Part shown: positions 1 to 64,000 of the stretch, piece after piece | Position numbering within the stretch: position 1 is the stretch's first letter | Layout: each line of letters starts with the position of its first letter | Origin: Natronomonas moolapensis 8.8.11 | GTDB taxonomy: Archaea; Halobacteriota; Halobacteria; Halobacteriales; Haloarculaceae | NCBI RefSeq assembly: GCF_000591055.1 | Contig: NC_020388.1 | Span: 434,001 to 498,000, forward strand | DNA length: 64,000 bases | Reading direction: 5' to 3' | Notes under the pieces: generated by a model | What the model saw: the letters and a program-made list of their open reading frames with translations, nothing else | Told to the model about the DNA's origin: nothing | Database searches by the model: none | Position numbers and translations under genes: made by a program

Positions 1-199
1 CGTCGGCAACGAGGCAGACGAGGTCCTCGGGGCCGTCTGGAATCTGTCGCTCCTCGACGGTCACCGACTGGTCGTCGAACGCCTCAGCGAGCATCTCGAC
101 GAGCGGTCTCGGCTCCGTACGGTTCACGAGAAGCAGCGTGCGTTCGGAGCCCTCGGCCGCGTCGACGAATCCGGATAGCGATGCCGGTAGCTCGTCCAT
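1..199 (-). CDS. DICT-type sensory domain protein (C-terminus beyond window)
   Basis: Only the first 66 codons are inside the window; the reading frame runs off the left edge. The visible part (starting MDELPASLSG, then ERTLLLVN, then VTVEERQ, then DLVCLVAD) has the alternating strand-helix pattern and the 'TLxxxN' and 'VxVxE' spacing that I associate with the haloarchaeal DICT sensory domain, usually found in putative light/redox-responsive regulators. The ATG is the first in-frame start, and an AT-rich TATA-like stretch lies about 25-30 bp upstream, consistent with a leaderless message. It sits 126 bp downstream of ftsY on the same strand with its own apparent promoter. The assignment is by pattern only; the effector part is not visible, so the function beyond 'sensor' is unknown. 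Confidence 0.55.
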   Translation of the reverse strand, partial: MDELPASLSGFVDAAEGSERTLLLVNRTEPRPLVEMLAEAFDDQSVTVEERQIPDGPEDLVCLVAD

Positions 200-325
200 C
201 GTCACAGACCTGGACGCCGTGATAGTTAAATTTCGCCCGGAACTCGCACAAAAGTGTCTGACAGCGCCTCGGTGGACTCGCCGCACGGGACGCGGCGGCG
301 CCGAACGTCGCCCGGACAGCACGCC

Positions 326-1405
326 TCACTCCTCGCGGAGGAGGCGATCGACGATCTCGTCGGGATCGAACCGCTCGATGTCCTCATAGCTCTGGCCGGT
401 GCCGAGAAAGAGGATCGGCTTCCCGGTGACGTGGGCGATCGAGATCGCGGCCCCACCCTGTGAGTCCGCGTCGGCTTTCGTCAGCACTGTGCCGTCGATC
501 TCGGCGGCGTCGTCGAACTCCTCGGCACGGTTGGTCGCGTCCTGTCCCGCGACCGCCTCGTCGACGAACAGCGTCATGTCAGGGTCGACGACGCGGTCGA
601 TCTTTTCGAGCTGGGCCATCAGGTCGTTAGAGGTGTGGAGCCGACCGGCGGTGTCGCCCAACACGACGTCGACGCCGTTGGCGTCGGCGTACTCGACGGC
701 GTCGTAGATGACCGCCGCGGGGTCGCCGCCCTGCTCGTGGGTGATGATCCTCGTGTCGAGCGCCTCGGCGTGCTCTTCGATCTGTTCGTTCGCGCCCGCC
801 CGGTAGGTGTCCCCGTTGGCCATCACGGAGGAGAGCCCCCGCGACTCGAGCCACCGCGAGAGCTTCGCGATCGAGGTGGTCTTGCCGACGCCGTTGACGC
901 CGGTGAAGACGATCACGACGGGCTTTTCAGCCGACCGGAGCCGCTCTTCGAAGTCGAACTGCCCGACGCTTATGACGTCGCGGAGCGCGTCGCCGATCGC
1001 CCGTTCGATGACCTGCTCGCCGGATTCGACCTGTTTTCGGGTGTCACCGACCAGCTGCTCGCGGATGCGGTCGGTGATCTCGCGGGCGACGCCCATCTCG
1101 ACGTCGCCCTGGAGGAGTTCGAGCTCCAGCGACTCGAGCGGCGCCTCGAGTTCCTCCTCGGTGATGACCGTCCGGCCGGTGGCGGCGAGGGCGGCCTTCT
1201 TCGCCAGCCCGGGACCCTCGCCGTCCGCGTCTGGTTCGGACTCGGACTCGGCGTCTGATCCGGGTTCGGCGTCTGGGTCGGACTCAGCGTCGGCTGCCGC
1301 CCCCGCATCGTCCGCCGCCTCCGGTTCGGCCGCGTCCTCGGCGTCCGCCTCGGCCTCGACGTCGCTTTTGAACTTGCCGAGTTTCTCCTTCAGTCCGTCG
1401 AACAT
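326..1405 (-). CDS. ftsY: Signal recognition particle receptor FtsY
   Basis: 359 aa GTPase that docks the SRP-ribosome complex at the membrane for co-translational insertion of membrane proteins. Residues 1-65 form a very acidic, low-complexity A region (Ala/Asp/Glu/Ser), the usual variable membrane-proximal part. An N domain follows (about 65-155), then the G domain: G1 GVNGVGKTT at 169-177, DTYRAGA at about 199, G3 DTAGR at 251-255 and G4 TKAD at 309-312. The frame is open further upstream, but the ATG beginning MFDGLKEKLGKF is the family start and lies 5 bp after the prefoldin stop. It is the third gene of the L18Ae-prefoldin-FtsY operon, a common archaeal arrangement. The motifs make this assignment secure. 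Confidence 0.97.
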   Translation of the reverse strand: MFDGLKEKLGKFKSDVEAEADAEDAAEPEAADDAGAAADAESDPDAEPGSDAESESEPDADGEGPGLAKKAALAATGRTVITEEELEAPLESLELELLQGDVEMGVAREITDRIREQLVGDTRKQVESGEQVIERAIGDALRDVISVGQFDFEERLRSAEKPVVIVFTGVNGVGKTTSIAKLSRWLESRGLSSVMANGDTYRAGANEQIEEHAEALDTRIITHEQGGDPAAVIYDAVEYADANGVDVVLGDTAGRLHTSNDLMAQLEKIDRVVDPDMTLFVDEAVAGQDATNRAEEFDDAAEIDGTVLTKADADSQGGAAISIAHVTGKPILFLGTGQSYEDIERFDPDEIVDRLLREE

Positions 1406-1410
1406 CGCCC

Positions 1411-1866
1411 CTACTCGTCGTCCTGCTGCATCTGCTGTTGCATCTGTTGCATCTGCTGTTGTTGGGCCTGCTGGGCCTTGGCCTCGAGGTCTTCGGTCTC
1501 CGCCTCGACCGCCTCGATCTCCTCTTCGAGCTCCGCGATCCGGTCGTCGAGGGTCTCCTTTTTTGTTTCGAGGGAGTCGACCGCGCCGTCGCTGTCGCGC
1601 TCGGCGGCGTAGCCGCCCCCGAGCGTGACGATGACCTCGTCTATGTCTTGGATCTCCGCGCGGACGTAGGCGTCCCCGCCGAGGGGGACCTGCACCGTCG
1701 ACCCCGAATCGAGCGCCTCGATAGCCTCTATGGCCTCGTCGATCTCGCCTTGCTCCCCGCGGACGTTCTCGATCTCGTTTTCGATGGCCTCTTTTTCTTG
1801 TTCCAGGGCCTGCATCTGTTCTTGGATCTGTTGCATCGCGCCGCCACCGCCACCACCGAGGCTCAT
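1411..1866 (-). CDS. pfdA: Prefoldin subunit alpha
   Basis: 151 aa. Prefoldin is a hexameric cytosolic chaperone (two alpha, four beta subunits) that captures unfolded protein and passes it to the thermosome. The sequence is the alpha type: a Gly-rich start (SLGGGGGG), an N-terminal coiled coil (about 10-50), two beta hairpins in the middle (VQVPLGGDAYVRAEI and VIVTLGGGYAAE), a second coiled coil (about 95-130), and a Gln/Met-rich tail (repeated QQMQ). The start codon overlaps the stop of the L18Ae gene by 4 bp (ATGA), and ftsY begins 5 bp after the stop, so the three genes are almost certainly co-transcribed and translationally coupled. Confidence 0.95.
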   Translation of the reverse strand: MSLGGGGGGAMQQIQEQMQALEQEKEAIENEIENVRGEQGEIDEAIEAIEALDSGSTVQVPLGGDAYVRAEIQDIDEVIVTLGGGYAAERDSDGAVDSLETKKETLDDRIAELEEEIEAVEAETEDLEAKAQQAQQQQMQQMQQQMQQDDE

Positions 1867-2036
1867 GCGTCCACCCCGTCGATGTCGATCTGGGTGCGCT
1901 TGAGGCCGTGTTGGGAGCCGAAGTTGGTGTAGACGCGCTCTTCGGCCACATCCGCGTTCGGCGCATCGACCGTGGTCTCGAACTCCTGTTCGCCGAAGCG
2001 GGCGGGATACCGTCCCCGTACCGTGAACTCGCTCAT
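1863..2036 (-). CDS. rpl18a: 50S ribosomal protein L18Ae (LX)
   Basis: 57 aa protein of the large ribosomal subunit, the archaeal LX/L18Ae/L20a family. It begins MSEFTVRGRYPARFG and ends RTQIDIDGVDA, covering one beta-alpha-beta unit, which is the normal archaeal length (short compared with eukaryotic eL20). A longer frame continues upstream but antiparallel to nothing recognisable; the internal ATG gives the family N-terminus. It is the first gene of the rpl18a-pfdA-ftsY operon and overlaps pfdA by 4 bp. The 100 bp upstream is AT-rich enough to hold the operon promoter, though I see no unmistakable TATA box. Confidence 0.92.
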   Translation of the reverse strand: MSEFTVRGRYPARFGEQEFETTVDAPNADVAEERVYTNFGSQHGLKRTQIDIDGVDA

Positions 2037-2106
2037 GTTATGAACACGTTGCGCAAGCCGGAAGTATCTTCCTAAGTATGCGATCGAGGGCACCCCGTCT
2101 CTCGGA

Positions 2107-2160
2107 CCCGACGCCCGACTCAAGCCCGACGCCCGACTCAAGCCCGACGCCCGACTCGGA
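2107..2160. repeat. Three 18-bp tandem repeats at the end of the PAP2 gene
   Basis: Three successive 18-bp units beginning cccgacgcccgactcaag occupy 2107-2124, 2125-2142 and 2143-2160; the last unit ends differently and a degenerate fourth follows. The stop codon of the PAP2 gene (2138-2140, minus strand) falls inside the second unit, so changes in copy number could alter the C-terminus or only the 3' UTR. Confidence 0.85.
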
Positions 2161-3046
2161 TCCGACGCGCGAGTGCCTCGCCCGCAAGTGGCGCAGCGAC
2201 GACGCCGGAGACGACCACGGCCATCCCCAGAAACGAGACGTACGGGGCGGTCTCGAGACCGTAGACGACGGCGAACAGCGCGGTGAAGACCAGCCCGACC
2301 GCGGTGGCCAAAGCCCCCCTGGCGGCCGTCGTCGGTCCGTGCGCCACCGCCTCGCCGACGATTCCCCACGTCAGCCGCGCGCCGAGCGCTCCGCCGAGCG
2401 CGAGCATCGTGTCGGTCGTGTAGCCGACTGCCCCCGCGACCAGCGCAGCCCCGAACGCGAGCAGCATCGCCCGCCCCGGTTTCGAGCCCCGGCCACAGAG
2501 CCGGTAGACGCCAAAGAGATACACCGCCCCGACCGCCAGGCCGGCGGCGATATCGACGAGGTAGTGCACGCCCAGGAGGACACGCGACAGCGACAACAGG
2601 ACACACAGCGTCGCCGCGGCGGCGTAGCTCCGGCGGCTCCCGACCAACAGCCCGAGCCCGCCGTAGACGACCACCGCCGAGACCGCGTGCCCGCTGGGGA
2701 AGCCAAAGCCCGAGGCCGCCCCGACCTCGGTGTAGACGGGCAGCAGCGACGCGGGAACCGATTCGGCGGCCGCGGGGTCGGCGGCACCGGGGGGCCGCGG
2801 GAGCCCGAACAGCTCCTTGAGCGCCGTCGTCACGGCGAGACCGCCGAGCGCGAGCGCGACCGCGAAGGCCGCCCGGGGGCGCGACAACGACAGCGGTCCC
2901 GGGAGGGCGGTGCCGAACCAATACAGCAGACCGAGCAGGCCGAAAACGAACCACACGTCGCCCAACGCGGTGACGAGCGCCGCGAGGACGCGGATCGGGT
3001 CGGGGAGCCCGGCGGCGAACTCGACGCCGCCGATCCCGCGGCTCAT
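2138..3046 (-). CDS. PAP2-superfamily membrane phosphatase
   Basis: 302 aa integral membrane protein of the type 2 phosphatidic acid phosphatase / undecaprenyl-PP phosphatase superfamily, which removes phosphate from lipid phosphates at the membrane surface. The signature appears in order: KELFGLPRPP (KxxxxxxRP), PSGHA, and SRVLLGVHYLVD (SRxxxxxHxxxD), with several hydrophobic spans before and about four after the core. The C-terminal half adds Gly/Ala-rich membrane segments beyond the minimal domain. The chosen ATG overlaps the stop of the upstream YihY gene by 4 bp (ATGA), so the two are coupled. The lipid substrate cannot be told from sequence; archaeal lipid carrier recycling (dolichyl/polyprenyl phosphates) is a reasonable guess. 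Confidence 0.85.
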   Translation of the reverse strand: MSRGIGGVEFAAGLPDPIRVLAALVTALGDVWFVFGLLGLLYWFGTALPGPLSLSRPRAAFAVALALGGLAVTTALKELFGLPRPPGAADPAAAESVPASLLPVYTEVGAASGFGFPSGHAVSAVVVYGGLGLLVGSRRSYAAAATLCVLLSLSRVLLGVHYLVDIAAGLAVGAVYLFGVYRLCGRGSKPGRAMLLAFGAALVAGAVGYTTDTMLALGGALGARLTWGIVGEAVAHGPTTAARGALATAVGLVFTALFAVVYGLETAPYVSFLGMAVVVSGVVAAPLAGEALARRIRVGRRA

Positions 3047-4296
3047 CGGCTCTCGAATCGATCCTTTAGCCGCCCGGGCAGCCCCGCGACCGTCAGCGTC
3101 GTCCCGACGAAGAGCATCAGCGCGTACAGACCGAGCGTCGAGAGCCAGACCACGATCATCGCGAGGACGGCCCACCCGCCCGGGAGGAAATAGAACGCCC
3201 CGAGCGTCATCGCGGTGCCGTAGCCCAATACGAGATACGGTCCCCACCCGCGGGCCTTCCCGCGGCGGTTGCGCGCCCGGACGTATTTTTTGAGGTCGCG
3301 TTCTATCTCCTCGCGGTGGAGCGTCCGCTCGTCGACCCGGTCCTGGAAGCGGTCCAACTCGTCGTAGAGCTGTTCGAGGTCCTCGCGGAGGTCCTCGGCC
3401 GATGCGTCGTCGTCCGGTCGATCACGTGTCATGGTTCCCTCGAGTAGTGTGGTCGGCTGTGGCGTCGCCTGCGGCGCGACGCCGGTCCGTTCGTCGGCCC
3501 GCCCCGCCAATACGGCGTTGAAGACGGCACCCAACAGGAGGACGAGCCCCCCGAAGTACAGAAACGTCACGAGCAGGAGAACGCCGCCGACGACGCCGTA
3601 CGCCTCGTAACTGCCCGCGAAGGCCGCGTAGATCCGAAACCCGGTCTGGAGGGCGGTCCACCCGACGGCGGCGAAAACCGCGCCGGGAAACGCTTCGCTC
3701 ACGGAGAGGTCGATGCCCGGCAGAACGTAGTACAGCGGCAAAAAAACGACTGTGAGGCCGACGACGAGGCCGGCCGTCCCCGCGGCCCCGAGCACTCGCC
3801 CACCGCCGAGCGTCGCCCCGAGCCCGAGTCCGGCGATGGCCCCCCCGGCAACGACCGTCGCCGCGACGCCGACGCCGACCGCGCCGAGCGTGACGGCTGC
3901 GTTCCGGAGCTGCTCGAGCAGCGATCCCGAGCCGGGGTCGCCGTACACCGCCGAGAAGGCGATATCGAGGCCGCGAAAGAGCTTCAACCCCGACCAGACG
4001 AAGGCGGCCAGCCCGAAGACGGTCGCGCCGCCGCGTCCGGTCGCGCCGGCGAGGGCGTCCGAGAGCGCCCCGCCGGCCCCCTCTCCGAGCGCCCCCGAGA
4101 CCTCGCCGACCAGCGCCGCGACGACCTCGGTGTCGCCCAGAAACGACGCGACGACGAGCGCGAGCAACAACAGCGGAATGAGCGAAATGAAGGCGTAGTA
4201 CGCAATCCCCGCCGCGATGAACGTCACCCGGTCGGAGCGTGCGCCCGCGGCGACGCCGCGTGCAACCGTCGCCGTCCGGTGGACGTACCCAATCAC
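3043..4296 (-). CDS. YihY/BrkB-family membrane protein with C-terminal coiled-coil and two-TM module
   Basis: 417 aa. Residues 1-270 form a YihY/virulence factor BrkB ('RNase BN-like') membrane domain of about six spans, starting GIAYYAFISLIPLLLL, the family hallmark, and including FVWSGLKLFRGLD and YVLPG. Residues 285-417 are different: a charged coiled coil (DLREDLEQLYDELD...) and then two hydrophobic segments (LVLGYGTAMTLGAFYF; WAVLAMIVVWLSTLGLYALML). No stop separates the parts, but an internal Met (about 3430) precedes the coiled coil. The start is GTG at 4296, with a TATA-like box about 27 bp upstream, so the message is probably leaderless. The gene is coupled to the PAP2 phosphatase. 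The molecular role of YihY proteins is unsettled, and the original RNase claim was withdrawn for E. coli. Confidence 0.85.
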   Translation of the reverse strand: MIGYVHRTATVARGVAAGARSDRVTFIAAGIAYYAFISLIPLLLLALVVASFLGDTEVVAALVGEVSGALGEGAGGALSDALAGATGRGGATVFGLAAFVWSGLKLFRGLDIAFSAVYGDPGSGSLLEQLRNAAVTLGAVGVGVAATVVAGGAIAGLGLGATLGGGRVLGAAGTAGLVVGLTVVFLPLYYVLPGIDLSVSEAFPGAVFAAVGWTALQTGFRIYAAFAGSYEAYGVVGGVLLLVTFLYFGGLVLLLGAVFNAVLAGRADERTGVAPQATPQPTTLLEGTMTRDRPDDDASAEDLREDLEQLYDELDRFQDRVDERTLHREEIERDLKKYVRARNRRGKARGWGPYLVLGYGTAMTLGAFYFLPGGWAVLAMIVVWLSTLGLYALMLFVGTTLTVAGLPGRLKDRFESR

Positions 4297-4318
4297 GGCT
4301 CCGGGTACGAGGGTCGGC

Positions 4319-4328
4319 TACATATAAT
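4319..4328 (-). promoter_or_regulatory. TATA-like box for the YihY-PAP2 operon
   Basis: On the minus strand this reads attatatgta, centred about 27 bp before the GTG start at 4296. The spacing matches archaeal leaderless promoters. Confidence 0.6.
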
Positions 4329-4443
4329 CGGCGGGAACGGGCGACGCGCGGCGATCGGCCGATCCCGGGGCGAATCGAACGCGGACACACAGGCTCCCGC
4401 GGCGCGGCGACGGGTGAGCGCCCGGTCGCTCCTCGGCTGCGGC

Positions 4444-5265
4444 TCACAGGACGTGTGCGCCCGCCAGCGAGAGCGAACACTGTTCGGCGTCGTAGCCTGC
4501 ATCCGAGAGGCCGCTGCCGAGGGCGAACACCGTCTCGCCGAGCATCGCCATCGACGCCTCCCCGCCGGCCTCGGAGACGTCGCGGACGACCTCCGCTACC
4601 CGCGGCGTCAACAGCCCCGCTTCGCGGGCGAAGCGCCTGGAGGACTCCATGAACGTCTCGAGCGTCGGCTCGGCGACGAGCGCCGACAGCGCCCGGTCGC
4701 CGGCCGCGGTCAACTCGTCGGTGTCGCCGGCGATGATCTCCTCGGTGGGGAGTTCGCCGAAGCTACGGTACTCGAGTGGCCGACGCTGTGGGATGCCGTC
4801 CATCGCGCCGTGGGCAGGCGCACCGGGTTCGAGCCGGATCGGGACGCCGCCGCGGGCCTGCGCGACCACGTCACCGAGGCCGGTTCCCGCCTGGACCTCC
4901 GCGCCGTGGGCGATGGTGACGAGTTCGTTCTCCGAGAGCCCGCGGCCGAAGACGGCGTTCGTCGTCAGCGCAGTCCCGAGCGCCGCGGCCCCCGAGACGC
5001 CGAAGCCGGCCCCCAACGGCAGGTCGGTCTCGACGACGACGCGGGCGGTGGCACGGAGGGCGTCGAGCACCCGGTCGACGGCCTCGATCGCCGCCGCCTC
5101 GCCGTTGAGTTCGAGTCCCTCGCCGGGCTCGAGTTCGACCGTGACGCCGTCGCCGATGGCGAGGCCGCCACCGCGGGAGCCGGCCTTCGTCGGGTCGTCG
5201 TCCGGATGGGCGCTGAAAAACCCCGTCACGTGTCCGGGGACGAACGCGCGCGCCGAATCTGACAT
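4444..5265 (-). CDS. Pantoate kinase (archaeal CoA pathway, GHMP family)
   Basis: 273 aa GHMP-superfamily kinase of the COG1829 type, assigned in archaea to ATP-dependent phosphorylation of pantoate, the step before phosphopantothenate synthetase in CoA biosynthesis. It starts MSDSARAFVPGHVTGFF, typical of the family. The GHMP ATP-binding loop is LPLGAGFGVSGAAALGTAL (about residues 80-98), followed by GTGLGDVVAQARGG, and the C-terminal motif AMLGETVFALG is visible near residue 245. The frame continues upstream, but the internal ATG gives the conserved N-terminus and lies close to an AT-rich promoter stretch. It is transcribed divergently from the Mrp operon; the 215 bp between them carries both promoters. 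Confidence 0.9.
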   Translation of the reverse strand: MSDSARAFVPGHVTGFFSAHPDDDPTKAGSRGGGLAIGDGVTVELEPGEGLELNGEAAAIEAVDRVLDALRATARVVVETDLPLGAGFGVSGAAALGTALTTNAVFGRGLSENELVTIAHGAEVQAGTGLGDVVAQARGGVPIRLEPGAPAHGAMDGIPQRRPLEYRSFGELPTEEIIAGDTDELTAAGDRALSALVAEPTLETFMESSRRFAREAGLLTPRVAEVVRDVSEAGGEASMAMLGETVFALGSGLSDAGYDAEQCSLSLAGAHVL

Positions 5266-5480
5266 GCGATGGGCTGGGTGACGAACCCTAAAAAGTCTTC
5301 CAACTGACGGTGGCCGTCCTCGCCCCGACCGATCCGCCGTTGCCCGGCCGCGGCGTTCGTCCGCCCCGACCGGTCCGCCGTTCGGGGCCACTCGCCCCCG
5401 ATTTCACGAGCGTACACGCCGTCGCCGGAATGATAAACGGTTTTGACCTGGGTGGCTGAAAGGTCCCGTAGTGAACGCCC

Positions 5481-6611
5481 GTGGCTGACCAGACACAGGA
5501 CCCGGCTCCCGGGGGCGCGTTGCTCGTTCCCGTCGGCGAGTCGGTAACGCTGCGGAACACGGTCGCACACGCGGTGGCGACCGCCGCCGAGGACGGTCTC
5601 GAGGAGGTCCACTTCGTCGCGCCGGTCGCCCAGCACTTCGTCGGCGACGCCGACCGCCCGGCGCGGGAGGCCGTCCGCGCGCTCCTCGAACGCGTCTCTG
5701 TGTGGGCCGACGAGGACGCCCCCGAGGCCGCCCCGACGGTCCGCACGGCCGTCATCGGTACCGACGAGTACCTCTTCAGCCCGGACGACTACGCGGCGGT
5801 GCTCTCGGCATACGCCGCCGAGCACGGCATCGAGCGGATCGTCGTCGACCCCGAGTACAGCCCCGGCGGCAACGTCCCGTTGTTGCGGCCGATGGAGGTC
5901 GCGTTGGCCAAACGCGGCCTCGACGTCTCGGAGGCCCCCGCCAGCCGACCCGTCCGCCGCTCGCGGCTGTCCCGTCGCGGCGGCGCGCTCCAGTTCGGGT
6001 TGCTGTTCGGCGTCTCGTTTCTGTTCTATCACTTACTCGGCGGCTTCGCCGTCGTGACCGGCGACAGCTTCGATTTCTACTACGAACTCGCGACGAGTAC
6101 GCTCGTCGCCGGCATCGTCGCCGGGTCGCTGTACACCGTCTCGCTGTCGGCGCAGACCCGTGTCCGGACGCTCGTCGCCCAAGCTATCCGGCTCGTGGTC
6201 TACGTCCCCTACCTGCTCTACGAGATCGTGAAGTCGAACGTCCTGATCACGCTGATCATCCTCCACCCCAAACTGCCGATCGAGCCCCGGATGACGCGGG
6301 TTCGGTCTGCGGTCTGGGGCGGTCCCGCGTTGACCACGCTGGCAAACAGCATCACGCTCACCCCGGGGACGCTCACCGTCAGGGCCGACGGCCAACGCCT
6401 CTACGTCCACGGCCTCTTCGCGAGCGCTCGCGACGGCGTCGCCGAGGGCGACCTGGAGCGTGCGGTCCGGTTCGTCTTCTACGGCCGCCGGGCCGCCGCG
6501 ATCTCGAGCCCGGAGGAGCGCGGTGACTACGAGGAACTCCAGGGACCGGAGGCCGCCGCCGAGGCCGCCGAGGCCACGGGGACGACCGAGACGGGAGGTA
6601 ACTCGGCGTGA
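5481..6611 (+). CDS. mnhE: Mrp antiporter subunit E with N-terminal USP-like domain
   Basis: 376 aa, GTG start. Residues 1-165 look like a universal-stress-protein-type alpha/beta domain (LLVPVGESVTLRNTVAHAV near the start; FVAPVAQHF; GIERIVVDPEYSP). Residues 170-290 are the MrpE domain: hydrophobic FGLLFGVSFLFYHLLGG, LVVYVPYLLYEIVKSNVLI and ILHPKLPIEPRM, the last two being hallmarks of MrpE. The C-terminal 90 residues are soluble and end in an Ala/Glu-rich tail. MrpE is about 160 aa in bacteria, so the N-terminal domain is an addition that may sense nucleotide or stress. It is the first gene of the nine-gene operon; its stop overlaps mnhF by 4 bp. An AT-rich aatgataaac about 45 bp upstream may be the operon promoter. 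Confidence 0.9.
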   Translation: MADQTQDPAPGGALLVPVGESVTLRNTVAHAVATAAEDGLEEVHFVAPVAQHFVGDADRPAREAVRALLERVSVWADEDAPEAAPTVRTAVIGTDEYLFSPDDYAAVLSAYAAEHGIERIVVDPEYSPGGNVPLLRPMEVALAKRGLDVSEAPASRPVRRSRLSRRGGALQFGLLFGVSFLFYHLLGGFAVVTGDSFDFYYELATSTLVAGIVAGSLYTVSLSAQTRVRTLVAQAIRLVVYVPYLLYEIVKSNVLITLIILHPKLPIEPRMTRVRSAVWGGPALTTLANSITLTPGTLTVRADGQRLYVHGLFASARDGVAEGDLERAVRFVFYGRRAAAISSPEERGDYEELQGPEAAAEAAEATGTTETGGNSA

Positions 6612-6895
6612 TCCCCGCCTCCTCGACGCTCTCGACGGCGTTTCTCGCGGCCGCGGCTGCCCTCGTGGCGCTCGCCATCGCCGTCCTCTATCGCGCCGTC
6701 AAGGGTCCGACCATGCAGGACCGCGTCATCGCGGTCAACGTCCTCGGGACGAACACCGTCGTCATCCTCGCACTCTTGGCGGTCGCCCTCGACAGCGAGT
6801 CGTTCCTCGACATCGCCTTGGTGTACGCGCTGTTGAACTTCCTTATGGCCGTCGCCATCTCGAAGTTCACTGTCAAACGAGGGGACGTCATATGA
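6608..6895 (+). CDS. mnhF: Mrp antiporter subunit F
   Basis: 95 aa, three predicted membrane spans: residues 8-27, 37-58 and 65-85. The segment RAVKGPTMQDRVIAVNVLGTN between spans 1 and 2 is the conserved MrpF/MnhF motif (GPxxxDRxxAxN). It starts at GTG overlapping the mnhE stop (GTGA), and its own stop overlaps mnhG by 4 bp. MrpF is one of the small subunits of the membrane-embedded Na+/H+ antiporter complex. Confidence 0.92.
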   Translation: MIPASSTLSTAFLAAAAALVALAIAVLYRAVKGPTMQDRVIAVNVLGTNTVVILALLAVALDSESFLDIALVYALLNFLMAVAISKFTVKRGDVI

Positions 6896-7209
6896 CCGAC
6901 GTCCGCCTCGGTGCCGTCTTGGTGTTGCTCGCCGGCGGGGTGTTCTTCACGTTCGTCTCCGCTGTCGGCGTGCTTCGTCTCCCCGACGTGTACACCCGCG
7001 CTCACACCGCCTCCCAGACCGACACGCTCGGCGCGGGCCTCGTCGTGGGGGCGGTCGTGCTCGCCTACGGCGTCGAGACCGAAGTCATCAAAGCGCTCCT
7101 GTTGCTCGTGTTCATTTTCATCACTAACCCGACGGCCGCCCACGCGGCGACCCGCGCGGCGTACGAGGAGGGAATCGAACCGTGGACCGAGGGGGACGAG
7201 AGACGATGA
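6892..7209 (+). CDS. mnhG: Mrp antiporter subunit G
   Basis: 105 aa, three predicted spans. The motif GVLRLPDVYTRAHTASQTDTLG after the first span is diagnostic for MrpG/MnhG, and the third span ends FIFITNPTAAHAATRAAY, also conserved. The C-terminus is acidic and cytosolic. It overlaps the genes on both sides by 4 bp, so it is translated as part of the antiporter operon. Confidence 0.93.
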   Translation: MTDVRLGAVLVLLAGGVFFTFVSAVGVLRLPDVYTRAHTASQTDTLGAGLVVGAVVLAYGVETEVIKALLLLVFIFITNPTAAHAATRAAYEEGIEPWTEGDERR

Positions 7210-7763
7210 GTGCGGTCGGTCTCACCCTCGCGGCGTTCGTCCTCGTCACCGCCGTCGCCACCGCGCTGCTGCGCGACACGCTCGCGGTCATCATCGTCTT
7301 CGCCGCCTACAGCCTCGGGATGGCGCTTCTGTACACCCTGTTGCTCGCGCCGGACGTCGGCATCACCGAGGCCGCGATCGGGGCCGGCGTGACGACTATC
7401 CTGTTGCTCGTGACGATCACGAAGACGACGCGCCCGGGTGCCGAGGAGATCTTCGCGGGGATCAACTGGCCCGCTGCGACCGTCTCGGCCGGACTGGGGG
7501 TTGTCCTCCTCGCGATCAGCGGAGCGATCCCCGCGGAGAACTTCCTCGGCGGGACGACGCCCGTGACCGGCGCGGCGGGAACGCCCGGCGCGGGCGTCAC
7601 CGGCCACTACCTCGCCGAGTCCTACCACCAGACCGGCGTCCACAACAGCGTCACCGCGGTACTCGCTTCCTACCGTGGCTTCGATACGTTCGGGGAGGCC
7701 GTGGTGGTCTTCGCCGCCGGCGTCGCGGTCGTCCTCGTCCTCCATCGGGGTGAGTTCCTGTGA
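7206..7763 (+). CDS. Mrp antiporter DUF4040 / MrpA C-terminal-like subunit
   Basis: 185 aa membrane protein with about five spans. The stretch LAVIIVFAAYSLGMALLYTLLLAPDVGITEAAIGAGVTT matches the DUF4040 segment found at the C-terminal end of bacterial MrpA and in MbhD/MbhE-type subunits of membrane hydrogenases (key residues: Tyr-Ser-Leu-Gly, then PDVGITEAAIGAG). The second half has two more spans (SAGLGVVLLAISGAI; FGEAVVVFAAGVAVVLVL) separated by a Gly/Thr-rich loop, resembling MbhE. In this archaeon the MrpA function therefore appears split between this protein and the three D-type subunits downstream. It overlaps mnhG and mnhB by 4 bp each. A Met eight codons upstream is a less likely start. 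Confidence 0.88.
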   Translation: MSAVGLTLAAFVLVTAVATALLRDTLAVIIVFAAYSLGMALLYTLLLAPDVGITEAAIGAGVTTILLLVTITKTTRPGAEEIFAGINWPAATVSAGLGVVLLAISGAIPAENFLGGTTPVTGAAGTPGAGVTGHYLAESYHQTGVHNSVTAVLASYRGFDTFGEAVVVFAAGVAVVLVLHRGEFL

Positions 7764-8338
7764 GCGACACCGACGCTAATGCGGATACGGACGACGTAGC
7801 CTCCGACACCCCCGGTTTCGACGTCGAGTATGACCTCTCGGACGCGGACGTCGATCCGGACGCCGCCGACGTCGAGTTCGACCCCGTCCGCCCCTACACC
7901 GAAAGCGAGATCATTATGACCACGGTTCGGATCGTCACGCCTTTTGTGCTCACCTACGGGCTCTACTTGACCTTCCACGGCGCGAACTCGCCCGGCGGTG
8001 GCTTCCAGGGTGGCGCGCTCGTCGGCGTCGTCGTCCTCATGTTGGCGTTCGCGTTCGGCATCCAGCCGACCCGCGAGTGGGTCGGCAGCGGGTTGATGTC
8101 CGGCCTCGCAAGCGGCGGCGTCCTCGCCTTCGTCGGCGTCGGGCTCGGGACGCTCGCGCTGGGCGGGACGTTCCTCGAGTACGGGCGCTATGAGCCCTTC
8201 GTCGGCTCCGACGCGACGAAGTGGGGGATGGAGGCGATCGAGATCGGCGGCGTCTCCGCTATCGTCTCCGGGGTCATCATGGGGCTGTTTTTTCTCACCG
8301 CCGCTGGCTACGACAAATCCGGGGGTGAGGACGCGTGA
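7760..8338 (+). CDS. mnhB: Mrp antiporter subunit B
   Basis: 192 aa. The first 45 residues are an Asp-rich soluble extension. The MnhB domain follows, with four spans and the diagnostic loop YLTFHGANSPGGGFQGGALVG (key residues HGxxSPGGGFQGG) after the first span. Residues ATKWGMEAIEIGG near 150 are the conserved element before the last span. It starts at GTG in a 4-bp overlap with the previous gene and ends overlapping mnhC. MnhB is a core membrane subunit of the Mrp complex. Confidence 0.93.
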   Translation: MSDTDANADTDDVASDTPGFDVEYDLSDADVDPDAADVEFDPVRPYTESEIIMTTVRIVTPFVLTYGLYLTFHGANSPGGGFQGGALVGVVVLMLAFAFGIQPTREWVGSGLMSGLASGGVLAFVGVGLGTLALGGTFLEYGRYEPFVGSDATKWGMEAIEIGGVSAIVSGVIMGLFFLTAAGYDKSGGEDA

Positions 8339-8763
8339 GGCCCGACGCGGCGCTTTCAGAGACCGGTGTGCTCCTCGCCGAACGGACACTCCCGTTGGCC
8401 CTCGAGACCCTCTCGACGCGGTACGCATACGCGACGTTCGCGATCCTGTTCGCGATCGGGCTCTACATGATGATCGCAAGCCCCAATCTCGTCAAGAAGG
8501 TCATCGGGCTGAACCTCTTTCAGAGCGCGATCTTTCTGTTCTTCGTCGCGATGGCGTACGTCCGGGGCGGGTCGGTTCCCGTGATCCCGAGCGAGGGTGG
8601 CGCGGTCGGCGAGTATGCAAGCCCGCTCCCGCAGGTCATCGTGTTGACCGCCATCGTCGTCGGCGTCAGTCTCACCGCCGTCGCGCTGGCGCTCATCGTC
8701 CGGCTGTACACCGAGTACGGCACGCTCAACGAGGCGACCATCCGGGAGGTCATGGATGAGTAA
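8335..8763 (+). CDS. mnhC: Mrp antiporter subunit C (NuoK-like)
   Basis: 142 aa with three spans, homologous to NuoK of complex I. Visible features are YMMIASPNLVKKVIGLNLFQSAIFLFFVAM (the conserved NLVKxxIGLxLxxxAxxL element) and PLPQVIVLTAIVVGVSLTAVALAL (the 'PLPQALVLTAIVI' motif of MnhC). A 25-residue N-terminal extension precedes the first span. GTG start in a 4-bp overlap with mnhB; the stop lies 8 bp inside the start of the next gene. Confidence 0.92.
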   Translation: MRPDAALSETGVLLAERTLPLALETLSTRYAYATFAILFAIGLYMMIASPNLVKKVIGLNLFQSAIFLFFVAMAYVRGGSVPVIPSEGGAVGEYASPLPQVIVLTAIVVGVSLTAVALALIVRLYTEYGTLNEATIREVMDE

Positions 8764-10348
8764 CCCCGAACTCGCGTTGCTCGTGGCGGTGCCGATCCTC
8801 GCGGCAACGCTGCCGATCGTCGGCGGCCTGAAGTTCGACTCGGTCGGCTGGCCCGTCGCCGCGCTGGCGGCACTCGTCGAGACCGCCCTCGCCGTCGTCG
8901 TCGCGCGACGGGTCGCCACGGAGGGTCGGTACGTCCACTCCCTCGGGAACTACCCCCGCGAGTACGGCATCGAGTTGGTCGCCGACGGCTTCTCGGCGGC
9001 CGTTGTCCTCCTGATCGCTATCGTGACGCTCGCCGTGTTGGTGTACGCCCGCCGCGGCGATCCCCGGAACAACCCCTTCTACACCGCCTACCTGCTTCTG
9101 TGTGGCGGGCTGATGGGGATCGGCCTGACCGGTGACGTGTTCAATATGTTCGTCTTCCTCGAGATCGTCGGCCTGGCGACCTACGCGCTGGTCGCGACCG
9201 ACCGTTCGGGGCGTTCGGCGCTCGCGGCCCTGAAGTACCTCATCATCGGGACCGCGGGCGCGTCGATGTACCTCGTCGGCGTCGGCTTCGCGTTCGTTGC
9301 CACCGGCACGCTGAACATGGCGGCGCTGTCGACGGCGATCCCCGACACCGTCGGCTACACCGACCCGCTCGTCGTTGCCTCCTTCGCGTTCGTCGCGGTC
9401 GGCCTCTCGGTCAAGGCCGCCATCTTCCCGCTGCACACCTGGATGCCCGACGCCTACGCGGAGTCGCCCGACACCGTGACGGCATACATCTCCGCGCTCG
9501 TCTCGACGCTCGGGGCGTACGCGCTGGCGCGGCTCGTCTACTCGGTGTACACTCCCGCATTCTTCGAGGCGGTCCCGCTCGCGGGCGACGCCCTCGTGGC
9601 GTTCGCGACGACGAGCATCGTCGCCGGGTCGGTGCTGGCGGTGGTCCAGCCCGACGTCAAGCGAATGCTGGCGTACTCCTCGGTCGCGCAGTTCGGGATG
9701 ATCGTCGCGGCGTTCGGCCTCGGGACCGAACAGGCCCTCCTCGGCGCCGTGATCCACCTCGTCGGCCACGGGCTCATGAAGGCGGGGCTGTTCCTCGCGG
9801 TCGGCGTCATCGCGAGCGCCTACGGTGTCCGGACCGTCCGGGAGTACGCCAACTTGGGATATCGATCGCCCGTGGCCGCCGCCGCGATGGGGCTGTCGCT
9901 GCTGGGGCTGGTCGGGATCCCGCCGTCGGTCGGCTTCCTCGGCAAGTGGTACATCGCCTGGGGGGCCATCGAGGCGGACGCGCCGGTCGTCGCCGGCGTG
10001 GTCCTCTTCAGCACGCTGTTGACGCTTCTGTACGCCGCCCGCCTGCTGGAGACGCTGTACTTCCGACCCCCAGAGGCCGTCGAGGGCGCGGTGCCGGCGG
10101 CCGACGCCCGGGTGCTCTCCGACGGCGGTGACGGGAGCGGGGCCGACTCGGCCGAAACGGGCGAGGCGACGGCGGCGGCTGACGGGTCGACGACGGGGAC
10201 GGTCGAGACCCCCTCGGTCGAGGCTCGTCCCGTCCCGTTCGAGGCGGTGTTCGTCGTCGCCGCTCTCTCCGTCGCCGCGGTCGCGCTCGGCTTCGCTGCC
10301 CCGGTTTTCGAGAGCTTTCTCGACCCGTTCCTGGAGGCTGTACTATGA
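8756..10348 (+). CDS. mnhD: Mrp antiporter subunit D, first copy
   Basis: 530 aa proton-conducting subunit of the NuoN/MrpD type, about 14 spans. Motifs include GLTGDVFNMFVFLEIVGLATYALVA (the conserved TM5 glutamate in FLE), ALKYLIIGTAGASMYL, KAAIFPLHTWMPDAYAESPDTVTAYISAL (conserved Lys of TM7 and HxWMPDAY loop), VVQPDVKRMLAYSSVAQFGMI and HLVGHGLMKAGLFLAVG. A soluble linker of about 60 residues rich in Gly/Ser/Glu precedes the last span. The Glu and Lys residues needed for proton translocation are present. It overlaps mnhC by 8 bp and the next D subunit by 4 bp. Confidence 0.93.
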   Translation: MSNPELALLVAVPILAATLPIVGGLKFDSVGWPVAALAALVETALAVVVARRVATEGRYVHSLGNYPREYGIELVADGFSAAVVLLIAIVTLAVLVYARRGDPRNNPFYTAYLLLCGGLMGIGLTGDVFNMFVFLEIVGLATYALVATDRSGRSALAALKYLIIGTAGASMYLVGVGFAFVATGTLNMAALSTAIPDTVGYTDPLVVASFAFVAVGLSVKAAIFPLHTWMPDAYAESPDTVTAYISALVSTLGAYALARLVYSVYTPAFFEAVPLAGDALVAFATTSIVAGSVLAVVQPDVKRMLAYSSVAQFGMIVAAFGLGTEQALLGAVIHLVGHGLMKAGLFLAVGVIASAYGVRTVREYANLGYRSPVAAAAMGLSLLGLVGIPPSVGFLGKWYIAWGAIEADAPVVAGVVLFSTLLTLLYAARLLETLYFRPPEAVEGAVPAADARVLSDGGDGSGADSAETGEATAAADGSTTGTVETPSVEARPVPFEAVFVVAALSVAAVALGFAAPVFESFLDPFLEAVL

Positions 10349-12426
10349 TGGACAACTTCCCGCTGTATGCCGTGTTAGTATCGTTCGTCGGGATGTTCGG
10401 CATCCTCGCGGCGCATCGCCGCCCGAACGTCCGCGAGGCGGTCACGATCGCCGTCGCGCTCGCGAAGTTCGGGATCGTCGCCGCGATGGTACCGGGCGTT
10501 CTGGCGGGTGAGACGTACGTCTTCTCGGCCGGCGAGTTCGTCGCGGGCATCGAGTTCGTCCTGCGGGCGGACCCCCTCGGCATCCTCTTTGCCGCCCTCG
10601 CCAGCCTGCTTTGGATCGTCACCTCCCTGTACAGCATCGGCTACATGCGCGGCCTCGACGAGCACAGCCAGACCCGGTATTTCGCCTCGTTTGCGGCCTC
10701 GCTGTCGGCGACGATGGGGATCGCCTTCGCGGGCAACCTCGTGACGATCTTCGTCTTCTACGAGTTGCTCTCGGTCGCGACGTACCCCCTCGTCGCCCAC
10801 GACGGGACCGACGAGGCGCGCTCGGCGGGCCGGAAGTACCTCGCGTATACGATGTTCGGCGGCGGCGTGTTGGTGCTCGCGGGGACGGTGTTGGTCTTTT
10901 TCCTCGCCGGGACGGTCACGTTCACGCCCGGCGGGATCGAGGGTCTCGCCGAGGTCGCGAACTCGAACGAGTCGGCGGTCCAACTCGCGTATCTGCTGCT
11001 CGCGGTCGGCTTCGGCGTCAAGGCCGGGCTTATGCCGCTACACCAGTGGCTCCCGACTGCGATGGTCGCACCGACGCCCGTCTCCGGGCTGCTTCACGCG
11101 GTCGCGGTCGTCAAATCCGGCGCGTTCGGGGTCGCCCGCGTGACGCTCGAGGTCTTCGGCCCCGAGGTTGCCTACCGGATCGGAATGGGTGTCGCGGTTT
11201 CCTCGCTCGCGGCGTTTACGCTGCTCGCGGCGTCGTTCATCGCGCTCCGGAAGGACCACCTCAAACAGCGCCTCGCGTACTCGACGGTCTCGCAGCTGTC
11301 CTACATCGTGCTGGGGCTTGGGATCTTCGGCCCCTACGGGCTGATCGGCGCGCTCTTGCACATCCCCGCCCACGCGTTCATGAAGCTCACGCTGTTCTTT
11401 TGTGCCGGCGCGGCCCACGTCGAGACCCACACCGACCACATCTCGGAGATGGCGGGGATCGGCAAGCGGATGCCGGTCGTTTTCGGCGCGTTCGCGCTCG
11501 CAGCCGCCGGAATGGCCGGCATCCCGCTGTTTGCCGGCTTCGTCTCGAAGTACTACATGGTCATCGGCGCGGTCGAGATGGGGTCGTTCGCGCCCGTGGG
11601 CTACTACCTGGCGGGTGCGCTGTTGGTCTCCGGCGTGCTCAACATCGCGTACTTCTGGCCGGTCGTCTACACGGCGTTCTTCGAGGCCGAGGCCGACCAC
11701 GACGCCAAGCCGCTCGTCGACTACCGCCCCGGCGGCGAGCGGCGTTCGACGCTCGTCTCGATGGACGGTGGTGAGGCCCGAGGCGTTGAGGGTCGATCCT
11801 CGTCAGTCGGTTCTGACGGTGGTGAGGGCCGAGGCGTTGAGGGGCGATCCTCGTCAGTCGGTTCTGACGGTGGTGAGGCCCCGAGCGGTGAGGGTCGATC
11901 CTCGTCGGACGTCGCGTCCGACGGCGGCCGCCCCGTCGACGACGCCGACGACGCCGAGGCCGAGGACAGCGAGACTGGAACCGACGACGCCGACGTCGAT
12001 GCCCAGGACCTCCGGCCGGACTTCTCGGGATCGCCCGGCGAACGCCGCGATTACAGCGAGCCCGCGCCGCTGGTCGACGGCGAGTACGCGGTCGACAAAC
12101 ACCCGAGCGATCACACGACGCCGGACGGGACCGACGACGCTGACGGCGCGGAGGCGGGCGAGTCGCCGGACGCCGTCGAGCACACCCACACCGACATCGA
12201 CGACCACGACGCGAGTCACGAGGGGCCGCCGCCGGGCGGGTGGCGGCGGCTCTCGACCGCCGAAGCGCTCCGCGGCGAGGAGACGACGTGGTTCATGCTC
12301 GGGCCGATCCTGGCGGCCGTGACCGGTGCCATCCTCGTCGGGATCATCCCTTACGAACTCGGCTTCCTCGAGCTGATCGAGTTGATCGTCGAGGGCGCCC
12401 TCGCGGGCACGGAGGTGCCGGTATGA
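10345..12426 (+). CDS. Mrp antiporter subunit D/A-like, second copy
   Basis: 693 aa. Residues 1-460 form a proton-conducting domain of the MrpA/MrpD/NuoL kind: LLWIVTSLYSIGYMRG, GNLVTIFVFYELLSVATYPLVAHDGT (conserved Glu), GVKAGLMPLHQWLPTAMVAPTPVSGLLHAVAVVKSG (conserved Lys and HxWLP loop) and HIPAHAFMKLTLFFCAGA. Residues about 470-650 are a long hydrophilic Asp/Glu/Ser linker that includes a 17-residue tandem repeat. A final membrane segment (WFMLGPILAAVTGAILVGIIPY) closes the protein. The 'VAPTPVSGLLHAVAVVKSG' element is more MrpA/NuoL-like than MrpD-like, so this subunit may fill the MrpA N-terminal role. It overlaps its neighbours by 4 bp on each side. Confidence 0.9.
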   Translation: MMDNFPLYAVLVSFVGMFGILAAHRRPNVREAVTIAVALAKFGIVAAMVPGVLAGETYVFSAGEFVAGIEFVLRADPLGILFAALASLLWIVTSLYSIGYMRGLDEHSQTRYFASFAASLSATMGIAFAGNLVTIFVFYELLSVATYPLVAHDGTDEARSAGRKYLAYTMFGGGVLVLAGTVLVFFLAGTVTFTPGGIEGLAEVANSNESAVQLAYLLLAVGFGVKAGLMPLHQWLPTAMVAPTPVSGLLHAVAVVKSGAFGVARVTLEVFGPEVAYRIGMGVAVSSLAAFTLLAASFIALRKDHLKQRLAYSTVSQLSYIVLGLGIFGPYGLIGALLHIPAHAFMKLTLFFCAGAAHVETHTDHISEMAGIGKRMPVVFGAFALAAAGMAGIPLFAGFVSKYYMVIGAVEMGSFAPVGYYLAGALLVSGVLNIAYFWPVVYTAFFEAEADHDAKPLVDYRPGGERRSTLVSMDGGEARGVEGRSSSVGSDGGEGRGVEGRSSSVGSDGGEAPSGEGRSSSDVASDGGRPVDDADDAEAEDSETGTDDADVDAQDLRPDFSGSPGERRDYSEPAPLVDGEYAVDKHPSDHTTPDGTDDADGAEAGESPDAVEHTHTDIDDHDASHEGPPPGGWRRLSTAEALRGEETTWFMLGPILAAVTGAILVGIIPYELGFLELIELIVEGALAGTEVPV
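11764..11919 (+). repeat. 51-bp in-frame tandem repeat in the antiporter linker
   Basis: Copies begin at 11764, 11815 and 11866, exactly 51 bp apart; a degenerate fourth begins 54 bp later at 11920. Each encodes a 17-residue unit close to DGGEARGVEGRSSSVGS. The period keeps the reading frame, so copy-number change would only lengthen or shorten the hydrophilic linker before the last membrane span. Confidence 0.92.
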
Positions 12427-14216
12427 TCGAGTCGATCCCGCCGTTCGTCTACGTCGCGTTGGCCGTCTTCGCCGTGGCGTTTCTCCCCCGCCTGCTCGGC
12501 CACGCCGTCGCTGCGCTCGCGACCGCCGGAATCGGAGTGCAGGCGCTTTTGTTGTCGAACGGGACCTACGCCGACACCCGGTTTTTGGGCTTCGACGTGG
12601 TCTTTCTCAACGTCGACGACCCCGCCCGCCTGGTCGCCGTCGCCGTCGCCACCCTCGCGACGGCGGCGGTCGTGTACGCCTACGAGACCGACGCCTCGCG
12701 GGTGATGACCGCCTTCGCGATGAGCTACGTCGCGGGCACCGCCGGCCTCGTCTTCGCGGGCGATTGGCTCTCGATGGTCTTCTTTTGGGAGCTGATGGCC
12801 GTCACGTCGACGCTTCTGGTGTGGCACCACGGCGGCGCGGCGGTCCGGGCGGGCTACCGCTACGCGCTGTATCACGGCACCGGTGGGTCGATCCTGTTGG
12901 CCGCCGTCGTCGTCCACTTCGTCAGCGAGGGGACGTTCCGCTACGCCGCTTCGGGGATCGCCGACGTCGCCGCCCCCCTCGCAGCCGTCGGGATCGGCAT
13001 CAACTGCGGGTTCATCTTCCTGCACTCGTGGCTGCCCGATACCTACCCGCGCCCCCACGTCGCCGCGTCGGTGTTCCTGTCGGTGTTTACCACGAAGACC
13101 GCCGCCTACGTGATGTATCGGGCGTTCCCCGAGGGCGGCATGTGGCTTGCGTACCTCGGCGGCGCGATGGCGGTCTACGGCGCGTTCTTCGCGCTGTTGC
13201 AGTACGATCCCCGCCGACTGTTGTCGTATCACATCCAGGCGCAGGTCGGCTACATCCTCGCGGGGATCGGTCTCGGCACGCAGAAGGCCGTCGCCGGGGG
13301 ACTCGCCCACCTGTTCAACAACATTCTTTATAAGGCGCTGTTGTTCATGGCGCTCGGTGTCGTCGTCTACCGCACCGGTGAGCAGAACATCAAGAAGCTG
13401 GGTGGCCTCTGGAACGTGATGCCGTTGACGTTCCTGGCGTACCTACTCGGCGCGGCGTCGATCACGGCCGTCCCCGGCACCAACGGGTTCGTCTCGAAGG
13501 GGATGATCCTCGATGAGGCCCACCACGTCCACAACCTCGAGGTGGGCCTCGAGGGGAGCCCGCTGTACGGCGACGTCCTCTGGTGGCTGCTCATCCTCGG
13601 CGCCATCGGGACGTTCATGTCGTTCATCAAACTGGGTTACTACGTCTTCTTTCACGGCGAGAACACCCACGAACCCGCCGACGCGACGCCCGGCCAGACC
13701 GTCGCGATGCTCGGCGTCGGCGGCTTCTGTCTGCTCTATGGGTTGGTGCCCGGACTGCTCTTCGAGTTGTTGCCCTTCACAGACACGCTCGTCGCTGAAC
13801 TGCACCCCTACAGCACCGGCCACCTCGCCGAGGGGGCCGTCCTCCTGGTCGTCGGCTTCGCCGCCTTCTTCGGGCTGAAGGGGCCGATCACCCGGCTGGC
13901 GTGGCTGCCCGACGTCGACCGCGTCGTCTTCCCCGCGGGCTTCTATCTGAACCGCGGGGTCACGTGGGGCGTCACGGAGCTTTGGGCCGCCGTCGACCGG
14001 GCCGTGATGGCGACCGCCGGCGCGTCGATGCGCGTCGGGGGCGATCCGGGCGGCTACGCCTACCGCACCGCCGACCGGCTCCCCGGCGTCGACGTGGCGA
14101 AGCTGCCAGCCGGTGACGGAGCCGGGACGCTCCGGCTACAGGCGTCCTCGGGGGCCAGCGTGTTCCTGTTGACGCTGGCGCTGCTCGTCGGTCTCGCGGT
14201 GTTGGTGCTGTTGTGA
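12423..14216 (+). CDS. Mrp antiporter subunit D, third copy
   Basis: 597 aa, about 14-16 spans, NuoN/MrpD family. Conserved pieces are FAGDWLSMVFFWELMAVTSTLLVWHHGG (transport Glu in WEL), YALYHGTGGSILL, NCGFIFLHSWLPDTYPRPHVAASVFLSVFTTKTAAYVMYR (HSWLPD loop and KTA element), LLQYDPRRLLSYHIQAQVGYI and HLFNNILYKALLFMALG. It lacks a long hydrophilic linker. It starts in a 4-bp overlap with the previous gene and is the last gene of the operon; its stop lies 84 bp before the decayed insertion element. Three D-type subunits in one operon would fit a complex with several proton half-channels. Confidence 0.92.
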   Translation: MIESIPPFVYVALAVFAVAFLPRLLGHAVAALATAGIGVQALLLSNGTYADTRFLGFDVVFLNVDDPARLVAVAVATLATAAVVYAYETDASRVMTAFAMSYVAGTAGLVFAGDWLSMVFFWELMAVTSTLLVWHHGGAAVRAGYRYALYHGTGGSILLAAVVVHFVSEGTFRYAASGIADVAAPLAAVGIGINCGFIFLHSWLPDTYPRPHVAASVFLSVFTTKTAAYVMYRAFPEGGMWLAYLGGAMAVYGAFFALLQYDPRRLLSYHIQAQVGYILAGIGLGTQKAVAGGLAHLFNNILYKALLFMALGVVVYRTGEQNIKKLGGLWNVMPLTFLAYLLGAASITAVPGTNGFVSKGMILDEAHHVHNLEVGLEGSPLYGDVLWWLLILGAIGTFMSFIKLGYYVFFHGENTHEPADATPGQTVAMLGVGGFCLLYGLVPGLLFELLPFTDTLVAELHPYSTGHLAEGAVLLVVGFAAFFGLKGPITRLAWLPDVDRVVFPAGFYLNRGVTWGVTELWAAVDRAVMATAGASMRVGGDPGGYAYRTADRLPGVDVAKLPAGDGAGTLRLQASSGASVFLLTLALLVGLAVLVLL

Positions 14217-14300
14217 GCAACGGTTATAGTAGACATCGCAACCATGTACACATCAATCGCACGGCGGCCGTGCGATCGAGTGTGTATTGTCTTCCGATCT

Positions 14301-14998
14301 GGCAGTGTTCAGATACGTCGACCCCATGCGAAGGCGAACAATCAAAGCCACTCGCCGTCGGTGTCTGCGTCGGCGTTGTTAAAATAGTGTGAGAAACTGG
14401 TAGTTCGTTTTTTATTTATCCACAGACACGTTCGACGCTATTTTTGATTTCCGTGGTTTTTATATTTAAAATCGAGGCCGTGTCGCTGACAGGCGTTTTT
14501 CAACGAGCGCGGGCCGCCGATGAGAAACACGGCGTCTTCTACGTCGCGTTTCTCATGGATCTCGGTGAAGAACGCGTGAGCAACTACGCTGTCGGTGGTT
14601 AGCTCAAGCGCTGTATAACGTAATTCGCTTGTTTCGGGGATCGACAGCAGCGTACAGCCAATACTGTTCATTATTGAGTCGGATCACGGTCTCATCGACC
14701 GCAACGAGATCCGGGTTCTGATCAGCCTCTGGCTGTAGATCGGCTCTATGAACCCAGTTGCGAACGGTAGACCAAACTCGACTGACACCGAATATTTCAA
14801 GCATATAAATAGTATTTGAACGTAATAGACCAGCCAACTGGAGCTGAATACCGAGCTTCATCAGAAATCTCGGTGTCGCTTCTCGTTCCACAAAACCTAC
14901 TTCGATCTCGTTCAAACAGCCGTTGAGGCGGTCGTTTTCGGGCATGGATCACCCAGAAAACGAACCGCCTCACTCTTCATTCTTATCTGAACACCGCC
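14301..14998 (-). mobile_element. Decayed IS6-family insertion sequence
   Basis: A 698-bp segment bounded by imperfect 15-bp terminal inverted repeats: ggcagtgttcagata at 14301-14315 and, read from the other end, ggcggtgttcagata at 14984-14998 (14 of 15 identical). Inside is one transposase gene of the IS6 type on the minus strand, broken by frameshifts and stops. The flanking 8-mers (tccgatct and cccagcag) do not match, so no target duplication survives. G+C is clearly lower than in the neighbouring operons. Confidence 0.85.
14309..14945 (-). pseudogene. IS6-family DDE transposase, frameshifted and inactive
   Basis: Translation in successive frames rebuilds nearly a whole transposase. The first part (14945 to about 14604) begins MPENDRLNGCLNEIE and includes GIQLQLAGLLRSNTI, TVRNWVHRADLQP, VAVDETVIRLNNEQYWLYAAVDP. 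A shift near 14605-14620 leads to TTDSVVAHAFFTEIHEKRDVEDAVFLIGG and then HGLDFKYKNHGN. A further shift and in-frame stops separate the C-terminal part (NSVERV, then KKRTTSFSHYFNNADADT). The catalytic first Asp (DET) and the Glu (VERV) are recognisable, but the second Asp, expected in 'FLxDG', is Gly here. With at least two frameshifts, internal stops and a lost catalytic residue, it cannot make active transposase. Confidence 0.88.
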
Positions 14999-15044
14999 CC
15001 CAGCAGGGACAACAATTATATATCGTTATGAAAATATTGTTATT

Positions 15045-15224
15045 ATGGCACACAGTCCCGAGAAGCTCGTCCAGTACATTTGCACGCACTGCCAGGTGAC
15101 TCACGCTGGAACGCCGATCCACGTCTCGTCGGGGGACCACCGGTTCGAGCCGCCCGAGACCTGCGGCGCCTGCGGCGAGGCCGAGTTCGTCTCGGCCGAC
15201 AACTGGATACACAGCCACCAGTGA
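15045..15224 (+). CDS. Small two-CxxC zinc-finger protein
   Basis: 59 aa: MAHSPEKLVQYICTHCQVTH near the start, then ETCGACGEAEF, ending NWIHSHQ. The pairs CTHC and CGAC, 25 residues apart, form a likely four-cysteine zinc site. Haloarchaea encode many such zinc-finger micro-proteins, several with regulatory roles, but I do not recognise this specific family. A TATA-like run (attatatatcg) lies about 25-30 bp upstream of the ATG, consistent with an independent leaderless transcript. It starts just outside the decayed IS6 element, so its promoter region adjoins the insertion junction. Confidence 0.75.
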   Translation: MAHSPEKLVQYICTHCQVTHAGTPIHVSSGDHRFEPPETCGACGEAEFVSADNWIHSHQ

Positions 15225-15338
15225 TCCTGCCGCTAGGGCATCCGTCCCGGCGCCGGCCTACGAACTGCCCGTCCCGGGCCGCCGTGTCTCGGCGTCGGAG
15301 CCGAATCGCTGAAATACCCCGACGGACTACGGGCGAAC

Positions 15339-17366
15339 GTGTCGAAACAGGTCGCAGAGGTGGGAACGCTGTTCCTCCACGAATCGGGGGACAGCTACAC
15401 TGTCGTCGTCCGACGCGACGGCGAGCGGCTGCTTCGCGGTCGACTCGATTTAAAAGAGACTGACGCCGGGCCGCGGCCGGGCCGGTTTCGGGTCACGGAC
15501 GGCGACGACGAGGTGCCGCGACGCCCCGAGCAGTTCGTAGAGATGGCCCGGCGGGCCGCCCGAATCCGTATCTCCGAGCAGACCTCCCGGGCGGGCCGCC
15601 AGACGCTCGAAGCGATGCTCCGGGGGTATCAACTCGACGCCAAGCAGGTCCGGACGTGTCGGTACTGCGCCGGGAAGGGTCGGTACTCGCCGCTGACCTC
15701 CGAGACGGCGATCAAAGCCGACGACGAGCATATCTGCCCCGACTGCGCGAAGCGCGAACTCGAACGCGAGGCCAACTACCGGGGGTTGCGCTCGGGGGCC
15801 CGCGACCGACTGGAGGCGTTGCTTCTTGAAGTCGGCGACCTAGAGCGCGTCGCGAACCTCCTGTCTGGCCAACTCGACCCCGACCTGACGAAGTTCGACG
15901 AGATCAGCGCAACGACCGACGAAATAGATCCCGTCCCGACCGGGGAACTCGACCTCGAAGACGCGTTGCGCTCGCGGCTCGAGGCCTTCGACGAGCTGTT
16001 GCCCGTCCAGAGTCTCGCCGTCCGGAACGGGCTCTTGGAGGGTCGCGACCAACTGGTCGTCAGCGCGACAGCGACCGGCAAGACGCTCGTCGGCGAACTC
16101 GCCGGGATGGAGCGCGCGCTGAAGGGCGAGGGGAAACTCCTGTTTCTCGTCCCGCTGGTCGCGCTCGCCAACCAGAAACACGAGGACTTCGAGCGGATGT
16201 ACGGCGATTCGCTCGACGTCTCGATCCGTGTCGGTGCCTCCCGCATCCGCGACGACGGCAACCGCTTCGATCCGGGCGCCGACGTGATTGTCGGGACCTA
16301 CGAGGGGATCGACCACGCCCTCCGGACCGGCCGGGATCTCGGCGACATCGGGACCGTCGTGATCGACGAGGTCCACAACCTCGGCGAGGAGGAGCGCGGC
16401 CACCGCCTCGACGGCCTCGTCTCGCGGCTCAAACACTACTGTGAGGTCAACGCCTGCGGTACGCAGTGGGTGTATCTCTCCGCGACGGTCGGCAACGCCT
16501 CGGATCTCGCCGCCCAACTCGACGCGCAACTGATCGAGTTCGAGGAACGGCCGGTCCCGATCGAGCGCCACGTCACTTTCGCCGACGGCCCCGAGAAGAT
16601 CGACATCGAAAACAAACTAACCACGCGGGCTTTCGACTCGAAGTCCTCGAAGGGGTACCGCGGCCAGACGATCGTCTTCACCAACTCCCGGCGGCGCTGT
16701 CACGAGATCTCCAGGCGACTCGAGTACGACTCTGCGCCGTATCACGCCGGCCTCGACTACGGCGAGCGCAAGCGCGTCGAACGGAACTTCGGCGACCAGG
16801 ACATCGCCGCCGTCGTCACCACTGCCGCGCTCGCGGCGGGGGTCGACTTCCCGGCCTCGCAGGTGATCTTCGACTCGTTGGCGATGGGCATCGAGTGGCT
16901 CTCAGTCCAGGAGTTCGAGCAGATGCTCGGCCGCGCGGGCCGTCCGGACTACCACGACCAGGGGACGGTGTATCTCCTCGTCGAACCCGACTGCTCGTAT
17001 CACAGTTCGATGGACGGGTCCGAGGACGAGACCGCGTTCAAACTGCTCAAAGGGGAGATGGAGCCGGTGGTCACCCGCTACGACGAGGCCGCAGCGATCG
17101 AGGAGACACTCGCGAACATCACCGTCGCGGGGAAGGGCGCAAAGCGACTCAACGATCGGATGGTCGGCGAGATCCCTACGAAACACGCCCTCGGCAAACT
17201 CATCGAGTACGATTTCATCGACGGCTTCGAACCGACGCCGCTGGGGCGGGCCGTCACCGAACACTTCCTCGAACCCTCCGAGGCCTTTTTTATTCTCGAT
17301 TCGATCCGCTCCAGCGAGAACCCCGACGAACTCGTCGCCGGCATCGAGTTGCGCGGCGAGCGCTGA
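15339..17366 (+). CDS. DEAD/DEAH-box helicase with DUF5814 N-terminal domain
   Basis: 675 aa superfamily 2 helicase of the kind annotated in haloarchaea as DUF5814-containing. Residues 1-140 are an N-terminal domain ending in a zinc-binding module with CRYC (107-110) and CPDC (133-136). The helicase core follows: Walker A ATATGKT (243-249), DEVH (343-346), SAT motif (381-383), a second RecA domain with QTIVFTNSRRRCHEISRRL and the motif VI element QMLGRAGRP (about 530). The architecture resembles Ski2-like helicases, acting on RNA or DNA; the substrate is unknown. GTG start, the first in-frame start after the upstream intergenic region. It stands alone, convergent with the BofA-like gene. Confidence 0.9.
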   Translation: MSKQVAEVGTLFLHESGDSYTVVVRRDGERLLRGRLDLKETDAGPRPGRFRVTDGDDEVPRRPEQFVEMARRAARIRISEQTSRAGRQTLEAMLRGYQLDAKQVRTCRYCAGKGRYSPLTSETAIKADDEHICPDCAKRELEREANYRGLRSGARDRLEALLLEVGDLERVANLLSGQLDPDLTKFDEISATTDEIDPVPTGELDLEDALRSRLEAFDELLPVQSLAVRNGLLEGRDQLVVSATATGKTLVGELAGMERALKGEGKLLFLVPLVALANQKHEDFERMYGDSLDVSIRVGASRIRDDGNRFDPGADVIVGTYEGIDHALRTGRDLGDIGTVVIDEVHNLGEEERGHRLDGLVSRLKHYCEVNACGTQWVYLSATVGNASDLAAQLDAQLIEFEERPVPIERHVTFADGPEKIDIENKLTTRAFDSKSSKGYRGQTIVFTNSRRRCHEISRRLEYDSAPYHAGLDYGERKRVERNFGDQDIAAVVTTAALAAGVDFPASQVIFDSLAMGIEWLSVQEFEQMLGRAGRPDYHDQGTVYLLVEPDCSYHSSMDGSEDETAFKLLKGEMEPVVTRYDEAAAIEETLANITVAGKGAKRLNDRMVGEIPTKHALGKLIEYDFIDGFEPTPLGRAVTEHFLEPSEAFFILDSIRSSENPDELVAGIELRGER

Positions 17367-17480
17367 GACGGTGCTCGCTTCAGAATCGGGGGATCGAAAT
17401 CGAAAACGAACGCGTGGACAACGACCCTCGTGGCTGCGAACAAATCTTGAGTTCGAGCAGTTCTTTTTCCCCCGGAGTAT

Positions 17481-17768
17481 CTACAAAAGCGCTAACGCGC
17501 CCATCGGAGCGGCCATCCCGGCGAAGGCGACCCCCAGGTACGCCAGCAGGATCACCAACAGCGCCCCCGGAATCCCCCCGATGGCGCAGACGAGTACCGC
17601 GACGGGCGTGATTTCGACGCCGATCCCGAGGAAACTCGCGACCGCCAGCACGATCACCCCCACGACCGCATTCACGACGAACGGCTTGACGGTCTTGATG
17701 ACCGCGTACGCGCCGAACAGGAGCGCCAATACCCCGACTAGAAGCCCGATTTCGAGCGTCGTGACCAT
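17481..17768 (-). CDS. BofA-family (pro-sigmaK processing inhibitor-like) membrane protein
   Basis: 95 aa, almost entirely hydrophobic, three predicted spans (about 5-25, 30-50 and 60-92). The pattern KPFVVNAVVGVIVLAVASFLGIGVEITPVAVLVCAIGGIPGALLVILLAYLG is that of the BofA family (key residues: N in 'VVNAVVG', then GIPGALLVILLAYLG). BofA was named for control of a Bacillus sporulation protease; archaeal homologues have no sporulation context and their role is unknown. ATG start with a TATA-like aaatc stretch upstream; convergent with the helicase gene and divergent from tRNA-Pro. Confidence 0.8.
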   Translation of the reverse strand: MVTTLEIGLLVGVLALLFGAYAVIKTVKPFVVNAVVGVIVLAVASFLGIGVEITPVAVLVCAIGGIPGALLVILLAYLGVAFAGMAAPMGALALL

Positions 17769-17851
17769 ACCGCGGTTTCGCCGAGCGGTGCTAAATCCCT
17801 TGGGGCCGAGAGCGAAACGTTTTCACCCCGTCGAGAAGTAAGTGAGTATGC

Positions 17852-17924
17852 GGGACCGTGGGGTAGCTTGGTATCCTTCAGCGTTTGGGACGCTGTAACC
17901 CCGATTCAAATTCGGGCGGTCCCA
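17852..17924 (+). tRNA. tRNA-Pro (anticodon TGG)
   Basis: 73 nt cloverleaf without intron. Acceptor arms GGGACCG (17852-17858) and CGGTCCC (17917-17923) pair fully, with discriminator A at 17924 and no encoded CCA. The anticodon stem CAGCG/CGCTG encloses loop TTTGGGA, giving anticodon TGG. The T arm holds the conserved GATTCAAAT. The 3' part is repeated downstream. Confidence 0.95.
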
Positions 17925-18037
17925 CTTCCGTCGACGCAAGCCCGCGAGCACCGCGTGGCGTGTGCGAGCGGCGTTGCGAGGCGAACGGGGGCGGAATTTG
18001 AATCACGCGAACGGGACGCGAGGAGCGTTCGCAGTCG

Positions 18038-18066
18038 GATTCACGTTCGGGCGGTCCCACTTCCGT
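18038..18066 (+). repeat. Duplicated 3' end of tRNA-Pro
   Basis: This 29-bp stretch matches 17903-17931 (T arm, 3' acceptor strand and 7 bp beyond) at 27 of 29 positions; the last 21 bp, beginning ttcgggcggtcc, are identical. An inverted copy of the T-arm core gattcaaattc lies between them at 17994-18004. Direct repeats of a tRNA 3' end are the typical scar of tRNA-targeted integration, but only 106 bp separate these copies. Confidence 0.85.
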
Positions 18067-18154
18067 TGCAATCGAGCGGCTCCTTTCGCCGCCGGCCCGA
18101 CCTTCCCGGGAACGCCGTCGCTGTTGCCGGGAGAACGCAAAGAACAAAACCGCG

Positions 18155-18460
18155 TTAGCCTTCAATTTCCGGGATGTCGTCGATCTTCATCCCTTCGAGT
18201 TTGTCGATGATGCTGTCGATCTTCGAGTCGAGGTCGTCGACGAAGTCGGCGGTGTCCTCGGTGGTGATCGCGCCCTGGCTCGAGGGCTCGATGAGGTTCT
18301 CCTCTTCGAGCACCCGAAGCGAGTACCGGACTTTGTGATGGGGATACCCCGTCTCGTTCGACATCTTGACGATCCCGATCGGCTCGCTCTCGATGACCAT
18401 CCGCAGAACCCGAAGATGGCGCTCAAGCATGTCTACTTCCTTCTCAAGTCGATCTATCAT
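18155..18460 (-). CDS. Winged-helix DNA-binding protein with C-terminal helix
   Basis: 101 aa. An N-terminal helix (MIDRLEKEVDMLERHLRVL) leads into a winged helix: VIESEPIGIVKMSNETGYPHHKVRYSLRVLEEENLIEPSSQGAI (recognition helix about PHHKVRYSLRVLEEE). The last 30 residues (DDLDSKIDSIIDKLEGM) form an acidic amphipathic helix, likely for dimerisation. Haloarchaea carry conserved single-domain regulators of this size, but the target is unknown. A TATA-like taaatta lies about 35 bp upstream of the ATG. It stands alone, between the tRNA-Pro repeat region and a 431-bp gene-free stretch. Confidence 0.8.
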   Translation of the reverse strand: MIDRLEKEVDMLERHLRVLRMVIESEPIGIVKMSNETGYPHHKVRYSLRVLEEENLIEPSSQGAITTEDTADFVDDLDSKIDSIIDKLEGMKIDDIPEIEG

Positions 18461-18891
18461 GGCATTTGTTAACTTGTGTTTGTGTAATTTAAGTGTTGCT
18501 GTCCGGGCGCCGGAGGTACGCTCCGCCTAACCGAAGCATGCGACCCAGTTGTATGGGGGTGTATAAATCGCTTGTGACAGCGACCCGTGTGTGAAAGCCT
18601 CCATCGGAGGCTCAAGCCCCGATACCGGGGTTTTTCGCCGGATCGTTCCGACCGGCGTCGCGTCGGACCGTCTGTCGAGTGGCGTGTGCGTCGGCGCTCG
18701 CAGTCCCCTTCGAGCCACCCATCCCGCGGGTCGCGTTGCTCCCCGCTCGACGCCCGGAGAGACTCGCTACGCTCGTCTCTCCCCACTCACGGGTCACTAC
18801 GCTCCCCGTTCGCTCGTCTGTGGCTCTCACTACCGTTCGAGCCACCCATATACCGTAATCTGTTTACCCCACTGGCGGAAACGTCGTTTCG
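18461..18891. other. 431-bp intergenic region with hairpins and short repeats
   Basis: No credible protein gene. It holds the promoter of the winged-helix gene at its left end, a TATA box and double hairpin at 18561-18635, a strong inverted repeat gagagac...gtctctc near 18764-18788 with palindromic ctcgctacgctcg core, and two copies of tcgagccacccat about 128 bp apart (near 18709 and 18838). The right end must contain the purA promoter; I see only a weak catatacc about 45 bp before its ATG. Confidence 0.6.
18561..18635 (+). ncRNA. Possible small RNA: TATA box, two hairpins and T-run
   Basis: A good TATA box (gtataaatcg, 18561-18570) is followed about 27 bp later by two hairpins: a 7-bp stem AGCCTCC/GGAGGCT with a 3-nt loop (18596-18612) and a 5-bp stem CCCCG/CGGGG with a 4-nt loop (18617-18630), ending in five T residues (18631-18635). 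Promoter, structure and terminator in 75 bp suggest a short transcript. It could instead be only a terminator, though no plus-strand gene lies upstream. Confidence 0.4.
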
Positions 18892-20262
18892 ATGACCGTA
18901 ACCATCGTGGGTTCACAACTCGGCGACGAGGGCAAGGGGGGTATCGTCGACGTCTACGGCGATGCCGTCGACGTCGTCGTGCGCTATCAGGGCGGCGATA
19001 ACGCCGGCCACACCGTCGTCTACGAGGGCGACGAGTACAAACTCTCGCTCGTCCCCTCCGGCGCCGTCCGCGGCAAGGTCGGCGTGCTCGGCAACGGCTG
19101 TGTCGTCAACCCGAACACGCTCTTCGAGGAACTCGATGCGCTGGCCGAACGCGGACTCTCCCCGGACGTCCGCGTCGCCGAGCGCGCACACGCGATCCTG
19201 CCGTACCACCGCGTTCTCGACGGGATAGAGGAGGACGTCAAATCCGACGACGACCTCGCCGCCGGAACTACCGGGCGGGGAATCGGGCCGACCTACGAGG
19301 ACAAGGCCGGCCGGCGCGGCGTCCGGATCGGCGATCTCCTCGACGCCGAGACGCTCCGGTCGCGGCTCGAATACGTCGTCCCGCGCAAGCGCGCGCTCGT
19401 CGAGGACGTCTACGGTCTCGAAATCGGCGACGACGTCGACCAGGAGGCGTTCGACATCGACGCCCTGTTGAAGACGTACCGCGCCTTCGGTGAGCGCCTC
19501 GAACGCGAGGAAATGGCCGTCGACTGTGGGGAGTTCCTCCACTCCCGGCTCGAGTCGGGCGAGGAGATCATGTTCGAGGGCGCACAGGGCACCTCGATCG
19601 ACATCGACCACGGCATCTACCCCTACGTCACTTCCTCGAACCCCACCGCGGGCGCTGCGGCGGTCGGCACTGGCCTCGGCCCGACCGTCGTCGGGCAGGG
19701 CGAGGTAATCGGGATCGTCAAAGCCTATCTCTCCCGCGTCGGCACCGGCCCGTTGCCGACCGAACTCGGGTCAGTCGAGGGCCAGACACCGACCGGGGGC
19801 GGCCGCCCAGACGAAGCCGACCTCGCCACCTACATCCGCGACGAAGGCGGCGAGTACGGCACCGTCACAGGCCGTCCGCGCCGCGTCGGGTGGCTCGACA
19901 TGCCGATGCTCAGACACGCCGCCCGCGCCAACGGCTTCACCGGCCTCGCGATCAACCACATTGACGTGCTCGCCGGCCTCGACGAGGTGGCGGTCGGCCA
20001 CGCCTACACCCTCGACGGCGAGGAACTGCTCACGATGCCCCCGACGACCGAGCGGTGGGGCGACTGCGAGACGGAACTGCGGACCTTCGAGGGGTGGGAC
20101 GACGTCGACTGGACCACCGTCGCCGAAGCGGGCTACGACGCCATCCCGGAGAACGCTCGGACGTACCTGGAGTACATCGCCGAGGAACTCGACACGCCGA
20201 TCTACGCCGTCGGCGTCGGACCGGGTCGCGAGCAGACCGTCGTCGTCGAGTCGCCGGTATAA
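18892..20262 (+). CDS. purA: Adenylosuccinate synthase
   Basis: 456 aa. It joins IMP and aspartate using GTP to form adenylosuccinate, the first committed step to AMP. The N-terminal P-loop is GSQLGDEGKGGIVD (catalytic Asp and the GDEGKG core), then RYQGGDNAGHTVV with the catalytic His. Further motifs are GTTGRGIGPTYEDKAGRRGVRIGDL (IMP binding), FEGAQGTSIDIDHGIYPYVTSSNPTAGAA and GRPRRVGWLDMPML. Length and motif order match the family. It is preceded by a 431-bp intergenic region and followed by a transducer gene with its own promoter, so it is probably monocistronic. Confidence 0.96.
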   Translation: MTVTIVGSQLGDEGKGGIVDVYGDAVDVVVRYQGGDNAGHTVVYEGDEYKLSLVPSGAVRGKVGVLGNGCVVNPNTLFEELDALAERGLSPDVRVAERAHAILPYHRVLDGIEEDVKSDDDLAAGTTGRGIGPTYEDKAGRRGVRIGDLLDAETLRSRLEYVVPRKRALVEDVYGLEIGDDVDQEAFDIDALLKTYRAFGERLEREEMAVDCGEFLHSRLESGEEIMFEGAQGTSIDIDHGIYPYVTSSNPTAGAAAVGTGLGPTVVGQGEVIGIVKAYLSRVGTGPLPTELGSVEGQTPTGGGRPDEADLATYIRDEGGEYGTVTGRPRRVGWLDMPMLRHAARANGFTGLAINHIDVLAGLDEVAVGHAYTLDGEELLTMPPTTERWGDCETELRTFEGWDDVDWTTVAEAGYDAIPENARTYLEYIAEELDTPIYAVGVGPGREQTVVVESPV

Positions 20263-20336
20263 TCCCCGGTCTCCGTCGTGAATACCGCCGGCGTCTACCC
20301 CCAACCCGGCGGACTCAGTGTTCGATTCTCACGGCG

Positions 20337-20345
20337 TTTTTATAC
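20337..20345 (+). promoter_or_regulatory. TATA box of the PAS-MCP gene
   Basis: Sequence tttttatac, centred about 28 bp before the ATG at 20369. This spacing makes the message leaderless and decides between that ATG and an earlier in-frame Met at 20318, which would lie upstream of the promoter. Confidence 0.75.
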
Positions 20346-20368
20346 TTCGTTTCGTACATCATCGGCGT

Positions 20369-21967
20369 ATGTTCAAGACAGTACGGCGGTTCTGGCGGGG
20401 GTTGTCCGGCACCACGGACCAACGGATGACCGACGGCGGAACCGAAGCGGTCGCCGCCGATTCGATCGACCCCGTTTCCTCGACCGAAACCGCCAGCGAA
20501 GAGGTCCTCACCGCCTCGAGCGCCGAACTTCTTGACCTCGTAGCGCAACCGACGTTCGCCCTCGACGCGGAGGGCCACATCGTCGCCTGGAACGACGCCA
20601 TGGAGGAGTTGACGGGCGCGACCGCCGCCGAGGCTCTCGGCCACGAGCACGCGAGCGAGATGTTCTACCCCGACGGTCGGCGGGCAAAGACGCTCGCCGA
20701 CAAGGTGCTCGAGTATCCTCGCTCCGTCCACGAGGAATACGACATCGACCTCGACGACGCCGACAAACACCGGGTCGACGACACGAGCACGATGCTCGAT
20801 CAACACGACAATCAAAAACACATCGCCTTCTGGGCGACGCCGCGGTTCGACGACGACGGCGAACTCCTCGGTGTCATCGAAGTCGTCGTCGACCAGACGA
20901 ACGTCGTCGGCTGCCAACTCGCCATCGAAGACCTCGTCACGGAGCTCTCGGTCACGCTTCGCGCCGTCCGAAACGGGAACTTCGACGAGCGGGCAGTGAT
21001 CGACGACGCACACCGAACCCAGCTGCGCGAGGAAGGGGTCGACGTCAGTATCGTCGAGGAGTTCAACCAGTTCGTCGAGGACTTCGAGACCCTTAGCAGC
21101 CGGGTCGAATCACAGGCCACACAACTGGAGGCCGTCGTCGAGGAAGTGGTCGACAGCGCCGAGGAGATCGCAGCCCACGTCGACGAACAGAACGGGATGC
21201 TGGAGGACGCCGTCTCCGAGATGCAGTCTTTTTCCGCCCGTATGGAGGAGGTCGCCGCGACCGCAAAGGAGGTCGACGCGGCCGCCGCCGAGGCCAGCGA
21301 GGTCGCGACCGAGGGCGTCGAGACGAGCCACGGCGCCAGAGAGGCGACCGACGCGGTGACCGAGATCGGCGACGAACTCGTCGGGAACATCCGCGCGCTC
21401 GACGACCGCATGGAGGACATCGAGGCAGTCGTCGAGATCATCTCCGACGTGGCCGAACAGACCAATCTGTTGGCGCTGAACGCCAACATCGAGGCCGCCC
21501 GTGCCGGCTCCGACGGCGACGGCTTCACCGTCGTCGCCGAGGAGGTCAAGACGCTGGCCGACGAGACCCGAGAACACACCGAAAAAATCACAGAGAACAT
21601 CGCACAGTTGCGCGAACAGACCGAGACGACGGTCGACGCCGCGGTTGAATCCAGTGAAACCATAGAGAGCGCCAGCGGGCGGATCGACGAAACGCTCGCC
21701 GCCTTCGAGGAGATTAACGACGCCATCGACGAGGCGGCCGACGGCATCGCCGAAGTATCACGGGCGAACGACGAGCAGGCCTCGGCGGTCGAAGAGGTCA
21801 CCGCGACCCTAGAGAACGTCCGCGATCGGGCCGACAGGGCCGATTCGGCCGTCGACGACGTCAACGCCGCTGCCGACGAGGGAGTCGCGGCCCTCGAGCA
21901 ACTGGTCAGCCGCGTCGACGAACTCAGGGGGCGAGAAGACGACCGCGCCGACGTCCGATCCGACTGA
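20369..21967 (+). CDS. Soluble PAS-containing methyl-accepting transducer
   Basis: 532 aa, no membrane segment. Residues about 50-180 are a PAS domain ([42 protein letters not shown]). Residues 180-240 resemble a HAMP-like linker ([22 protein letters not shown]). The rest is a long MCP signalling coiled coil with the CheA/CheW-contacting tip [47 protein letters not shown] (key residues [10 protein letters not shown], then AGxxGxGFxVVAxEV). Glu/Gln pairs suitable for methylation are frequent. It is probably a cytosolic taxis transducer sensing redox or a small ligand through PAS. No che genes lie nearby. Confidence 0.92.
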
Positions 21968-22022
21968 TCTCGGTTCCGAACGATTCGAAGCCTCCTTAAT
22001 CCGGTCGGCCGTTTGCGTCGGT

Positions 22023-22622
22023 ATGGATACGAACGACACGGACCCAACTTCTTCGAGGACCGCCGCCGGGGACACGCCCGAGCACGAGAACGCCCGACAG
22101 AACGTGATCGCCGTCGACGCCGACGACGACCCCGAGGGACCGGTCAACCGACTCGACGCCCACACCGGCGACGGGGTCAGACACCGCGCGTTCACGACGC
22201 TGGTCTTCGACGGCGACGACAACCTCCTCCTCGCACAGCGAGCCCCGGACAAACGCCTCTGGGACACCCACTGGGACGGGACCGTCGCCTCCCATCCGGT
22301 CGAGGGCCAGACACAACTCGAAGCGACCAGAGAACGCCTCGAGGAGGAACTCGGCGTCACGCCCGACCAGTACGACGACCTCCGGGTGACGGACAAATTC
22401 GAGTACAAGCGCTACTACTTCGAGGACGGTCTCGAGTGGGAGGTCTGCTCGGTCCTGCAGTGCACCCTCGAGGACCGGACACTCGACCCCGACGAGAGCG
22501 AGGTCGCGGGCGTGATGTGGGTTCCCTACGAACGCCTCCACGAACACCCCAAGTGGTACCGCCAACTCCGGTTGTGTCCGTGGTTCGAAATCGCGATGCG
22601 ACGCGACTTCGCGGACGACTGA
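22023..22622 (+). CDS. idi: NUDIX protein, isopentenyl-diphosphate isomerase type I-like
   Basis: 199 aa. The type I IPP isomerase interconverts IPP and DMAPP for isoprenoid lipid synthesis. The domain begins near residue 52 (RHRAFTTLVFDGDDNLLLAQRAPDKRLWDTHWDGTVASHP), with the NUDIX-like helix EATRERLEEELGV at 100-112 and the conserved EWEVCSVL element at 138-145. Residues 1-50 are an acidic extension. The position equivalent to the catalytic Cys67 of the E. coli enzyme (in 'SVCGHP') is Ala89 here (GTVASHP), while the second catalytic acidic residue (Glu140) is kept. The protein may therefore work differently, or act on another diphosphate. It stands alone between the transducer and a tiny HTH gene. 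Confidence 0.75.
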   Translation: MDTNDTDPTSSRTAAGDTPEHENARQNVIAVDADDDPEGPVNRLDAHTGDGVRHRAFTTLVFDGDDNLLLAQRAPDKRLWDTHWDGTVASHPVEGQTQLEATRERLEEELGVTPDQYDDLRVTDKFEYKRYYFEDGLEWEVCSVLQCTLEDRTLDPDESEVAGVMWVPYERLHEHPKWYRQLRLCPWFEIAMRRDFADD

Positions 22623-22671
22623 GCGACGCGCGACACTACGTGGTTTGAAAACTACTTCCGGCCTGTCCCGC

Positions 22672-22708
22672 CGTACGTACTGTTTTTCCGGAGAAAGATT
22701 TACGTACG
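22672..22708. promoter_or_regulatory. Paired GTACGTAC-type palindromes before the small HTH gene
   Basis: Two copies of a palindromic core, cgtacgtac at 22672-22680 and tacgtacg at 22701-22708, flank a T-rich stretch 28-64 bp before the start at 22736. The dyad symmetry and position suggest an operator, perhaps for the HTH protein itself. Confidence 0.4.
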
Positions 22709-22735
22709 ACGACAGAATACACTGAAACAGTTAAT

Positions 22736-22915
22736 ATGGACGATTCGAAGGTTCGGCGGGCGGTGTTGTTGCACCTCAGCGGCGAACTGACCGAGGCCGA
22801 AGCCGCGCGGCGGGCGGGAATGTCCCGATCGAAGTTCCGACACTACGCCCGGACGTGCGGACTCGTCGTCCCTTCGCCGATCGAGTCGACCGACGGATCG
22901 GAGCCGCCGGCCTGA
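22736..22915 (+). CDS. Small helix-turn-helix protein
   Basis: 59 aa. Residues 1-45 (DDSKVRRAVLLHLSGELTEAEAARRAGMSRSKFRHYARTCGL) form a compact HTH: helix 1 RRAVLLHLSGE, helix 2 TEAEAARRAG, recognition helix SRSKFRHYART. The tail is short and Pro/Glu-rich. The pattern EAARRAGMSRSKF resembles UPF0175-like and other antitoxin-type HTH proteins, but no toxin partner lies alongside. It has an AT-rich upstream region with palindromes, suggesting autoregulation. Codon use is typical of the chromosome, which supports a real gene despite its size. Its end lies 39 bp from the convergent MmgE/PrpD gene. Confidence 0.7.
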   Translation: MDDSKVRRAVLLHLSGELTEAEAARRAGMSRSKFRHYARTCGLVVPSPIESTDGSEPPA

Positions 22916-22954
22916 CCTCTTCGCCGGCCGCCGGCACGCCCGGACGGCCGACGA

Positions 22955-24205
22955 TCACCGCAGCAACCGGTCGAGTTCCGCTGTGCCGTCGGCCTCGAAG
23001 GACCGCGCAGTGTCGACCGTCCTCACACGCACGGACCGGTCGTAGATATCCTCGGCGATCGCGTGAAACTTCTCCTCGACGAGGCCCCACGTTTCGGGGA
23101 CCGACGGGTGCCCTTCGAATCCGTCCCGGGCCGCTTCGACGACCGATCCGTCCCTGAATTCGACGGTGACACGGGCGGGAATCGCACCCCTGTCGTGTCG
23201 ATCCGTCAGCGCCTCGTCGGGGGCGACCGTGACGGCCTCGACGACCGGTTCGAGGTCGGTTCGGTCCCCGCGGTGGATCGCCAGTTCCCGATCGACGAGC
23301 GCCGCCGCCACCCGTTCGGGATCGACTTCCGGAACCGCGGCGTCGAACGTTTCGACGGTGACGGAATCGATGTCGGCGGGGTCGATCGGTGCCTCGCCCG
23401 CGAGTTCGATTGCCGCCTCGATCGTCGACTGCCCGTATGGGTGGGCGTCGTAGGGAAGCACAGCGGCGTCGCGGACCCGCTCGCACCCGGGATCGAGATC
23501 GAGTTCGAACGAACCGACTCGGTCGTGCCACCCGTTCGGCGCGGCGATCGCGTCGGAGGCCGAGACGCCGCTGTCGGCCAGCGAACACGCATATACAGCC
23601 GAACGGGCCGCGCGTCCGGTGGGCAGCGGATCGTCCGGATCGCCGACCGCAAGCGCTACCCGTCCCGCCGCGATCCCGACCGCGTCGGCGATCGTCCGTG
23701 CGTCGAAGCCCATCGCTCGCCCCGCCCCGGCCGCCGCGGCGACCGCCGTGTGGGTCGCCGGATGGAATCCGTCCAGCGGCGCGTTCCACGCGCACTCGCC
23801 GTGAACCTCGAGGGCGGCCGCGATCCCCGCGAGTGTCGTCTCCCCGGTCGCGTCAGCCGCCTCCGCCGCGGCCACGACTGCCGCGAGCGATCCGCCGACA
23901 GGAGCGAACGTCGGGGCCAGAAACGTCGGCCCGTTCCCGGCGGTGATCGCGACGGCGTTGCCCGCCGCCGCCCGCGGCGGCTGGACGACGTCGGCGGTGC
24001 CCCAGAGCCGGCAGCCGCGGGTGTCCGACGGTCCCGCCGGGAGTAGCCCTTCCCTGATCGCCGCAACGCGGTGGCGGTCGTGGTTCCGAAGCGCCACGCC
24101 GACGGCGTCCAAGAGCCGCCGTTTCGCGGCCTCGCGGACGTCGTCGGGGAGCCGGCCGTACTCGACGGCGGCGGCGAAGCCGGCGAGTTCCTCGCTCGAG
24201 GTCAT
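22955..24205 (-). CDS. MmgE/PrpD-family protein
   Basis: 416 aa. The family contains 2-methylcitrate dehydratase (PrpD), cis-aconitate decarboxylase and many members of unknown substrate. The N-terminal helical domain includes DDVREAAKRRLLDAVGVAL (near 20-38, the family start pattern) and GNAVAITAGNGPTFLAPTFAPVGGSLAAVVAAAEAADATG; HGECAWNAPLDGFHPATHTAVAAAAGAGRAMGFD corresponds to the conserved 'xGFHPTxxxGxxGAAAAAAxLLGLD' block. The C-terminal lid domain is also complete. The chosen ATG (MTSSEELAGF) is four codons inside the longest frame and is preceded by a TATA box at leaderless distance. No prp genes lie near, so the substrate is not known. Confidence 0.85.
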   Translation of the reverse strand: MTSSEELAGFAAAVEYGRLPDDVREAAKRRLLDAVGVALRNHDRHRVAAIREGLLPAGPSDTRGCRLWGTADVVQPPRAAAGNAVAITAGNGPTFLAPTFAPVGGSLAAVVAAAEAADATGETTLAGIAAALEVHGECAWNAPLDGFHPATHTAVAAAAGAGRAMGFDARTIADAVGIAAGRVALAVGDPDDPLPTGRAARSAVYACSLADSGVSASDAIAAPNGWHDRVGSFELDLDPGCERVRDAAVLPYDAHPYGQSTIEAAIELAGEAPIDPADIDSVTVETFDAAVPEVDPERVAAALVDRELAIHRGDRTDLEPVVEAVTVAPDEALTDRHDRGAIPARVTVEFRDGSVVEAARDGFEGHPSVPETWGLVEEKFHAIAEDIYDRSVRVRTVDTARSFEADGTAELDRLLR

Positions 24206-24225
24206 ATCACAGCGCACGACGGGTC

Positions 24226-24234
24226 TATAAAAAA
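24226..24234 (-). promoter_or_regulatory. TATA box of the MmgE/PrpD gene
   Basis: On the minus strand ttttttatag, centred about 25 bp before the ATG at 24205. It implies an independent leaderless transcript rather than read-through from the membrane-protein gene upstream. Confidence 0.7.
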
Positions 24235-24311
24235 GCGTTCCGCGGTCCGACGGCGGTGTTGCCCCGATCCGAACACCACCGAGTGGCCGGGCGGTGTTCC
24301 GCCGGACTCGC

Positions 24312-24605
24312 TCAGGGTCGGGTCGTTGCCCACACCGCGAGCAGGCCCAAGACGACCGCCGGAATCATCGGGAGGACGAGATAGGTGTCCCAAAAAGTCA
24401 ACCCGACGGCCGAGGGCGCACGCGGGTAGAAGTATATGATTCCCGGGACGGCCAGAAAGGCGACGACGACGGCCGCGACGAGGGTCCACCCGCGCCAATC
24501 GAAGGCCCGGTCGAGTTCGTCGGGGTGGATCATCATGGAGTCGCCCCCCGCATCCTCCCCGTCTCGTTCCGGTCGCTCAGCGGCGGGGCCGCGGTCGTCC
24601 GTCAT
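24312..24605 (-). CDS. Small two-span membrane protein, haloarchaeal, unknown function
   Basis: 97 aa. The first 25 residues are charged and disordered (MTDDRGPAAERPERDGEDAGG). Then come PDELDRAFDWRGWTLVAAVVVAFLAVPGIIYFYP (span 1, about 38-57) and AVGLTFWDTYLVLPMIPAVVLGLLAVWATTRP (span 2, about 72-92). The 'FDWRGW' start to span 1 and 'PRAPSAVGLTFWDTYL' between spans look like a conserved, compact family, but I do not recognise a named domain. It lies 43 bp after the alcohol dehydrogenase gene on the same strand and may be co-transcribed with it. Confidence 0.7.
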   Translation of the reverse strand: MTDDRGPAAERPERDGEDAGGDSMMIHPDELDRAFDWRGWTLVAAVVVAFLAVPGIIYFYPRAPSAVGLTFWDTYLVLPMIPAVVLGLLAVWATTRP

Positions 24606-24648
24606 CGCTCCTCGGCCCGTCGGTCGGAGCCGCGCCGCCTGACCTGCA

Positions 24649-25704
24649 TCACTCGTAGTCGTCCGGGTCGTACTTTTCGTCCGGAACGACCACCACGGAG
24701 CCGAACCCTTCGCGGGATTCGAGCATCTCGTGGGCGCGCTGGACCTCGCTCATCGGCAACACCTCACGGATGTGGGGCTCGAACGTACCGTCGAACACCT
24801 TCGTCATCACGTCGTCCATCTCGCCGGGCGTCCCCATCGTCGAACCGAGGATGTCGAGTTGCTTCCAGAACACTTTCGGGATGTTCGTCTCGGGGGAGAC
24901 GCCGGAGGTCGCCCCGCAGGTGACGATGCTGCCGCCGTTGGCGGCCGCGCTGAGGGAGTTGTCCCACGTCGCCTCACCGACGTGGTCGACGACGACGTCG
25001 ACGCCGCGACCGTCGGTCAGGTCCTTGATCGCCTCGTCGAAGTCCTCCTCCTCGTAGTCGATGAGGTGATCCGCCCCGCACTCGCGGGCGAGATCGAGTT
25101 TGGCCTCCGAGGAGGCTGTCGCGAACACTTCACACCCCTCGTTGGCCGCGATCTGGACGCAGGCGTGACCGACGCCGCCGGAGGCACCTAGCACCAAGAC
25201 GCTGTCCGACTGGTCGATATCGACGCGCGTCCGCAGCATTCGCCACGAGGTCTGAAACACCAACGGCGCGGAGGCGGCCGTCGCGAAGTCGATCCCTTCC
25301 GGAAGCTCGAGGAGGTTCTGCTCGGGGACGGCGGCGAACTCGCTGTGGACGCCCCGGACGTGTTCGCCGATCATCTTGTAGTCGACGCACATCGACTGCT
25401 CGCCCTTCCGGCAGAACTCACACTCGCCGCAGTAGAGCCCCGGATCGACGACGACGCGGTCGCCCGCCTCGAATCGGGTGACGCGCTCGCCGACCTTGCT
25501 GACGACCCCCGCGCCGTCGCTACCCGGGATGTGCGGCATCTCCTCGGGGCTCGGCATCCCCTTGCGGGTCCAGACGTCGAGGTGGTTCAGCCCGCCGGCC
25601 TCGATCTCGACGAGGACCTCCTCTGGGCCGATCTCCGGATCCGGGAAATCGCCGTACTCGAGGACGTCCGCCGGTCCGTGCTCTTCGTAGTAGATCGCCT
25701 GCAT
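24649..25704 (-). CDS. Zinc-dependent alcohol dehydrogenase / quinone oxidoreductase-type MDR protein
   Basis: 351 aa medium-chain dehydrogenase/reductase. The GroES-like N-terminal domain has GLNHLDVWTRKGM, the GHE-equivalent PGSDGAG, and a four-cysteine structural zinc loop YCGECEFCRKGEQSMC (Cys at about 98, 101, 104 and 112). The Rossmann domain contains VLVLGASGGVGHACVQIA (about 175-190), which binds NAD(P). The structural zinc site suggests a true zinc alcohol dehydrogenase, while PADVLEYGDFPDP at the N-terminus is typical of quinone oxidoreductase-like members. The substrate cannot be told. The start (MQAIYYEEHGPA) is the family N-terminus; the longer upstream frame has no homology-like features. 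It is divergent from moaB. Confidence 0.9.
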   Translation of the reverse strand: MQAIYYEEHGPADVLEYGDFPDPEIGPEEVLVEIEAGGLNHLDVWTRKGMPSPEEMPHIPGSDGAGVVSKVGERVTRFEAGDRVVVDPGLYCGECEFCRKGEQSMCVDYKMIGEHVRGVHSEFAAVPEQNLLELPEGIDFATAASAPLVFQTSWRMLRTRVDIDQSDSVLVLGASGGVGHACVQIAANEGCEVFATASSEAKLDLARECGADHLIDYEEEDFDEAIKDLTDGRGVDVVVDHVGEATWDNSLSAAANGGSIVTCGATSGVSPETNIPKVFWKQLDILGSTMGTPGEMDDVMTKVFDGTFEPHIREVLPMSEVQRAHEMLESREGFGSVVVVPDEKYDPDDYE

Positions 25705-25812
25705 GGCCGGTAGTGTGTTCCGGGGGTGCAAAACTCTAGCGGAGTCCGAGACGCCGGCTCCGACCCAGTCGCGAACCGGCCCTTTTTGCGTTTCATCGTC
25801 GTTTGTGTTCGT

Positions 25813-26535
25813 ATGGACGAACCGGAACCCACGCACGGGGCGGGCGACGAGCGACACGCGGCCGACGGCGGGAACGCCGGCGACCGTCCTCACGACCGCC
25901 ACGATCAGGAGCATACCCACGACCGCGATCACGACCACGGGCCGGACGGCCACGACCACGGCCACCACCGACACGATTTCGAGGAACTCGGGTTCGGCGT
26001 CGTGACCGTCTCCTCGAGCCGCGGCATCGACGAGGACACCTCGGGGAACGCGATCGCCGGGCTCGTCGGCGAGGCCGGTCACGCGGTGTCGACCCGGGAG
26101 GTCGTCAACGACGACTTCGACACCATCCAGGACACCGTCGACAGGCTGGCCAAACGGAGCGATACGGACTGCGTCCTCACGACCGGCGGCACCGGCGTCA
26201 CTCCTGACGACGTGACTATCGAGGCAGTCGAACCACTCTTCGACAAGCGGCTCCCCGGCTTCGGGGAACTGTTCCGGACCCTCTCGCGCGAGGAGATCGG
26301 AACGAAGGTCGTCGGGACGCGCGCTACCGCAGGGATCGCTGACGGCGCGCCGGTGTTCTGTCTGCCGGGCAGCGAGAACGCCGTCCGGCTCGGAACTGAG
26401 GCTATTGTCCTCGAGGAAGCGCCGCATTTGGCCGGGCTCGCGCGACGCGAGGAGCCCGAGGCGGAGGGTGGAGCCGAAGAAGCGGTCGATCCCGAAGAAG
26501 CGGTCGAGGACGACGCCGGCACCGACGAGATGTAG
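25813..26535 (+). CDS. moaB: MoaB/MogA-family molybdopterin protein with His-rich N-terminus
   Basis: 240 aa. The domain from about 58 to 205 matches MoaB/MogA, which binds molybdopterin and catalyses its adenylylation in molybdenum or tungsten cofactor synthesis. Motifs are [30 protein letters not shown] (SxxRxxxxDxSG), [20 protein letters not shown] (TTGGTG) and [13 protein letters not shown] (LPGxxxAV). The first 55 residues are unusual, with about fifteen His in HD/HDH repeats (for example [16 protein letters not shown]), likely to bind divalent metal. The C-terminal 30 residues are acidic. The ATG at 25813 is chosen because an earlier Met (25726) overlaps the divergent promoter region. 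It faces the alcohol dehydrogenase gene across about 108 bp. Confidence 0.88.
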
Positions 26536-26556
26536 AGACGGGTCGAACCGCCCCGA

Positions 26557-26871
26557 CTACGGCAGCGGACAGAGACTCGCGGTCAGGAGCGCCCGCCCGT
26601 CGCCGTCGTTCTCGGCGCCGTGTTCGACGCCGCGGGGGTTGTGGACGACGGCCGGCGCCTCGACCGCCTCCGTTTCCTCGCCCTGCGTCACCGTGACCGC
26701 ACCCTCGAGTAGGTGGAAGACGTTCTCGCAGTCGTCGTGGACGTGGGGGTCGAAGGCGCCGCCGGGACCGAGCGCGAACAGTTTCACCAGCACGTCGTCG
26801 GAGACGACGAGCTCGGCCGTCTCGACGGACCCGGCCGCCGGATCGAGTTCGGGGAGTTCGTTCAGTGTCAT
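26557..26871 (-). CDS. Single-domain cupin protein
   Basis: 104 aa cupin. Motif 1 is [21 protein letters not shown] (residues about 42-62), giving His44, His/Asp and Glu as likely metal ligands, and motif 2 is HNPRGVEHG (His about 78 and 84). The order [13 protein letters not shown]...E...G is standard. Such small cupins include isomerases, dioxygenases and sugar- or stress-binding proteins, and sequence alone does not choose. The gene is convergent with moaB (21 bp apart) and lies 38 bp downstream of the next membrane-protein gene, so it might be the second gene of that transcript. Confidence 0.8.
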
Positions 26872-26909
26872 ACGGGCTTCTCGTCGGCCAGCCAGTTAAG
26901 CGTTGAGCG

Positions 26910-27419
26910 CTAGAACCGGACGACGGCGTCGACGATGCCGGCAGTCTGGGCGACTCCGACAACCGCGATGCCGACGATTTGCACCGTCGTGCTTCCCGCG
27001 ACCGTGCCGTAGGCGTACAGCCCCGCGCCGACCGGACACCCGGCGGTGGCGGCCGCATAGACCCACGCCCCAGCCGGGAGTTCGCGGGCGGTGTAGCCGA
27101 ACCCCGCGGCCGGAAGTAGCATCCACCCGCCGAGCGCGAGCGCGAACAGCGCTGCGGGGGCGTCCGGACGGGCAAACCCCACGAGGCCGACGACGGCGAA
27201 CGGCGTCCCGGCGACGATGACGGTCCGCCAGGCCCGGAGCACGCCCGACGCCATATCGCCCCAAGAGGCGGCCGCAAACGCGACGAGCAACACACTCATA
27301 ACCGCGTGCATCACGAACACCGGATGCGTCGTGACGACACCGAGGTGGGCGGCGGCAACGAGCGCCCACGCCGAGGGAATCAACAGCGCGGGGCCCGTCT
27401 CCCGGACGCGTCGAAACAT
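26910..27419 (-). CDS. Multi-span membrane protein, unknown function
   Basis: 169 aa, five to six predicted spans: ALLIPSAWALVAAAHLG, VMHAVMSVLLVAFAAASWG, TVIVAGTPFAVVGLVGFA, ALFALALGGWMLLPAAGFGY, GAWVYAAATAGCPVGAGLYAYG and TTVQIVGIAVVGVAQTAGIVDAV. I do not recognise the family. The first and second spans carry 'HLGVVTTHPVFVMHAVM', with three His that could bind haem or metal, a loose resemblance to small haem-copper-associated or DUF membrane proteins. The internal ATG (MFRRVRETG) is preferred over the longest start because the latter's first 32 residues are basic and non-haloarchaeal. Divergent from cspA. Confidence 0.65.
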   Translation of the reverse strand: MFRRVRETGPALLIPSAWALVAAAHLGVVTTHPVFVMHAVMSVLLVAFAAASWGDMASGVLRAWRTVIVAGTPFAVVGLVGFARPDAPAALFALALGGWMLLPAAGFGYTARELPAGAWVYAAATAGCPVGAGLYAYGTVAGSTTVQIVGIAVVGVAQTAGIVDAVVRF

Positions 27420-27562
27420 ACGAGACGTCCCGACCGGGAGGATAATAGCTGTACCCCTCCGGTATGGCCGTCCGATCCGCGACCGCTGTTCGGTCTGGGG
27501 CCGGCGCGTACTCACCCGGACGGCGACGCGGCCCGGCTGTTACTGTACGCGGCCCGGAAGCC

Positions 27563-27569
27563 TTATATA
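27563..27569 (+). promoter_or_regulatory. TATA box of cspA
   Basis: Sequence ttatata, about 27 bp before the ATG at 27593. The spacing predicts a leaderless mRNA and excludes the earlier in-frame Met at 27464. Confidence 0.75.
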
Positions 27570-27592
27570 TGTGGCTGCTCTCAGAACAGTTG

Positions 27593-27787
27593 ATGGCAAC
27601 CGGAACGGTTGATTTCTTCAACGACACGGGCGGTTACGGCTTTATTGACACTGAGGACGCGGACGAGGACGTCTTCTTCCACATGGAGGATGTCGGCGGC
27701 CCGGACCTCGAGGAAGGACAGGAAGTCGAGTTCGACATCGAGGAGGCCGACAAAGGCCCCCGCGCGACGAACCTGACGCGCCTGTAA
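27593..27787 (+). CDS. cspA: Cold-shock domain protein
   Basis: 64 aa single OB-fold protein that binds single-stranded RNA/DNA. It begins MATGTVDFFNDTGGYGFID and has the RNP1-like GYGFID (14-19) and RNP2-like DVFFHM (27-32), then a short acidic C-terminal half, EGQEVEFDIEEADKGPRATNLTRL. Compared with bacterial CspA it is about the same length but carries far more Asp and Glu, as expected for a halophile. It has its own TATA box at leaderless distance and is convergent with the carbonic anhydrase gene. Confidence 0.95.
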   Translation: MATGTVDFFNDTGGYGFIDTEDADEDVFFHMEDVGGPDLEEGQEVEFDIEEADKGPRATNLTRL

Positions 27788-27952
27788 ACGCCGACCCCAC
27801 GCATCGCTTTCGACTAATTTATCCTTCGCCCGGAGCGGCAGCACTACTGGGCCGATACCCGTCGCACGTACACGATCGACGAGCCCTCAAAAAGCCCAGA
27901 GGCCTCAGCGCAACGGCCGTGTGACCCGCCGGAACAGCCGACGTCGTTCGGC

Positions 27953-28648
27953 TCACTCCAGCAGCCGCCGGACGCGGTCCTCGAAGCGTTCCGGGACGGC
28001 GGCCCGAAGCGCTTCGGGAGCGGTCTCGCCGTCGCGGTTGAGGAGATAACACCGGCCGCGCGACTCGCCGTAGACGCCCTGGAAATCGTAGACGAAGCCG
28101 AGAACGCTCGTCGAGTCGGGGACGGAATCGTCCTCCCGGAGGAACTCCACTTGACGGTCGACGTTGTACTCGACGAGCTGGTCGACGAGTCTGGCATCGG
28201 CCTCCGGGTCGACCCGGTCGTCGGCCAGCCCCGACTCGACGACCGGCAACAGCGACCGGACGCGCACCTCGACTCCGGCCGGCAACGGCTTCGGATCGTC
28301 CGATCGGGTTCGTCTTAGTGCAGCGGTGACGGCCCCACATCCCGTGTGGCCGACGACAACGGCGACGTCAGTGTCGGTGAACCGAAGCGGGTAGAGGACG
28401 TCGCCGCTGACGACGTGGGTGTCCCCGACGCACTCGCGGACCTGATTACCGATGTTGCCGGCGGTAAAGAGCCATCCCGGCTCCTCGACGTCCCACATTC
28501 CCTCCTGAGGAACCCGCGAGTCCGAACAGCACACGGAGACCACGGCAGGGCGCTGTTCGGACTGAACGGTGTCGAAGTGCGTCTTCGACAGCGATTCGAC
28601 GTGGCGCGTATTGCCTTCGAGGAGGTCGACGAGCGTCGTGTCCGGCAT
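27953..28648 (-). CDS. Beta-class carbonic anhydrase
   Basis: 231 aa zinc enzyme that interconverts CO2 and bicarbonate in the cytosol. Zinc ligands and the catalytic dyad are visible: CSDSR at 41-45 (Cys41, Asp43, Arg45) and HTGCG at 101-105 (His101, Cys104). PGWLFTAGNIGNQV (57-70) is the conserved 'NAGN' region. The C-terminal part has a charged insertion before VLGFVYDFQGVYGESRGRCYLLN. Met10 of the longest frame is used as the start (MPDTTLVDLLEGNTRHVE), matching the family N-terminus. It is monocistronic and convergent with cspA. Confidence 0.93.
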   Translation of the reverse strand: MPDTTLVDLLEGNTRHVESLSKTHFDTVQSEQRPAVVSVCCSDSRVPQEGMWDVEEPGWLFTAGNIGNQVRECVGDTHVVSGDVLYPLRFTDTDVAVVVGHTGCGAVTAALRRTRSDDPKPLPAGVEVRVRSLLPVVESGLADDRVDPEADARLVDQLVEYNVDRQVEFLREDDSVPDSTSVLGFVYDFQGVYGESRGRCYLLNRDGETAPEALRAAVPERFEDRVRRLLE

Positions 28649-28759
28649 AGTCATCACTCCCTGCGTTCCAGACAAAAATGTGGGCGTTCGGTCCAGGGAC
28701 GGAGTGTGGACGGCGGTGCGACTCGAAGTGTCGTCCCGGCCGGGACGACGGGTACATCC

Positions 28760-28921
28760 CTACTGGTGTTCTAACTCCAGTTCGGCCCCCTCGTAGAGCT
28801 CCTCGAAGTCGAGGTCGCGGTCGCGCGCTTCGAGCGCCTGCTCGATCTCGTATCGGCGGCGCTGTTCCCGCTTCGTCCGTCCTTTCCGTTCGCGACCTCG
28901 CTTCGTGTCGGGCATATCCAT
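28760..28921 (-). CDS. Small charged haloarchaeal protein, unknown function
   Basis: 53 aa: a basic N-terminal third (PDTKRGRERKGRTKREQRRRY) followed by an acidic helix (EIEQALEARDRDLDFEELYEGAELELEHQ). The bipolar charge and helical propensity suggest an RNA- or ribosome-associated small protein, but I do not recognise it. The ATG at 28921 lies about 28 bp after a TATA-like ttatatt (near 28950, minus strand), so the message is probably leaderless. A second ATG two codons later is also possible. Adjacent genes are on the same strand but more than 100 bp away. Confidence 0.65.
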   Translation of the reverse strand: MDMPDTKRGRERKGRTKREQRRRYEIEQALEARDRDLDFEELYEGAELELEHQ

Positions 28922-29040
28922 GACAACGTATGTCGTGGTACAATATAACATTATCGGCCGTAACGAGGGCTGATTTCACGCGATCGCCAGCGCCCGGTTG
29001 CGCGCCATCCCGGGCCGCGACGCTCCCGGCGCGAGCGGGG

Positions 29041-29994
29041 CTACCGGGCGGGTGGCTCGCCGGGGAGTTCCTCGCGGTCGTGGGGGGCCTCGAACTCCGG
29101 GTCGGGTCCCGCCGGCACGATCCGTTTGGGGCTCACGTCGGGGTGGGTCGTGTAGTAGTGTTCCTTGATGTGGTCCATCTCCGTCGTCTCGCCGAATCCG
29201 GGGGTCGTATAGAGGTCCCGGAGATACGGCCAGAGGGTGTCGTACTCCCGGATGAGCTTGTGGTTGCACATAAAATGCGTGTGATACACCTCGTCGAATC
29301 TGACCAGCGTGGTGTACATCGCGATGTCGGCCTCGGTGAGCCGGTCGCCGACGAGGTACCGCTGGTCGGCGAGGACCGAGTCCCAGTATTCGAGCTCCTC
29401 GAAGAGCTCCGTCACGGCCTCGTCGTAGGCCGACTGGGTGTCCGCGAAGCCGGTCCGGTAGACGCCGTTGTTGATCGGCTCGTAGATCCGATCGAGCGCG
29501 TCGTCGATGTCCCCGCGCAGCGGCTCTGGCGCGAGATCGATCCCGTTGCCCAACTCGGCGAAGCCCGTCGTGAGGTTCCGCATGATCTCTCGGGACTCGT
29601 TGTTGACGATCGTCTCCTCCTCGGTGTCCCAAAGCACCGGCACCGTCACCCGCCCGGTGTAGTTCGGGTCGGCCTCGACGTACGCCTCTCGCAGGTAGTC
29701 GAACCCGTTGACCGTGTCCGTCGTACAGCCCTCCCGCTCGGGGGTGAACTGCCAGCCGTCCTCGGCGCGGAACGGGTCGACGACGTCGACCGAGACGACG
29801 TCCTCCAGGCCGAGCAGCTTCCGGGTGATTAGCGTCCGGTGGGCCCACGGACAGGCGTAACTCACGTAGAGGTGATACCGACCCGTCTCGGGAGCGGCCC
29901 GGTCCCGGAACGTCGTCACCTGCCGCTCGAAGGCCCCCTCCTCGTTGGTGGCCTCGTACTCGGTCACCCACTCGCCGTCGATGAACTGGTGCAT
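29041..29994 (-). CDS. Glutathione S-transferase-like protein, glutathionyl-hydroquinone reductase type
   Basis: 317 aa, Xi-class GST (YqjG/ECM4) family. The thioredoxin-like half contains YHLYVSYACPWAHRTLITRKLLGLEDVVSVDVVDP, with the family CPWAHR motif (catalytic Cys near residue 48), then TVPVLWDTEEETIVNNESREIMR (ESxEI/IxxNES element). The all-helical half includes YEPINNGVYRTGFADTQSAYDEAV and LVGDRLTEADIAMYTTLVRFDEVYHTHFMCN, also strongly conserved. Bacterial members reduce glutathionyl-hydroquinones; haloarchaea mostly use gamma-glutamylcysteine instead of glutathione, so the thiol here is uncertain. The start MHQFIDGEW is the family N-terminus. Confidence 0.88.
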   Translation of the reverse strand: MHQFIDGEWVTEYEATNEEGAFERQVTTFRDRAAPETGRYHLYVSYACPWAHRTLITRKLLGLEDVVSVDVVDPFRAEDGWQFTPEREGCTTDTVNGFDYLREAYVEADPNYTGRVTVPVLWDTEEETIVNNESREIMRNLTTGFAELGNGIDLAPEPLRGDIDDALDRIYEPINNGVYRTGFADTQSAYDEAVTELFEELEYWDSVLADQRYLVGDRLTEADIAMYTTLVRFDEVYHTHFMCNHKLIREYDTLWPYLRDLYTTPGFGETTEMDHIKEHYYTTHPDVSPKRIVPAGPDPEFEAPHDREELPGEPPAR

Positions 29995-30115
29995 ACGCCG
30001 GTTACTCCTTCGAGACGGATAGCCTTCGGGGCGGATACGGCCGCTTGCCGCGACCCACGCACGCGCGTCGTGAGGACGCGGCAGGGCTATCGCGAGGGAC
30101 GGCGAACCGTGGCGC

Positions 30116-31498
30116 TCACCGCTCCGCCGGCCATTCCCGGGCCGCCCGCACCTCCGGATCGTGCCGGATGCAAGCCGATTCGTGGCCGCCGCCGTGGTCG
30201 ACCGATTCGGGATGTCGCTGCTCGCAGGGCGTCCGAACGGTCGAGCGGAGGCGCTCGACCGCACGCGCGTCTTCGCCGTCGAGGACGGCCCCGATCGCCG
30301 CCGCGAGGTCCTCCTCGACGGCCGGATCGGCCACCGTCCCCGGGAGGTCGAACGCCGCCCGAAGGCGCTCTGCGGCGGTCGACCCGCCTTCGTCGGCCCC
30401 GTCGAGTCCGTCGGCCCCCTCGACCTGCTCGGCCCCCTCGACCCCCGTCCGAGCGCGCTCCTCGATCGCCTCGACGTCGATCTCGCCCGCCTCGATCGCG
30501 AGACGGAACTCGAGCAGCCGCCGCCAACTCGCCCGGCTCACGTCGAGGTCGGGCGGCTGGACGACCGCGTGACATCGGGTGTGAAACCGACAGCCGTCGG
30601 GCGGATCAACTGGATCGGGAACGCTGCCGGTCAGTTCGATCCCGCGGTTCGTCGTCCGGGGATCGGGTGTCGGGATCGCGGAGACGAGCGCCTCGGTGTA
30701 AGGGTGTTTGGGGGTCTCGAACACCGACTCGGTCGGGCCGACCTCGACGATTTCGCCGAGATACATCACCGCGACCCGGTCACAGATCTCCTTGACGACG
30801 GACATATCGTGGCTGATAAAAAGCAGCGAGAGCCCGAACTCGGTTTGGACCCGATCGAGCAGGCCGAGGATATCGGCCTGGACCGACATATCGAGCGCCG
30901 ACACCGGTTCGTCCGCCACGATCAACTCCGGATTCAACACGAGTGCCCGCGCCAACGCGAGGCGCTGTTTTTGCCCGCCGGAGAACTCGTGGGGGTAGCG
31001 CCCGTAGTCGGCCGCCGCCAGGCCCACCCGTCCGAGGAGGTCCTCGACGACCGCTCGGCGCCGCCGCCCGTCGTCGAGGCCGTGTACCGACAGGGGTTCC
31101 GCGATCGAGTCGCCGACGGACATCCGGGGGTCGAAACTCGAGGCGGGGTCCTGGAAGATCATCCCCACCTCGCGGCGGAACGTCTTCATCTCCGTTCTGT
31201 GGAAGCGGGTCACGTCGTTGGGGTGGGTCCCGTCGTCGTTTCGGCTCCGGCCCCCCCGGCTGCCACCGTGGAACAGCACCTCTCCGTCGGTCGGCTCCTC
31301 GAGGCGGACGATCGATTTCGCGGCGGTCGATTTCCCACACCCGGACTCGCCGACGAGGCCGAGCGTCTCCCCACGGGCGATATCGAAGCTGATCCCGTCG
31401 ACGGCCCGGACCGCGCCACTCGGGTCCGATCGGAGGCCGCCGCCGGGGTAGTGCTTTTTTAACCCTTGGACCGAAAGCAGCGGCTCCGATTCAGTCAT
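30116..31498 (-). CDS. Peptide/oligopeptide ABC transporter ATPase (DppF/OppF type)
   Basis: 460 aa cytosolic ATPase powering uptake with the adjacent permeases. Walker A is GESGCGKST (50-58), Q-loop MIFQDPASSFDPRMSVG, signature SGGQKQRLALARAL, Walker B LIVADEPVSALDMSVQ, and H-loop FISHDMS. The oligopeptide-type C-terminal region follows (TEALVSAIPTPDPR; GCRFHTRC), but about 90 acidic helical residues lie between the first and second cysteine pairs of the usual four-Cys motif (CRFHTRC ... C-EQRHPES ... SACIRHDP). The tail makes the protein about 110 aa longer than bacterial DppF. The start overlaps the end of the upstream ATPase by 8 bp. Confidence 0.92.
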   Translation of the reverse strand: MTESEPLLSVQGLKKHYPGGGLRSDPSGAVRAVDGISFDIARGETLGLVGESGCGKSTAAKSIVRLEEPTDGEVLFHGGSRGGRSRNDDGTHPNDVTRFHRTEMKTFRREVGMIFQDPASSFDPRMSVGDSIAEPLSVHGLDDGRRRRAVVEDLLGRVGLAAADYGRYPHEFSGGQKQRLALARALVLNPELIVADEPVSALDMSVQADILGLLDRVQTEFGLSLLFISHDMSVVKEICDRVAVMYLGEIVEVGPTESVFETPKHPYTEALVSAIPTPDPRTTNRGIELTGSVPDPVDPPDGCRFHTRCHAVVQPPDLDVSRASWRRLLEFRLAIEAGEIDVEAIEERARTGVEGAEQVEGADGLDGADEGGSTAAERLRAAFDLPGTVADPAVEEDLAAAIGAVLDGEDARAVERLRSTVRTPCEQRHPESVDHGGGHESACIRHDPEVRAAREWPAER

Positions 31499-32552
31499 CG
31501 GAACCTCCTCGCTCCGACTCGCCACCGGTCACGCCCCCGAGTGCCGTCCCGGTCGCCCCCTCGTCCGACAGCACCGACTCGTCGTAGCCCTCGTGATAGT
31601 GGATACACGACACCCAGTGGCCGGGGTCGACCTCGATCTCGGCCGGCTGCTCGCCACGCGAACACGCCTCGACCGCGTGGTCACACCGCGGCGCGAACCG
31701 ACAGCCGTCGGGCGGATCAGTCGGATCGGGCAGCGACCCCGGGATGCCGCCGTACTCGGAGCCGACGCCGGGCAGACACCCGAGCAGCCGCCGGGTGTAG
31801 GGGTGGGCCGGACGCTCGAAGATATCGACGGGATCCCCACGTTCCATCGCCTTCCCGGCGTACAACACGACGATCCGATCCGCGATCTCGCTGACGACGC
31901 CGAGGTCGTGGGTGATGAACAGTACCCCCATGCCGTACTCGGATTTGAGGTCGTCGAGGAGCCGCAGGATGCGTGCCTGGACGGTCACGTCCAGCGCCGT
32001 CGTGGGCTCGTCGGCGATCAAAAGCGCCGGTTCGACCGCGAGCGCCATCGCGATCATCGCCCGCTGTTTCTGCCCGCCGGAGAACTCGTGGGGGTAGTCG
32101 TCGATCCGGGCAGCGGCGTTGGCGATCCCGACCCGGTCGAGGAGGTCGACCGCCCGCGCCCTCGCGGTCGACCGGGAGACGTCCTCGTGGACCCGAATCG
32201 CTTCCGCGATCTGCCAGCCGACGGTGTAGCAGTGGTTCATCGCGTCCTGTGGGTTCTGGAAGACGTGGGCAATCTCCGACCCGCGGATCGACCGCAGTTC
32301 CGACTCCGAGAGCCCGCCGAGGTCGCGCCCCCGGAATCGGACCGTCCCCTCGATCGATCCCGGCGGCTCGTCGATCAGCCGGGTGATCGATTCGGTCGCG
32401 ACGGTCTTTCCGGACCCGGACTCGCCGACGAGACAGACCGTCTCACCGCGCTCGACGGTGACGTCCAGCCCGTCGACGGCGACGAGGCGACCGGCGTCGG
32501 TCTCGAAGGAGGTGGTGAGGTTATTCACCTCGAGGAGGGGCGGGTCGGTCAT
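31491..32552 (-). CDS. Peptide/oligopeptide ABC transporter ATPase (DppD/OppD type)
   Basis: 353 aa. Partner ATPase of the preceding entry. Walker A GESGSGKTV (about 39-47), Q-loop HVFQNPQDAMNHCYTVG, signature SGGQKQRAMIAMAL, Walker B LLIADEPTTALDVTVQ, H-loop FITHDLG. The oligopeptide-type C-terminal domain is normal length with the cysteine set GCRFAPRC and VEACSRGEQP ... SCIHYH. Two ATPases with different C-terminal regions are standard for the dipeptide/nickel/oligopeptide (PepT) class of importers. The gene is third-to-fourth in the minus-strand operon, 76 bp after the second permease, and overlaps the next ATPase. Confidence 0.93.
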   Translation of the reverse strand: MTDPPLLEVNNLTTSFETDAGRLVAVDGLDVTVERGETVCLVGESGSGKTVATESITRLIDEPPGSIEGTVRFRGRDLGGLSESELRSIRGSEIAHVFQNPQDAMNHCYTVGWQIAEAIRVHEDVSRSTARARAVDLLDRVGIANAAARIDDYPHEFSGGQKQRAMIAMALAVEPALLIADEPTTALDVTVQARILRLLDDLKSEYGMGVLFITHDLGVVSEIADRIVVLYAGKAMERGDPVDIFERPAHPYTRRLLGCLPGVGSEYGGIPGSLPDPTDPPDGCRFAPRCDHAVEACSRGEQPAEIEVDPGHWVSCIHYHEGYDESVLSDEGATGTALGGVTGGESERGGSDD

Positions 32553-32628
32553 CGTTCCGCCTCCGGTCGGTGGACGCGGGCGGTAGTTCGAGTGCGGGCA
32601 TCGATACGGGCGCGGACGTGGATACGGG

Positions 32629-33891
32629 TCATCGTTGGGTCTCGGTCTCCGCCTCGGGATCCAACGCGTCGAGCAGCGCGTCTCCGAGGAAGTTGAACGC
32701 CAGAATGGTCAAAAACAGTGCGATCCCGGGGGCCAGCACGATCCAGGGGGCGAACGCGAGGTCGCTTCGGCCGGCCGAGATCAACTGCCCCCACGAGTGG
32801 ATCGATGAGTCGCCCAATCCGAGGAAGGCCAGTTGCGCCTCGGCGAGCAAGAATCCGGGCACGAGCAGCGTCAACTGCGTGACGATGCTGCTTGCGGTGT
32901 TGGGGACGACGTGTCGTCGGACGACTCGGAACGTGCTCGCGCCGCTGAGCCGGGCCGCATCGACGTAGGGCTCCTCGGCGACCGACAGCGCCTTGCTGCG
33001 GACGTAGCGTGCCGTTCCACCCCACGCGAACAGCGAGAAGACGAGGATGAACATCCCCAACCCCGCCCCGTAGATGTAGAGGATCAAAAGGAAAAACAAA
33101 AGCGTCGGAAACGAGAGCACGATGTCGACGAACCGCATCAGTATCTCGTCGACCCACCCGCCCGCATAGGCCGAGACGGTCCCGACGGTGATGCCGATGG
33201 CGGCGACGATGGCCGTGGTGATGAACGCGATCTGTACGCTGACAGTCATGCCGTAGACGACGTTCCGGAAGACGCCCTCGCCGCCCTGGGTGGTTCCGAG
33301 GGGGTACTCCCAGGTACCGTGACACCGGCCGCCGACGGTCTCGCCGAGACACCGGGCGACGTTCGTCGCATCGATGCTCAGATACACCGGCGGCTGGTGG
33401 CCGAGGAGGACGTCCTGTTCGGGCGCGCTCAACAACAGAGGGCCGAGTAGGCCGCCCGCGAACACGACGAGCAGCCACCCCAAACTCACGACCGCGGGAC
33501 GGTTGCGCTTGAACTCCCCCCAGTAGTACCGCGTCATCCGGGGGTTCCGGTACAGCGGGACGAGCAGGTACCAGACGAAACACAGGACGGTAAATCCGAA
33601 CAGGTACTCCAGGGATCCGGGATCGTACTCCATCCCGAGGGCCTCGAACAACGACCCGACGCCGAGGTCCTCGCCGAGCGCCCCGGCGGTGGTCTCTCGC
33701 GCCCCGACGAAGCGGCGGTCGTAGGCCGCAAGCGCCGCGATGGGGAGCGTAGTTACGAGCAAGCCGACGGTGCTGGTCGAGAGCCCGACGCCGGCGCTGT
33801 CGGCGTGTTCGTCCCAGTCGATCCGGTCGAAGCGGTCCTGATCCCGGCCGCCCTCCCGCCGTGCGGTGTCCTGTTCGCTCGGCATTGTCAT
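32629..33891 (-). CDS. ABC transporter permease (DppC type) with long N-terminal extension
   Basis: 420 aa, against about 300 for bacterial DppC. The core begins near residue 120 (RYYWGEFKRNRPAVVSLGWLLVVFAGGLLGPLL) and has the BPD-transport inner-membrane signature EEPYVDAARLSGASTFRVVRRHVVPNTASSIV (EAA loop, contacting the ATPases). A cysteine pair (NVARCLGETVGGRCHGT) sits in the extracytoplasmic loop. Residues 1-115 add two further hydrophobic segments (TVGLLVTTLPIAALAAY; LEYLFGFTVLCFVWYLLVPLY) and an acidic start. The start codon at 33891 overlaps the stop of the other permease by 4 bp (ATGA). Confidence 0.9.
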   Translation of the reverse strand: MTMPSEQDTARREGGRDQDRFDRIDWDEHADSAGVGLSTSTVGLLVTTLPIAALAAYDRRFVGARETTAGALGEDLGVGSLFEALGMEYDPGSLEYLFGFTVLCFVWYLLVPLYRNPRMTRYYWGEFKRNRPAVVSLGWLLVVFAGGLLGPLLLSAPEQDVLLGHQPPVYLSIDATNVARCLGETVGGRCHGTWEYPLGTTQGGEGVFRNVVYGMTVSVQIAFITTAIVAAIGITVGTVSAYAGGWVDEILMRFVDIVLSFPTLLFFLLILYIYGAGLGMFILVFSLFAWGGTARYVRSKALSVAEEPYVDAARLSGASTFRVVRRHVVPNTASSIVTQLTLLVPGFLLAEAQLAFLGLGDSSIHSWGQLISAGRSDLAFAPWIVLAPGIALFLTILAFNFLGDALLDALDPEAETETQR

Positions 33892-34862
33892 CTGTCGTCG
33901 TAGCTGATCCGCGGGTCGAGAAGCGTGAACGCGAGGTCCTCGAGGAGGTTCCCGATCACCGCGACGAACGTGAACGCGAGCGTCGTGCCCAACACCAGGT
34001 TGGTGTCCTGTGCGACCAAGGCGTCGAACGTGAGCCGGCCGAGCCCGGGGATGCCGAAGACGACCTCGACGAGCAGCGACGATCCCAGAAAGATCGCGAG
34101 CAGTTGACTGACGAGCGTCGTCGACAGCGGGACGAGCGTCGGGCGCATCACGTGGTAGGCGTAGGCTCGAAACGGCGAGACGCCTTTGGCCTTTGCGGTC
34201 TTCATGAACGCCGCCGTCCGGAACTCCGCGGACTCGTTTCTGGAGACGCGCATGACCGCCCCGATCGACCCCGTCACGAGCACGAACACCGGCACAGCGA
34301 GTTGGCGGGCGTTCGCAAGGCTGAACGTCGCCACGCCGGGCCGATAGACGATCGGGATCCACTCGAGCCAGACCCCGAACAACAGGAGCAACACGATCCC
34401 GAAAAAGAAGTTCGGGATGGCGTAGCCGAAGAAGGCGAATGCGGTCGCGGTGTGGTCGCGCCACGAGTACATGTTCGCGGCGGAGTACACCCCGACGAGC
34501 GGGCCGATCAACACCGTCAGGATCGTCCAGGGAATTGAGTACTGGGCAGTATAAAAGATCGCCTCGCCGAGAGCCTCGGTGACCGGTTGGCTCCGCTGGT
34601 CGGACCACCCCCACTCGAGAGTGTAGACGCTCCTGAGAAAGTCCACGTAGCGGACGTGCAACGGCTCGTCGAGCCCCCGAAGCGCCCGCTCGCGCTCTGC
34701 GGCCTGCTGTGGGTCGCCGCCCTCCAAGGCCGCCTGCGTCGCCGCCTCCTGGATCGCCGGGTTCGGGGCGGCGGCCATGAGCAAGAAGGTGATCGTGACG
34801 ATGATAAAAGAGACCGCAACGGCCCAAAGTACCCGCAACGCGACGTATCGCGCTACGCCCAT
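33888..34862 (-). CDS. ABC transporter permease (DppB type)
   Basis: 324 aa, six spans. It starts GVARYVALRVLWAVAVSFIIVTITFLLM, the usual N-terminal span. The large first extracytoplasmic loop carries an Ala/Glu-rich region and LRGLDEPLHVRYVDFLRSVYTLEWGWS, typical of DppB ('LGLDxPLxxRYxxWL'). The EAA loop RTAAFMKTAKAKGVSPFRAYAYHVMRPTLVPLST precedes FLGSSLLVEVVFGIPGLGRLTFDALVAQD, the diagnostic C-terminal block. With the second permease it forms the membrane channel of the importer. It is coupled to its partner by a 4-bp overlap and follows the binding-protein gene by 31 bp. Confidence 0.93.
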   Translation of the reverse strand: MGVARYVALRVLWAVAVSFIIVTITFLLMAAAPNPAIQEAATQAALEGGDPQQAAERERALRGLDEPLHVRYVDFLRSVYTLEWGWSDQRSQPVTEALGEAIFYTAQYSIPWTILTVLIGPLVGVYSAANMYSWRDHTATAFAFFGYAIPNFFFGIVLLLLFGVWLEWIPIVYRPGVATFSLANARQLAVPVFVLVTGSIGAVMRVSRNESAEFRTAAFMKTAKAKGVSPFRAYAYHVMRPTLVPLSTTLVSQLLAIFLGSSLLVEVVFGIPGLGRLTFDALVAQDTNLVLGTTLAFTFVAVIGNLLEDLAFTLLDPRISYDDR

Positions 34863-34893
34863 AGTCGGTATCGTGGCGGCATCGTTCGTCGGA

Positions 34894-36807
34894 TCACTCC
34901 CCGGTCCCCTCGGCGAAGTGCCACCCCGGGAAGTCCCAGCCGTTCGAGAAGTCCTCTATCGGTCCCCGGAGGTCGGGGTTGTACCCGAGTAGGTCCTCGC
35001 CGAAGGTGAGCATAACGTAGGGCTGTTCCTCCGCGAGGTTGACGAACACCTCGGCCATCGCGTCCGCGAGTTCGGACTCGCTCGTCGCCGACGCCGCCCG
35101 ATCGAACAGCCCCCGAGCGTCGAACGCCGGGTAGTAGCCGACCGGATTGTACGAGGCGTTCGCGCCGTCGAAGAACGCCCGGTTGGTGAGGGGGTTCCGC
35201 GGGTAGGTGTTCAGCCCGTAGACGAGCGACATATCCCACGCCTCTTCGGACGTCACAGAGCGCGGGCCGGGGTTCTGTGGGGTCGGCCGCTCCCAGGTCA
35301 CCGACTCGCCGCCGACGGTGTCGGTGCCGCCCTCGGGGGCTGTGGTCCAGTAGCTTCCGTCGAAACGGGTCGGATCGATCGCCTCCACGACGACGTCGAT
35401 GCCGAGGTTCGCGTCGAGTTCGCCCGCGACGTACTCCGCGATGAGCTGTGAGGTCTCCTGGCCGACGCTGTGGTAGACGTCGAGAGTGACTTGCTCGTCG
35501 TCGGGGGTGACGAGACGGTCGCCGTCGAAGCGGTAGTCGTGCGCCGAACGGTCGAGGGCGCCCGAGGCAAGCTCGCGAGCCGGCTCCGACCCGTAGCGCT
35601 CGCCGGTCCCGAAGAAGGGAATCTCCTCGCTGCTGGGGTACCACTGTGACCACTCGGGCTGCCAGGTGTAGTGGGGCTCGGCCAGCCCGCGGTAGATGCC
35701 TTCGATGAGGTCGTCCTTGCCGATCGCGGTCGCGATCGCCTGCCGGAACTCGACGTGTCGAAAGAGGTTCCCGGGACCGGCGCTCCAGCCGTTGTCCCGC
35801 ATATTGACCGAGAGGATCCGGTTGAACGGCTGTGGGATACGCCGCATGCTGACCGCCTCCTTGCGGTCGAACTCCTCGAAGCGCTCCGGCGGGACGCCGG
35901 CGGTGTCGGCCTCGCCGGTCTCGAGGGCGCCGAGCCGCGAGGCCTGCTCTTCGATCACGCTGATTGACGCGCCCTCGAAGTACGGCGCGTTCGAGAAGAT
36001 ATCGGGCCCTTCCTCGATATCCTGCAGATAGTAGTCGTCGTTTCGGGTGTACTCCGTCCCGGACCCACGGTTCCACTCCTCTAAGACGAATGCGCCGAGG
36101 TTGCCGGCGAAGGACAACTCGAGCAGTTCGTCGTCCTGTCGGAGTCCCTCGACGTCTTCGCCGTCGACGTAGGGTTCGATCAACGCCCGCGGGATCGGGT
36201 ACTCGAGGGGATCGAACGACTCGGGCCACAACAGTTGCGGCTCCGGCAACTCGGCCTGAAACTGCAACTCGCCGGTGGCCTCGACGTTGATCTCACCCCA
36301 CTCGCCGGAGCTGGCCGTGCTCGCCCAGTCGCTCTGGTGGAGGGTCTCGATCTGGTAGACGAACGACTCCGCGTCGACCGTCCCGTAGGGGTCGCCGAAC
36401 GCCAGGCCCTCGCGGACGTCGAACACCCACACCGACCCGCCGTCGTCGGTCGACATGTCGTACAAGAGCGGAAAGTACTCGCCGTCGGCATCGAATGTAT
36501 AGCCCAAATCGAGTGCCCGGCCGATGGCGCTCCCGGCGCTGGATTCGGTGTTGTACAGCGGGTTGAGAGTGCTAAACGACGACGCGGTGACGGCGTCGTA
36601 GCTGCCCGAAACGGTCGGTTGCCCCTCGACCTCGTCGAGGCCGCGGACGCCGCCGCCGGCGCTGTCGGACCCGTTCGCCGGCGTATCGCCGCCGTTGCCC
36701 GAGCAGCCGGCGACGCCGCAGGCGACGCCGACGCCGAGCATCGAGAGCCACCGGCGCCGGTTCAGGCGTGGTCCCGCCTCGTGGTCGTACTCGATCCATC
36801 GAGACAT
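34894..36807 (-). CDS. ABC transporter solute-binding lipoprotein (family 5)
   Basis: 637 aa extracellular substrate-binding protein, first gene of the importer operon. The N-terminus is a Tat lipoprotein signal: twin-arginine stretch LNRRRWLSM (Arg 17-19), hydrophobic GVGVACGVAG and lipobox Cys35, then a Gly/Ser/Asp linker. The mature part is the SBP_bac_5 fold: SFSTLNPLYNTESSAGSAIGRALDLGYTF and a later FRQAIATAIGKDDLIEGIYRGLAEP, both family hallmarks. Its ligand is probably a peptide or a similar oligomer, but SBP_bac_5 proteins also bind nickel, sugars or haem. The frame extends upstream of the Met used; the chosen ATG follows a TATA-like ttaat about 27 bp upstream, on the divergent region shared with the DehI gene. 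Confidence 0.92.
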   Translation of the reverse strand: MSRWIEYDHEAGPRLNRRRWLSMLGVGVACGVAGCSGNGGDTPANGSDSAGGGVRGLDEVEGQPTVSGSYDAVTASSFSTLNPLYNTESSAGSAIGRALDLGYTFDADGEYFPLLYDMSTDDGGSVWVFDVREGLAFGDPYGTVDAESFVYQIETLHQSDWASTASSGEWGEINVEATGELQFQAELPEPQLLWPESFDPLEYPIPRALIEPYVDGEDVEGLRQDDELLELSFAGNLGAFVLEEWNRGSGTEYTRNDDYYLQDIEEGPDIFSNAPYFEGASISVIEEQASRLGALETGEADTAGVPPERFEEFDRKEAVSMRRIPQPFNRILSVNMRDNGWSAGPGNLFRHVEFRQAIATAIGKDDLIEGIYRGLAEPHYTWQPEWSQWYPSSEEIPFFGTGERYGSEPARELASGALDRSAHDYRFDGDRLVTPDDEQVTLDVYHSVGQETSQLIAEYVAGELDANLGIDVVVEAIDPTRFDGSYWTTAPEGGTDTVGGESVTWERPTPQNPGPRSVTSEEAWDMSLVYGLNTYPRNPLTNRAFFDGANASYNPVGYYPAFDARGLFDRAASATSESELADAMAEVFVNLAEEQPYVMLTFGEDLLGYNPDLRGPIEDFSNGWDFPGWHFAEGTGE

Positions 36808-36955
36808 TTGAAAACACGTACCACGTCTCGCGATTAAACGGTTGCGGTACGATGCAGTATCCCCGACAACCCACCGGCCGCCTTCGGTACCGGAACCGGG
36901 GACTGCGCCCGCCTCCTCGCGTACCTTTTTGTTCCGGCGTCGCGTCCGTCTCTCG

Positions 36956-37840
36956 ATGGACACGAGCGAGCAGCTCTACGAGCAGGCGGCGACCGGGTGG
37001 AAGCGCGGCCTCTACGACGACGTCCGACACACGTTCCGGGCGCCGATCGTCAACTGGATCTTCCGGACGACGATGGCGAACCACCCCGAATTCGTCCGGT
37101 GTATGTGGGGACAACTAAAGCCGGCGTTCGAGACCCGGCAGTTCGGTCGCGTCTCCGTCGCGTACCGCGATTCGGTCCTCTCGCCCCTCGAGCGCGAGCG
37201 CGACCTGCCGGCGTATCGCCGGGCGGACGTCGGCGTATCGCCCGCGGAGTACGCCGAGCTCCGGGCGCAGCTCTCGACGTTCGACGTCGTCGCCCCGCGG
37301 CTCGCGGTGCTCTTCGAGGTGGTCGAGCGCTCGCTGTCCGGGGAGCCGGTCGGGACGACGCCGGAGCGGTCCCGCGCCGCGACCGAGCCGCTGCCGCCGG
37401 AGCTGGACCGCGACCGCGGGGGTCCCCCGACGCTGGCGACCGTCGAGGACCCGCCGCCCGACCTCGGCTCGACCGTCGAGTCGATCCGGTCGTTCCACGG
37501 CCTCGAATCGGGGCTACCGAGCGTCTATCGGTGTCTTGCACAGTGGCCGGCGTACCTTCTCGAAGCGTGGGACGACGTCGAGCCCGCACTCGAAAGCGAC
37601 GCGTTCGCCGAGGGACGCGCCGACGCCCGCGCGGCCGTCGAGCGGTACGTCGAATCACTCCCGTACGTGCCACAGCTCGGCCCCGACGCCCTCCACGAGC
37701 GGGGGATCGATGACGAAGCCGTGGTGGAGCTCCGGGCGCTGTTCCGGGAGTTCAACCGCGGGCCGATAGAAACGGTCGTACCGGCGATCCACGTCTTCGC
37801 GAGCACGCTCCGGACCGCGGGTGCGCGATCGTTTCAGTGA
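36956..37840 (+). CDS. DehI-family haloacid dehalogenase homologue
   Basis: 294 aa, all-helical. It matches the DehI family, whose founding member dehalogenates both D- and L-2-haloacids through direct attack of water without a covalent intermediate. Two internally similar halves are visible (residues 15-130, VRHTFRAPIVNWIFRTTMANHPEFVRCMWGQLKPA; and 170-294, STVESIRSFHGLESGLPSVYRCLAQWPAYLLEAWDDVEPAL). The catalytic Asp of DehI cannot be assigned without alignment. Many haloarchaeal homologues are annotated this way without tested activity. It begins at the ATG after a Tat-less leader, divergent from the binding protein; the upstream region is T-rich. Confidence 0.75.
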   Translation: MDTSEQLYEQAATGWKRGLYDDVRHTFRAPIVNWIFRTTMANHPEFVRCMWGQLKPAFETRQFGRVSVAYRDSVLSPLERERDLPAYRRADVGVSPAEYAELRAQLSTFDVVAPRLAVLFEVVERSLSGEPVGTTPERSRAATEPLPPELDRDRGGPPTLATVEDPPPDLGSTVESIRSFHGLESGLPSVYRCLAQWPAYLLEAWDDVEPALESDAFAEGRADARAAVERYVESLPYVPQLGPDALHERGIDDEAVVELRALFREFNRGPIETVVPAIHVFASTLRTAGARSFQ

Positions 37841-37856
37841 CCGCCCGGGGGTACGG

Positions 37857-38123
37857 TCACCTCTCGGGCAGGCGGCGTTCCATCGCCTCGACGTAGCCGG
37901 CGGCGAGTTCGCCGTCCGGGAGCGCTCCGACGGCGGCCGCACAACCGTGTCGGAGGCGCTCGCGCCGGTCGCCTTCGGGGAGTTTGTTCTCGGCGACGGT
38001 CCCGGCGGTTTCGAGCAGCGAGCGGGCGGTTTCGGCGTCACCGTCCCGGGCCGACTGCCGGGCATTCGAGAGGAGTTGGCCGAGACTCGAGCGCACGTCC
38101 GGGGGCATCTCCCCGTCAGACAT
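37857..38123 (-). CDS. Small all-helical protein, unknown function
   Basis: 88 aa. The sequence MSDGEMPPDVRSSLGQLLSNARQSARDGDAETARSLLETAGTVAENKLPEGDRRERLRHGCAAAVGAL... reads as three or four amphipathic helices with a TPR-like pattern (SARDGDAETARSLLETAGTVA). I do not recognise a named family. The start overlaps the stop of the methyltransferase gene by 8 bp (38116-38123), so the two are translated together, and the small protein may assist or regulate the methyltransferase. Convergent with the DehI gene, 16 bp apart. Confidence 0.75.
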   Translation of the reverse strand: MSDGEMPPDVRSSLGQLLSNARQSARDGDAETARSLLETAGTVAENKLPEGDRRERLRHGCAAAVGALPDGELAAGYVEAMERRLPER

Positions 38124-38712
38124 GGCGGGCGAAAACGAACTCGGTGTCGCTCCCGAGCGGATCGCCCGCCGTCTCCGTCCGGAGTTCGTCGAAGCCGGCC
38201 GAGTGGAGCTGTGTGGTCGTGCGCTCGCGTCCGGGGGCCGAAAAGAACATCCGCCCGCCCATCCAGCCACGCCGTATCGTCTCGAAGCGTCCGCCAGGGA
38301 GCGTCATCAATAGCCGCCCCCCGGGGCGGAGGACGCGTGCGAACTCGGCGTACACCTCGGGGTGACGCCCCCGTGGGACGTGAAACACCGCGTGATACGC
38401 CGTGATGGCGTCGAAGACGCCGTCGGCGAACGGGAGTTCGGACATTTCGCCGTGGACGAGCCGGGCCACCGGTGTCGTCTCGGCCGCGAGGTCGAGCCCG
38501 CGGCGGGAGATGTCCACCCCGACGCTTCCGGGCGGCAGGTTCGCGAGCGTGCGAGCGCCGTCTCCACAGCCGACGTCGAGTACGTCTGGCTCGGCGGGTA
38601 GCGCCGCGAGCAGCTCGTCGATCAGCGCCGCGTCGGAGCCGTCGGGGTCGCGCCGCTCGGCGTACGTCTCGGAGACGGCGTCCCAGGCTCGCCGCAGTTC
38701 GGTCCGATCCAT
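38116..38712 (-). CDS. Class I SAM-dependent methyltransferase
   Basis: 198 aa. It begins with a ubiE-like N-terminus (AWDAVSETYAERRDPDGSDAALIDELLAAL), then motif I DVLDVGCGDGA (about 43-53), acidic loop VGVDISRRGL, motif II-like FADGVFDAITAYHAVFHV and motif III LRPGGRLLMTLPGGR. The fold is Methyltransf_11. The substrate is unknown; relatives methylate quinones, small molecules or lipids. It is followed by an overlapping 88-aa gene in an apparent two-gene operon; the ureohydrolase gene ends 50 bp upstream on the same strand. Confidence 0.88.
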   Translation of the reverse strand: MDRTELRRAWDAVSETYAERRDPDGSDAALIDELLAALPAEPDVLDVGCGDGARTLANLPPGSVGVDISRRGLDLAAETTPVARLVHGEMSELPFADGVFDAITAYHAVFHVPRGRHPEVYAEFARVLRPGGRLLMTLPGGRFETIRRGWMGGRMFFSAPGRERTTTQLHSAGFDELRTETAGDPLGSDTEFVFARHV

Positions 38713-38762
38713 ACCGCGGATACGGGCCGGACGGGCTTGGACCCTGCGGCGTCGCGGCGCTC

Positions 38763-39869
38763 TCAGTCGTCGGTCGGCTGGGCCTGCGTCGTCGGGCCGA
38801 GCGGCTCTTTGGGCTTGATCGGCGAGCCCTCTTCGAGGCCCTGCTCGGCGAGCGCCATGCTCCCCATGACTTCGATGATGAGGCGGTTTGCGAGCCCGCT
38901 GGTGACGCCGCCGTTGTAGGAGTTCGTGTCGCTGGTGTCGTAGGCCGGCGACACCTCGACCACGTCGAAGCCGAAGTCGTCGGGATCGAGCGCCTTGACG
39001 ACCTCTCGGATCATGTAGATCGCCTCGCGGGGGACGAGACCGCCCGGCTCGGGCTCGCCGGTCCCGGGTGCGTAGGCGGGCTCCATCACGTCGACGTCGA
39101 AGGAGACCCAGACGGCGTCGGTGCCGTCAGTGGCCCGCTGGACCGCGTCGGCGACGATGTCGTCGAGGTCCATATTGGCAACCTCCATCGACGTGTACCA
39201 CTTCATGCCCGCCTCGCGCATCGCCTCGTAGGTGTCGGGGCCGGGCCAGAAGCCGCGGGGGCCGATCAGCGTGTAGTTCTCGCCGGCCATCAGGCCGTCG
39301 TCGTAGACCCGCTTGACCCACGCGCCGTGGTCGTACTCGAAGCCGGTGAGCCCCTCGTCGCCCGTATCGGCGTGACAGTCGAAGTGGATCAGCCCGATGT
39401 CCTCGTAGCCGTTGGCCTCGGCCCAGCCCTTGATATCGGGGTAGGAGATCGAGTGGTCGCCCCCGATGACGATGGGCGTCGCCTGCTCGGAGATCTCGGC
39501 GACCGCGTTCTCGATGTTGAGCTGGCTCTGCCGGGTGTCGCCCGGCGAGACCGCCGCGTCACCGGTGTCGGCGACGCTGAACGTGTCGAAGGGGTCGACG
39601 CCGGTCTCGATGTTGAAGTGCTCGTAGGGCGGGGAGGGCACCGTCGAGGCCGCCCGCACCGCACGCGGGCCATAGCGGGTCCCGGGGCGGATCGTCGTCG
39701 CCGTATCCAGCGGCGCGCCGACGATCCCGATGTCGACGTCCTCGGCGTCCAGCCGGTCCCGCTCGACTTCGGGGAGTTTCAGGAACGTCGGGATGCCGCT
39801 GAATATGGGCTCGTTCGACTCTTTGTACTCGTCGCCGTATATATCCTCGCCGGATCGTTCGTCTGTCAT
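38763..39869 (-). CDS. Ureohydrolase (agmatinase/arginase superfamily)
   Basis: 368 aa manganese-type hydrolase that releases urea from a guanidino compound. All metal ligands are visible: IGGDHSISYP (His), HFDCHADTG (Asp, His, Asp) and SFDVDVMEPAYAPGTGEPEPGG (two Asp). The variant residues DCHAD instead of the usual DAHxD and DVMEP instead of DVLDP, plus an N-terminal 45-residue extension (KESNEPIFSGIPTFLKLPEVE), separate it from classical agmatinase. The substrate might be agmatine, guanidinobutyrate, guanidinopropionate or guanidine; I cannot choose. It has no obvious operon partner. Confidence 0.85.
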   Translation of the reverse strand: MTDERSGEDIYGDEYKESNEPIFSGIPTFLKLPEVERDRLDAEDVDIGIVGAPLDTATTIRPGTRYGPRAVRAASTVPSPPYEHFNIETGVDPFDTFSVADTGDAAVSPGDTRQSQLNIENAVAEISEQATPIVIGGDHSISYPDIKGWAEANGYEDIGLIHFDCHADTGDEGLTGFEYDHGAWVKRVYDDGLMAGENYTLIGPRGFWPGPDTYEAMREAGMKWYTSMEVANMDLDDIVADAVQRATDGTDAVWVSFDVDVMEPAYAPGTGEPEPGGLVPREAIYMIREVVKALDPDDFGFDVVEVSPAYDTSDTNSYNGGVTSGLANRLIIEVMGSMALAEQGLEEGSPIKPKEPLGPTTQAQPTDD

Positions 39870-40309
39870 GGGTGTCAGTGGGTGCGAGGCCGGGGCGGCG
39901 GATCGCCCCCGGCTCGCCTAATCGTTTGAACTCTAGGAGCACACTAAAGCGTTTCTTGGAAGATATAGCAACGCTTTGGGTGATTAGGTGCACACACGAA
40001 CAGTTACTGCGGCCTAAAATGATTAAAACACCTTTGACATGCAGGACACGGGCGTCGGCGAATGTGCGTTCGCCGCGCGCGTCCACCACATCTGCGCGCT
40101 GGCCGTCGAACGGCTGGCCGTGCGGTTCGGCGCGGCCGAGCCGACGGAGCGATCACGCGACGGCCGAGCGATCCGATGCCGCCGGTGTTTGTTACCTCGC
40201 CGTCGGATTGGTCCGGAGCGAGTCTCCTCGCGGTACGCTCTGGTCGGAACTCCGCCGCTACGGCCGCCTTCCGACACCGGAGGGCCGACCGCGGCCACTC
40301 AACTGTCTG
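39870..40309. other. 440-bp stretch without a convincing gene
   Basis: The left 150 bp are AT-rich and hold the ureohydrolase promoter. From 40039 a plus-strand frame begins with about 37 codons of haloarchaeal-like composition (MQDTGVGECAFAARVHHICALAVERLAVRFG) and then decays into Arg/Pro/Ser-rich sequence typical of noncoding frames, so it may be a remnant of a small gene. No RNA structure or repeat stands out. Confidence 0.4.
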
Positions 40310-40645
40310 TCACGTCCGGACGCGAACCACGACCTCCCGGACGCGCGGCGCGTACACCGACATCTCCCGACCTCGGGCCGAGTACCACACGTCGGCTTCG
40401 GTGATGACACCGGCGTCCTCGAGTTGCGAGAGGTGATACCCGGCGTTCTGAATCGACGTGTCGACGGACGCGGCGATCTCGGAGGCAGTCGCAGGATCGG
40501 CCAGTATCCGTTCGAGGATCGATCTCGCGGTCTCGGAAGCCAGCGCCTCGAACACACGCCCGGCCGAACCATCACCGAGGTCCACTGTCATCCGCTCTTC
40601 GAGCGTGTGACTGACCGACGGGCAATGGGGAAACGCACTCGCCAT
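40310..40645 (-). CDS. ArsR-type winged-helix regulator
   Basis: 111 aa. The winged helix covers about 28-95: GRVFEALASETARSILERILADPATASEIAASVDTSIQNAGYHLSQLEDAGVITEADVWYSARGREMSVYAP (recognition helix TSIQNAGYHLSQLEDAG; wing WYSARGREMSVY). It is the last gene of a short minus-strand unit, 5 bp after the stop of a sensor-domain membrane protein, so the pair is probably translated together. Haloarchaea have many such HTH/membrane-protein pairs. The longest frame extends far upstream inside the sensor gene on another frame; MASAFPHCPS is the sensible start. Confidence 0.82.
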   Translation of the reverse strand: MASAFPHCPSVSHTLEERMTVDLGDGSAGRVFEALASETARSILERILADPATASEIAASVDTSIQNAGYHLSQLEDAGVITEADVWYSARGREMSVYAPRVREVVVRVRT

Positions 40646-40650
40646 CGGGA

Positions 40651-41346
40651 TCACTCCGTCCCGTTCCGTGTCCCGTCGAACTCCAGCAACGCCGCCGTCA
40701 TGAGTCCGCCGGCGGTGGCGAGTCCACTCAGTAGATACAGCGAACCGAGGCCGACGATCACTCCGACGACGGCGAGGCCGAGCGCTTCGGGGAGCGTATC
40801 CACCACGTGCGTGCCGACCGTGTACGTCACGTCGGGGGCGTCGTACGCCAGCGGCGCGCCGAGAAGCGACGCCGTCGCCGCGGCCGCCGTGACCGAAATA
40901 ACGAGTACGAACACGCCGTAGATGGACTTGAGCGCCAACAGCGCGAGGGCAGTCCACGTGGTCGGGGCGGTGAACAGGCCGAGGAGCGTCTCGACGAGCC
41001 CGTTTTCTACTCGCCGGAGTCCGTCGGGGTTGTCCGCCCGGAGGGGTTCCGGGAGCGGCGCCTCGATGCCGAGGAGTCCCGACGTGAGCCGCGCTTCGAC
41101 GGCTCCAAGGAACGCGACGCCGACGACCGTGAGAACGACAACCGGCACGCCCACGAGCAGCAGGCTCGTTCCGACGCCAACCGAGAGCCCGACGGCCAGG
41201 AACACGAAATAGGTGACCCCGAGCGGGAACGCCAACAGCAGATATAGTAGCTTTGCGTACGTTTCTGTTCGGAACGGCGCGCCGGCGAATCGACGGAGAG
41301 GGCGGCCGTCCGATCCGTTCCGCGTTGCGGTTTGGTTGTCTGTCAT
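40651..41346 (-). CDS. Sensor-domain (PF13796-like) membrane protein, copy 1
   Basis: 231 aa. After a polar 33-residue start come RTETYAKLLYLLLAFPLGVTYFVFLAVGLSVGVGTSLLLVGVPVVVLTV, the diagnostic first part of the 'putative sensor' domain (LAYLLLxFPLGIxYFVxLxxGLxxG). Further hydrophobic blocks follow at about 50-75, 120-150 and 200-225, with a soluble loop containing PDVTYTVGTHVVDTLPEAL near 175. In bacteria this domain often precedes a histidine kinase; here it stands alone and is paired with an ArsR-type regulator. It starts near a TATA-like ggtatat (about 41382-41388, minus). A paralogue lies on the plus strand 1.4 kb away. Confidence 0.82.
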   Translation of the reverse strand: MTDNQTATRNGSDGRPLRRFAGAPFRTETYAKLLYLLLAFPLGVTYFVFLAVGLSVGVGTSLLLVGVPVVVLTVVGVAFLGAVEARLTSGLLGIEAPLPEPLRADNPDGLRRVENGLVETLLGLFTAPTTWTALALLALKSIYGVFVLVISVTAAAATASLLGAPLAYDAPDVTYTVGTHVVDTLPEALGLAVVGVIVGLGSLYLLSGLATAGGLMTAALLEFDGTRNGTE

Positions 41347-41450
41347 GAGTTCACCACAACTGGACCGAGACGGGGCAACGACATATACCGGGAGGTCGGG
41401 TTGGCGAGTCGCCAAATGGGCGAAAGATATTTATATAGTTATGCGACCGG

Positions 41451-41729
41451 CTATCGATCGAACGTCGTGTAGATCGCTGCCAGTCCGATGGCATGCGAAA
41501 GCGTGACAAATACGATGAGGACGGCGTCCGACGCGCCCGTCACAGGGTCGACGACGCGGTCGACGACGTACGGAACGACGGCGATACAGACGATCCCGAA
41601 CGAGAGCGCCCGCATCCGTCGGCTGTCGTTCCGACGGTAGCCGCGATACGCCAAGTAGGCGACGAACGATCCCACTATTGCGGTGAGCGCGGACACGACG
41701 GCCGTGAGAGTGGCAAGCGAGGCGGACAT
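41451..41729 (-). CDS. DUF7521-family small membrane protein
   Basis: 92 aa, three spans: about 8-27, 44-60 and 68-90. The sequence TAIVGSFVAYLAYRGYRRNDSRRMRALSFGIVCIAVVPYVVD matches the haloarchaeal DUF7521 pattern, in which a first span ends 'AYRAYRRT-S--LRALALGF' before the second. The function is unknown. It follows another DUF7521-like protein by only 2 bp, and that one overlaps a winged-helix gene, giving a three-gene operon. A TATA-like run (tatataaatatc, minus strand) lies downstream at about 41427-41438 and may drive the next gene. Confidence 0.78.
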   Translation of the reverse strand: MSASLATLTAVVSALTAIVGSFVAYLAYRGYRRNDSRRMRALSFGIVCIAVVPYVVDRVVDPVTGASDAVLIVFVTLSHAIGLAAIYTTFDR

Positions 41730-41731
41730 AG

Positions 41732-42106
41732 TTATCTCGTGTATACGACGTAGAGGAGGACGAGCAGTCCCGCCAGCTCCGACAGAGACGCGGCGAGCGT
41801 CTGCACCTCACCTGGAACCGCGTCGACGTTGGCGGCCACGAGCCGGACGAACATCGGCGCCGGCGCGAGAAAGAACATCCCGATCGCCAACAGCAGGACC
41901 GGACGGGAGTCCGTCCGGCGGTACCCCTCGACGAACCGGTAGGTGACGAGGACGGCGAGGAGGCTGGCGAGCAGGAAGGTGACGATGCCGAGCAACACGA
42001 CGGTCGCCGGCCCGCCGGTGACCTCGATTCCCGACGATACGAACGGTCCCGCCGCAGCGGTTCCGGGCGCTCGCCCCACGACAGCGGGGCGGTCGACTGG
42101 CGTCAT
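41732..42106 (-). CDS. DUF7521-like membrane protein, longer paralogue
   Basis: 124 aa. The first 30 residues are polar and Pro/Ala-rich; then TVVLLGIVTFLLASLLAVLVTYRFVEGYRRTDSRPVLLLAIGMFFLAPAPMFVRL and SLSELAGLLVLLYVVYTR. The pattern TYRFVEGYRRTDSRPVLLLAIGM is the same 'YRRxDSRxxxxLxxG' element as in the 92-aa neighbour, so the two are paralogues from a local duplication. Its start overlaps the stop of the winged-helix gene by 4 bp (42103-42106), and its stop lies 2 bp before the next gene. Unknown function. Confidence 0.78.
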   Translation of the reverse strand: MTPVDRPAVVGRAPGTAAAGPFVSSGIEVTGGPATVVLLGIVTFLLASLLAVLVTYRFVEGYRRTDSRPVLLLAIGMFFLAPAPMFVRLVAANVDAVPGEVQTLAASLSELAGLLVLLYVVYTR

Positions 42107-42459
42107 CCGGAGAACTCCTCGTACAGTCTGGTGAACGTATCCGCGGCTTCGCGCTCGACGTACTCGACGTCGACGTCGAGTCCGTCAGCCGTCACGTTCA
42201 CGCCGACGTGTTCCAGCCGGGCCGTGTACTCCTTGTAGTGATGTCCCTCCGGGTCGAGACGCTGCTGGGCGTCGAGCAACCCGCTGTCCTCCAGTCGGCC
42301 GATACGCCGATACACCGTCGAGGGGTCGGCATCGCACGCAGTGCTCAGCGCCGATGCCGACCGCGGCTCCCGATACGTCTCGACGATGATCGTCCGCGCG
42401 TACTCGTCGTTCAAAAGCGACAGCACGGCCGCATCGTCGGCGGCCACTCGCTGTATCAT
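42103..42459 (-). CDS. Winged-helix regulator heading the DUF7521 operon
   Basis: 118 aa. The HTH is DAAVLSLLNDEYARTIIVETYREPRSASALSTACDADPSTVYRRIGRLEDSGLLDAQQRLDPEGHHYKEYTARLEHV, with recognition helix DPSTVYRRIGRLEDSG and wing LDPEGHHYKEYTA. The C-terminal 25 residues (VTADGLDVDVEYVEREAADTFTRLYEEFSG) are of the kind seen in haloarchaeal regulators that accompany small membrane proteins. It is the first gene of an operon with two DUF7521-type genes (4-bp overlap, then 2-bp gap). The longer upstream frame is basic and not plausible. Promoter and operator should lie in the 274 bp shared with the divergent sensor gene. Confidence 0.82.
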   Translation of the reverse strand: MIQRVAADDAAVLSLLNDEYARTIIVETYREPRSASALSTACDADPSTVYRRIGRLEDSGLLDAQQRLDPEGHHYKEYTARLEHVGVNVTADGLDVDVEYVEREAADTFTRLYEEFSG

Positions 42460-42733
42460 CGACCGCGGTCCCGGACACGAACGGCGTCGGTGCGGCAGCC
42501 GGCCGCCGGTGTGGGACTCGACGGCCGGATCGGAGACGCTTCGGAACGGCGTGGGGACACCGACATCGATCCGATATAGGGTCCTCGCGGGAGCGAAATA
42601 ACCGTTCGGGTAACTACGGTTCGTTTCGAAGCTGCGGCGAACCGTATCGGCCGGGGACAGAGCGGGCCCAACCGCCCTCAGTGCGGACGCCGAGGGAGAG
42701 GACTTTTTTCTCCGACGTCCGGACCGTTCGAAT

Positions 42734-43495
42734 ATGCGGTCCCTCACCCTCCCCTCCCGGTCGGAGCTTCCCCGGCCCTCGGCGACATCGGTGTTTCTGA
42801 GCCCGTTGCGCCCGAGGACGTACGGCAACCTCGCGTACCTGCTGTTGGCGTTCCCGCTCGGGATCGCCTATTTCGTGTTCCTGACCGTCGGCCTCTCCGT
42901 CGGCGGCGCGCTCGTCGTCTTGGTCGTGGGCGCGCCGATACTCGTGTTCGTCCTCGGATGCTGTCACCTCGGCGCGTGGTTCGAGCGCCTCACCGCCCGG
43001 TATCTTCTGGGTCTCGATATTCGGTCGCCGGGGTATCCGTTCCTCGAGACTGATGGCCCCCTCGCCCGCCTTCGCGCCCTCGTGCTCGGGCGCGAAACGT
43101 GGGCAGCAGCGGGGTATTTAGCGAGCAAGTTCGTGATCGGCGTTGCCTCGTTCGTTCTAGTGACGACCCTCCTTTCGGTGTCGTTATCACTGCTCTCGGC
43201 GCCGCTGTACTACGATGATCCGGGCGTCTCTGTCGGCCTGCGACTCCCCGATCCGGTCACGCTCACGCCGTCACTGCGGATTCCATGGGGTGAACTGCTG
43301 ATCGGCGCGGAGTTCGCGGTGACGATCACGAGTTGGACAGTGACGACGCTGCCGGCGGCGCTTGCGATGTCCGCGGTCGGCCTCGTTTCGCTCGCCGTCT
43401 CCCTCGCCGTTTGCAACGGGGTCGCGTGGCTCCTCGGCCGGTTCACCCGGTTCCTCTTGGGTGCTGCGGAGCGGTCGTCGGACGCGACGCCGTGA
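42734..43495 (+). CDS. Sensor-domain (PF13796-like) membrane protein, copy 2
   Basis: 253 aa paralogue of the 40651-41346 protein. The common core is RTYGNLAYLLLAFPLGIAYFVFLTVGLSVGGALVVLVVGAPILVFVLG, then a loop with AWFERLTARYLLGLDI and a second hydrophobic half (IGVASFVLVTTLLSVSLSLLSAPLYYDDPGV; ALAMSAVGLVSLAVSLAVCNGVAWLLG). The N-terminal 28 residues are basic. It faces the regulator/DUF7521 operon divergently, with 274 bp between, and lies 199 bp before lutC. In bacteria this domain is a membrane sensor in kinase proteins; here no kinase is attached. Confidence 0.82.
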   Translation: MRSLTLPSRSELPRPSATSVFLSPLRPRTYGNLAYLLLAFPLGIAYFVFLTVGLSVGGALVVLVVGAPILVFVLGCCHLGAWFERLTARYLLGLDIRSPGYPFLETDGPLARLRALVLGRETWAAAGYLASKFVIGVASFVLVTTLLSVSLSLLSAPLYYDDPGVSVGLRLPDPVTLTPSLRIPWGELLIGAEFAVTITSWTVTTLPAALAMSAVGLVSLAVSLAVCNGVAWLLGRFTRFLLGAAERSSDATP

Positions 43496-43694
43496 CCGAG
43501 TCCGAACGACGACCGGAGCCGACGGCCCCACCGATCCGAGACACATACCACTTCCCGATCCACGTTCGTCCGGACGGGTCCGGATCGCCCCCGGACGCAC
43601 GACTGCTGTTCCCGCCGCGATCGGAGGTGGATTCCGTTTCCCGTGCGAAAACACAAAGTAGCCGTACTCCTAACGGACCGCCATCTGGATCGAC

Positions 43695-44210
43695 ATGGCA
43701 ACACAACATACCGAACCAGCGCCCTTCGATCGATTCGAGCGGACGGTCGGGGCCTACGATGTCGGCGTACAACGGGTCCAGCCGTCGACGGTGCGCGAGA
43801 CGATAGCGGACCTCGTCTCGGGGCCGGCCGTCGGAACGCCGATCGACATCGAGGGGGCGACGCTTCCCGAGGCCGTGACCACGGGGCCGACCACCGCCGA
43901 ACTCGAAGCGGCCGAGACGGGCGTGACGACCGCGTCGCTGGCGATCGCGGAGTACGGAAGCGTCGTGCTCCGGGCGACGGCCGAGGGCAGCGAGCCGATC
44001 AGCCTGTTCAACGACCTGCACGTCGTCGTCCTCCGGGAGTCGGACATCGTCCCCGACATGGCGACGGCCTTCGAGTGGCTCGGCGAGGAGCTCCGGGCGA
44101 CCCGCGACTCGGCGATCATCGCGACCGGCCCCTCGGCGACGGCCGACATGGGGGCGCTCGTCCAGGGGGCCCACGGCCCGAAGGACGTGGAGGTGATCGT
44201 TGTCGCATGA
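43695..44210 (+). CDS. lutC: LUD-domain protein, LutC type
   Basis: 171 aa. The LUD fold of lactate utilisation protein C: FERTVGAYDVGVQRVQPSTVRETIADLV near the start, ETGVTTASLAIAEYGSVVLRATAEGSEPISLFNDLHVVVLRESDIVPDM (the AxxGT/GSxV element of LutC) and a C-terminal SATADMGALVQGAHGPKDVEVIVVA (conserved TxDIxxxLVxGxHGPxxxxVxLV). Together with the fused partner downstream it is expected to oxidise L-lactate to pyruvate at the membrane or through an electron carrier. Its stop overlaps the next start by 4 bp, so the pair is coupled. Confidence 0.88.
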   Translation: MATQHTEPAPFDRFERTVGAYDVGVQRVQPSTVRETIADLVSGPAVGTPIDIEGATLPEAVTTGPTTAELEAAETGVTTASLAIAEYGSVVLRATAEGSEPISLFNDLHVVVLRESDIVPDMATAFEWLGEELRATRDSAIIATGPSATADMGALVQGAHGPKDVEVIVVA

Positions 44211-46408
44211 GCGGGAAATCGCGACAGTCGCGGGCCGAACACATCAGACACATCATGGAGACCGAGGGCGACGCGGTCGCGACGAACACCCGCGGGTTCA
44301 ATACGGGCCGCTACGAGTCGGTCGCCAAACTCGAGGACTACGAGGAACTGAAGGATCGCGCACGGGAGATCAAGGAGGACGCCATCGAGCGGCTCCCGGA
44401 GCTGATCGACGAGGTCACTGAAGCCGTCGAGGCGAACGGCGGGACGGTGTACGTCGCCCAGGACGCGGCGGACGCGAACCGCTACATCGCCGAGGTCTGC
44501 GAGGGTGAGGACGCCGACCGGCTCGCCAAGAGCAAGTCGATGACGAGCGAGGAGATCGAGGTCAACGAGCACCTCGAAAGCGAGGGCGTCGACGTCGTCG
44601 AGACCGACCTCGGCGAGTGGGTGCTCCAACTGGCCGAGGAGGCCCCGAGCCACATCGTCGCGCCGGCGATCCACAAGTCCCGCGAGGAGATCGCCAAGCT
44701 GTTTCAGGAGCGCTTCGACCCCGAGGAGGAACTGGAGTCCGCCGAGGAGTTGACGATGTTCGCCCGCGAGCGACTGGGCGAACTCGTCCGGGAAGCTGAC
44801 GTCGGGATGACCGGCGCGAACTTCATCGCTGCCGACTCCGGGACGATGGCGCTCGTCACCAGCGAGGGCAACGCTCGCAAGTCGGTGACGGTGCCGGACA
44901 CACAGATCGCGGTCGCGGGCGTCGAGAAGATCGTTCCGCAGGTCGAGGACCTCCACCCCTTCATCGAGTTGATCGGTCGCTCGGGGACCGGCCAGGACAT
45001 CACCAGCTATATTTCGCTGTTTACGCCGCCGATCAACTCTCCGACCGTCGACTTCCAGGACACCGACGCGGTCGTCGAGGGAACCGGCGACGACCGCGAG
45101 TTCCACCTCGTGTTGATCGACAACGGCCGGATGGCCATGCGGGAGGACGAGGACCTCCGGGAGACGCTGTACTGCATCCGGTGTTCGGCCTGTTCGAACA
45201 CCTGTGCGAACTTCCAGTCTGTTGGAGGGCACGTCTTCGGCGGGGAGACGTATTCCGGCGGCATCGCGACTGGGTGGGAAGCCGGCATCCACGGCCTCGA
45301 CACGGCCGCGGAGTTCAACGACCAGTGTACGGGCTGTTCGCGGTGCGTCGAGGCCTGCCCCGTCGGGATCGACATCCCCTGGATCAACACCGTCGTCCGG
45401 GACCGGGTCAACGGAAAAAAGGACGTCGACGCGGAGTTCCTCGTCGATGGGCTCACCCCCGACGCCGAGGAGAGCGGCCCCGGGCTACAAAAACGGCTGT
45501 TCGGGAACTTCGAGACGCTGGCGAAACTCGGCAGTTCGTTCGCGCCGCTGTCGAACTGGGTGGCGAACTCGCCGCCGGCCGCCCGCGCGCTCGAGGGGAT
45601 CGCGGGCGTCGACCGGCGGCGGCCGCTGCCCGCCTTCAGCCGGACCACTTTCGTCGAGTGGTTCGAGAGCCGCGATGCCGTCCCGCCGGCCGACCCCGAC
45701 CGGAAGGTCGTCCTCTATCCCGACCTCTACACGAACTACATGGACGTCGGGCGCGGCAAGGCCGCCGTCCGGGCGCTGGAGGCGCTCGGCGTCGAGGTGC
45801 TCGTCCCCCAGACGCCCGGGTCCGGCCGCGCGCCGCTTTCGCAGGGAATGATCGACACTGCCCGGAGCAAGGCCGTCGCAGTCGCCGAGAAGCTCGGCCC
45901 GTACCTCGAGGCCGGCTACGACGTCGTCGTCATCGAACCGAGCGACGTCGCGATGTTCACCGGGGAGTACGAACGGCTCCTCCCCGACGGCGAGTTCGAG
46001 CCCTTCGCGGAGCACAGCTACGAGATTCTCGAGTACGTCTACGGCCTCGTGGCGAACGGCGCGGACACCGAGGAACTCCGGCACGCCGACGGCGACACGA
46101 CGGTCGCCTACCACAGCCACTGCCAACAGCGGACGATGGGCTTAGAGGAGTACAGCCGCACGATGCTGGAGCGCTGCGGGTACGACGTCGAGACGAACGA
46201 CGTCGAGTGCTGCGGGATGGCCGGCTCGTTCGGCTACAAGAGCCAGTTCTACGAGCAGTCGGTCGACGTCGGCGAGAACCTCGCCGGGCAGATCCGCGAG
46301 GCCGACCCCGACGTCGTCGTCGCCAGCGGGACGTCCTGTCTCGACCAGATAGACGACCTCCTCGAGGAGCGACCCCGGCACGTGATCGAACTCCTCGCGC
46401 CGGCGTAG
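44207..46408 (+). CDS. LutB-LutA fusion, iron-sulfur lactate-utilisation protein
   Basis: 733 aa. Residues 1-300 are a LutB-type LUD domain (ADVGMTGANFIAADSGTMALVTSEGNARKSVTVPDTQIAVAGVEKIVP). Two [4Fe-4S] motifs follow: CIRCSACSNTC (323-333) and CTGCSRCVEACPVG (374-386). Residues about 480-733 are LutA/LldE-like, with HSHCQQRTMG and ECCGMAGSFGY, the CCG cysteine-rich element, and SGTSCLDQI at the end. In Bacillus LutA and LutB are separate proteins, so this is a fusion; with LutC it makes a complete LutABC set in two genes. A longer upstream frame is an artefact. The T-run 120 bp downstream could end the transcript. Confidence 0.9.
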   Translation: MSGKSRQSRAEHIRHIMETEGDAVATNTRGFNTGRYESVAKLEDYEELKDRAREIKEDAIERLPELIDEVTEAVEANGGTVYVAQDAADANRYIAEVCEGEDADRLAKSKSMTSEEIEVNEHLESEGVDVVETDLGEWVLQLAEEAPSHIVAPAIHKSREEIAKLFQERFDPEEELESAEELTMFARERLGELVREADVGMTGANFIAADSGTMALVTSEGNARKSVTVPDTQIAVAGVEKIVPQVEDLHPFIELIGRSGTGQDITSYISLFTPPINSPTVDFQDTDAVVEGTGDDREFHLVLIDNGRMAMREDEDLRETLYCIRCSACSNTCANFQSVGGHVFGGETYSGGIATGWEAGIHGLDTAAEFNDQCTGCSRCVEACPVGIDIPWINTVVRDRVNGKKDVDAEFLVDGLTPDAEESGPGLQKRLFGNFETLAKLGSSFAPLSNWVANSPPAARALEGIAGVDRRRPLPAFSRTTFVEWFESRDAVPPADPDRKVVLYPDLYTNYMDVGRGKAAVRALEALGVEVLVPQTPGSGRAPLSQGMIDTARSKAVAVAEKLGPYLEAGYDVVVIEPSDVAMFTGEYERLLPDGEFEPFAEHSYEILEYVYGLVANGADTEELRHADGDTTVAYHSHCQQRTMGLEEYSRTMLERCGYDVETNDVECCGMAGSFGYKSQFYEQSVDVGENLAGQIREADPDVVVASGTSCLDQIDDLLEERPRHVIELLAPA

Positions 46409-46526
46409 CGGCTACCCGTCTCTCGTCTCGACGACTCTCAGCGGAGAGTCGGCGCCGAAGGCCACACTCCTTGGCTCCCGTCGGGTGCGCGACCGACCAC
46501 TAAAAACCATATTTCCACCGTGTGCG

Positions 46527-46535
46527 TTCTTTTTT
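46527..46535 (+). terminator. T-rich terminator after the lut genes
   Basis: Sequence ttctttttt follows the lut operon stop by about 120 bp without a strong hairpin. Archaeal RNA polymerase stops at such T-runs. Another AT-rich stretch with the next gene's TATA box begins 60 bp later. Confidence 0.4.
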
Positions 46536-46597
46536 ATCGTATTATAGTGATTGTATGCTTTCCATAGCATCGAGAAACACCACTTACGCACAAAAAG

Positions 46598-46605
46598 TAT
46601 TTATC
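46598..46605 (+). promoter_or_regulatory. TATA box of the acetyltransferase gene
   Basis: Sequence gtatttat, about 26 bp before the ATG at 46628, consistent with a leaderless message and against the GTG at 46619. Confidence 0.65.
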
Positions 46606-46627
46606 CTGCGAGACGTTCGTGTACAGT

Positions 46628-47167
46628 ATGTCGGTGAATGAGCTCGTTCGAACGGTCTACGACCGGCTCCGTCCGGACCGGATCGCCCCGCGCGTCCCGC
46701 CGCTGCGTATCACGGACGAGCGCGACCGGGAGATACACCTCCGCCCCTTTCGGCCGTCGGACGTCGATGCGCTGGCGGAGATGTACGCCGGACTGGAGCC
46801 GGCGAGCCACGCCCAGGGCGTCCCGCCGCGGGGACCGGACGCGATCCGCGAGTGGCTCTCGGCGGTCCTCGAGGGTCCCGACGTCGTCGCGTGCCACGAC
46901 GGCCGGATCGTCGGGCACGTGAGCCTCGTCCCCGACGGGACCGACCGCCACGAACTCGCCATCTTCGTCGACGACGACTACCAGCGCGCGGGGATCGGAA
47001 CCGCGCTCCTCGGGGCCGGCCTGGGTCACGCCGACCGGAAGGGCGTCGAGTACGTCTGGCTCTCGGTCGAGAAGGCCGACCGGGAACTTCATCGGTTCTA
47101 CGGCCGCGCCGGGTTCTCCGTCGTGAACCCCATGGGAGTGACCCATCGGATGTCCCGGTATCTGTGA
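46628..47167 (+). CDS. GNAT-family N-acetyltransferase
   Basis: 179 aa. The GNAT fold begins near residue 38 (IHLRPFRPSDVDALAEMYAGLEPASHAQGVPP), with beta-4 VGHVSLVPDG, the acetyl-CoA loop DDDYQRAGIGTALLGAGLGHAD (motif A Q-x-x-G-x-G/A at about 122-127), and motif B GVEYVWLSVEKADRELHRFYGRAGF (149-165, Tyr general acid in RFYxRxGF). The N-terminal 35 residues (NELVRTVYDRLRPDRIAPR) are an extra basic-acidic helix. The acceptor is unknown. It stands alone with its own TATA box; msrA is convergent 6 bp away. Confidence 0.88.
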   Translation: MSVNELVRTVYDRLRPDRIAPRVPPLRITDERDREIHLRPFRPSDVDALAEMYAGLEPASHAQGVPPRGPDAIREWLSAVLEGPDVVACHDGRIVGHVSLVPDGTDRHELAIFVDDDYQRAGIGTALLGAGLGHADRKGVEYVWLSVEKADRELHRFYGRAGFSVVNPMGVTHRMSRYL

Positions 47168-47173
47168 GCGTTC

Positions 47174-47806
47174 TCACTCGCGACCGTGTCGGGGTGCCGT
47201 CCCGATGCCCAACTCGGGAACCGGGGCCACCTCGCGGCCGGCGCGGTCCGCGTTCAATTTTGCAGCCGCCGGCGACTCCCGGATCGCCTCGTCGTCGTAC
47301 TCCGCCGCCTCGAAGGACTCCAACAGGGTGCGATCGGTTCTGAGCGTGTACTTTTGGTGGTAGCTTTCCGCCGGATGAAACGCCGAGAGCGCCTCGATGC
47401 GCGTAGTGACGTCCTCGCTGTCGTACCCCTCCCGGTCGAGGTACGCCTCCAGCGTCGCGCGCTGTCGGTCGGTTCCGGGGAAGACGATGTGGTGGTACTG
47501 ACGCTTCGTCGGCTGCCGATAGGGATCGTGGGCCGCAAACGCGGCCGCGAGAAGCGACCGGTAGTCGAACCGTGTGGGGTCGTAGTCGACCTGGACGACT
47601 TCCGTGTGGTCGCCGAGGGCGTGGTAGGTGGGGTTCGATTCCGTTCCGCCGGCGTAGCCGACCCGGGTGCGAACGACCCCGTCCATCGCGCCGAAGCGCG
47701 CGTCGGGACCCCAGAAACACCCGAGGCCGAACGTCGCCGTCTCGGTCGCCTCGCGGGTCGGGGCCGCGCGGTCGTACTCGACGATCGTCCGCGGTGTCGA
47801 AGGCAT
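47174..47806 (-). CDS. msrA: Peptide-methionine (S)-S-oxide reductase
   Basis: 210 aa. It reduces methionine-S-sulfoxide in proteins, using thioredoxin-type reductants. The active site is GCFWGPDARFGAMDGVVRTRVGYAGGT (catalytic Cys30 in GCFWG). Then come TYHALGDHTEVVQVDYDP, LLAAAFAAHDPYRQ and AESYHQKYTL. The C-terminal 40 residues after LRTDRTLLESF are longer and lack the resolving cysteines of bacterial MsrA, so recycling may depend on an external thiol. It lies 46 bp from the end of a methyltransferase gene on the same strand, in a block of three protein-maintenance genes. Confidence 0.93.
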   Translation of the reverse strand: MPSTPRTIVEYDRAAPTREATETATFGLGCFWGPDARFGAMDGVVRTRVGYAGGTESNPTYHALGDHTEVVQVDYDPTRFDYRSLLAAAFAAHDPYRQPTKRQYHHIVFPGTDRQRATLEAYLDREGYDSEDVTTRIEALSAFHPAESYHQKYTLRTDRTLLESFEAAEYDDEAIRESPAAAKLNADRAGREVAPVPELGIGTAPRHGRE

Positions 47807-47852
47807 ACCTCTCGGTTGGCGCCGCGTGGTAATATGCCGTTCCCCGACTGCG

Positions 47853-48587
47853 TCAGGCCCGATCCCAGTCGATCCAGTCCTGTTCCCACCCCTTTCGGCG
47901 CTCGGCGTCCCGACGGGCGTGCTCGCGGTCCTCGCGACGGGTTCGGTTGCGCTCGATCGTGTCGGCCTGCTCGCCGTCGACGAGCATCGGGTGGAAGGCG
48001 ACGGTACCGTATCCGGTGCGTTCGTTGTCCTCGATGGCGACGAGCGTCTGCGTCGCGCCGCCGAGCGGCATCACGAGGCGGCCGCCGGGGACCAACTGCT
48101 CGCGGAGCGCCTCCGGCGGCTCGATGGCGGCAGCCTCGAGCAGGATGCGGTCGTAGGGGGCGTACTCGGCGAGGCCGCGGGCCCCGTCGCGGCAGTCGAC
48201 GAGCACGCCGGAGTAGCCCGCAGCCGAGAGGTTCGAACGGGCGTCGTAGACGAGCCGTCGGGCGATGTCGATCCCGTGGACGCTGGCCTCGTCGGTGAGT
48301 TCGGCGAGCACCGCGGCGGTGTAGCCGACCCCGACGCCGACGACGAGGACGGTGTCATCGGGGCGGATGTCGAGCGCCTCGAACAGCCGCCCGGCCGCGC
48401 TCGGAGACAGCACGCGCGTACCGAGGCGCTCGAAGGATCGGTCGGCGTACGCCGCGGCGTCCTCGGCGACGAACGGCTCCCGGGGCACCGTCCGCATCGC
48501 GACGCTGACTCGCTCCGAGCGGACGACGGCCTTGGCGTCGTGTTCGAGGCTGTCGACCATGTCCTCTCTGAGCACCGCGGGTTCCAT
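47853..48587 (-). CDS. Protein-isoaspartate methyltransferase paralogue, divergent
   Basis: 244 aa. Overall PCMT-like: an N-terminal helix (LEHDAKAVVRSERVSVAMRTVPREPFVAEDAAAYADRSFERLG), motif I VLVVGVGVGYTAAVLAEL (about 82-99), acidic loop VHGIDIARRLV, and ALREQLVPGGRLVMPLGG. It lacks the signature of true L-isoaspartyl methyltransferases, 'GxGQTISxPxxVA': the position reads FERLGTRVLSPSAAGRLFE. It may therefore have lost isoaspartyl specificity. It ends with an unusual Trp/Arg-rich tail (ERRKGWEQDWIDWDRA). It lies 104 bp after the canonical copy on the same strand. Confidence 0.85.
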   Translation of the reverse strand: MEPAVLREDMVDSLEHDAKAVVRSERVSVAMRTVPREPFVAEDAAAYADRSFERLGTRVLSPSAAGRLFEALDIRPDDTVLVVGVGVGYTAAVLAELTDEASVHGIDIARRLVYDARSNLSAAGYSGVLVDCRDGARGLAEYAPYDRILLEAAAIEPPEALREQLVPGGRLVMPLGGATQTLVAIEDNERTGYGTVAFHPMLVDGEQADTIERNRTRREDREHARRDAERRKGWEQDWIDWDRA

Positions 48588-48691
48588 GTCCGCGTTCCGT
48601 GCCCGAGCCTATTGAATCGAGCGCCACGGGGCGACCCGGCGGCCGGTCGGACACCGCACAGGTCGGGCGCGTCGCCGCGGGCACGGACCCG

Positions 48692-49414
48692 CTACGCGCC
48701 GCCCTCCATCGGGACGAACCGGACGCTGCCGTGGGTCTCGCGCTCGAGACCCTCGTCAGTGCGGGTGGCCTCGACGAGCGTCTGGGTCGTCCCCCCGATC
48801 GGGGCGACGATCCGGCCGCCGACGCGGACTTGTGCGGCGACCGCCTCCGGGAGTTCCGGCGCGGCGCAGGTGAGATACGCGCCGTCGTACGGGGCGTGGT
48901 CCGGCCAGCCCCGCCAGCCGTCGCCGGCCCGGACGTGCACGTCGCCGTAGCCGAGCCGCTCGAGACGACGGCGGGCCTCGGCCGCGAGTTCCGGGACGTA
49001 CTCGACGGTGTACACGTTCTCGCTCCCGACGAGCTCGGCTGTCACGGCGGCGTGGTACCCACAGCCGGTGCCGATCTCGAGAATCCGGTCGCCGGGGCCG
49101 GGCGCGAGCCGATCGCACATGATCCCGACCATGTGCGGCGCGGAGATGGTCTGACCCGATCCGATCGGCAGCGGGCGGTCGGCGTAGGCCGCATCGCGGC
49201 GCTCCTCGGGGACGAACTCGTGGCGCGGGACCGACCGGAGGGCTTCGATCGTCGCCGGATGCTCGATCCGGCCCCGGTCGGCGAGCGAGTCGACGAGGCG
49301 GTCGCGGGCCGCCCGGAATCGCCCTCCGTCGGCCCGGCCGTTCCGAACGTCCGCCCCGTTCCCGTCGCTCCGATCGTCGTTTCCCTGCCCACCGTCCGAG
49401 TCCCCTTCGGTCAT
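48692..49414 (-). CDS. pcm: Protein-L-isoaspartate O-methyltransferase
   Basis: 240 aa. It methylates isoaspartyl residues of aged proteins so they can return to aspartate. The signature RPLPIGSGQTISAPHMVGIMCD (about 79-100) is intact, motif I is ILEIGTGCGYHAAVTAEL (108-125), then NVYTVEYVPELA, PYDGAYLTCAAPELPEAVAAQVRVGGRIVAPIGG. The first 35 residues are an acidic/Gly-rich extension. It lies 3 bp after a zinc-finger gene and upstream of its divergent paralogue and msrA, so these may form one transcript of protein-repair genes. Confidence 0.92.
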   Translation of the reverse strand: MTEGDSDGGQGNDDRSDGNGADVRNGRADGGRFRAARDRLVDSLADRGRIEHPATIEALRSVPRHEFVPEERRDAAYADRPLPIGSGQTISAPHMVGIMCDRLAPGPGDRILEIGTGCGYHAAVTAELVGSENVYTVEYVPELAAEARRRLERLGYGDVHVRAGDGWRGWPDHAPYDGAYLTCAAPELPEAVAAQVRVGGRIVAPIGGTTQTLVEATRTDEGLERETHGSVRFVPMEGGA

Positions 49415-49417
49415 CGC

Positions 49418-50068
49418 CTACCAGCCCGACCACGCCCGCGCCTGCGAGTCCTCGTCGCGGGCGTAGAGCCGTTTGATGTCCTTTGCGAGAACCGAATCAC
49501 CCTCGAAGTCGAAGTCCAGGCGCTCGTAGTCGGTCGCGTCCTCGCGGACGAGGATGCGCTCGACGCTGAACTCCTCGCCGCCGTATTCGTGGGTCGCCCC
49601 GACGGCGAAGGACTCGTCGCCGGGGACCTGGATCCGGACGCTGCGGCTCTCGTCGCCCGAGTCCTCCATCGGGTGCAGCGTCAGGTTGACCGTGACGTTG
49701 CCGACGGCGCGGGCCCAGATCGTCTGGACGTCGTCAGCGCTGGCACCGTCGGACCTCGCGCCGTTCGGCCCCTCGAGGGAGGTAACGCGGGCGGTCAGGA
49801 TCGCCTCGTCGGTCTCGACGAGGAACTCGTCGCCGACGACCAGCCGTTCCGCCGGCGGGATCTCGACGGTCGCCTCCGTCGCCTCCCCGTCCTGCGAGAC
49901 GACGACTCGGCGCTCGACGGTCGTCTCCTCCTCTATGGTCGTCTTGTGGACGTGGCCGCACTCGCCGCACCGGACGGTGACGCCGCCGCCGCGGTTCAGT
50001 ACCTCGTGGGCGGTCTCGGCGCCCGGCGAACACGACGGACACCGGACCGCGACGCGCTGTTGGTTCAT
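49418..50068 (-). CDS. HVO_0476-family zinc-finger protein
   Basis: 216 aa. The N-terminal zinc ribbon has CPSC (about 10-13) and CGEC (34-37) separated by about 20 residues (RGGGVTVRCGECGHVHKT). The rest is beta-rich, with paired segments (EATVEIPPAERLVVGDEFLVETDEAILTARVTSLEG; VTVNLTLHPMEDSGDESRSVRIQVPGDESFAVGATHEY), in keeping with the haloarchaeal family named after HVO_0476. The function is unknown. It starts 104 bp from the aminopeptidase gene and is 3 bp before pcm on the same strand, so it may lead the pcm transcript. Confidence 0.85.
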   Translation of the reverse strand: MNQQRVAVRCPSCSPGAETAHEVLNRGGGVTVRCGECGHVHKTTIEEETTVERRVVVSQDGEATEATVEIPPAERLVVGDEFLVETDEAILTARVTSLEGPNGARSDGASADDVQTIWARAVGNVTVNLTLHPMEDSGDESRSVRIQVPGDESFAVGATHEYGGEEFSVERILVREDATDYERLDFDFEGDSVLAKDIKRLYARDEDSQARAWSGW

Positions 50069-50172
50069 TACGCGGAGTTGACCGTCCGGACGTATAAGCG
50101 CGTGGCTCCGACCCGCGTGGCGGTCGGACGCTCGCGAGTTGCGGGGCCGGGGGTCCCGACTGGCAGGGTCGA

Positions 50173-51228
50173 CTACCGCTCCGGCGTCGGCAACTCGATT
50201 TCCTCGCCGTCGACGTACACCGTCGGTTCAGTGAGAATGCCGTCCATGTGAATCGGGGCCTCGACGTCGCCGCCGATGCCCGCGTCGTCACCGAAGGCGA
50301 TGTGGACCGTCCCGGCCGCCTTCTCGTCCAGGAGGACGCTCCCGACGAGGTCGGCCACGCCGAGGTTCGTGCCGATGCCGAGTTCGGCCAGGTTGTACGC
50401 TGCGTCGCCGGCTGTCTCGGCTGCGGCCTCGACCTCCGAGCGGAGGGCGTCGTCGGAGATGGCCGTGAGTCGGCCGTCCGCGACGTCGATCGTGACGGTG
50501 TGTCCCGGCTCGAGCCGGCCGTGCGGGCGGATGGTACCGTCGACGACGTAGGTCCCCTCGGCGGAGACGGGGCTGACGAACACCTCGCCCGCGGGCAGGT
50601 TCGAGAAGGCCCCGGGGTCGTGGACGATCCCGGTGTCGTCGTTCCAGGGCCGGTCGCCGAGTTCGAAGGTTATGTCGGTACCCTGCGGGGAGGTGACGCG
50701 TACCTCGTCGGCCCCCGAGACGGTCTCGAGCATCGACTCGCAGGCCTCGGCGATCGCCGCGTAGTCGGCGTCGAGACCGACGGTGAACACCTCCTCGGTG
50801 ATGCCGGGCAGCGTCGCGCCCCGGGCCTCCTCGTCCGTCGCCGCCGAGCGAGCGCGGGTGTGCGTGATGCTCTTGCTCGTCGGCGCGAGGAAACAGTCGG
50901 CCGCCCGAAGCGCCGCCGCGACCGGTTCCGGGGGTTCGGCGCCGTGTTGCGGGCCGGGGGGGTAGGTGACGATCGTGGCGTCCTCTGTCGCCCCGAGGGC
51001 GGCGTCGTAGATCGCCTCCCCGATTGGCTCGCGTCTGTCGTCGGTGACGACGACGCACGTCTCGCCGGCCTCGACCGCGAGACAGTCTTCGATCGCCGTC
51101 CGGGCCGCCCGCGAGACGGCGTTTGGATCCCCGATGTCGAGGGGGTCCCCCCGCGAATCGCCGGCGGGGGCGTGGCCGTCGCCATCGGTTCCGGTGTCCG
51201 TGTCGCCGTCATCGGGGGTATCTGTCAT
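50173..51228 (-). CDS. M29-like aminopeptidase family protein
   Basis: 351 aa. The order [80 protein letters not shown], then [13 protein letters not shown] and [26 protein letters not shown], follows the thermophilic aminopeptidase (M29/AmpS-like) pattern, whose metal ligands lie in 'GEVFxSP', 'ELGIGTN' and 'HIAFGD'. A 45-residue acidic Gly/Thr-rich start precedes the domain. Classical AmpS is about 410 aa with a longer N-terminal part, so this belongs to the shorter archaeal branch. It is divergent from gap; no operon partner. Confidence 0.8.
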
Positions 51229-51316
51229 ACTCTCCGGTTCGGACGGCGGCCGCAAAGACGTTCCCCCTGCGGTCGGGAGAGAAACGGTTATTCGCGTGGG
51301 GTCTCCACCGACACGT

Positions 51317-52333
51317 ATGAGCATCCAGGTCGCGGTCAACGGCTACGGAACCATCGGCAAGCGGGTCGCGGACGCCGTTTCGCTCCAGCCCGACATGGAG
51401 TTGATCGGCGTCGCCAAGACCCGCCCGAACCACGAGGCCGAGCTGGCTGTCGAGAACGGCTATCCGCTGTACGCGGCCGTCGAGGATCGGGTCCACCTGT
51501 TCGAAGCGGCCGGAATCGACTTGGCCGGCACCGTAGAGGAGATGGTCTCGGCCGCCGCCGTCGTCGTCGACGCCTGTCCCTCCGGAATCGGCGCGGAGAA
51601 CAGATCGCTCTACGAGGCCCACGACACCCCCGCGCTGTACCAGGGCGGCGAGGACGCCGATCTCGTCGACGCCTCGTTCAACGCCCGCGGGAACTTCGAG
51701 GCCGCCACCGGAGCCGACCACGTCCGGGTCGTCTCCTGTAACACCACCGGGCTCTCGCGGCTCTTGGCACCGCTTCAGGAGACCTACGGTGTCGAGAAGG
51801 CCCGCATCACGCTGGTCAGACGCGGCGGCGACCCCGCACAGTCGGGGCGTGGCCCGATCAACGACATCCTACCGAACCCGATCGGGTTGCCCTCCCACCA
51901 CGGCCCCGACGTGAACACGATCTTCCCCGATCTCGACATCGACACGCTCGGGCTGAAGGTGCCGGCGACGCTGATGCACACCCACTCGGTCAACGTGACG
52001 CTCGAATCGACGCCCGACGCCGAGGCGGTCCGGCAGTTGCTCGACGAACAGACGCGGACGTTCCTCGTCCCGGAGGGCTCCGGTATCGACGGCGCCGGCG
52101 CGCTCAAGGAGTTCGCGATGGATCGCGACCGCCCGCGGGCCGATATCTGGGAGAACTGCATCTGGGCGGAGTCGGTCTCGATGGAGGGGCCGGACCTGTA
52201 TTTATTCCAGGCGATCCATCAAGAGTCCGACGTCGTCCCCGAGAACGTCGACGCGATCCGGGCGGTGCTCGGGACGGCGGACGCCGAGGAGTCCATCGAA
52301 CGGACGAACGAGACGATGGGCGTCGGCTTCTGA
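51317..52333 (+). CDS. gap: Type II glyceraldehyde-3-phosphate dehydrogenase
   Basis: 338 aa archaeal-type GAPDH, interconverting glyceraldehyde-3-phosphate and 1,3-bisphosphoglycerate, mainly in gluconeogenesis in haloarchaea. The NAD(P) site is [15 protein letters not shown] (7-21), the catalytic cysteine is Cys141 in [11 protein letters not shown], and [24 protein letters not shown] and [16 protein letters not shown] are typical of the type II enzyme. The start [11 protein letters not shown] is the family N-terminus. A weak TATA-like ttatt lies about 28 bp upstream, so the message may be leaderless. Monocistronic, divergent from the aminopeptidase gene. Confidence 0.95.
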
Positions 52334-52802
52334 GGCCGTTTCGCCGGCGAGGTCGGCTCAGCGCCGGTCGGCTTCGTCGCCGGTCGGCTTCGTCGCCGGT
52401 CGGCTTCGTCGCCGATGTCACTCTCCGAGCCCTCGCCGGGGAGGACGTCACCGGGCGCGGCTCCGGAGTCGATCGACCCCCGGTCGTGGGTCTCGGCGAG
52501 CAGTTGTCTGATCACCCGGATTTCGGCCCGTTCGTTCGGCGTTTGGCCTCGGCTATCGCCCCCGAGAGGGCCGATAACAGCGCACGATGGCGACCGCCCC
52601 CGATCGGTCGCCGCCGTCCGGCGGCCCCGGTCGGGGTGCTTTCGCCGGCGGTGTGTCCGAGATGCCGTCCGAACGGTCGTGTTTCGGCCACAGGGGGCAT
52701 ATACACCCACCACGACCACCGCCGAGAGGCCACCGGCCAGCGACCGTTCGGGCGGGGCATTCTGGTCGTTTTTTGTACGTTCGCCCGAAACCGAGCGTCG
52801 CG
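52334..52802. other. 469-bp gene-free stretch after gap
   Basis: Starts with the 16-bp tandem repeats at 52363-52410, then mixed GC-rich sequence. A minus-strand frame (roughly 52340-52580) includes RAEIRVIRQLLAETHDRGSIDSG, which looks protein-like, but has no start codon, promoter or family I recognise. The right end presumably contains the potassium-channel promoter. Confidence 0.45.
52363..52410. repeat. Three perfect 16-bp tandem repeats
   Basis: Unit gccggtcggcttcgtc at 52363-52378, 52379-52394 and 52395-52410, immediately followed by gccgatgtc. They begin 30 bp after the gap stop codon; no gene covers them. Confidence 0.9.
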
Positions 52803-54464
52803 ATGGCTTCAGGAACGACGCTCCCCGGCGTACTCGACGCACTCCCGTGGTCACGGCTGGCCCTGTGGAAGCGTCGGGCACTCAAAACCGTCGTCGCTGT
52901 CGTCGCCCTCATACTCGTCTCCTCTGTGTTGTATCACTACGTGATGCTCGTCTTCGAGGGCCGATCCCACTCCTACGGGCACTCCCTGCAGGTCGTCATC
53001 GAAACGGCGACCGGGACGGGGTACGGCTCGGACTCGCCGTGGGAGAGCCCGGTGTCGAACGCCTTCGTCGCCGTCCTCGATCTCTCGACGTTTCTTTTGG
53101 TGTTCATCATCATCCCGTACGTGCTCCGGCCGGTCCTCGAGAACGCCCTCTCGCCGACGTTCCCCACGTCGATCGAGACGTCCGGCCACGTCGTTCTCTG
53201 TGGAATCGAACAGCAAAGCGAGCGTCTGATCGACGAGTTCGAGCGCCGGGACGTCGACTACGTCGTGGTCGTCGACGACGAGGAGACGGCCTTAGAGCTG
53301 CTAGAGCGAGACGTCCCGCTCGTCTTCGGCGAGACGACGTCGGCCGAAACCCACCGAAACGCCTGCGTCGACGCCGCGAGTGCGGTCGTCGTCGACGCCG
53401 AAGACAAACGCTCGGTGAGCGTCCTCCTCGCTATCGGATCAGTCGACGAGACGGTCCGGACCGTTGTGTTGGTCGACGGCTTGGAACGCGAACGTCACCT
53501 GAGCCATGCCGGGGCGGATCGGGTGTTGACGCCGCGGCACCTGCTCGGCCGCCGGATCGCCGAGCGGGTCACGACCGAGATCAGTCCGGCCCGCAGCGAC
53601 AGCGTGGAACTGGGAGCGACCCGCTCGATGCTCGAGTTGACCGTCTTCGAGGACAGCCCGATCAACGGGCAGTCGGTCTCGGAGGTCGAAGCCGGGACGA
53701 ACGAGGACGTCACCGTCCTCGGGATATGGACGGCGGGGCGGTTCCTGGGGTCGCCCGACCCCGATACTGTGATCGATAGCGCCACGACGCTGCTTTTAGC
53801 CGGGGCGACCGCCGCAGTCCAGGAGCTAGAGGAGCGGACCTACCAGGGTCGCGACGTCGCTCCGACAGTGATTATCGCCGGCCACGGGGCCGTCGGTTCG
53901 ACTGTCAGACGGGAGCTCGAGCGTTCGACGGCCGAGTGTGTTGTCGTCGATATCGCAGCGGGCGAGGCGGTCGACGTCGTCGGAGACGCGACCGAAACCG
54001 GGACGCTCCGGGAGGCGGGCGTCGAGTCGGCGACGGTGCTCGTCGTGGCCATTCGCGACGACGACGAGGCGATTATGGCTTCGTTGCTCGCCGACCGGCT
54101 CGCGTCGGAACTGGACATCATCGTCCGAATGAACGACGACGACAACCGCACGAAGGTCAGGCGTGCGGGCGCGGACTACGTCCTCAGTCTCCCAGAAATG
54201 ACCGGCCGCGTCCTCGCCCAGGAGGTGCTCAGAGAGGAGCTCGTCTCCTACGGCCGACAGCTGAAAGCGGTCCGGATCGGCGCCGACCCCTACGCCGGGC
54301 GGGCGCTCTCCGACACCGCGCTCGCGTCGGCGGAGTGCATCGTCGTCGCGATCGATCGGGACGGCGAACTCCATACCGACGTACCGCCGACGTTCGAACT
54401 CCGAGGCGACGAGGAGATCGTCGTCGTGGGACGCGACGAGGACATCGGGTCGCTTCCCGAGTAA
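52803..54464 (+). CDS. Potassium channel with two cytosolic RCK (TrkA-N/TrkA-C) modules
   Basis: 553 aa. Two membrane helices (about 28-52 and 88-110) flank a pore loop with the filter TGTGYGSDSP (70-79), where GYG replaces the ion-selectivity core TVGYG. The first nucleotide-binding domain is GHVVLCGIEQQSERLIDEFERRDVDYVVVVDDEETALELLERDVPLVFGETTS (GxxxxxE pattern), followed by TrkA-C; the second is TVIIAGHGAVGSTVRRELERSTAECVVVDIAAGEAVDVVGDATETGTL (GxGxxG type), followed by its own TrkA-C. K+ flow would be gated by nucleotides or Ca2+/Na+. Since haloarchaea accumulate molar K+, it is likely an osmotic regulator. Start chosen at the ATG with MASGTTLPG, after rejecting an upstream extension. Confidence 0.9.
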   Translation: MASGTTLPGVLDALPWSRLALWKRRALKTVVAVVALILVSSVLYHYVMLVFEGRSHSYGHSLQVVIETATGTGYGSDSPWESPVSNAFVAVLDLSTFLLVFIIIPYVLRPVLENALSPTFPTSIETSGHVVLCGIEQQSERLIDEFERRDVDYVVVVDDEETALELLERDVPLVFGETTSAETHRNACVDAASAVVVDAEDKRSVSVLLAIGSVDETVRTVVLVDGLERERHLSHAGADRVLTPRHLLGRRIAERVTTEISPARSDSVELGATRSMLELTVFEDSPINGQSVSEVEAGTNEDVTVLGIWTAGRFLGSPDPDTVIDSATTLLLAGATAAVQELEERTYQGRDVAPTVIIAGHGAVGSTVRRELERSTAECVVVDIAAGEAVDVVGDATETGTLREAGVESATVLVVAIRDDDEAIMASLLADRLASELDIIVRMNDDDNRTKVRRAGADYVLSLPEMTGRVLAQEVLREELVSYGRQLKAVRIGADPYAGRALSDTALASAECIVVAIDRDGELHTDVPPTFELRGDEEIVVVGRDEDIGSLPE

Positions 54465-54505
54465 CCGACAGAAGGCTTTTGATGGTCTCGGCCGTACTGA
54501 TTCGT

Positions 54506-54880
54506 ATGCGCCGTGATGACCGCGACGACCCGTTCGACGACATCTTCAACGAGATAGAACGGATGATGGAAGGCATGGGCGGGCATATCGACGCCGCCGA
54601 CGCCGGCTTCGGCGACGATGCCCACGTCTCGGTGTACGAGACCGACGAGCAGATCCGTGTCGTCGCGGATCTCCCCGGTGTCGACCGGGACGGCCTTCGG
54701 ATCAAGTGCGACGGCCGCCACGTTACGATCTCGGCGTCGACCTCGACCAGCGAGTACGAAGAGCGGATCGAACTCCCCGGCCGCGTCGACGAACACTCCG
54801 CGTCGGCGTCGTTCAACAACGGCGTCCTCGAGATCACGCTCGATCGCGTCGACAGTTCCGCGAACATCGATCTCTCGTAG
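54506..54880 (+). CDS. Hsp20/alpha-crystallin small heat-shock protein
   Basis: 124 aa. The alpha-crystallin core covers about 40-118: DAHVSVYETDEQIRVVADLPGVDRDGLRIKCDGRHVTISASTSTSEYEERIELPGRVDEHSASASFNNGVLEITLDRV (key elements VxADLPGV and the A-x-x-x-N-G-V-L motif, ASFNNGVLEITL). Hsp20 holds unfolded proteins in an oligomeric complex. The N-terminal 38 residues are acidic and carry a Met-rich amphipathic helix. It lies 41 bp after the channel gene on the same strand; a weak TATA-like run precedes the ATG, so it may have a separate promoter. Convergent with acr3. Confidence 0.93.
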   Translation: MRRDDRDDPFDDIFNEIERMMEGMGGHIDAADAGFGDDAHVSVYETDEQIRVVADLPGVDRDGLRIKCDGRHVTISASTSTSEYEERIELPGRVDEHSASASFNNGVLEITLDRVDSSANIDLS

Positions 54881-54965
54881 CGACGCCCGCCCGATCGGCT
54901 CTCTTCTCCGGAAACAACAGGGCGTCAGCGTCGCCCGACGGCGTCGTGGGCGACAACGAACGGAC

Positions 54966-56150
54966 TCAGTCGTCGTCCGCCGCGGAGTCCGTCGCAGAGT
55001 CGGCCGACGCGTCGTCGAGCCGTCCCGTCGTGTACCCACCCCACTCGAACGTCCGCTGGAGGTACAGCGCGGCGTTTACCAGGGCGAGCAACACCGGCAC
55101 CTCGATCAGCGGGCCGATAACGGTGGTGAACGCGACCCCGCTACCGACGCCGAACACGGCGACCGCGACGGCGATCGCGAGCTCGAAGTTATTCGATGCG
55201 GCGGTGAAGCCGATCGCCGTCGTTGTCGAGTAGTCCGCGCCGATCCCACGGCCCATCCCGAAGCTGACGAAGAACATCACGACGAAGTAGATCGTCAGCG
55301 GCACCGCGATCAATAGGACGTCGGCCGGCTGGCCGACGATGCGCTCGCCCTGCATGGCGAACATCACGACGACGGTGAACAACAGCGCGACGAGCGTCAG
55401 CGGGCTGATCGTCGGCTCGAAGGCGTTCTCGTACCACTCGACGCCCTTCGCCTTCGTGCCGACGTATCGCGAGAGGATGCCTGCGGCGAAGGGGATCCCG
55501 AGGAAGACGGCAATCGCCCGGAACACCTGTATCGGCGTGATACCGAACTCGGAGATGCCGGCGACGAGTGCTTCCATGCCGAAAAGCGGCGGCACGACGA
55601 GAGCGAAAAACCAGACGTACACGCCGTACGTGAGAATTTGAAAGACGCTGTTGAACGCGACGAGGCCCGCGGCGTACTCGCTCGATCCCTCGGCGAGTTC
55701 GTTCCAGACGAGGACCATCGCGATACAGCGAGCCATCCCGATGAACACCAACCCGAGGAAGAACTCTGGGCGGGCGGGTAACCCCGGCGTGAGCCCGCTA
55801 AAAAAGATCACCGCGAGCCCGAACATCAGTGTCGGGCCGATGAGCCAGTTCTGGACGAGGCTCAACCCGAGCACCTTCACGTTCCGGAAGACCGCTGGCA
55901 GTCGGCCGTAGTCGACTTTCGCCAGCGGCGGGTACATCATCAGAATCAGGCCGATTTCGACGAGGTGGAGCCTCTGGATGGGCTGTGTCACCGACGGAGC
56001 GACGTAGCCCACCCCGATGCCCACCGCCATCGCACCGAAGATCCACACGGTGAGGTACTTGTCCAGGACGTCCATCGAGCGCGGGTCCCCACAGGCCTCA
56101 CAGCCGCAATCGGGACCGTGCTCGTGGCCGGCGGACTCGGCGTTACGCAT
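54966..56150 (-). CDS. acr3: ACR3-family arsenite efflux transporter
   Basis: 394 aa, about ten spans. ACR3 exports arsenite (and antimonite) through the membrane. Features are [21 protein letters not shown] at the start, [23 protein letters not shown] (conserved Cys in ARCIAMV, needed for arsenite) and [20 protein letters not shown] (the ASNNFELAI block). The N-terminal 26 residues have a metal-binding-like cluster [14 protein letters not shown] (His, Cys14, Cys16, Cys19), not part of classical ACR3. It is the second gene of the arsR-acr3 operon, with an 8-bp overlap. Regulation by ArsR through the upstream operator is expected. Confidence 0.93.
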
Positions 56151-56544
56151 CGGCAGCGACGCTTCCGTCGAGTACGGTCACGAGCGCGACAGCGCGGTTG
56201 GTCGCGCGATATTTTTTCCAGCGGCCCTCGCTGTACCCATCGACGAGCCCTGCATCGACGAGCTTCGAGAGCGCGTGGCTGAGGCCGCTCTCGGAGACGT
56301 CGACGACGGCGTTCAATTCGCAGACGCACAGTTCTTCGCCCGCGGCCACGAGCACGCGGACGAGCGTGTAGCGCGTCTCGTTCCCCAGCGCCGACAGGAC
56401 GTCCAGTTCCGTCTCGGCCCGCTCGGTTCCGACTGTCGCCGCGAGCGCGTCGAGCTCGTCGAGTCTGTCGCCGACGTCCTCGGTGCAGCATTCTCCGAGT
56501 TCGCCCTCGAGGTATCGATGAAGTCGTTCGGTCGCTTGTGACAT
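56143..56544 (-). CDS. arsR: ArsR-family arsenic-responsive repressor
   Basis: 133 aa. The winged helix is in the second half: [72 protein letters not shown]. The ELCVCEL pair (Cys about 73 and 75) is the classical ArsR metal site in the alpha-3 helix. The N-terminal part ([23 protein letters not shown]) has another CC pair that may help bind the metalloid. It lies upstream of acr3 with an 8-bp overlap, so both are transcribed from one promoter and autoregulated. The ATG is chosen because it follows the operator and lacks a plausible earlier start. Confidence 0.93.
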
Positions 56545-56553
56545 CACGTATCT

Positions 56554-56571
56554 ATTGAGCAGATACTCAAT
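56554..56571 (-). promoter_or_regulatory. ArsR operator palindrome
   Basis: The perfect inverted repeat attgag-N6-ctcaat lies 10-27 bp before the arsR start codon and overlaps the AT-rich promoter. Its size and position fit binding by the ArsR dimer, so arsenite would release the repressor and induce arsR-acr3. Confidence 0.6.
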
Positions 56572-56975
56572 TAATTGTTCCGATGGCGGAGGCGGGGACG
56601 GACGCGGTATCGACACGCGGATGCAGAGGAAAATAAACAGCATTAGGGCTCTGTTATCCGATCGCTCTGCCGAGAGTATTGCCACGAGAACACCCACCGG
56701 TCGCCGGACGGATCGTCCGGTTACCTGCAGAAAAATTCAATTGAACTCCGAGAGTGGCGGCGGATAGTCCCCCGTTCCGAAGCCCCCCGCGCCGCGACGA
56801 TGGACTGATCCGCCCGGACCGCTGTGAGCCATCTGGACGGCCTCGGACCCGCCCGGACGATCGGACTCCGCTATCCGAACGCCGATTGACCGGAGAGCAA
56901 TACCACCATCGGACCATCGGCGTCGGCCCTGTGGAACGTACGGGGCCAGAACCCACGGCTACCGCCGTGGGTGGC
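56572..56975. other. 404-bp region without a gene between arsR and the P-type ATPase
   Basis: No frame with convincing coding character. It contains an AT-rich patch at 56720-56750 (gaaaaattcaattga) and a hairpin of the type cccacgg...ccgtggg at about 56951-56970 (7-bp stem, short loop), which lies just beyond the stop of the ATPase gene and may be its terminator. Otherwise nothing stands out. Confidence 0.5.
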
Positions 56976-59669
56976 TCACTCCCCGACTGGTCGGCCTCGA
57001 ATGCGCTTGTGCAGTTCCGCTACGACCAGCACTGACGGCGCGACGAGGAGGATGCGGAGCCACGTCTCCAGCGCGATCGGCTCGAGGTTCAAAAGCGCCT
57101 GCGTCGGGCCGAAGTGTAACACGCCGACGTGGACGACAAGCGCGGCCAGCGTGCCGACAAATAAGACCGGGTTCGACAGCGGGTGCTTGCCGAGCACCCA
57201 CCGCGTCTCCGATCGACACGTCCCGAGGAACAGTGCCATCGAGACGACCATCGTCGTCAGCGCGGCGGTCTGGGCGTACGCAAGCGCCGAATCGGCGATC
57301 TCGACACGAAACACCGCGACCGCGAGCCCGGCGAGTGTCCCCCCGACGAGGAACGTCCGCTCGAGCAGCGGCCGGGACAAGAGCCCCTCGTCTGGTGGGT
57401 GCGGTGGCCGGTGGAACTGCTCCGTTTCGCCCGGTTCGAACGCCAACGCGACGTCTTGGATGCCGTTGTTGACGACGTTGAGCCAAAGCGCCTGCGCGGG
57501 CAACAAAAGCAGCGGGAACGCCCCCGCGGTGCCGCGGGGGATCACGCCCCAGACCACCAGGAGGAACGTCGCCAGTATCGCGGCCACGAGCGCGACGCCC
57601 GTCGAGAGCAGGAACATCGTCGCCTTCCGGATGTTCGAAAAGACCGTCCGTCCCTCCTCGACCGCGGCGTAGATCGTCGCGAAGTTGTCGTCGGTCAACA
57701 CCATCTCGCTGGCCTCCTTGGCGACGTCGGTGCCGGTGATCCCCATCGCCGCGCCGATGTGAGCCGCCTTCAGCGCCGGCGCGTCGTTGACCCCGTCACC
57801 GGTCACCGCGACGACCTCGCCGTCGTCCTTCAGGAGGGTGACGATCCGGTGTTTCTGTGTCGGCGCGATGCGGGCAAAGACGGCGGTGTCGTGGAGCCGC
57901 TCGGTCAACTCGTCGTCGTCGAGCTCGGCGACCTCCGCGCCCGTCAGGACGCGGTCGACGTCGATGCCGACGGCGGCGGCGATCGCCCGCGCGGTGCTGG
58001 CGTGATCGCCGGTCACCATCGACACCCGGATGCCGGCGCTGCGACACGACTCGATGGCCTCGGGAACCCCCTGACGTGGCGGATCGAGCATCCCCGCAAA
58101 CCCGAGAAACGATAGCCCGGCGGGATCTCTGTCCGTCAGGTCTCCCTCGCCGCGGGCCATCGCGATGACCCGGAGGCCGTCGTCGGCGAACGCCTCGGCC
58201 GCCTCGAGGGCCGCCTCGGTATCGAAGGGGGCCCCGGCGGCGCTCCCCGGCGCGTACGCCGACTCGCACATCCCGACGACGCGTTCGGGGGCGCCCTTGA
58301 CGTACGTGACGGCGTCGCCGTCCGGGGCGGCGTGCGCCGAGGCGGCGTACCGGCGATCGGACTCGAAGGGGCGGTGGCCGACCCGGGGTCGGTCGTCGTC
58401 CGCCGCGGGGAGACCGCCCTTCCGTCCCGCGACCAGCAGGGCGGTTTCGGTCGGATCGCCGATCCCGGTGAGCGTGCCGTCGGCCGCCGTCTCGAGGGAC
58501 GCTTCGTTCGCGAGCGTGCCGGCCCGAAGCGCCTCGCACAGCGCCGGGTACTCGCCGGGCACGATTGCCTCGCCGTCCCGCCGGAACTCGCCGCTGGCGG
58601 CGTCGCCCGCTCCGGTGACGGTGACCGTCCCCTCGGGCGTCCAGAGGTGCTCGACGGTCATCCGGTTTTCCGTGATCGTGCCGGTCTTGTCCGAGACGAT
58701 GACGCTACAGGAGCCGAGCGTCTCGACGGCCGGCAGCCGCCTGATGACCGCGTTCCGGCCGGCCATCCGGCGAACGCTGACCGCCAGCGCGACGGTCATG
58801 ACGACCGGCAGCCCCTCCGGTATCGCTGCGACCGCCGTCGCCACGGCCAGGAGGAACACCTCGACGAGCGGGATCCCCTGCTGGAGGCCGACCCCGAGGA
58901 GGCCGACCGCGACGGCGAGGACGGCGACGCTGATCCGGTTGCCGAAGACGCGCATCCGCGTCTGCAGCGGCGTTGCCGTCCGCTCGGTCCCGCGGACCTC
59001 ACCGGCGATGGTCCCGATCCGGGTGTCCTCCCCCGTCGCGACGACGACCCCGACCGCCCGTCCGGTGGCGACGGCGGTGCCCATATGCGCCATGTTGGAC
59101 CGGTCGACAACCGGGCTGTCGGCGTTGACCGGCTCCGGCGACCGCGACACCGGCACCGACTCGCCGGTCAGGACGGCCGTGTCGATCCGCAGGTCGGTCG
59201 TCTCGAGGAGCCGGAGATCCGTCGGAACGACGTCGCCCGACTCGAGCGTGACGACGTCGCCGGGGACGAGACGGTTGCTGTCGATCGATTGGACTCGGCC
59301 GTCCCTACGGACGCGGGCGTCGGGGGAGACGAGATCCGCGAGCGCGGCCATCGCGTTTTCGGCGCGGTACTCCTGGACGAACCCGATGACCGCGTTGATG
59401 ATGAGGACCAACGCGATGACGGTCGCGTCCGCGTAATGTTCGATCGCGACCGTGACGAGAAACGCGACGACGAGGACGTAGATAAGCGGGCTGGTAAACT
59501 GGTGAAGGAAGATGCCCAATGGGCTGACGGCGTCGGCCCCCTTGAGCGTGTTCGGGCCGTAGCGCTCGAGGCGGCGGGCGGCCTCCTCGGAAGAGAGGCC
59601 CTCGCGGGTCGTCCCCAGTTCGCCGAGGACAGTCTCCCCAGTAGCGGCGTGCCACGCCTGGTCGGGCAT
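56976..59669 (-). CDS. P-type cation-transporting ATPase (P2 type)
   Basis: 897 aa. A full P-type pump: N-terminal actuator with TGES at 168-171; M4 motif PEGLP at 284-288 (cation site); phosphorylation motif DKTGT starting at Asp327; nucleotide domain with KGAPE near 470; then MVTGD and TGDGVNDAPALK (hinge). The AIPEGLP form in M4 and an N-terminal 'cation_ATPase_N' region (WHAATGETVLGELGTTREGLSSEEAARRLERYGPN) place it in the Ca2+/Na+/K+ P2 class rather than the heavy-metal P1B class; there is no CPC motif. The ion cannot be settled from sequence; haloarchaea use such pumps for Na+ or Ca2+ export. Its promoter lies in the 203 bp shared with the small gene. Confidence 0.92.
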   Translation of the reverse strand: MPDQAWHAATGETVLGELGTTREGLSSEEAARRLERYGPNTLKGADAVSPLGIFLHQFTSPLIYVLVVAFLVTVAIEHYADATVIALVLIINAVIGFVQEYRAENAMAALADLVSPDARVRRDGRVQSIDSNRLVPGDVVTLESGDVVPTDLRLLETTDLRIDTAVLTGESVPVSRSPEPVNADSPVVDRSNMAHMGTAVATGRAVGVVVATGEDTRIGTIAGEVRGTERTATPLQTRMRVFGNRISVAVLAVAVGLLGVGLQQGIPLVEVFLLAVATAVAAIPEGLPVVMTVALAVSVRRMAGRNAVIRRLPAVETLGSCSVIVSDKTGTITENRMTVEHLWTPEGTVTVTGAGDAASGEFRRDGEAIVPGEYPALCEALRAGTLANEASLETAADGTLTGIGDPTETALLVAGRKGGLPAADDDRPRVGHRPFESDRRYAASAHAAPDGDAVTYVKGAPERVVGMCESAYAPGSAAGAPFDTEAALEAAEAFADDGLRVIAMARGEGDLTDRDPAGLSFLGFAGMLDPPRQGVPEAIESCRSAGIRVSMVTGDHASTARAIAAAVGIDVDRVLTGAEVAELDDDELTERLHDTAVFARIAPTQKHRIVTLLKDDGEVVAVTGDGVNDAPALKAAHIGAAMGITGTDVAKEASEMVLTDDNFATIYAAVEEGRTVFSNIRKATMFLLSTGVALVAAILATFLLVVWGVIPRGTAGAFPLLLLPAQALWLNVVNNGIQDVALAFEPGETEQFHRPPHPPDEGLLSRPLLERTFLVGGTLAGLAVAVFRVEIADSALAYAQTAALTTMVVSMALFLGTCRSETRWVLGKHPLSNPVLFVGTLAALVVHVGVLHFGPTQALLNLEPIALETWLRILLVAPSVLVVAELHKRIRGRPVGE

Positions 59670-59830
59670 ACGTCACACCACACCGGACGCCTACAAAACG
59701 GTGCCGCCGCCGTCGGGAGTGTCGACGGCCGATGCGGGCCGGCCGCGCGAGCGCCGTGCCGCCCTACTCGGGCGTTCGAAGGTGACAACGGCTCCGGGTG
59801 TCGCCTTCGAGCCCCGAAACGGCCGAAAGT

Positions 59831-59839
59831 ATTATATAC
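59831..59839 (+). promoter_or_regulatory. TATA box of the 58-aa gene
   Basis: Sequence attatatac, centred about 25 bp before an ATG at 59858 and 40 bp before that at 59873. It identifies a plus-strand transcript here. Confidence 0.65.
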
Positions 59840-59872
59840 GTTCCTCGGTGGTTTTTCATGTGGAATAGTATC

Positions 59873-60049
59873 ATGGCACAAGCATCAGCCGACCCGGGAC
59901 GACGACGCGCCGAGGAGGTCACAAAGGAGTTTCTCGACCACGGGCTGCTCTCCGAGGAGGTGCGGCGTGACGTTCTCGACCACCTCGAACGGGGCGAGCA
60001 GATCGAAGCCCTCCGGATCATCACCGGCACCCGCGATCGGCGGTGGTGA
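59873..60049 (+). CDS. Small helical protein, unknown function
   Basis: 58 aa: MAQASADPGRRRAEEVTKEFLDHGLLSEEVRRDVLDHLERGEQIEALRIITGTRDRRW. Two amphipathic helices (RRRAEEVTKEFLDHGLLSEEVRRDVLDHLER and EQIEALRIITG) with a helix break at Gly. No named family recognised. A second ATG 15 bp upstream (MWNSI) would give a leaderless start after the TATA box; the given start is preferred because its flanking sequence gives a typical haloarchaeal N-terminus, but both are possible. It lies upstream of the IS200/IS605 element, whose tnpB ends in the opposite direction 264 bp away. Confidence 0.65.
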   Translation: MAQASADPGRRRAEEVTKEFLDHGLLSEEVRRDVLDHLERGEQIEALRIITGTRDRRW

Positions 60050-60229
60050 GTAGCCTGACGCTCCCGCGGTTTCAGCGCCGCACGCGCTCGTCCGTGTGAC
60101 GAAAACCGCGTGTGTGTGTGCCGAGCGTATGTCGGCGAACGTATCATCGTGTGTCTGATCGTCGAGTGGTGGCGCTGCGTCCACGGCACGTTCAGCCACC
60201 TTCCGGCAGTATCCACAAGTATCGCCGGG

Positions 60230-60313
60230 CGTTGACCTCCGTTGACCTCCTCCCGCGCCTAAAGTCGCGGGAATCCCACCATGGGATTTCAGGCCGAGCG
60301 CGGCCCTAAGGTT
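60230..60313 (-). ncRNA. Candidate omega (guide) RNA at the right end
   Basis: Downstream of the tnpB stop the minus strand folds into two hairpins: AATCCCA/TGGGATT with a 3-nt loop (60272-60288) and CCCGCG/CGCGGG with an 8-nt loop (60252-60271). In this family the omega RNA spans the 3' end of tnpB and the right end, with its guide just beyond the element boundary. The boundaries here are inferred, and the guide would lie just below 60230. Confidence 0.55.
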
Positions 60314-61549
60314 TCAAGACGCATACGTTCCAAGCGTCTCTTGCTGGGTGTCAGCATCGGCTTGGCTGTCTTGTGGGACGGTCAAACGTCCCCCTTCCTC
60401 AGCCGAGTCATCGCCATTCGTGTGTTCTCTTGAATGGCTCTCTCCACCGAGGTAGCGGTCTGCAATATTGAGCGCGGCGTTAACGTCTGCTTGGTACTCC
60501 GAAACCCAACACGCCGAGTTGGTACACTTGAACATCGCTTGGTCGGGGCGATAGCCCTGCTCACCACAACAGTGGCACGTCTTCGAGGTGTACGCGGGAT
60601 TCACCGTCTCCACACGAATCCCTTTCTCAGCCGCTTTGTAGCGAATCTGAGCGTGCATCTTGGCGAAGCCCCATCCGTGAAGCCGTCGGTTCATGAACGC
60701 ACCGTAGTCCATGTTCTCGCGGATGTGCGTCAAGTCTTCCAGAACCAACACGGGATTCTCGAATCGGTCGGCGTAGGCGACGACCTCCGACGTGACCGTG
60801 TGAAGGATGTGGTCGATGTGTCGCCACAACTCGTCGCCGTAGGATTCAGCGATACGTTCGCTTCCGCGTTTTTGAAGGCGTCGAGTCGCCGTGAAGTATG
60901 TCTCACGGAGTTGGCGAACCGCCTTGCCTTCGTCGTTCCAGAGGTTGGGAGCAGTCGGGGAACCGCGCTCGTCACGGTGACACACCGTTAACAAAGAGGC
61001 TTCCCCGATGTCTGCCACAATCGGCGTTTCCGCCGAACTGGTTTTTCGTTCCTCCACGTCCCGCGTGGCGACGATGTGGAAGTACCATTCGCCGTCGCGG
61101 TCGAACAGCCGACACTCGCCCATCTTCGCGTCCCCCGCGTGCAACGCTTCCAACCACTCGCGCTGTTCGGGATTCGGTTGCGCGGGCAACCAGAGGTGGT
61201 AGTCGTCGTGGTGTGGGATTTTGACGTACCACTCGATAGTATTCTGTGGCTTGTGGTCGAGCTTCGGGCCTTCGTTCGTGAACCGAACAGGGTGGTCGTC
61301 GTGAAGCTCTTTGGCGTCGTAGCTTCCGCCACAGAGTTGCGGGACGTACTTCTTGAGCGCGTTCTTCGCGTAGCCGCTCAGGTCGTAGCTGACCACCACG
61401 TCGTTGGCCGCCGACTGCGTGGTACAGTTAGCGTTGAACGCGGCTTCAAGCACGTCTTGGTACGCCTGTTTCGTCTCACAGAGTTTCCGATGCTTGTGGG
61501 CGTTCGGTTCCACAAGCTTCAGTTCCAGCGTCTCGGTGAGTTCGGTCAC
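60314..61549 (-). CDS. tnpB: TnpB RNA-guided nuclease (IS200/IS605 OrfB)
   Basis: 411 aa, GTG start. TnpB is the ancestor-type RNA-guided DNA nuclease of Cas12. The RuvC residues are all visible: Asp180 in IVADIGEAS, Glu271 in VLEDLTHIR and Asp355 in YQADVNAAL. The zinc ribbon has CHCC (325-328) and CTNSAC (342-347). The intact triad and zinc finger suggest an active nuclease. Upstream frames in the same phase extend further, but the GTG gives the family N-terminus (TELTETLELKLVEPN). Codon use is a little lower in G+C than the chromosome. It lies 52 bp after tnpA, on the same strand; the end of the gene probably overlaps the omega RNA. Confidence 0.94.
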   Translation of the reverse strand: MTELTETLELKLVEPNAHKHRKLCETKQAYQDVLEAAFNANCTTQSAANDVVVSYDLSGYAKNALKKYVPQLCGGSYDAKELHDDHPVRFTNEGPKLDHKPQNTIEWYVKIPHHDDYHLWLPAQPNPEQREWLEALHAGDAKMGECRLFDRDGEWYFHIVATRDVEERKTSSAETPIVADIGEASLLTVCHRDERGSPTAPNLWNDEGKAVRQLRETYFTATRRLQKRGSERIAESYGDELWRHIDHILHTVTSEVVAYADRFENPVLVLEDLTHIRENMDYGAFMNRRLHGWGFAKMHAQIRYKAAEKGIRVETVNPAYTSKTCHCCGEQGYRPDQAMFKCTNSACWVSEYQADVNAALNIADRYLGGESHSREHTNGDDSAEEGGRLTVPQDSQADADTQQETLGTYAS

Positions 61550-61593
61550 TGTTCGTCCTCCTCGTGACGTTGCCAGATTACATCTGGCAGGCA

Positions 61594-61615
61594 GCCAGAA
61601 CTCATGAGTTCTGGC
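61594..61615. repeat. 22-bp perfect palindrome over the tnpA stop
   Basis: The sequence gccagaactca/tgagttctggc is a perfect 22-bp palindrome; it includes the tnpA stop codon (61602-61604). A second imperfect hairpin (gccagat...atctggc) lies beside it at about 61571-61589. These could end tnpA transcription or help regulate tnpB. Confidence 0.85.
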
Positions 61616-61985
61616 AACGCTGGATGTACTTCTCGACAGTCTCACTCGAAACGTGTCCTGCTGTTCCCGCGTAGTAGCCCCGCGCCCACTTGATTTTCTC
61701 GCTGTCGTGGTCGGCGTGGCGGTGGTTGTATTTCCGCGAGCTGATGCCTTTGAACCAGTTGGCGAGAAGTGACGGAGCGTGCTTCGGCGGGCTACTGACG
61801 AACAGGTGGATGTGGTTGGGTTGGATAGTGAGGTCGATAATCTCCAACCCCTTCTCGTCAGCGATTTCGTGGAGGATTTCTCGCACACGGGTTGCAACGT
61901 CACCAACGAGTACCGACCGACGGTACTTCGGTATCCACACTATGTGGTAGTTGAGGTTGTACGTTGCGTGCCGTGTGGTCTTCAT
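61602..61985 (-). CDS. tnpA: IS200-type Y1 transposase TnpA
   Basis: 127 aa HUH-superfamily single-strand transposase. The HUH motif is HIH (58-60) in QPNHIHLFV, and the catalytic tyrosine is Tyr120 in ETVEKYIQRC. It begins TTRHATYNLNYHIVWIPKYRR, the family N-terminus, and it is of normal length. It joins single-stranded ends recognised through the subterminal hairpins. The gene is intact and precedes tnpB by 52 bp. The stop falls in a perfect palindrome. Confidence 0.95.
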   Translation of the reverse strand: MKTTRHATYNLNYHIVWIPKYRRSVLVGDVATRVREILHEIADEKGLEIIDLTIQPNHIHLFVSSPPKHAPSLLANWFKGISSRKYNHRHADHDSEKIKWARGYYAGTAGHVSSETVEKYIQRCQNS

Positions 61986-62088
61986 CCGTACTACACACTA
62001 TACGTAGCGAGTGTCTTAAAACTACCGTACACGGTGGGAAATCCAGCCGTACTATCGTCGGTGGATGTGTACGCTATTGTCCGCTTGA

Positions 62089-62108
62089 CCCGCGCCTGAA
62101 GACGCGGG
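62089..62108 (-). repeat. Left-end subterminal hairpin of the IS200/IS605 element
   Basis: cccgcg (62089-62094) and cgcggg (62103-62108) form a 6-bp stem with an 8-nt loop; the right-end hairpin at 60252-60271 has the same stem. Matching hairpins at both ends are the recognition sites for Y1 transposases. Confidence 0.7.
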
Positions 62109-62220
62109 TATGCGCTCGCACTATGTATCACGGAGCGCTCGCCGCGGGAACGCAGTACCGGCATCGAACTCGTGGCCATGACCCTATATCGCTATATGAG
62201 TCAATACTTTATTTCCGGGG

Positions 62221-62358
62221 ATGGATGCACCCATCATTAGCCAGCCAGTGTTGCCGGTCGTTGCGTCCACGTTCGGACTGGTCGGATCGATCTGCTTCCT
62301 GACCGGTTTCGGGCTGAAATTGTACGGCTATCTCGCCGAGTGCGCGGTGAGGGAGTAG
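62221..62358 (+). CDS. Small membrane protein, 45 aa
   Basis: MDAPIISQPVLPVVASTFGL, then VGSICFLTGFGLKLYGYLAE, ending CAVRE. One clear membrane span (about 13-38). The ATG follows a TATA-like ctatatgag (62191-62199) by about 25 bp, a leaderless arrangement. G+C and codon choice fit the chromosome. No family is recognised; the length suggests a membrane-complex accessory peptide. It lies between the IS200/IS605 element and tRNA-Phe. Confidence 0.55.
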   Translation: MDAPIISQPVLPVVASTFGLVGSICFLTGFGLKLYGYLAECAVRE

Positions 62359-62497
62359 CCGTCCCGCTCTCTTGATCCGTCGTCGGGGACCGGGACAGCA
62401 CCGTTCCCTGACAGTGATGTAGCTCGCCTCGTGACGGGGATCCCCGCGCCGCCTTTCGAAACCCTTTTTGATAGCCTGGGTGTCGGATAGGATACGA

Positions 62498-62571
62498 GCC
62501 GCCTTAGCTCAGACTGGGAGAGCACTCGACTGAAGATCGAGCTGTCCCCGGTTCAAATCCGGGAGGCGGCA
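62498..62571 (+). tRNA. tRNA-Phe (anticodon GAA)
   Basis: 74 nt. Acceptor arms GCCGCCT (62498-62504) and AGGCGGC (62564-62570) pair fully; discriminator A at 62571. Anticodon stem CTCGA/TCGAG with loop CTGAAGA, giving anticodon GAA. T arm CCCCGGTTCAAATCCGGG is standard. No CCA encoded and no intron. The AT-rich sequence after it suggests use as an integration site. Confidence 0.95.
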
Positions 62572-62612
62572 TCCGGTCTCTACTCGGACAATATTCGACG
62601 GACAGCGTAGCC

Positions 62613-62634
62613 TTCAGGCGGTTTGACGCCTGAA
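62613..62634. terminator. Hairpin downstream of tRNA-Phe
   Basis: Perfect 8-bp stem ttcaggcg/cgcctgaa with a 6-nt loop, 42 bp after the tRNA. No T-run follows. It could act in tRNA 3' processing or be part of an integration end. Confidence 0.4.
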
Positions 62635-62780
62635 ACTGTCCCGTGATTTCGTCCGGGAGCCGGGCGCGCCCCGACGTCGTCAAGCGTTTCATCTTCATTT
62701 GAACACGGTAGATACTTCAAGATATGCCGGTGCACGGCAGGAAATCGGCGGGAAGGAACTCTCAGGAGGAGACTGTCGGC

Positions 62781-64000
62781 TTAGAAATCTCCGAGGGTAG
62801 AGTCGGCCCCGAGGATACGCCGGTAGGTATCGTCGCCGGTCGCGTCAGCTAGCCCTTCGCAGAGCTCGCGGAGTTCGTCATCGACATCCCACTTGGAGAG
62901 ATAATTTTGAGTGGACTTGCCCTGTTCATAGCGGTAGCGTAGGAATTGGGCCTTATCAAGAGCGTTCAGGGATTCGTCGTCGCCGTTGATTCGCTCTTGG
63001 ACGTAGGCCATTCGTTTCTCATCATCCCAAGTACCGAGAATGAATTTCCCTTTTTTTCTCCGGTAAAGCTTCATATCCCTCATTTGCTCAGGGCTAGCAT
63101 TTGTCCCCCGAGTAAGCTTGTTCAAATCATCGTAGCTCGCATCAGGTATTTCAAGCAGATCGAGGAAGACGTCAATTTCCCCGAGATCACTACCCTCTTG
63201 GATTATACCATAGATCTCATCAACGACCTCTTTAGCAGACATCGATTCTCCCCCCCGTCGAACCTTTCCGTGGTGCTTGGAATACTCTTGGAAACAACGG
63301 CCCATCTCAATTACACCGATGTCACCGGCTGAAAGCTCGCGTTCATTTTTCAGCTGTTTATGTGTCTCCTTTGCCGTCCGGAAAATATTCCGGCGAAGGG
63401 AGTTCCAACTAATTGGTTCCCGATTCTCCGAGGGCCTTGCCACGATTATTATATCAAATGAAACGGATTCCCCCTTTTCGAGCTTATCTAAATCCGCGGT
63501 TATGGGATATGCCCCGGTCACCTCGAATCCAACGTTACACAGGGACTCTAGGACTTGGCCCCAAGATTCTGATCCGCTGTGATGGTATGTGAATACTAAC
63601 GTTCCATCATCTTTGAGGGCAGTAATCACATTGCTGAAAACTTCCGTAAGTTCTTCCTCAAATTCCTGTTCTCCTTTCCCCTCAAACGGATTCGCAACTA
63701 TACTGTCGCTTCTTGGCGTGGCTTCTCCTTGGAAAGCCTCATATTCATCTCCTAATACAATCTTTTGCCATACATAAAAGAAGTCGGCCAATTCGGAATA
63801 GATGATATTATCGTAATATGGCGGATCCGTAATAACCGCATCAAATTCATTCTCATAGTCCAAATCCTTTGAATCACCTTGGAAGACAGTCGTGTTTTCT
63901 CCAACAGGTTGATTAAATGAATTTGATTTTACCATTTCTCCTTCAGAATCAGGATATCGATCAAAGGGGGCAGAACCATATTCTACACCTTTTTTCATAC
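62781..64000 (-). CDS. DUF1156-type DNA methylase, C-terminal part (5' end outside window)
   Basis: At least 406 codons; the N-terminus lies beyond the right edge, and the Met near 63998 is not the real start. The catalytic motif of amino-methyltransferases is DPPY, in VITDPPYYDNIIYSELADFFYVW (63816-63827 encode DPPY). This PPYYDNI-xY-xELSDFFYVW pattern is characteristic of DUF1156 / COG1743 'adenine-specific DNA methylases with Zn ribbon', which are normally 900-1000 aa. Later motifs are LVFTYHHSGSESWGQVLESL and SVSFDIIIVARPSENREPISW, also family-like. Codon use is clearly AT-richer (about 45 percent G+C) than the rest of the window, a sign of transfer. Such methylases often occur in phage-defence clusters beside ATPases and nucleases; none is visible here. 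Confidence 0.85.
   Translation of the reverse strand, partial: MKKGVEYGSAPFDRYPDSEGEMVKSNSFNQPVGENTTVFQGDSKDLDYENEFDAVITDPPYYDNIIYSELADFFYVWQKIVLGDEYEAFQGEATPRSDSIVANPFEGKGEQEFEEELTEVFSNVITALKDDGTLVFTYHHSGSESWGQVLESLCNVGFEVTGAYPITADLDKLEKGESVSFDIIIVARPSENREPISWNSLRRNIFRTAKETHKQLKNERELSAGDIGVIEMGRCFQEYSKHHGKVRRGGESMSAKEVVDEIYGIIQEGSDLGEIDVFLDLLEIPDASYDDLNKLTRGTNASPEQMRDMKLYRRKKGKFILGTWDDEKRMAYVQERINGDDESLNALDKAQFLRYRYEQGKSTQNYLSKWDVDDELRELCEGLADATGDDTYRRILGADSTLGDF

What the first reader, a model, noticed from the sequence alone, without database searches (positions are those of the whole stretch)
40310..43495. Compact cluster of two winged-helix regulators, two DUF7521 proteins and two paralogous sensor-domain membrane proteins
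In 3.2 kb there are two HTH proteins, two tandem DUF7521-type small membrane proteins and two copies of a PF13796-like sensor domain, in overlapping or near-overlapping units on opposite strands. No kinase or enzyme is present. The arrangement suggests membrane proteins that signal directly to small wHTH repressors, a possible one- or two-component-like system built from unstudied families.
Basis: partly seen in the sequence, partly recalled or inferred. Interest (0 to 1): 0.55.

Follow-up and report, generated by a model that had tools for sequence, protein, structure and literature searches.

The report
Archaeal membrane-to-gene-switch signalling cassette
Salt-loving archaea carry a conserved gene cassette in which small membrane proteins sit next to a matching DNA-binding switch, apparently letting the cell surface talk to genes without the usual kinase relay; we found no description of it.

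Summary
In detail: six genes (two wHTH, two DUF7521, two PF13796) fill 40310-43495. The core is a conserved haloarchaeal module, HTH_A - DUF7521 - DUF7521 - short sensor, with a divergent long sensor. The dyad lies beside PF13796 at 37 of 79 sampled loci (window included), at 37 of 51 named haloarchaeal loci (10 of these 37 repeat sampled ones), and at 0 of 28 bacterial or other loci. HTH_B is an accessory.

(1) wHTH + DUF7521 is the real unit: 51 of 61 DUF7521 loci have HTH_A directly upstream; outside the order an Lrp/AsnC regulator usually takes its place. (2) A C-terminal helix in HTH_A and a DUF7521 neighbour occur or fail together in 57 of 59 homologues, so the helix may be the docking element. 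(3) All 18 two-sensor modules have exactly one sensor with a beta insert and one without. Many modules add a Tat-lipoprotein Toastrack (DUF4097) or an ABC-2 exporter.

Best reading: a kinase-free, envelope-sensing membrane-to-DNA system that works like SdpI-SdpR or HAAS-PadR but is built from other families. Genetic linkage is shown; physical contact, signal and output are inferred.

The parts
42103..42459 (-). HTH_A: 118-aa winged helix protein (HTH_20/ArsR-like) with an extra beta hairpin and a C-terminal helix (residues 105-117, low confidence); core regulator of the module
   Evidence: Pfam; AlphaFold2 mean pLDDT 84; best PDB matches are Pyrococcus Phr (2p4w) and ArsR-type proteins; linked to DUF7521
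41732..42106 (-). DUF7521a: small membrane protein, three hydrophobic segments by eye; 4-bp overlap with HTH_A
   Evidence: PF24365 30.9 bits, cut-off 27; overlap from ORF coordinates
41451..41729 (-). DUF7521b: second tandem DUF7521; the two are fused into one protein in Salinarchaeum laminariae (L210; L071 shares sequence with it and is the same or a very near genome)
   Evidence: PF24365 48.1 bits; fusion
40651..41346 (-). Sensor1 (PF13796), short type without the insert; same strand as HTH_A
   Evidence: PF13796 97.8 bits; lies among mostly same-strand sensors on the tree, but as a long branch without starred support; 18 residues between the flanking motifs against 47 in Sensor2
42734..43495 (+). 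Sensor2 (PF13796), long type: four long helices and a beta-strand insert at about residues 165-200 between the third and fourth; divergent from HTH_A
   Evidence: PF13796 108 bits; AlphaFold2 mean pLDDT 90; no PDB match at E <= 0.001
40310..40591 (-). HTH_B: ArsR-like wHTH (start 40591, 40645 or 40654), probably read with Sensor1; accessory, not part of the conserved core
   Evidence: HTH_20 47.8 bits, weak SdpR-model match below cut-off; relatives beside a sensor only in L180
41401..41415 (.). Perfect palindrome TTGGCGAGTCGCCAA, just downstream of the minus-strand TATA-like element, about where Sensor1 transcription would start: candidate operator, a lead only
   Evidence: inverted-repeat scan; the only site in the 2.9-Mb genome at up to 1 mismatch; at up to 3 mismatches the window has 4 matches against 3.35 by chance; not conserved in sequence in other loci
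41428..41437 (-). TATA-like stretch TATATAAATA (minus strand) in the DUF7521b-Sensor1 gap: candidate promoter of Sensor1-HTH_B
   Evidence: read from the sequence; no experiment

Best explanation
This is a kinase-free membrane-to-DNA signalling module. Shown: HTH_A and DUF7521 form a conserved genetic dyad, and in many haloarchaea the dyad has two DUF7521 genes and one or two PF13796 membrane proteins, often plus a Tat-type Toastrack (DUF4097) lipoprotein or an ABC-2 exporter. Inferred: the two DUF7521 proteins form a membrane complex that docks the C-terminal helix of HTH_A; a long sensor (with a beta insert, probably outside the cell) and a short sensor form a heteromer that detects a change in the envelope, such as membrane or surface-layer stress or a membrane-active compound; the signal passes through DUF7521 and changes how much HTH_A is held at the membrane or how it binds DNA; HTH_A then controls its own operon, the sensors and any linked exporter or lipoprotein. 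HTH_B is a local extra repressor, possibly acting at the palindrome in front of Sensor1.
For: Dyad: 51 of 61 DUF7521 loci (60 sampled, one per genome and from the high-scoring part of the list, plus one from the own genome) have HTH_A directly upstream on the same strand. Reverse: of 59 HTH_A homologues in 7 genomes, 43 have both the C-terminal helix and a DUF7521 neighbour, 14 have neither, 2 disagree (Fisher p 1.7e-11). Outside the order, DUF7521 keeps an upstream wHTH in at least 26 of 29 loci (24 by profile, plus L164 and L172 by Pfam), and 9 of 10 of these scanned are Lrp/AsnC-type: one membrane partner, two regulator families. Module: 37 of 79 sampled sensor loci, 37 of 51 named haloarchaeal ones, of which 23 have sensors on both strands as here (12 of the 51, 10 of the 37, share sequence with sampled loci); 0 of 28 bacterial or other sensor loci. 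Sensors: all 18 two-sensor module loci have exactly one long and one short sensor, and 17 of 19 one-sensor module loci have the long one; strand labels cluster on the tree. DUF7521-DUF7521 fusion. Toastrack lipoprotein in 21 of 36 sampled module loci and 0 of 42 sensor loci without the dyad, and in 28 of 37 named module loci; Tat and lipobox motifs in 48 and 52 of 54 matches. ABC-2 permease cluster in 7 module loci.
Against: No contact, expression or phenotype data. Independent evolutionary contrasts for the helix-DUF7521 link are too few to test (2 on supported branches). 10 of 61 DUF7521 loci lack an adjacent same-strand HTH_A, some with no wHTH in view. 42 of 79 sensor loci have no dyad nearby. 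4 of 14 named haloarchaeal loci without the dyad still have the Toastrack protein. This genome has no Toastrack protein found by two searches and no exporter gene directly beside the module, so the output here is unknown. No shared operator was found upstream of HTH_A genes. No HTH_A fusion to DUF7521 or a sensor was found. Sensor-free dyads often lie near copper and respiratory genes, so envelope stress cannot be the general signal of the dyad.
Confidence: 0.5

Rival explanations
1. Ordinary local regulation: HTH_A is a cytoplasmic one-component repressor that simply controls neighbouring membrane genes; DUF7521 and the sensors are effectors (membrane adaptation or transport), not signal transducers, and never touch the regulator.
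For: A regulator beside its target is a common arrangement for small wHTH genes (general knowledge). DUF7521 also occurs without an adjacent HTH_A (10 of 61) and PF13796 without the dyad (42 of 79).
Against: The near one-to-one link of DUF7521 with one wHTH family and with its C-terminal helix (57 of 59 agree), and the change of regulator family to Lrp/AsnC with the membrane gene kept, are more than a regulator-target pair needs. The two DUF7521 proteins here match no enzyme or transporter family above cut-off.
Confidence: 0.28
2. An immunity and detoxification cassette of SdpRI or Bce type: the membrane proteins bind a halocin or other membrane-active compound, release the repressor, and induce immunity or export (ABC-2) functions.
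For: SdpI both receives the SdpC signal and sequesters SdpR at the membrane (PMC1626106, passages); HTH_B resembles the SdpR model weakly (31.3 bits against a cut-off of 100); ABC-2 exporter genes occur in some module loci.
Against: No SdpI-type family matched any of the membrane proteins. More module loci have Toastrack than an exporter. Halocin or toxin genes were not searched for.
Confidence: 0.12
3. The sensors work on their own as structural or lipid-interacting membrane proteins and share the locus with the dyad only because of inherited synteny.
For: Solo PF13796 genes exist: 42 of 79 sampled loci lack the dyad nearby, as do all 28 non-haloarchaeal loci.
Against: Module and solo sensors are clustered on the tree (11 label changes against a shuffled mean of 43.7); the one-long-one-short rule holds in 18 of 18 two-sensor loci; linkage persists over several families while gene order and strand vary.
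Confidence: 0.1

Closest known systems
HAAS-PadR-like wHTH dyad of bacteria (Ravi and others 2024, PMC11237479; passages read)
   Same: A signalling partner always beside a small stand-alone wHTH, often near Toastrack and membrane proteins, and proposed to replace a kinase-receiver pair
   Different: No HAAS, DUF1700 or DUF1129 match in DUF7521 or PF13796, and HTH_A is ArsR/Phr-like rather than PadR; the Toastrack here looks like a Tat lipoprotein outside the cell, whereas that paper proposes an intracellular platform
SdpI-SdpR of Bacillus subtilis (PMC1626106, passages read; ArsR family membership of SdpR recalled)
   Same: Polytopic membrane protein next to a small autorepressor, with direct membrane sequestration as the mechanism
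   Different: No SdpI-type match here; the archaeal set has two DUF7521 and two sensors, and the ligand is unknown
PF13796 'Putative sensor' proteins of bacteria
   Same: Same domain by Pfam or by profile; neighbours in hand-picked bacterial loci include LiaF-TM, MMPL, BlaI-BlaR1 and, two genes away, a kinase-regulator pair
   Different: None of 28 non-haloarchaeal loci shows HTH_A or DUF7521
Lia/Psp envelope-stress systems
   Same: Toastrack DUF4097 proteins and, in Chloroflexi locus L224, LiaF-type partners around the same sensor family
   Different: No two-component pair among the six genes; the archaeal part of a Psp survey (PMC9239133, section 10 read) does not mention this arrangement

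Membership tests
PF13796 (Putative sensor) | Match above the curated cut-off over the whole model | tested here: met
   97.8 and 108 bits against 28.2, model positions 1-162
DUF7521 (PF24365) | Match above the curated cut-off | tested here: met
   30.9 and 48.1 bits against 27
HAAS-PadR dyad | HAAS (DUF1700/DUF1129/DUF1048) domain in the partner | tested here: not met
   No such match up to E 1 in any of the four membrane proteins
HAAS-PadR dyad | PadR-type wHTH | tested here: not met
   HTH_A best is HTH_20; PadR 15.9 bits, below its cut-off of 27; best folds Phr and ArsR-type
SdpI-SdpR | SdpR-type autorepressor | tested here: inconclusive
   HTH_B 31.3 bits to the SdpR model, cut-off 100; HTH_A has no SdpR match up to E 1
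SdpI-SdpR | SdpI-family membrane protein | tested here: not met
   No SdpI family match listed in Pfam or NCBIfam
SdpI-SdpR | Repressor sequestered at the membrane on signal | not testable with these tools
   Needs localisation or pull-down
Two-component system | Histidine kinase and response regulator | tested here: not met
   None among the six genes
Lia/Psp envelope-stress system | Toastrack protein in the neighbourhood | tested here: inconclusive
   28 of 37 named module loci have it, but it was not found in the window's genome
Lia/Psp envelope-stress system | PspA/LiaH or PspC partner | not tested
   Module neighbours were not scanned systematically for these

The most novel reading that the evidence does not exclude
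wHTH + DUF7521 is a large, undescribed class of archaeal membrane-to-DNA signalling, with DUF7521 as a general membrane docking partner that can serve ArsR-like or Lrp/AsnC regulators through a C-terminal element, and the window's cassette is its envelope-sensing form: one long and one short PF13796 sensor, often with an outside Toastrack lipoprotein, replacing the kinase-based Lia-type circuit.
Probability: 0.42. Interest if true: 0.8.

Novelty: new variant of a known kind. Interest (0 to 1): 0.62.

Why it matters
DUF7521 occurs in 133 of 146 sampled genomes of the order, mostly in more than one copy, yet no paper in the searched open-access library names it. If the dyad is a signalling unit, it would be a widespread way for haloarchaea to connect membrane state to transcription, and how archaea do this without kinases becomes directly testable in species that can be genetically manipulated. 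It would also place PF13796 and Toastrack proteins in one archaeal circuit and give a defined docking element (the HTH_A C-terminal helix) to test.

Tried and rejected
Operator upstream of HTH_A: exact palindromes and shared 8-mers over 73 module and 54 sensor-free upstream regions and a palindromic motif search over 52 and 48 after removing near-copies gave no motif I trust. The motif search did score above its two shuffles in both sets (64.0 against 44-45 for module loci, 60.2 against 34-37 for sensor-free ones, width 16), but the module motif looks like GC-rich codon periodicity, and tests of the derived patterns were weak: TTATCGA-NN-TCGATAA at up to 3 mismatches in 5 of 48 sensor-free regions against 8 of 480 controls, other patterns at or below controls or slightly above. 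A shared 8-mer family (ATGGTCCG...) proved to be the start codon and first codons of HTH_A, not a binding site.

Redox sensing by an HTH_A cysteine: Cys42 is present in 76 of 91 and replaced by Ser, Ala or Thr in the rest, so it is probably structural; left as a weak lead.

Direct HTH_A-DUF7521, HTH_A-sensor or DUF7521-sensor fusions, which would have supported contact: none in 143 loci plus the window.

A model of the fused DUF7521 pair was considered, but in the rows shown the alignment put the single DUF7521 proteins on the second half of the fusion, so the structure jobs went to Sensor2 and HTH_A.

HTH_B as a second core regulator: rejected. Above 50 bits it or a relative lies next to a sensor only in the window and within 1.5 kb in Halobellus clavatus L180; others are 3.4-4.7 kb away (L008, L209, L043), and weaker matches (24-30 bits) lie 2.7-5 kb from sensors in L035, L037, L052 and L082.
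Full report
What is there. The window is part of a 2.9-Mb single-contig genome (G000). Between 40310 and 43495 there are six genes, each with a match above a Pfam cut-off. On the minus strand: HTH_A (42459-42103), DUF7521a (42106-41732), DUF7521b (41729-41451), Sensor1 (41346-40651), HTH_B (40591, 40645 or 40654 to 40310). On the plus strand: Sensor2 (42734-43495). The neighbours are an arginase-family protein (38763-39869), a methyltransferase (38116-38712) and a LUD-domain protein (43695-44210). Pfam shows no kinase or enzyme among the six.

How common the parts are. In 146 genomes of the order, DUF7521 occurs in 133 (53 of 56 genera; 120 of 122 good-quality genomes), mostly in more than one copy. 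PF13796 passes its cut-off in 65 of 146 (77 at E <= 0.001). The three other sampled genomes of the window's genus have DUF7521 but no PF13796 match. Over 246 genomes of the phylum (some of the order included), DUF7521 passes E 0.001 in 82; 42 of these are in the order and 40 outside it, the latter mostly with much weaker scores.

The dyad. I fetched 78 sensor stretches covering the places listed over the cut-off and 60 DUF7521 stretches (one per genome, taken from the listed, hence higher-scoring, places), built profiles from them and mapped the families. Of 61 DUF7521 loci (60 plus L001 from the own genome), 51 have HTH_A directly upstream on the same strand. The ten exceptions are L109, L117, L119, L120, L125, L132, L135, L137, L140 and L143; L125 has HTH_A on the other strand, L119 and L137 have other HTH-like genes nearby, and several show no wHTH. 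Of 69 HTH_A-DUF7521 junctions measured, 37 can be read with a 4-nt overlap; the script preferred that reading where several starts were possible.

The reverse test. Searching 7 genomes (chosen by me, the own included) with an HTH_A alignment gave 59 matches at E <= 9e-17; all 59 neighbourhoods were read (30 loci, 29). In 43 the match reaches the end of the model (C-terminal helix) and DUF7521 lies next; in 14 neither holds; L305 (DUF7521 but no helix end) and L314 (helix end but no DUF7521) disagree (Fisher p 1.7e-11). A few of the 14 stop only a few positions short of the threshold. On a tree of the core without the tail, only 2 independent contrasts sit on supported branches, going the same way or not differing, which is too few for a test.

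Beyond the order. Of the 40 genomes outside the order with a match, I gave 30 to and read one locus each. My DUF7521 profile matched 29. In 24 of these the longest ORF directly upstream on the same strand matches the wHTH profiles, some only at E 0.001-0.006; Pfam adds L164 and L172. Of ten such upstream proteins scanned, nine carry an AsnC-type HTH and the Lrp/AsnC ligand-binding domain, and one (L148) is of the ArsR/TrmB kind. The membrane gene thus stays while the regulator family changes, which is easier to understand if DUF7521 is the regulator's partner than if it is just a target gene.

The module. Of 79 sensor loci (78 plus the window), 37 have HTH_A and DUF7521 within 3.5 kb, and 42 do not. 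A scan of named genomes with module sensors gave 79 loci. Of the 51 haloarchaeal ones, 37 hold the dyad, 23 of them with sensors on both strands as in the window and 4 with two on the strand of HTH_A; of the other 28 (bacterial, plus one archaeal bin) none has HTH_A or DUF7521 by these profiles. The two samples overlap: 12 of the named loci, 10 of them among the 37, share sequence with sampled ones, so 27 of 39 is the independent figure. Examples: Haloarcula amylolytica (L178), Halobellus clavatus (L180), Halorussus aquaticus (L181), Natronococcus amylolyticus (L193), Natronorubrum texcoconense (L223). L223 has the highest identity to Sensor2 in that scan, 57% in the best segment.

Two sensors. 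On a tree of 94 sensors, the same-strand (co), divergent (div) and solo labels need 11 changes against a shuffled mean of 43.7; many forks are weak, Sensor1 is a long branch, and some solo sensors lie among module ones. AlphaFold2 (mean pLDDT 90, 56 sequences) gives Sensor2 four long helices with a beta-strand insert between the third and fourth. Judged by basic residues by eye, the insert lies outside the cell. 24 of 25 divergent sensors have an insert of 40 residues or more; 19 of 30 same-strand sensors lack it, Sensor1 among them (18 residues); 32 of 39 solo sensors are short. Counted by locus, all 18 two-sensor module loci have exactly one long and one short sensor, and 17 of 19 one-sensor module loci have the long one. 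The two exceptions, L058 and L067, have a long sensor (L057, L048) about 12 and 37 kb away on the same contig. Foldseek found no solved structure at E <= 0.001 for Sensor2.

HTH_A. The model (mean pLDDT 84) is a wHTH with a second beta hairpin and a C-terminal helix at low confidence (blocks of 57 and 54). The best PDB matches are the Pyrococcus heat-shock regulator Phr and ArsR-type proteins.

Extra members. A DUF4097 (Toastrack) protein lies in 21 of 36 sampled module loci, in none of the 42 sensor loci without the dyad and in none of the 61 DUF7521 loci; among named haloarchaeal loci in 28 of 37 with the dyad and in 4 of 14 without. The profile used was built from these proteins, so distant ones may be missed. 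48 of 54 matches have a twin-arginine-like motif and 52 of 54 a lipobox by simple patterns, so most are probably exported lipoproteins; this differs from the proposal that Toastrack is an intracellular platform (PMC11237479, passages) and agrees with the extracellular LiaG domain in PMC9239133 (passages). An ABC-2 permease cluster occurs in 7 sampled module loci (L006's member passes Pfam); L008 has an ATPase and a permease-like protein whose ABC-2 matches are below cut-off; L223 has an ATPase-permease pair judged by sequence. In the window's genome no Toastrack protein was found: no match with Pfam's model, and with an alignment of the archaeal proteins only short pieces, seven of eight in the signal-peptide part. 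Bacterial PF13796 genes looked at have LiaF-TM, MMPL, BlaI-BlaR1 or, two genes away, a kinase-regulator pair nearby; these are hand-picked examples, not a count.

HTH_B. Matches to it are common in the order (135 of 146 genomes), but next to a sensor a close relative was seen only in Halobellus clavatus, where the order is HTH_A-DUF7521-DUF7521-sensor-DUF4097-HTH_B, with a second relative on the other strand. Haloarcula amylolytica has a tail-less HTH_A-like gene at the same place. In the window the Sensor1-HTH_B unit has its own TATA-like element, and a perfect 15-bp palindrome at 41401-41415 lies about where transcription should start. It is the only such site in the genome at up to one mismatch. 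Perfect 7-bp arms also occur in about a third of the other sensor-DUF7521 gaps listed, with other sequences, so this is a lead only.

Mechanism. Precedents for a membrane protein acting straight on a small wHTH are SdpI-SdpR, where SdpI sequesters SdpR at the membrane (PMC1626106, passages), and the HAAS-PadR dyad, proposed to replace kinase-receiver pairs near Toastrack proteins. The present module follows the same logic with other parts: no HAAS or SdpI-type match, and no PadR match above cut-off. I therefore file it as a new variant of a known kind, not as a member of either. The steps shown are linkage, co-variation and architecture; docking, signal and output are inferred. In sensor-free dyads, flanking genes (61 of the 92 collected were scanned) include multicopper oxidases (7) and plastocyanin-type proteins (6), so the dyad probably serves different inputs in different places.

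Literature. No paper in the searched library holds 'DUF7521' or any of DUF7521, DUF7342, HVO_A0261 or 'haloarchaeal HTH'; two hold PF13796, seen only in the listing. A search for haloarchaeal winged-helix and small-membrane-protein operons gave one paper, seen only in the listing. Subscription papers and preprints are largely not covered.

Noticed in passing
L210:4152-4859 and L071:6926-7636: The two tandem DUF7521 proteins are fused into one protein in Salinarchaeum laminariae (L071 shares sequence with L210, so this is one or two very near genomes), which suggests that the pair works as one complex.
   Followed up: partly
L084-L143: Sensor-free HTH_A-DUF7521 dyads are often flanked by multicopper oxidases (7 of 61 flanking proteins scanned), plastocyanin/halocyanin-type proteins (6 of 61), DoxX (3) and a cytochrome bd oxidase: a possible respiratory or copper role.
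   Followed up: partly
L109, L120, L135, L143: A DUF7521 gene without an adjacent HTH_A recurs beside a short conserved gene with a CDGSH sequence and, in three of the four, a large metal-ATPase-like gene within about 3 kb (named from the sequence, not scanned).
   Followed up: no
L234, L250, L008, L014: MMPL (RND-type) membrane proteins stand beside or near PF13796 genes in both archaea and Actinobacteria (Pfam for L014 and L250; L008 by clustering; L234 by eye).
   Followed up: no
L208, L213, L222, L242: Natrialbaceae-type genomes (Natronorubrum, Natrialba, Natrarchaeobius) have a sensor directly after a Toastrack lipoprotein but no dyad within the fetched flank.
   Followed up: partly
window:43569-43584: Inverted repeat TCCGGACGGGTCCGGA between Sensor2 and the LUD-domain gene.
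   Followed up: no
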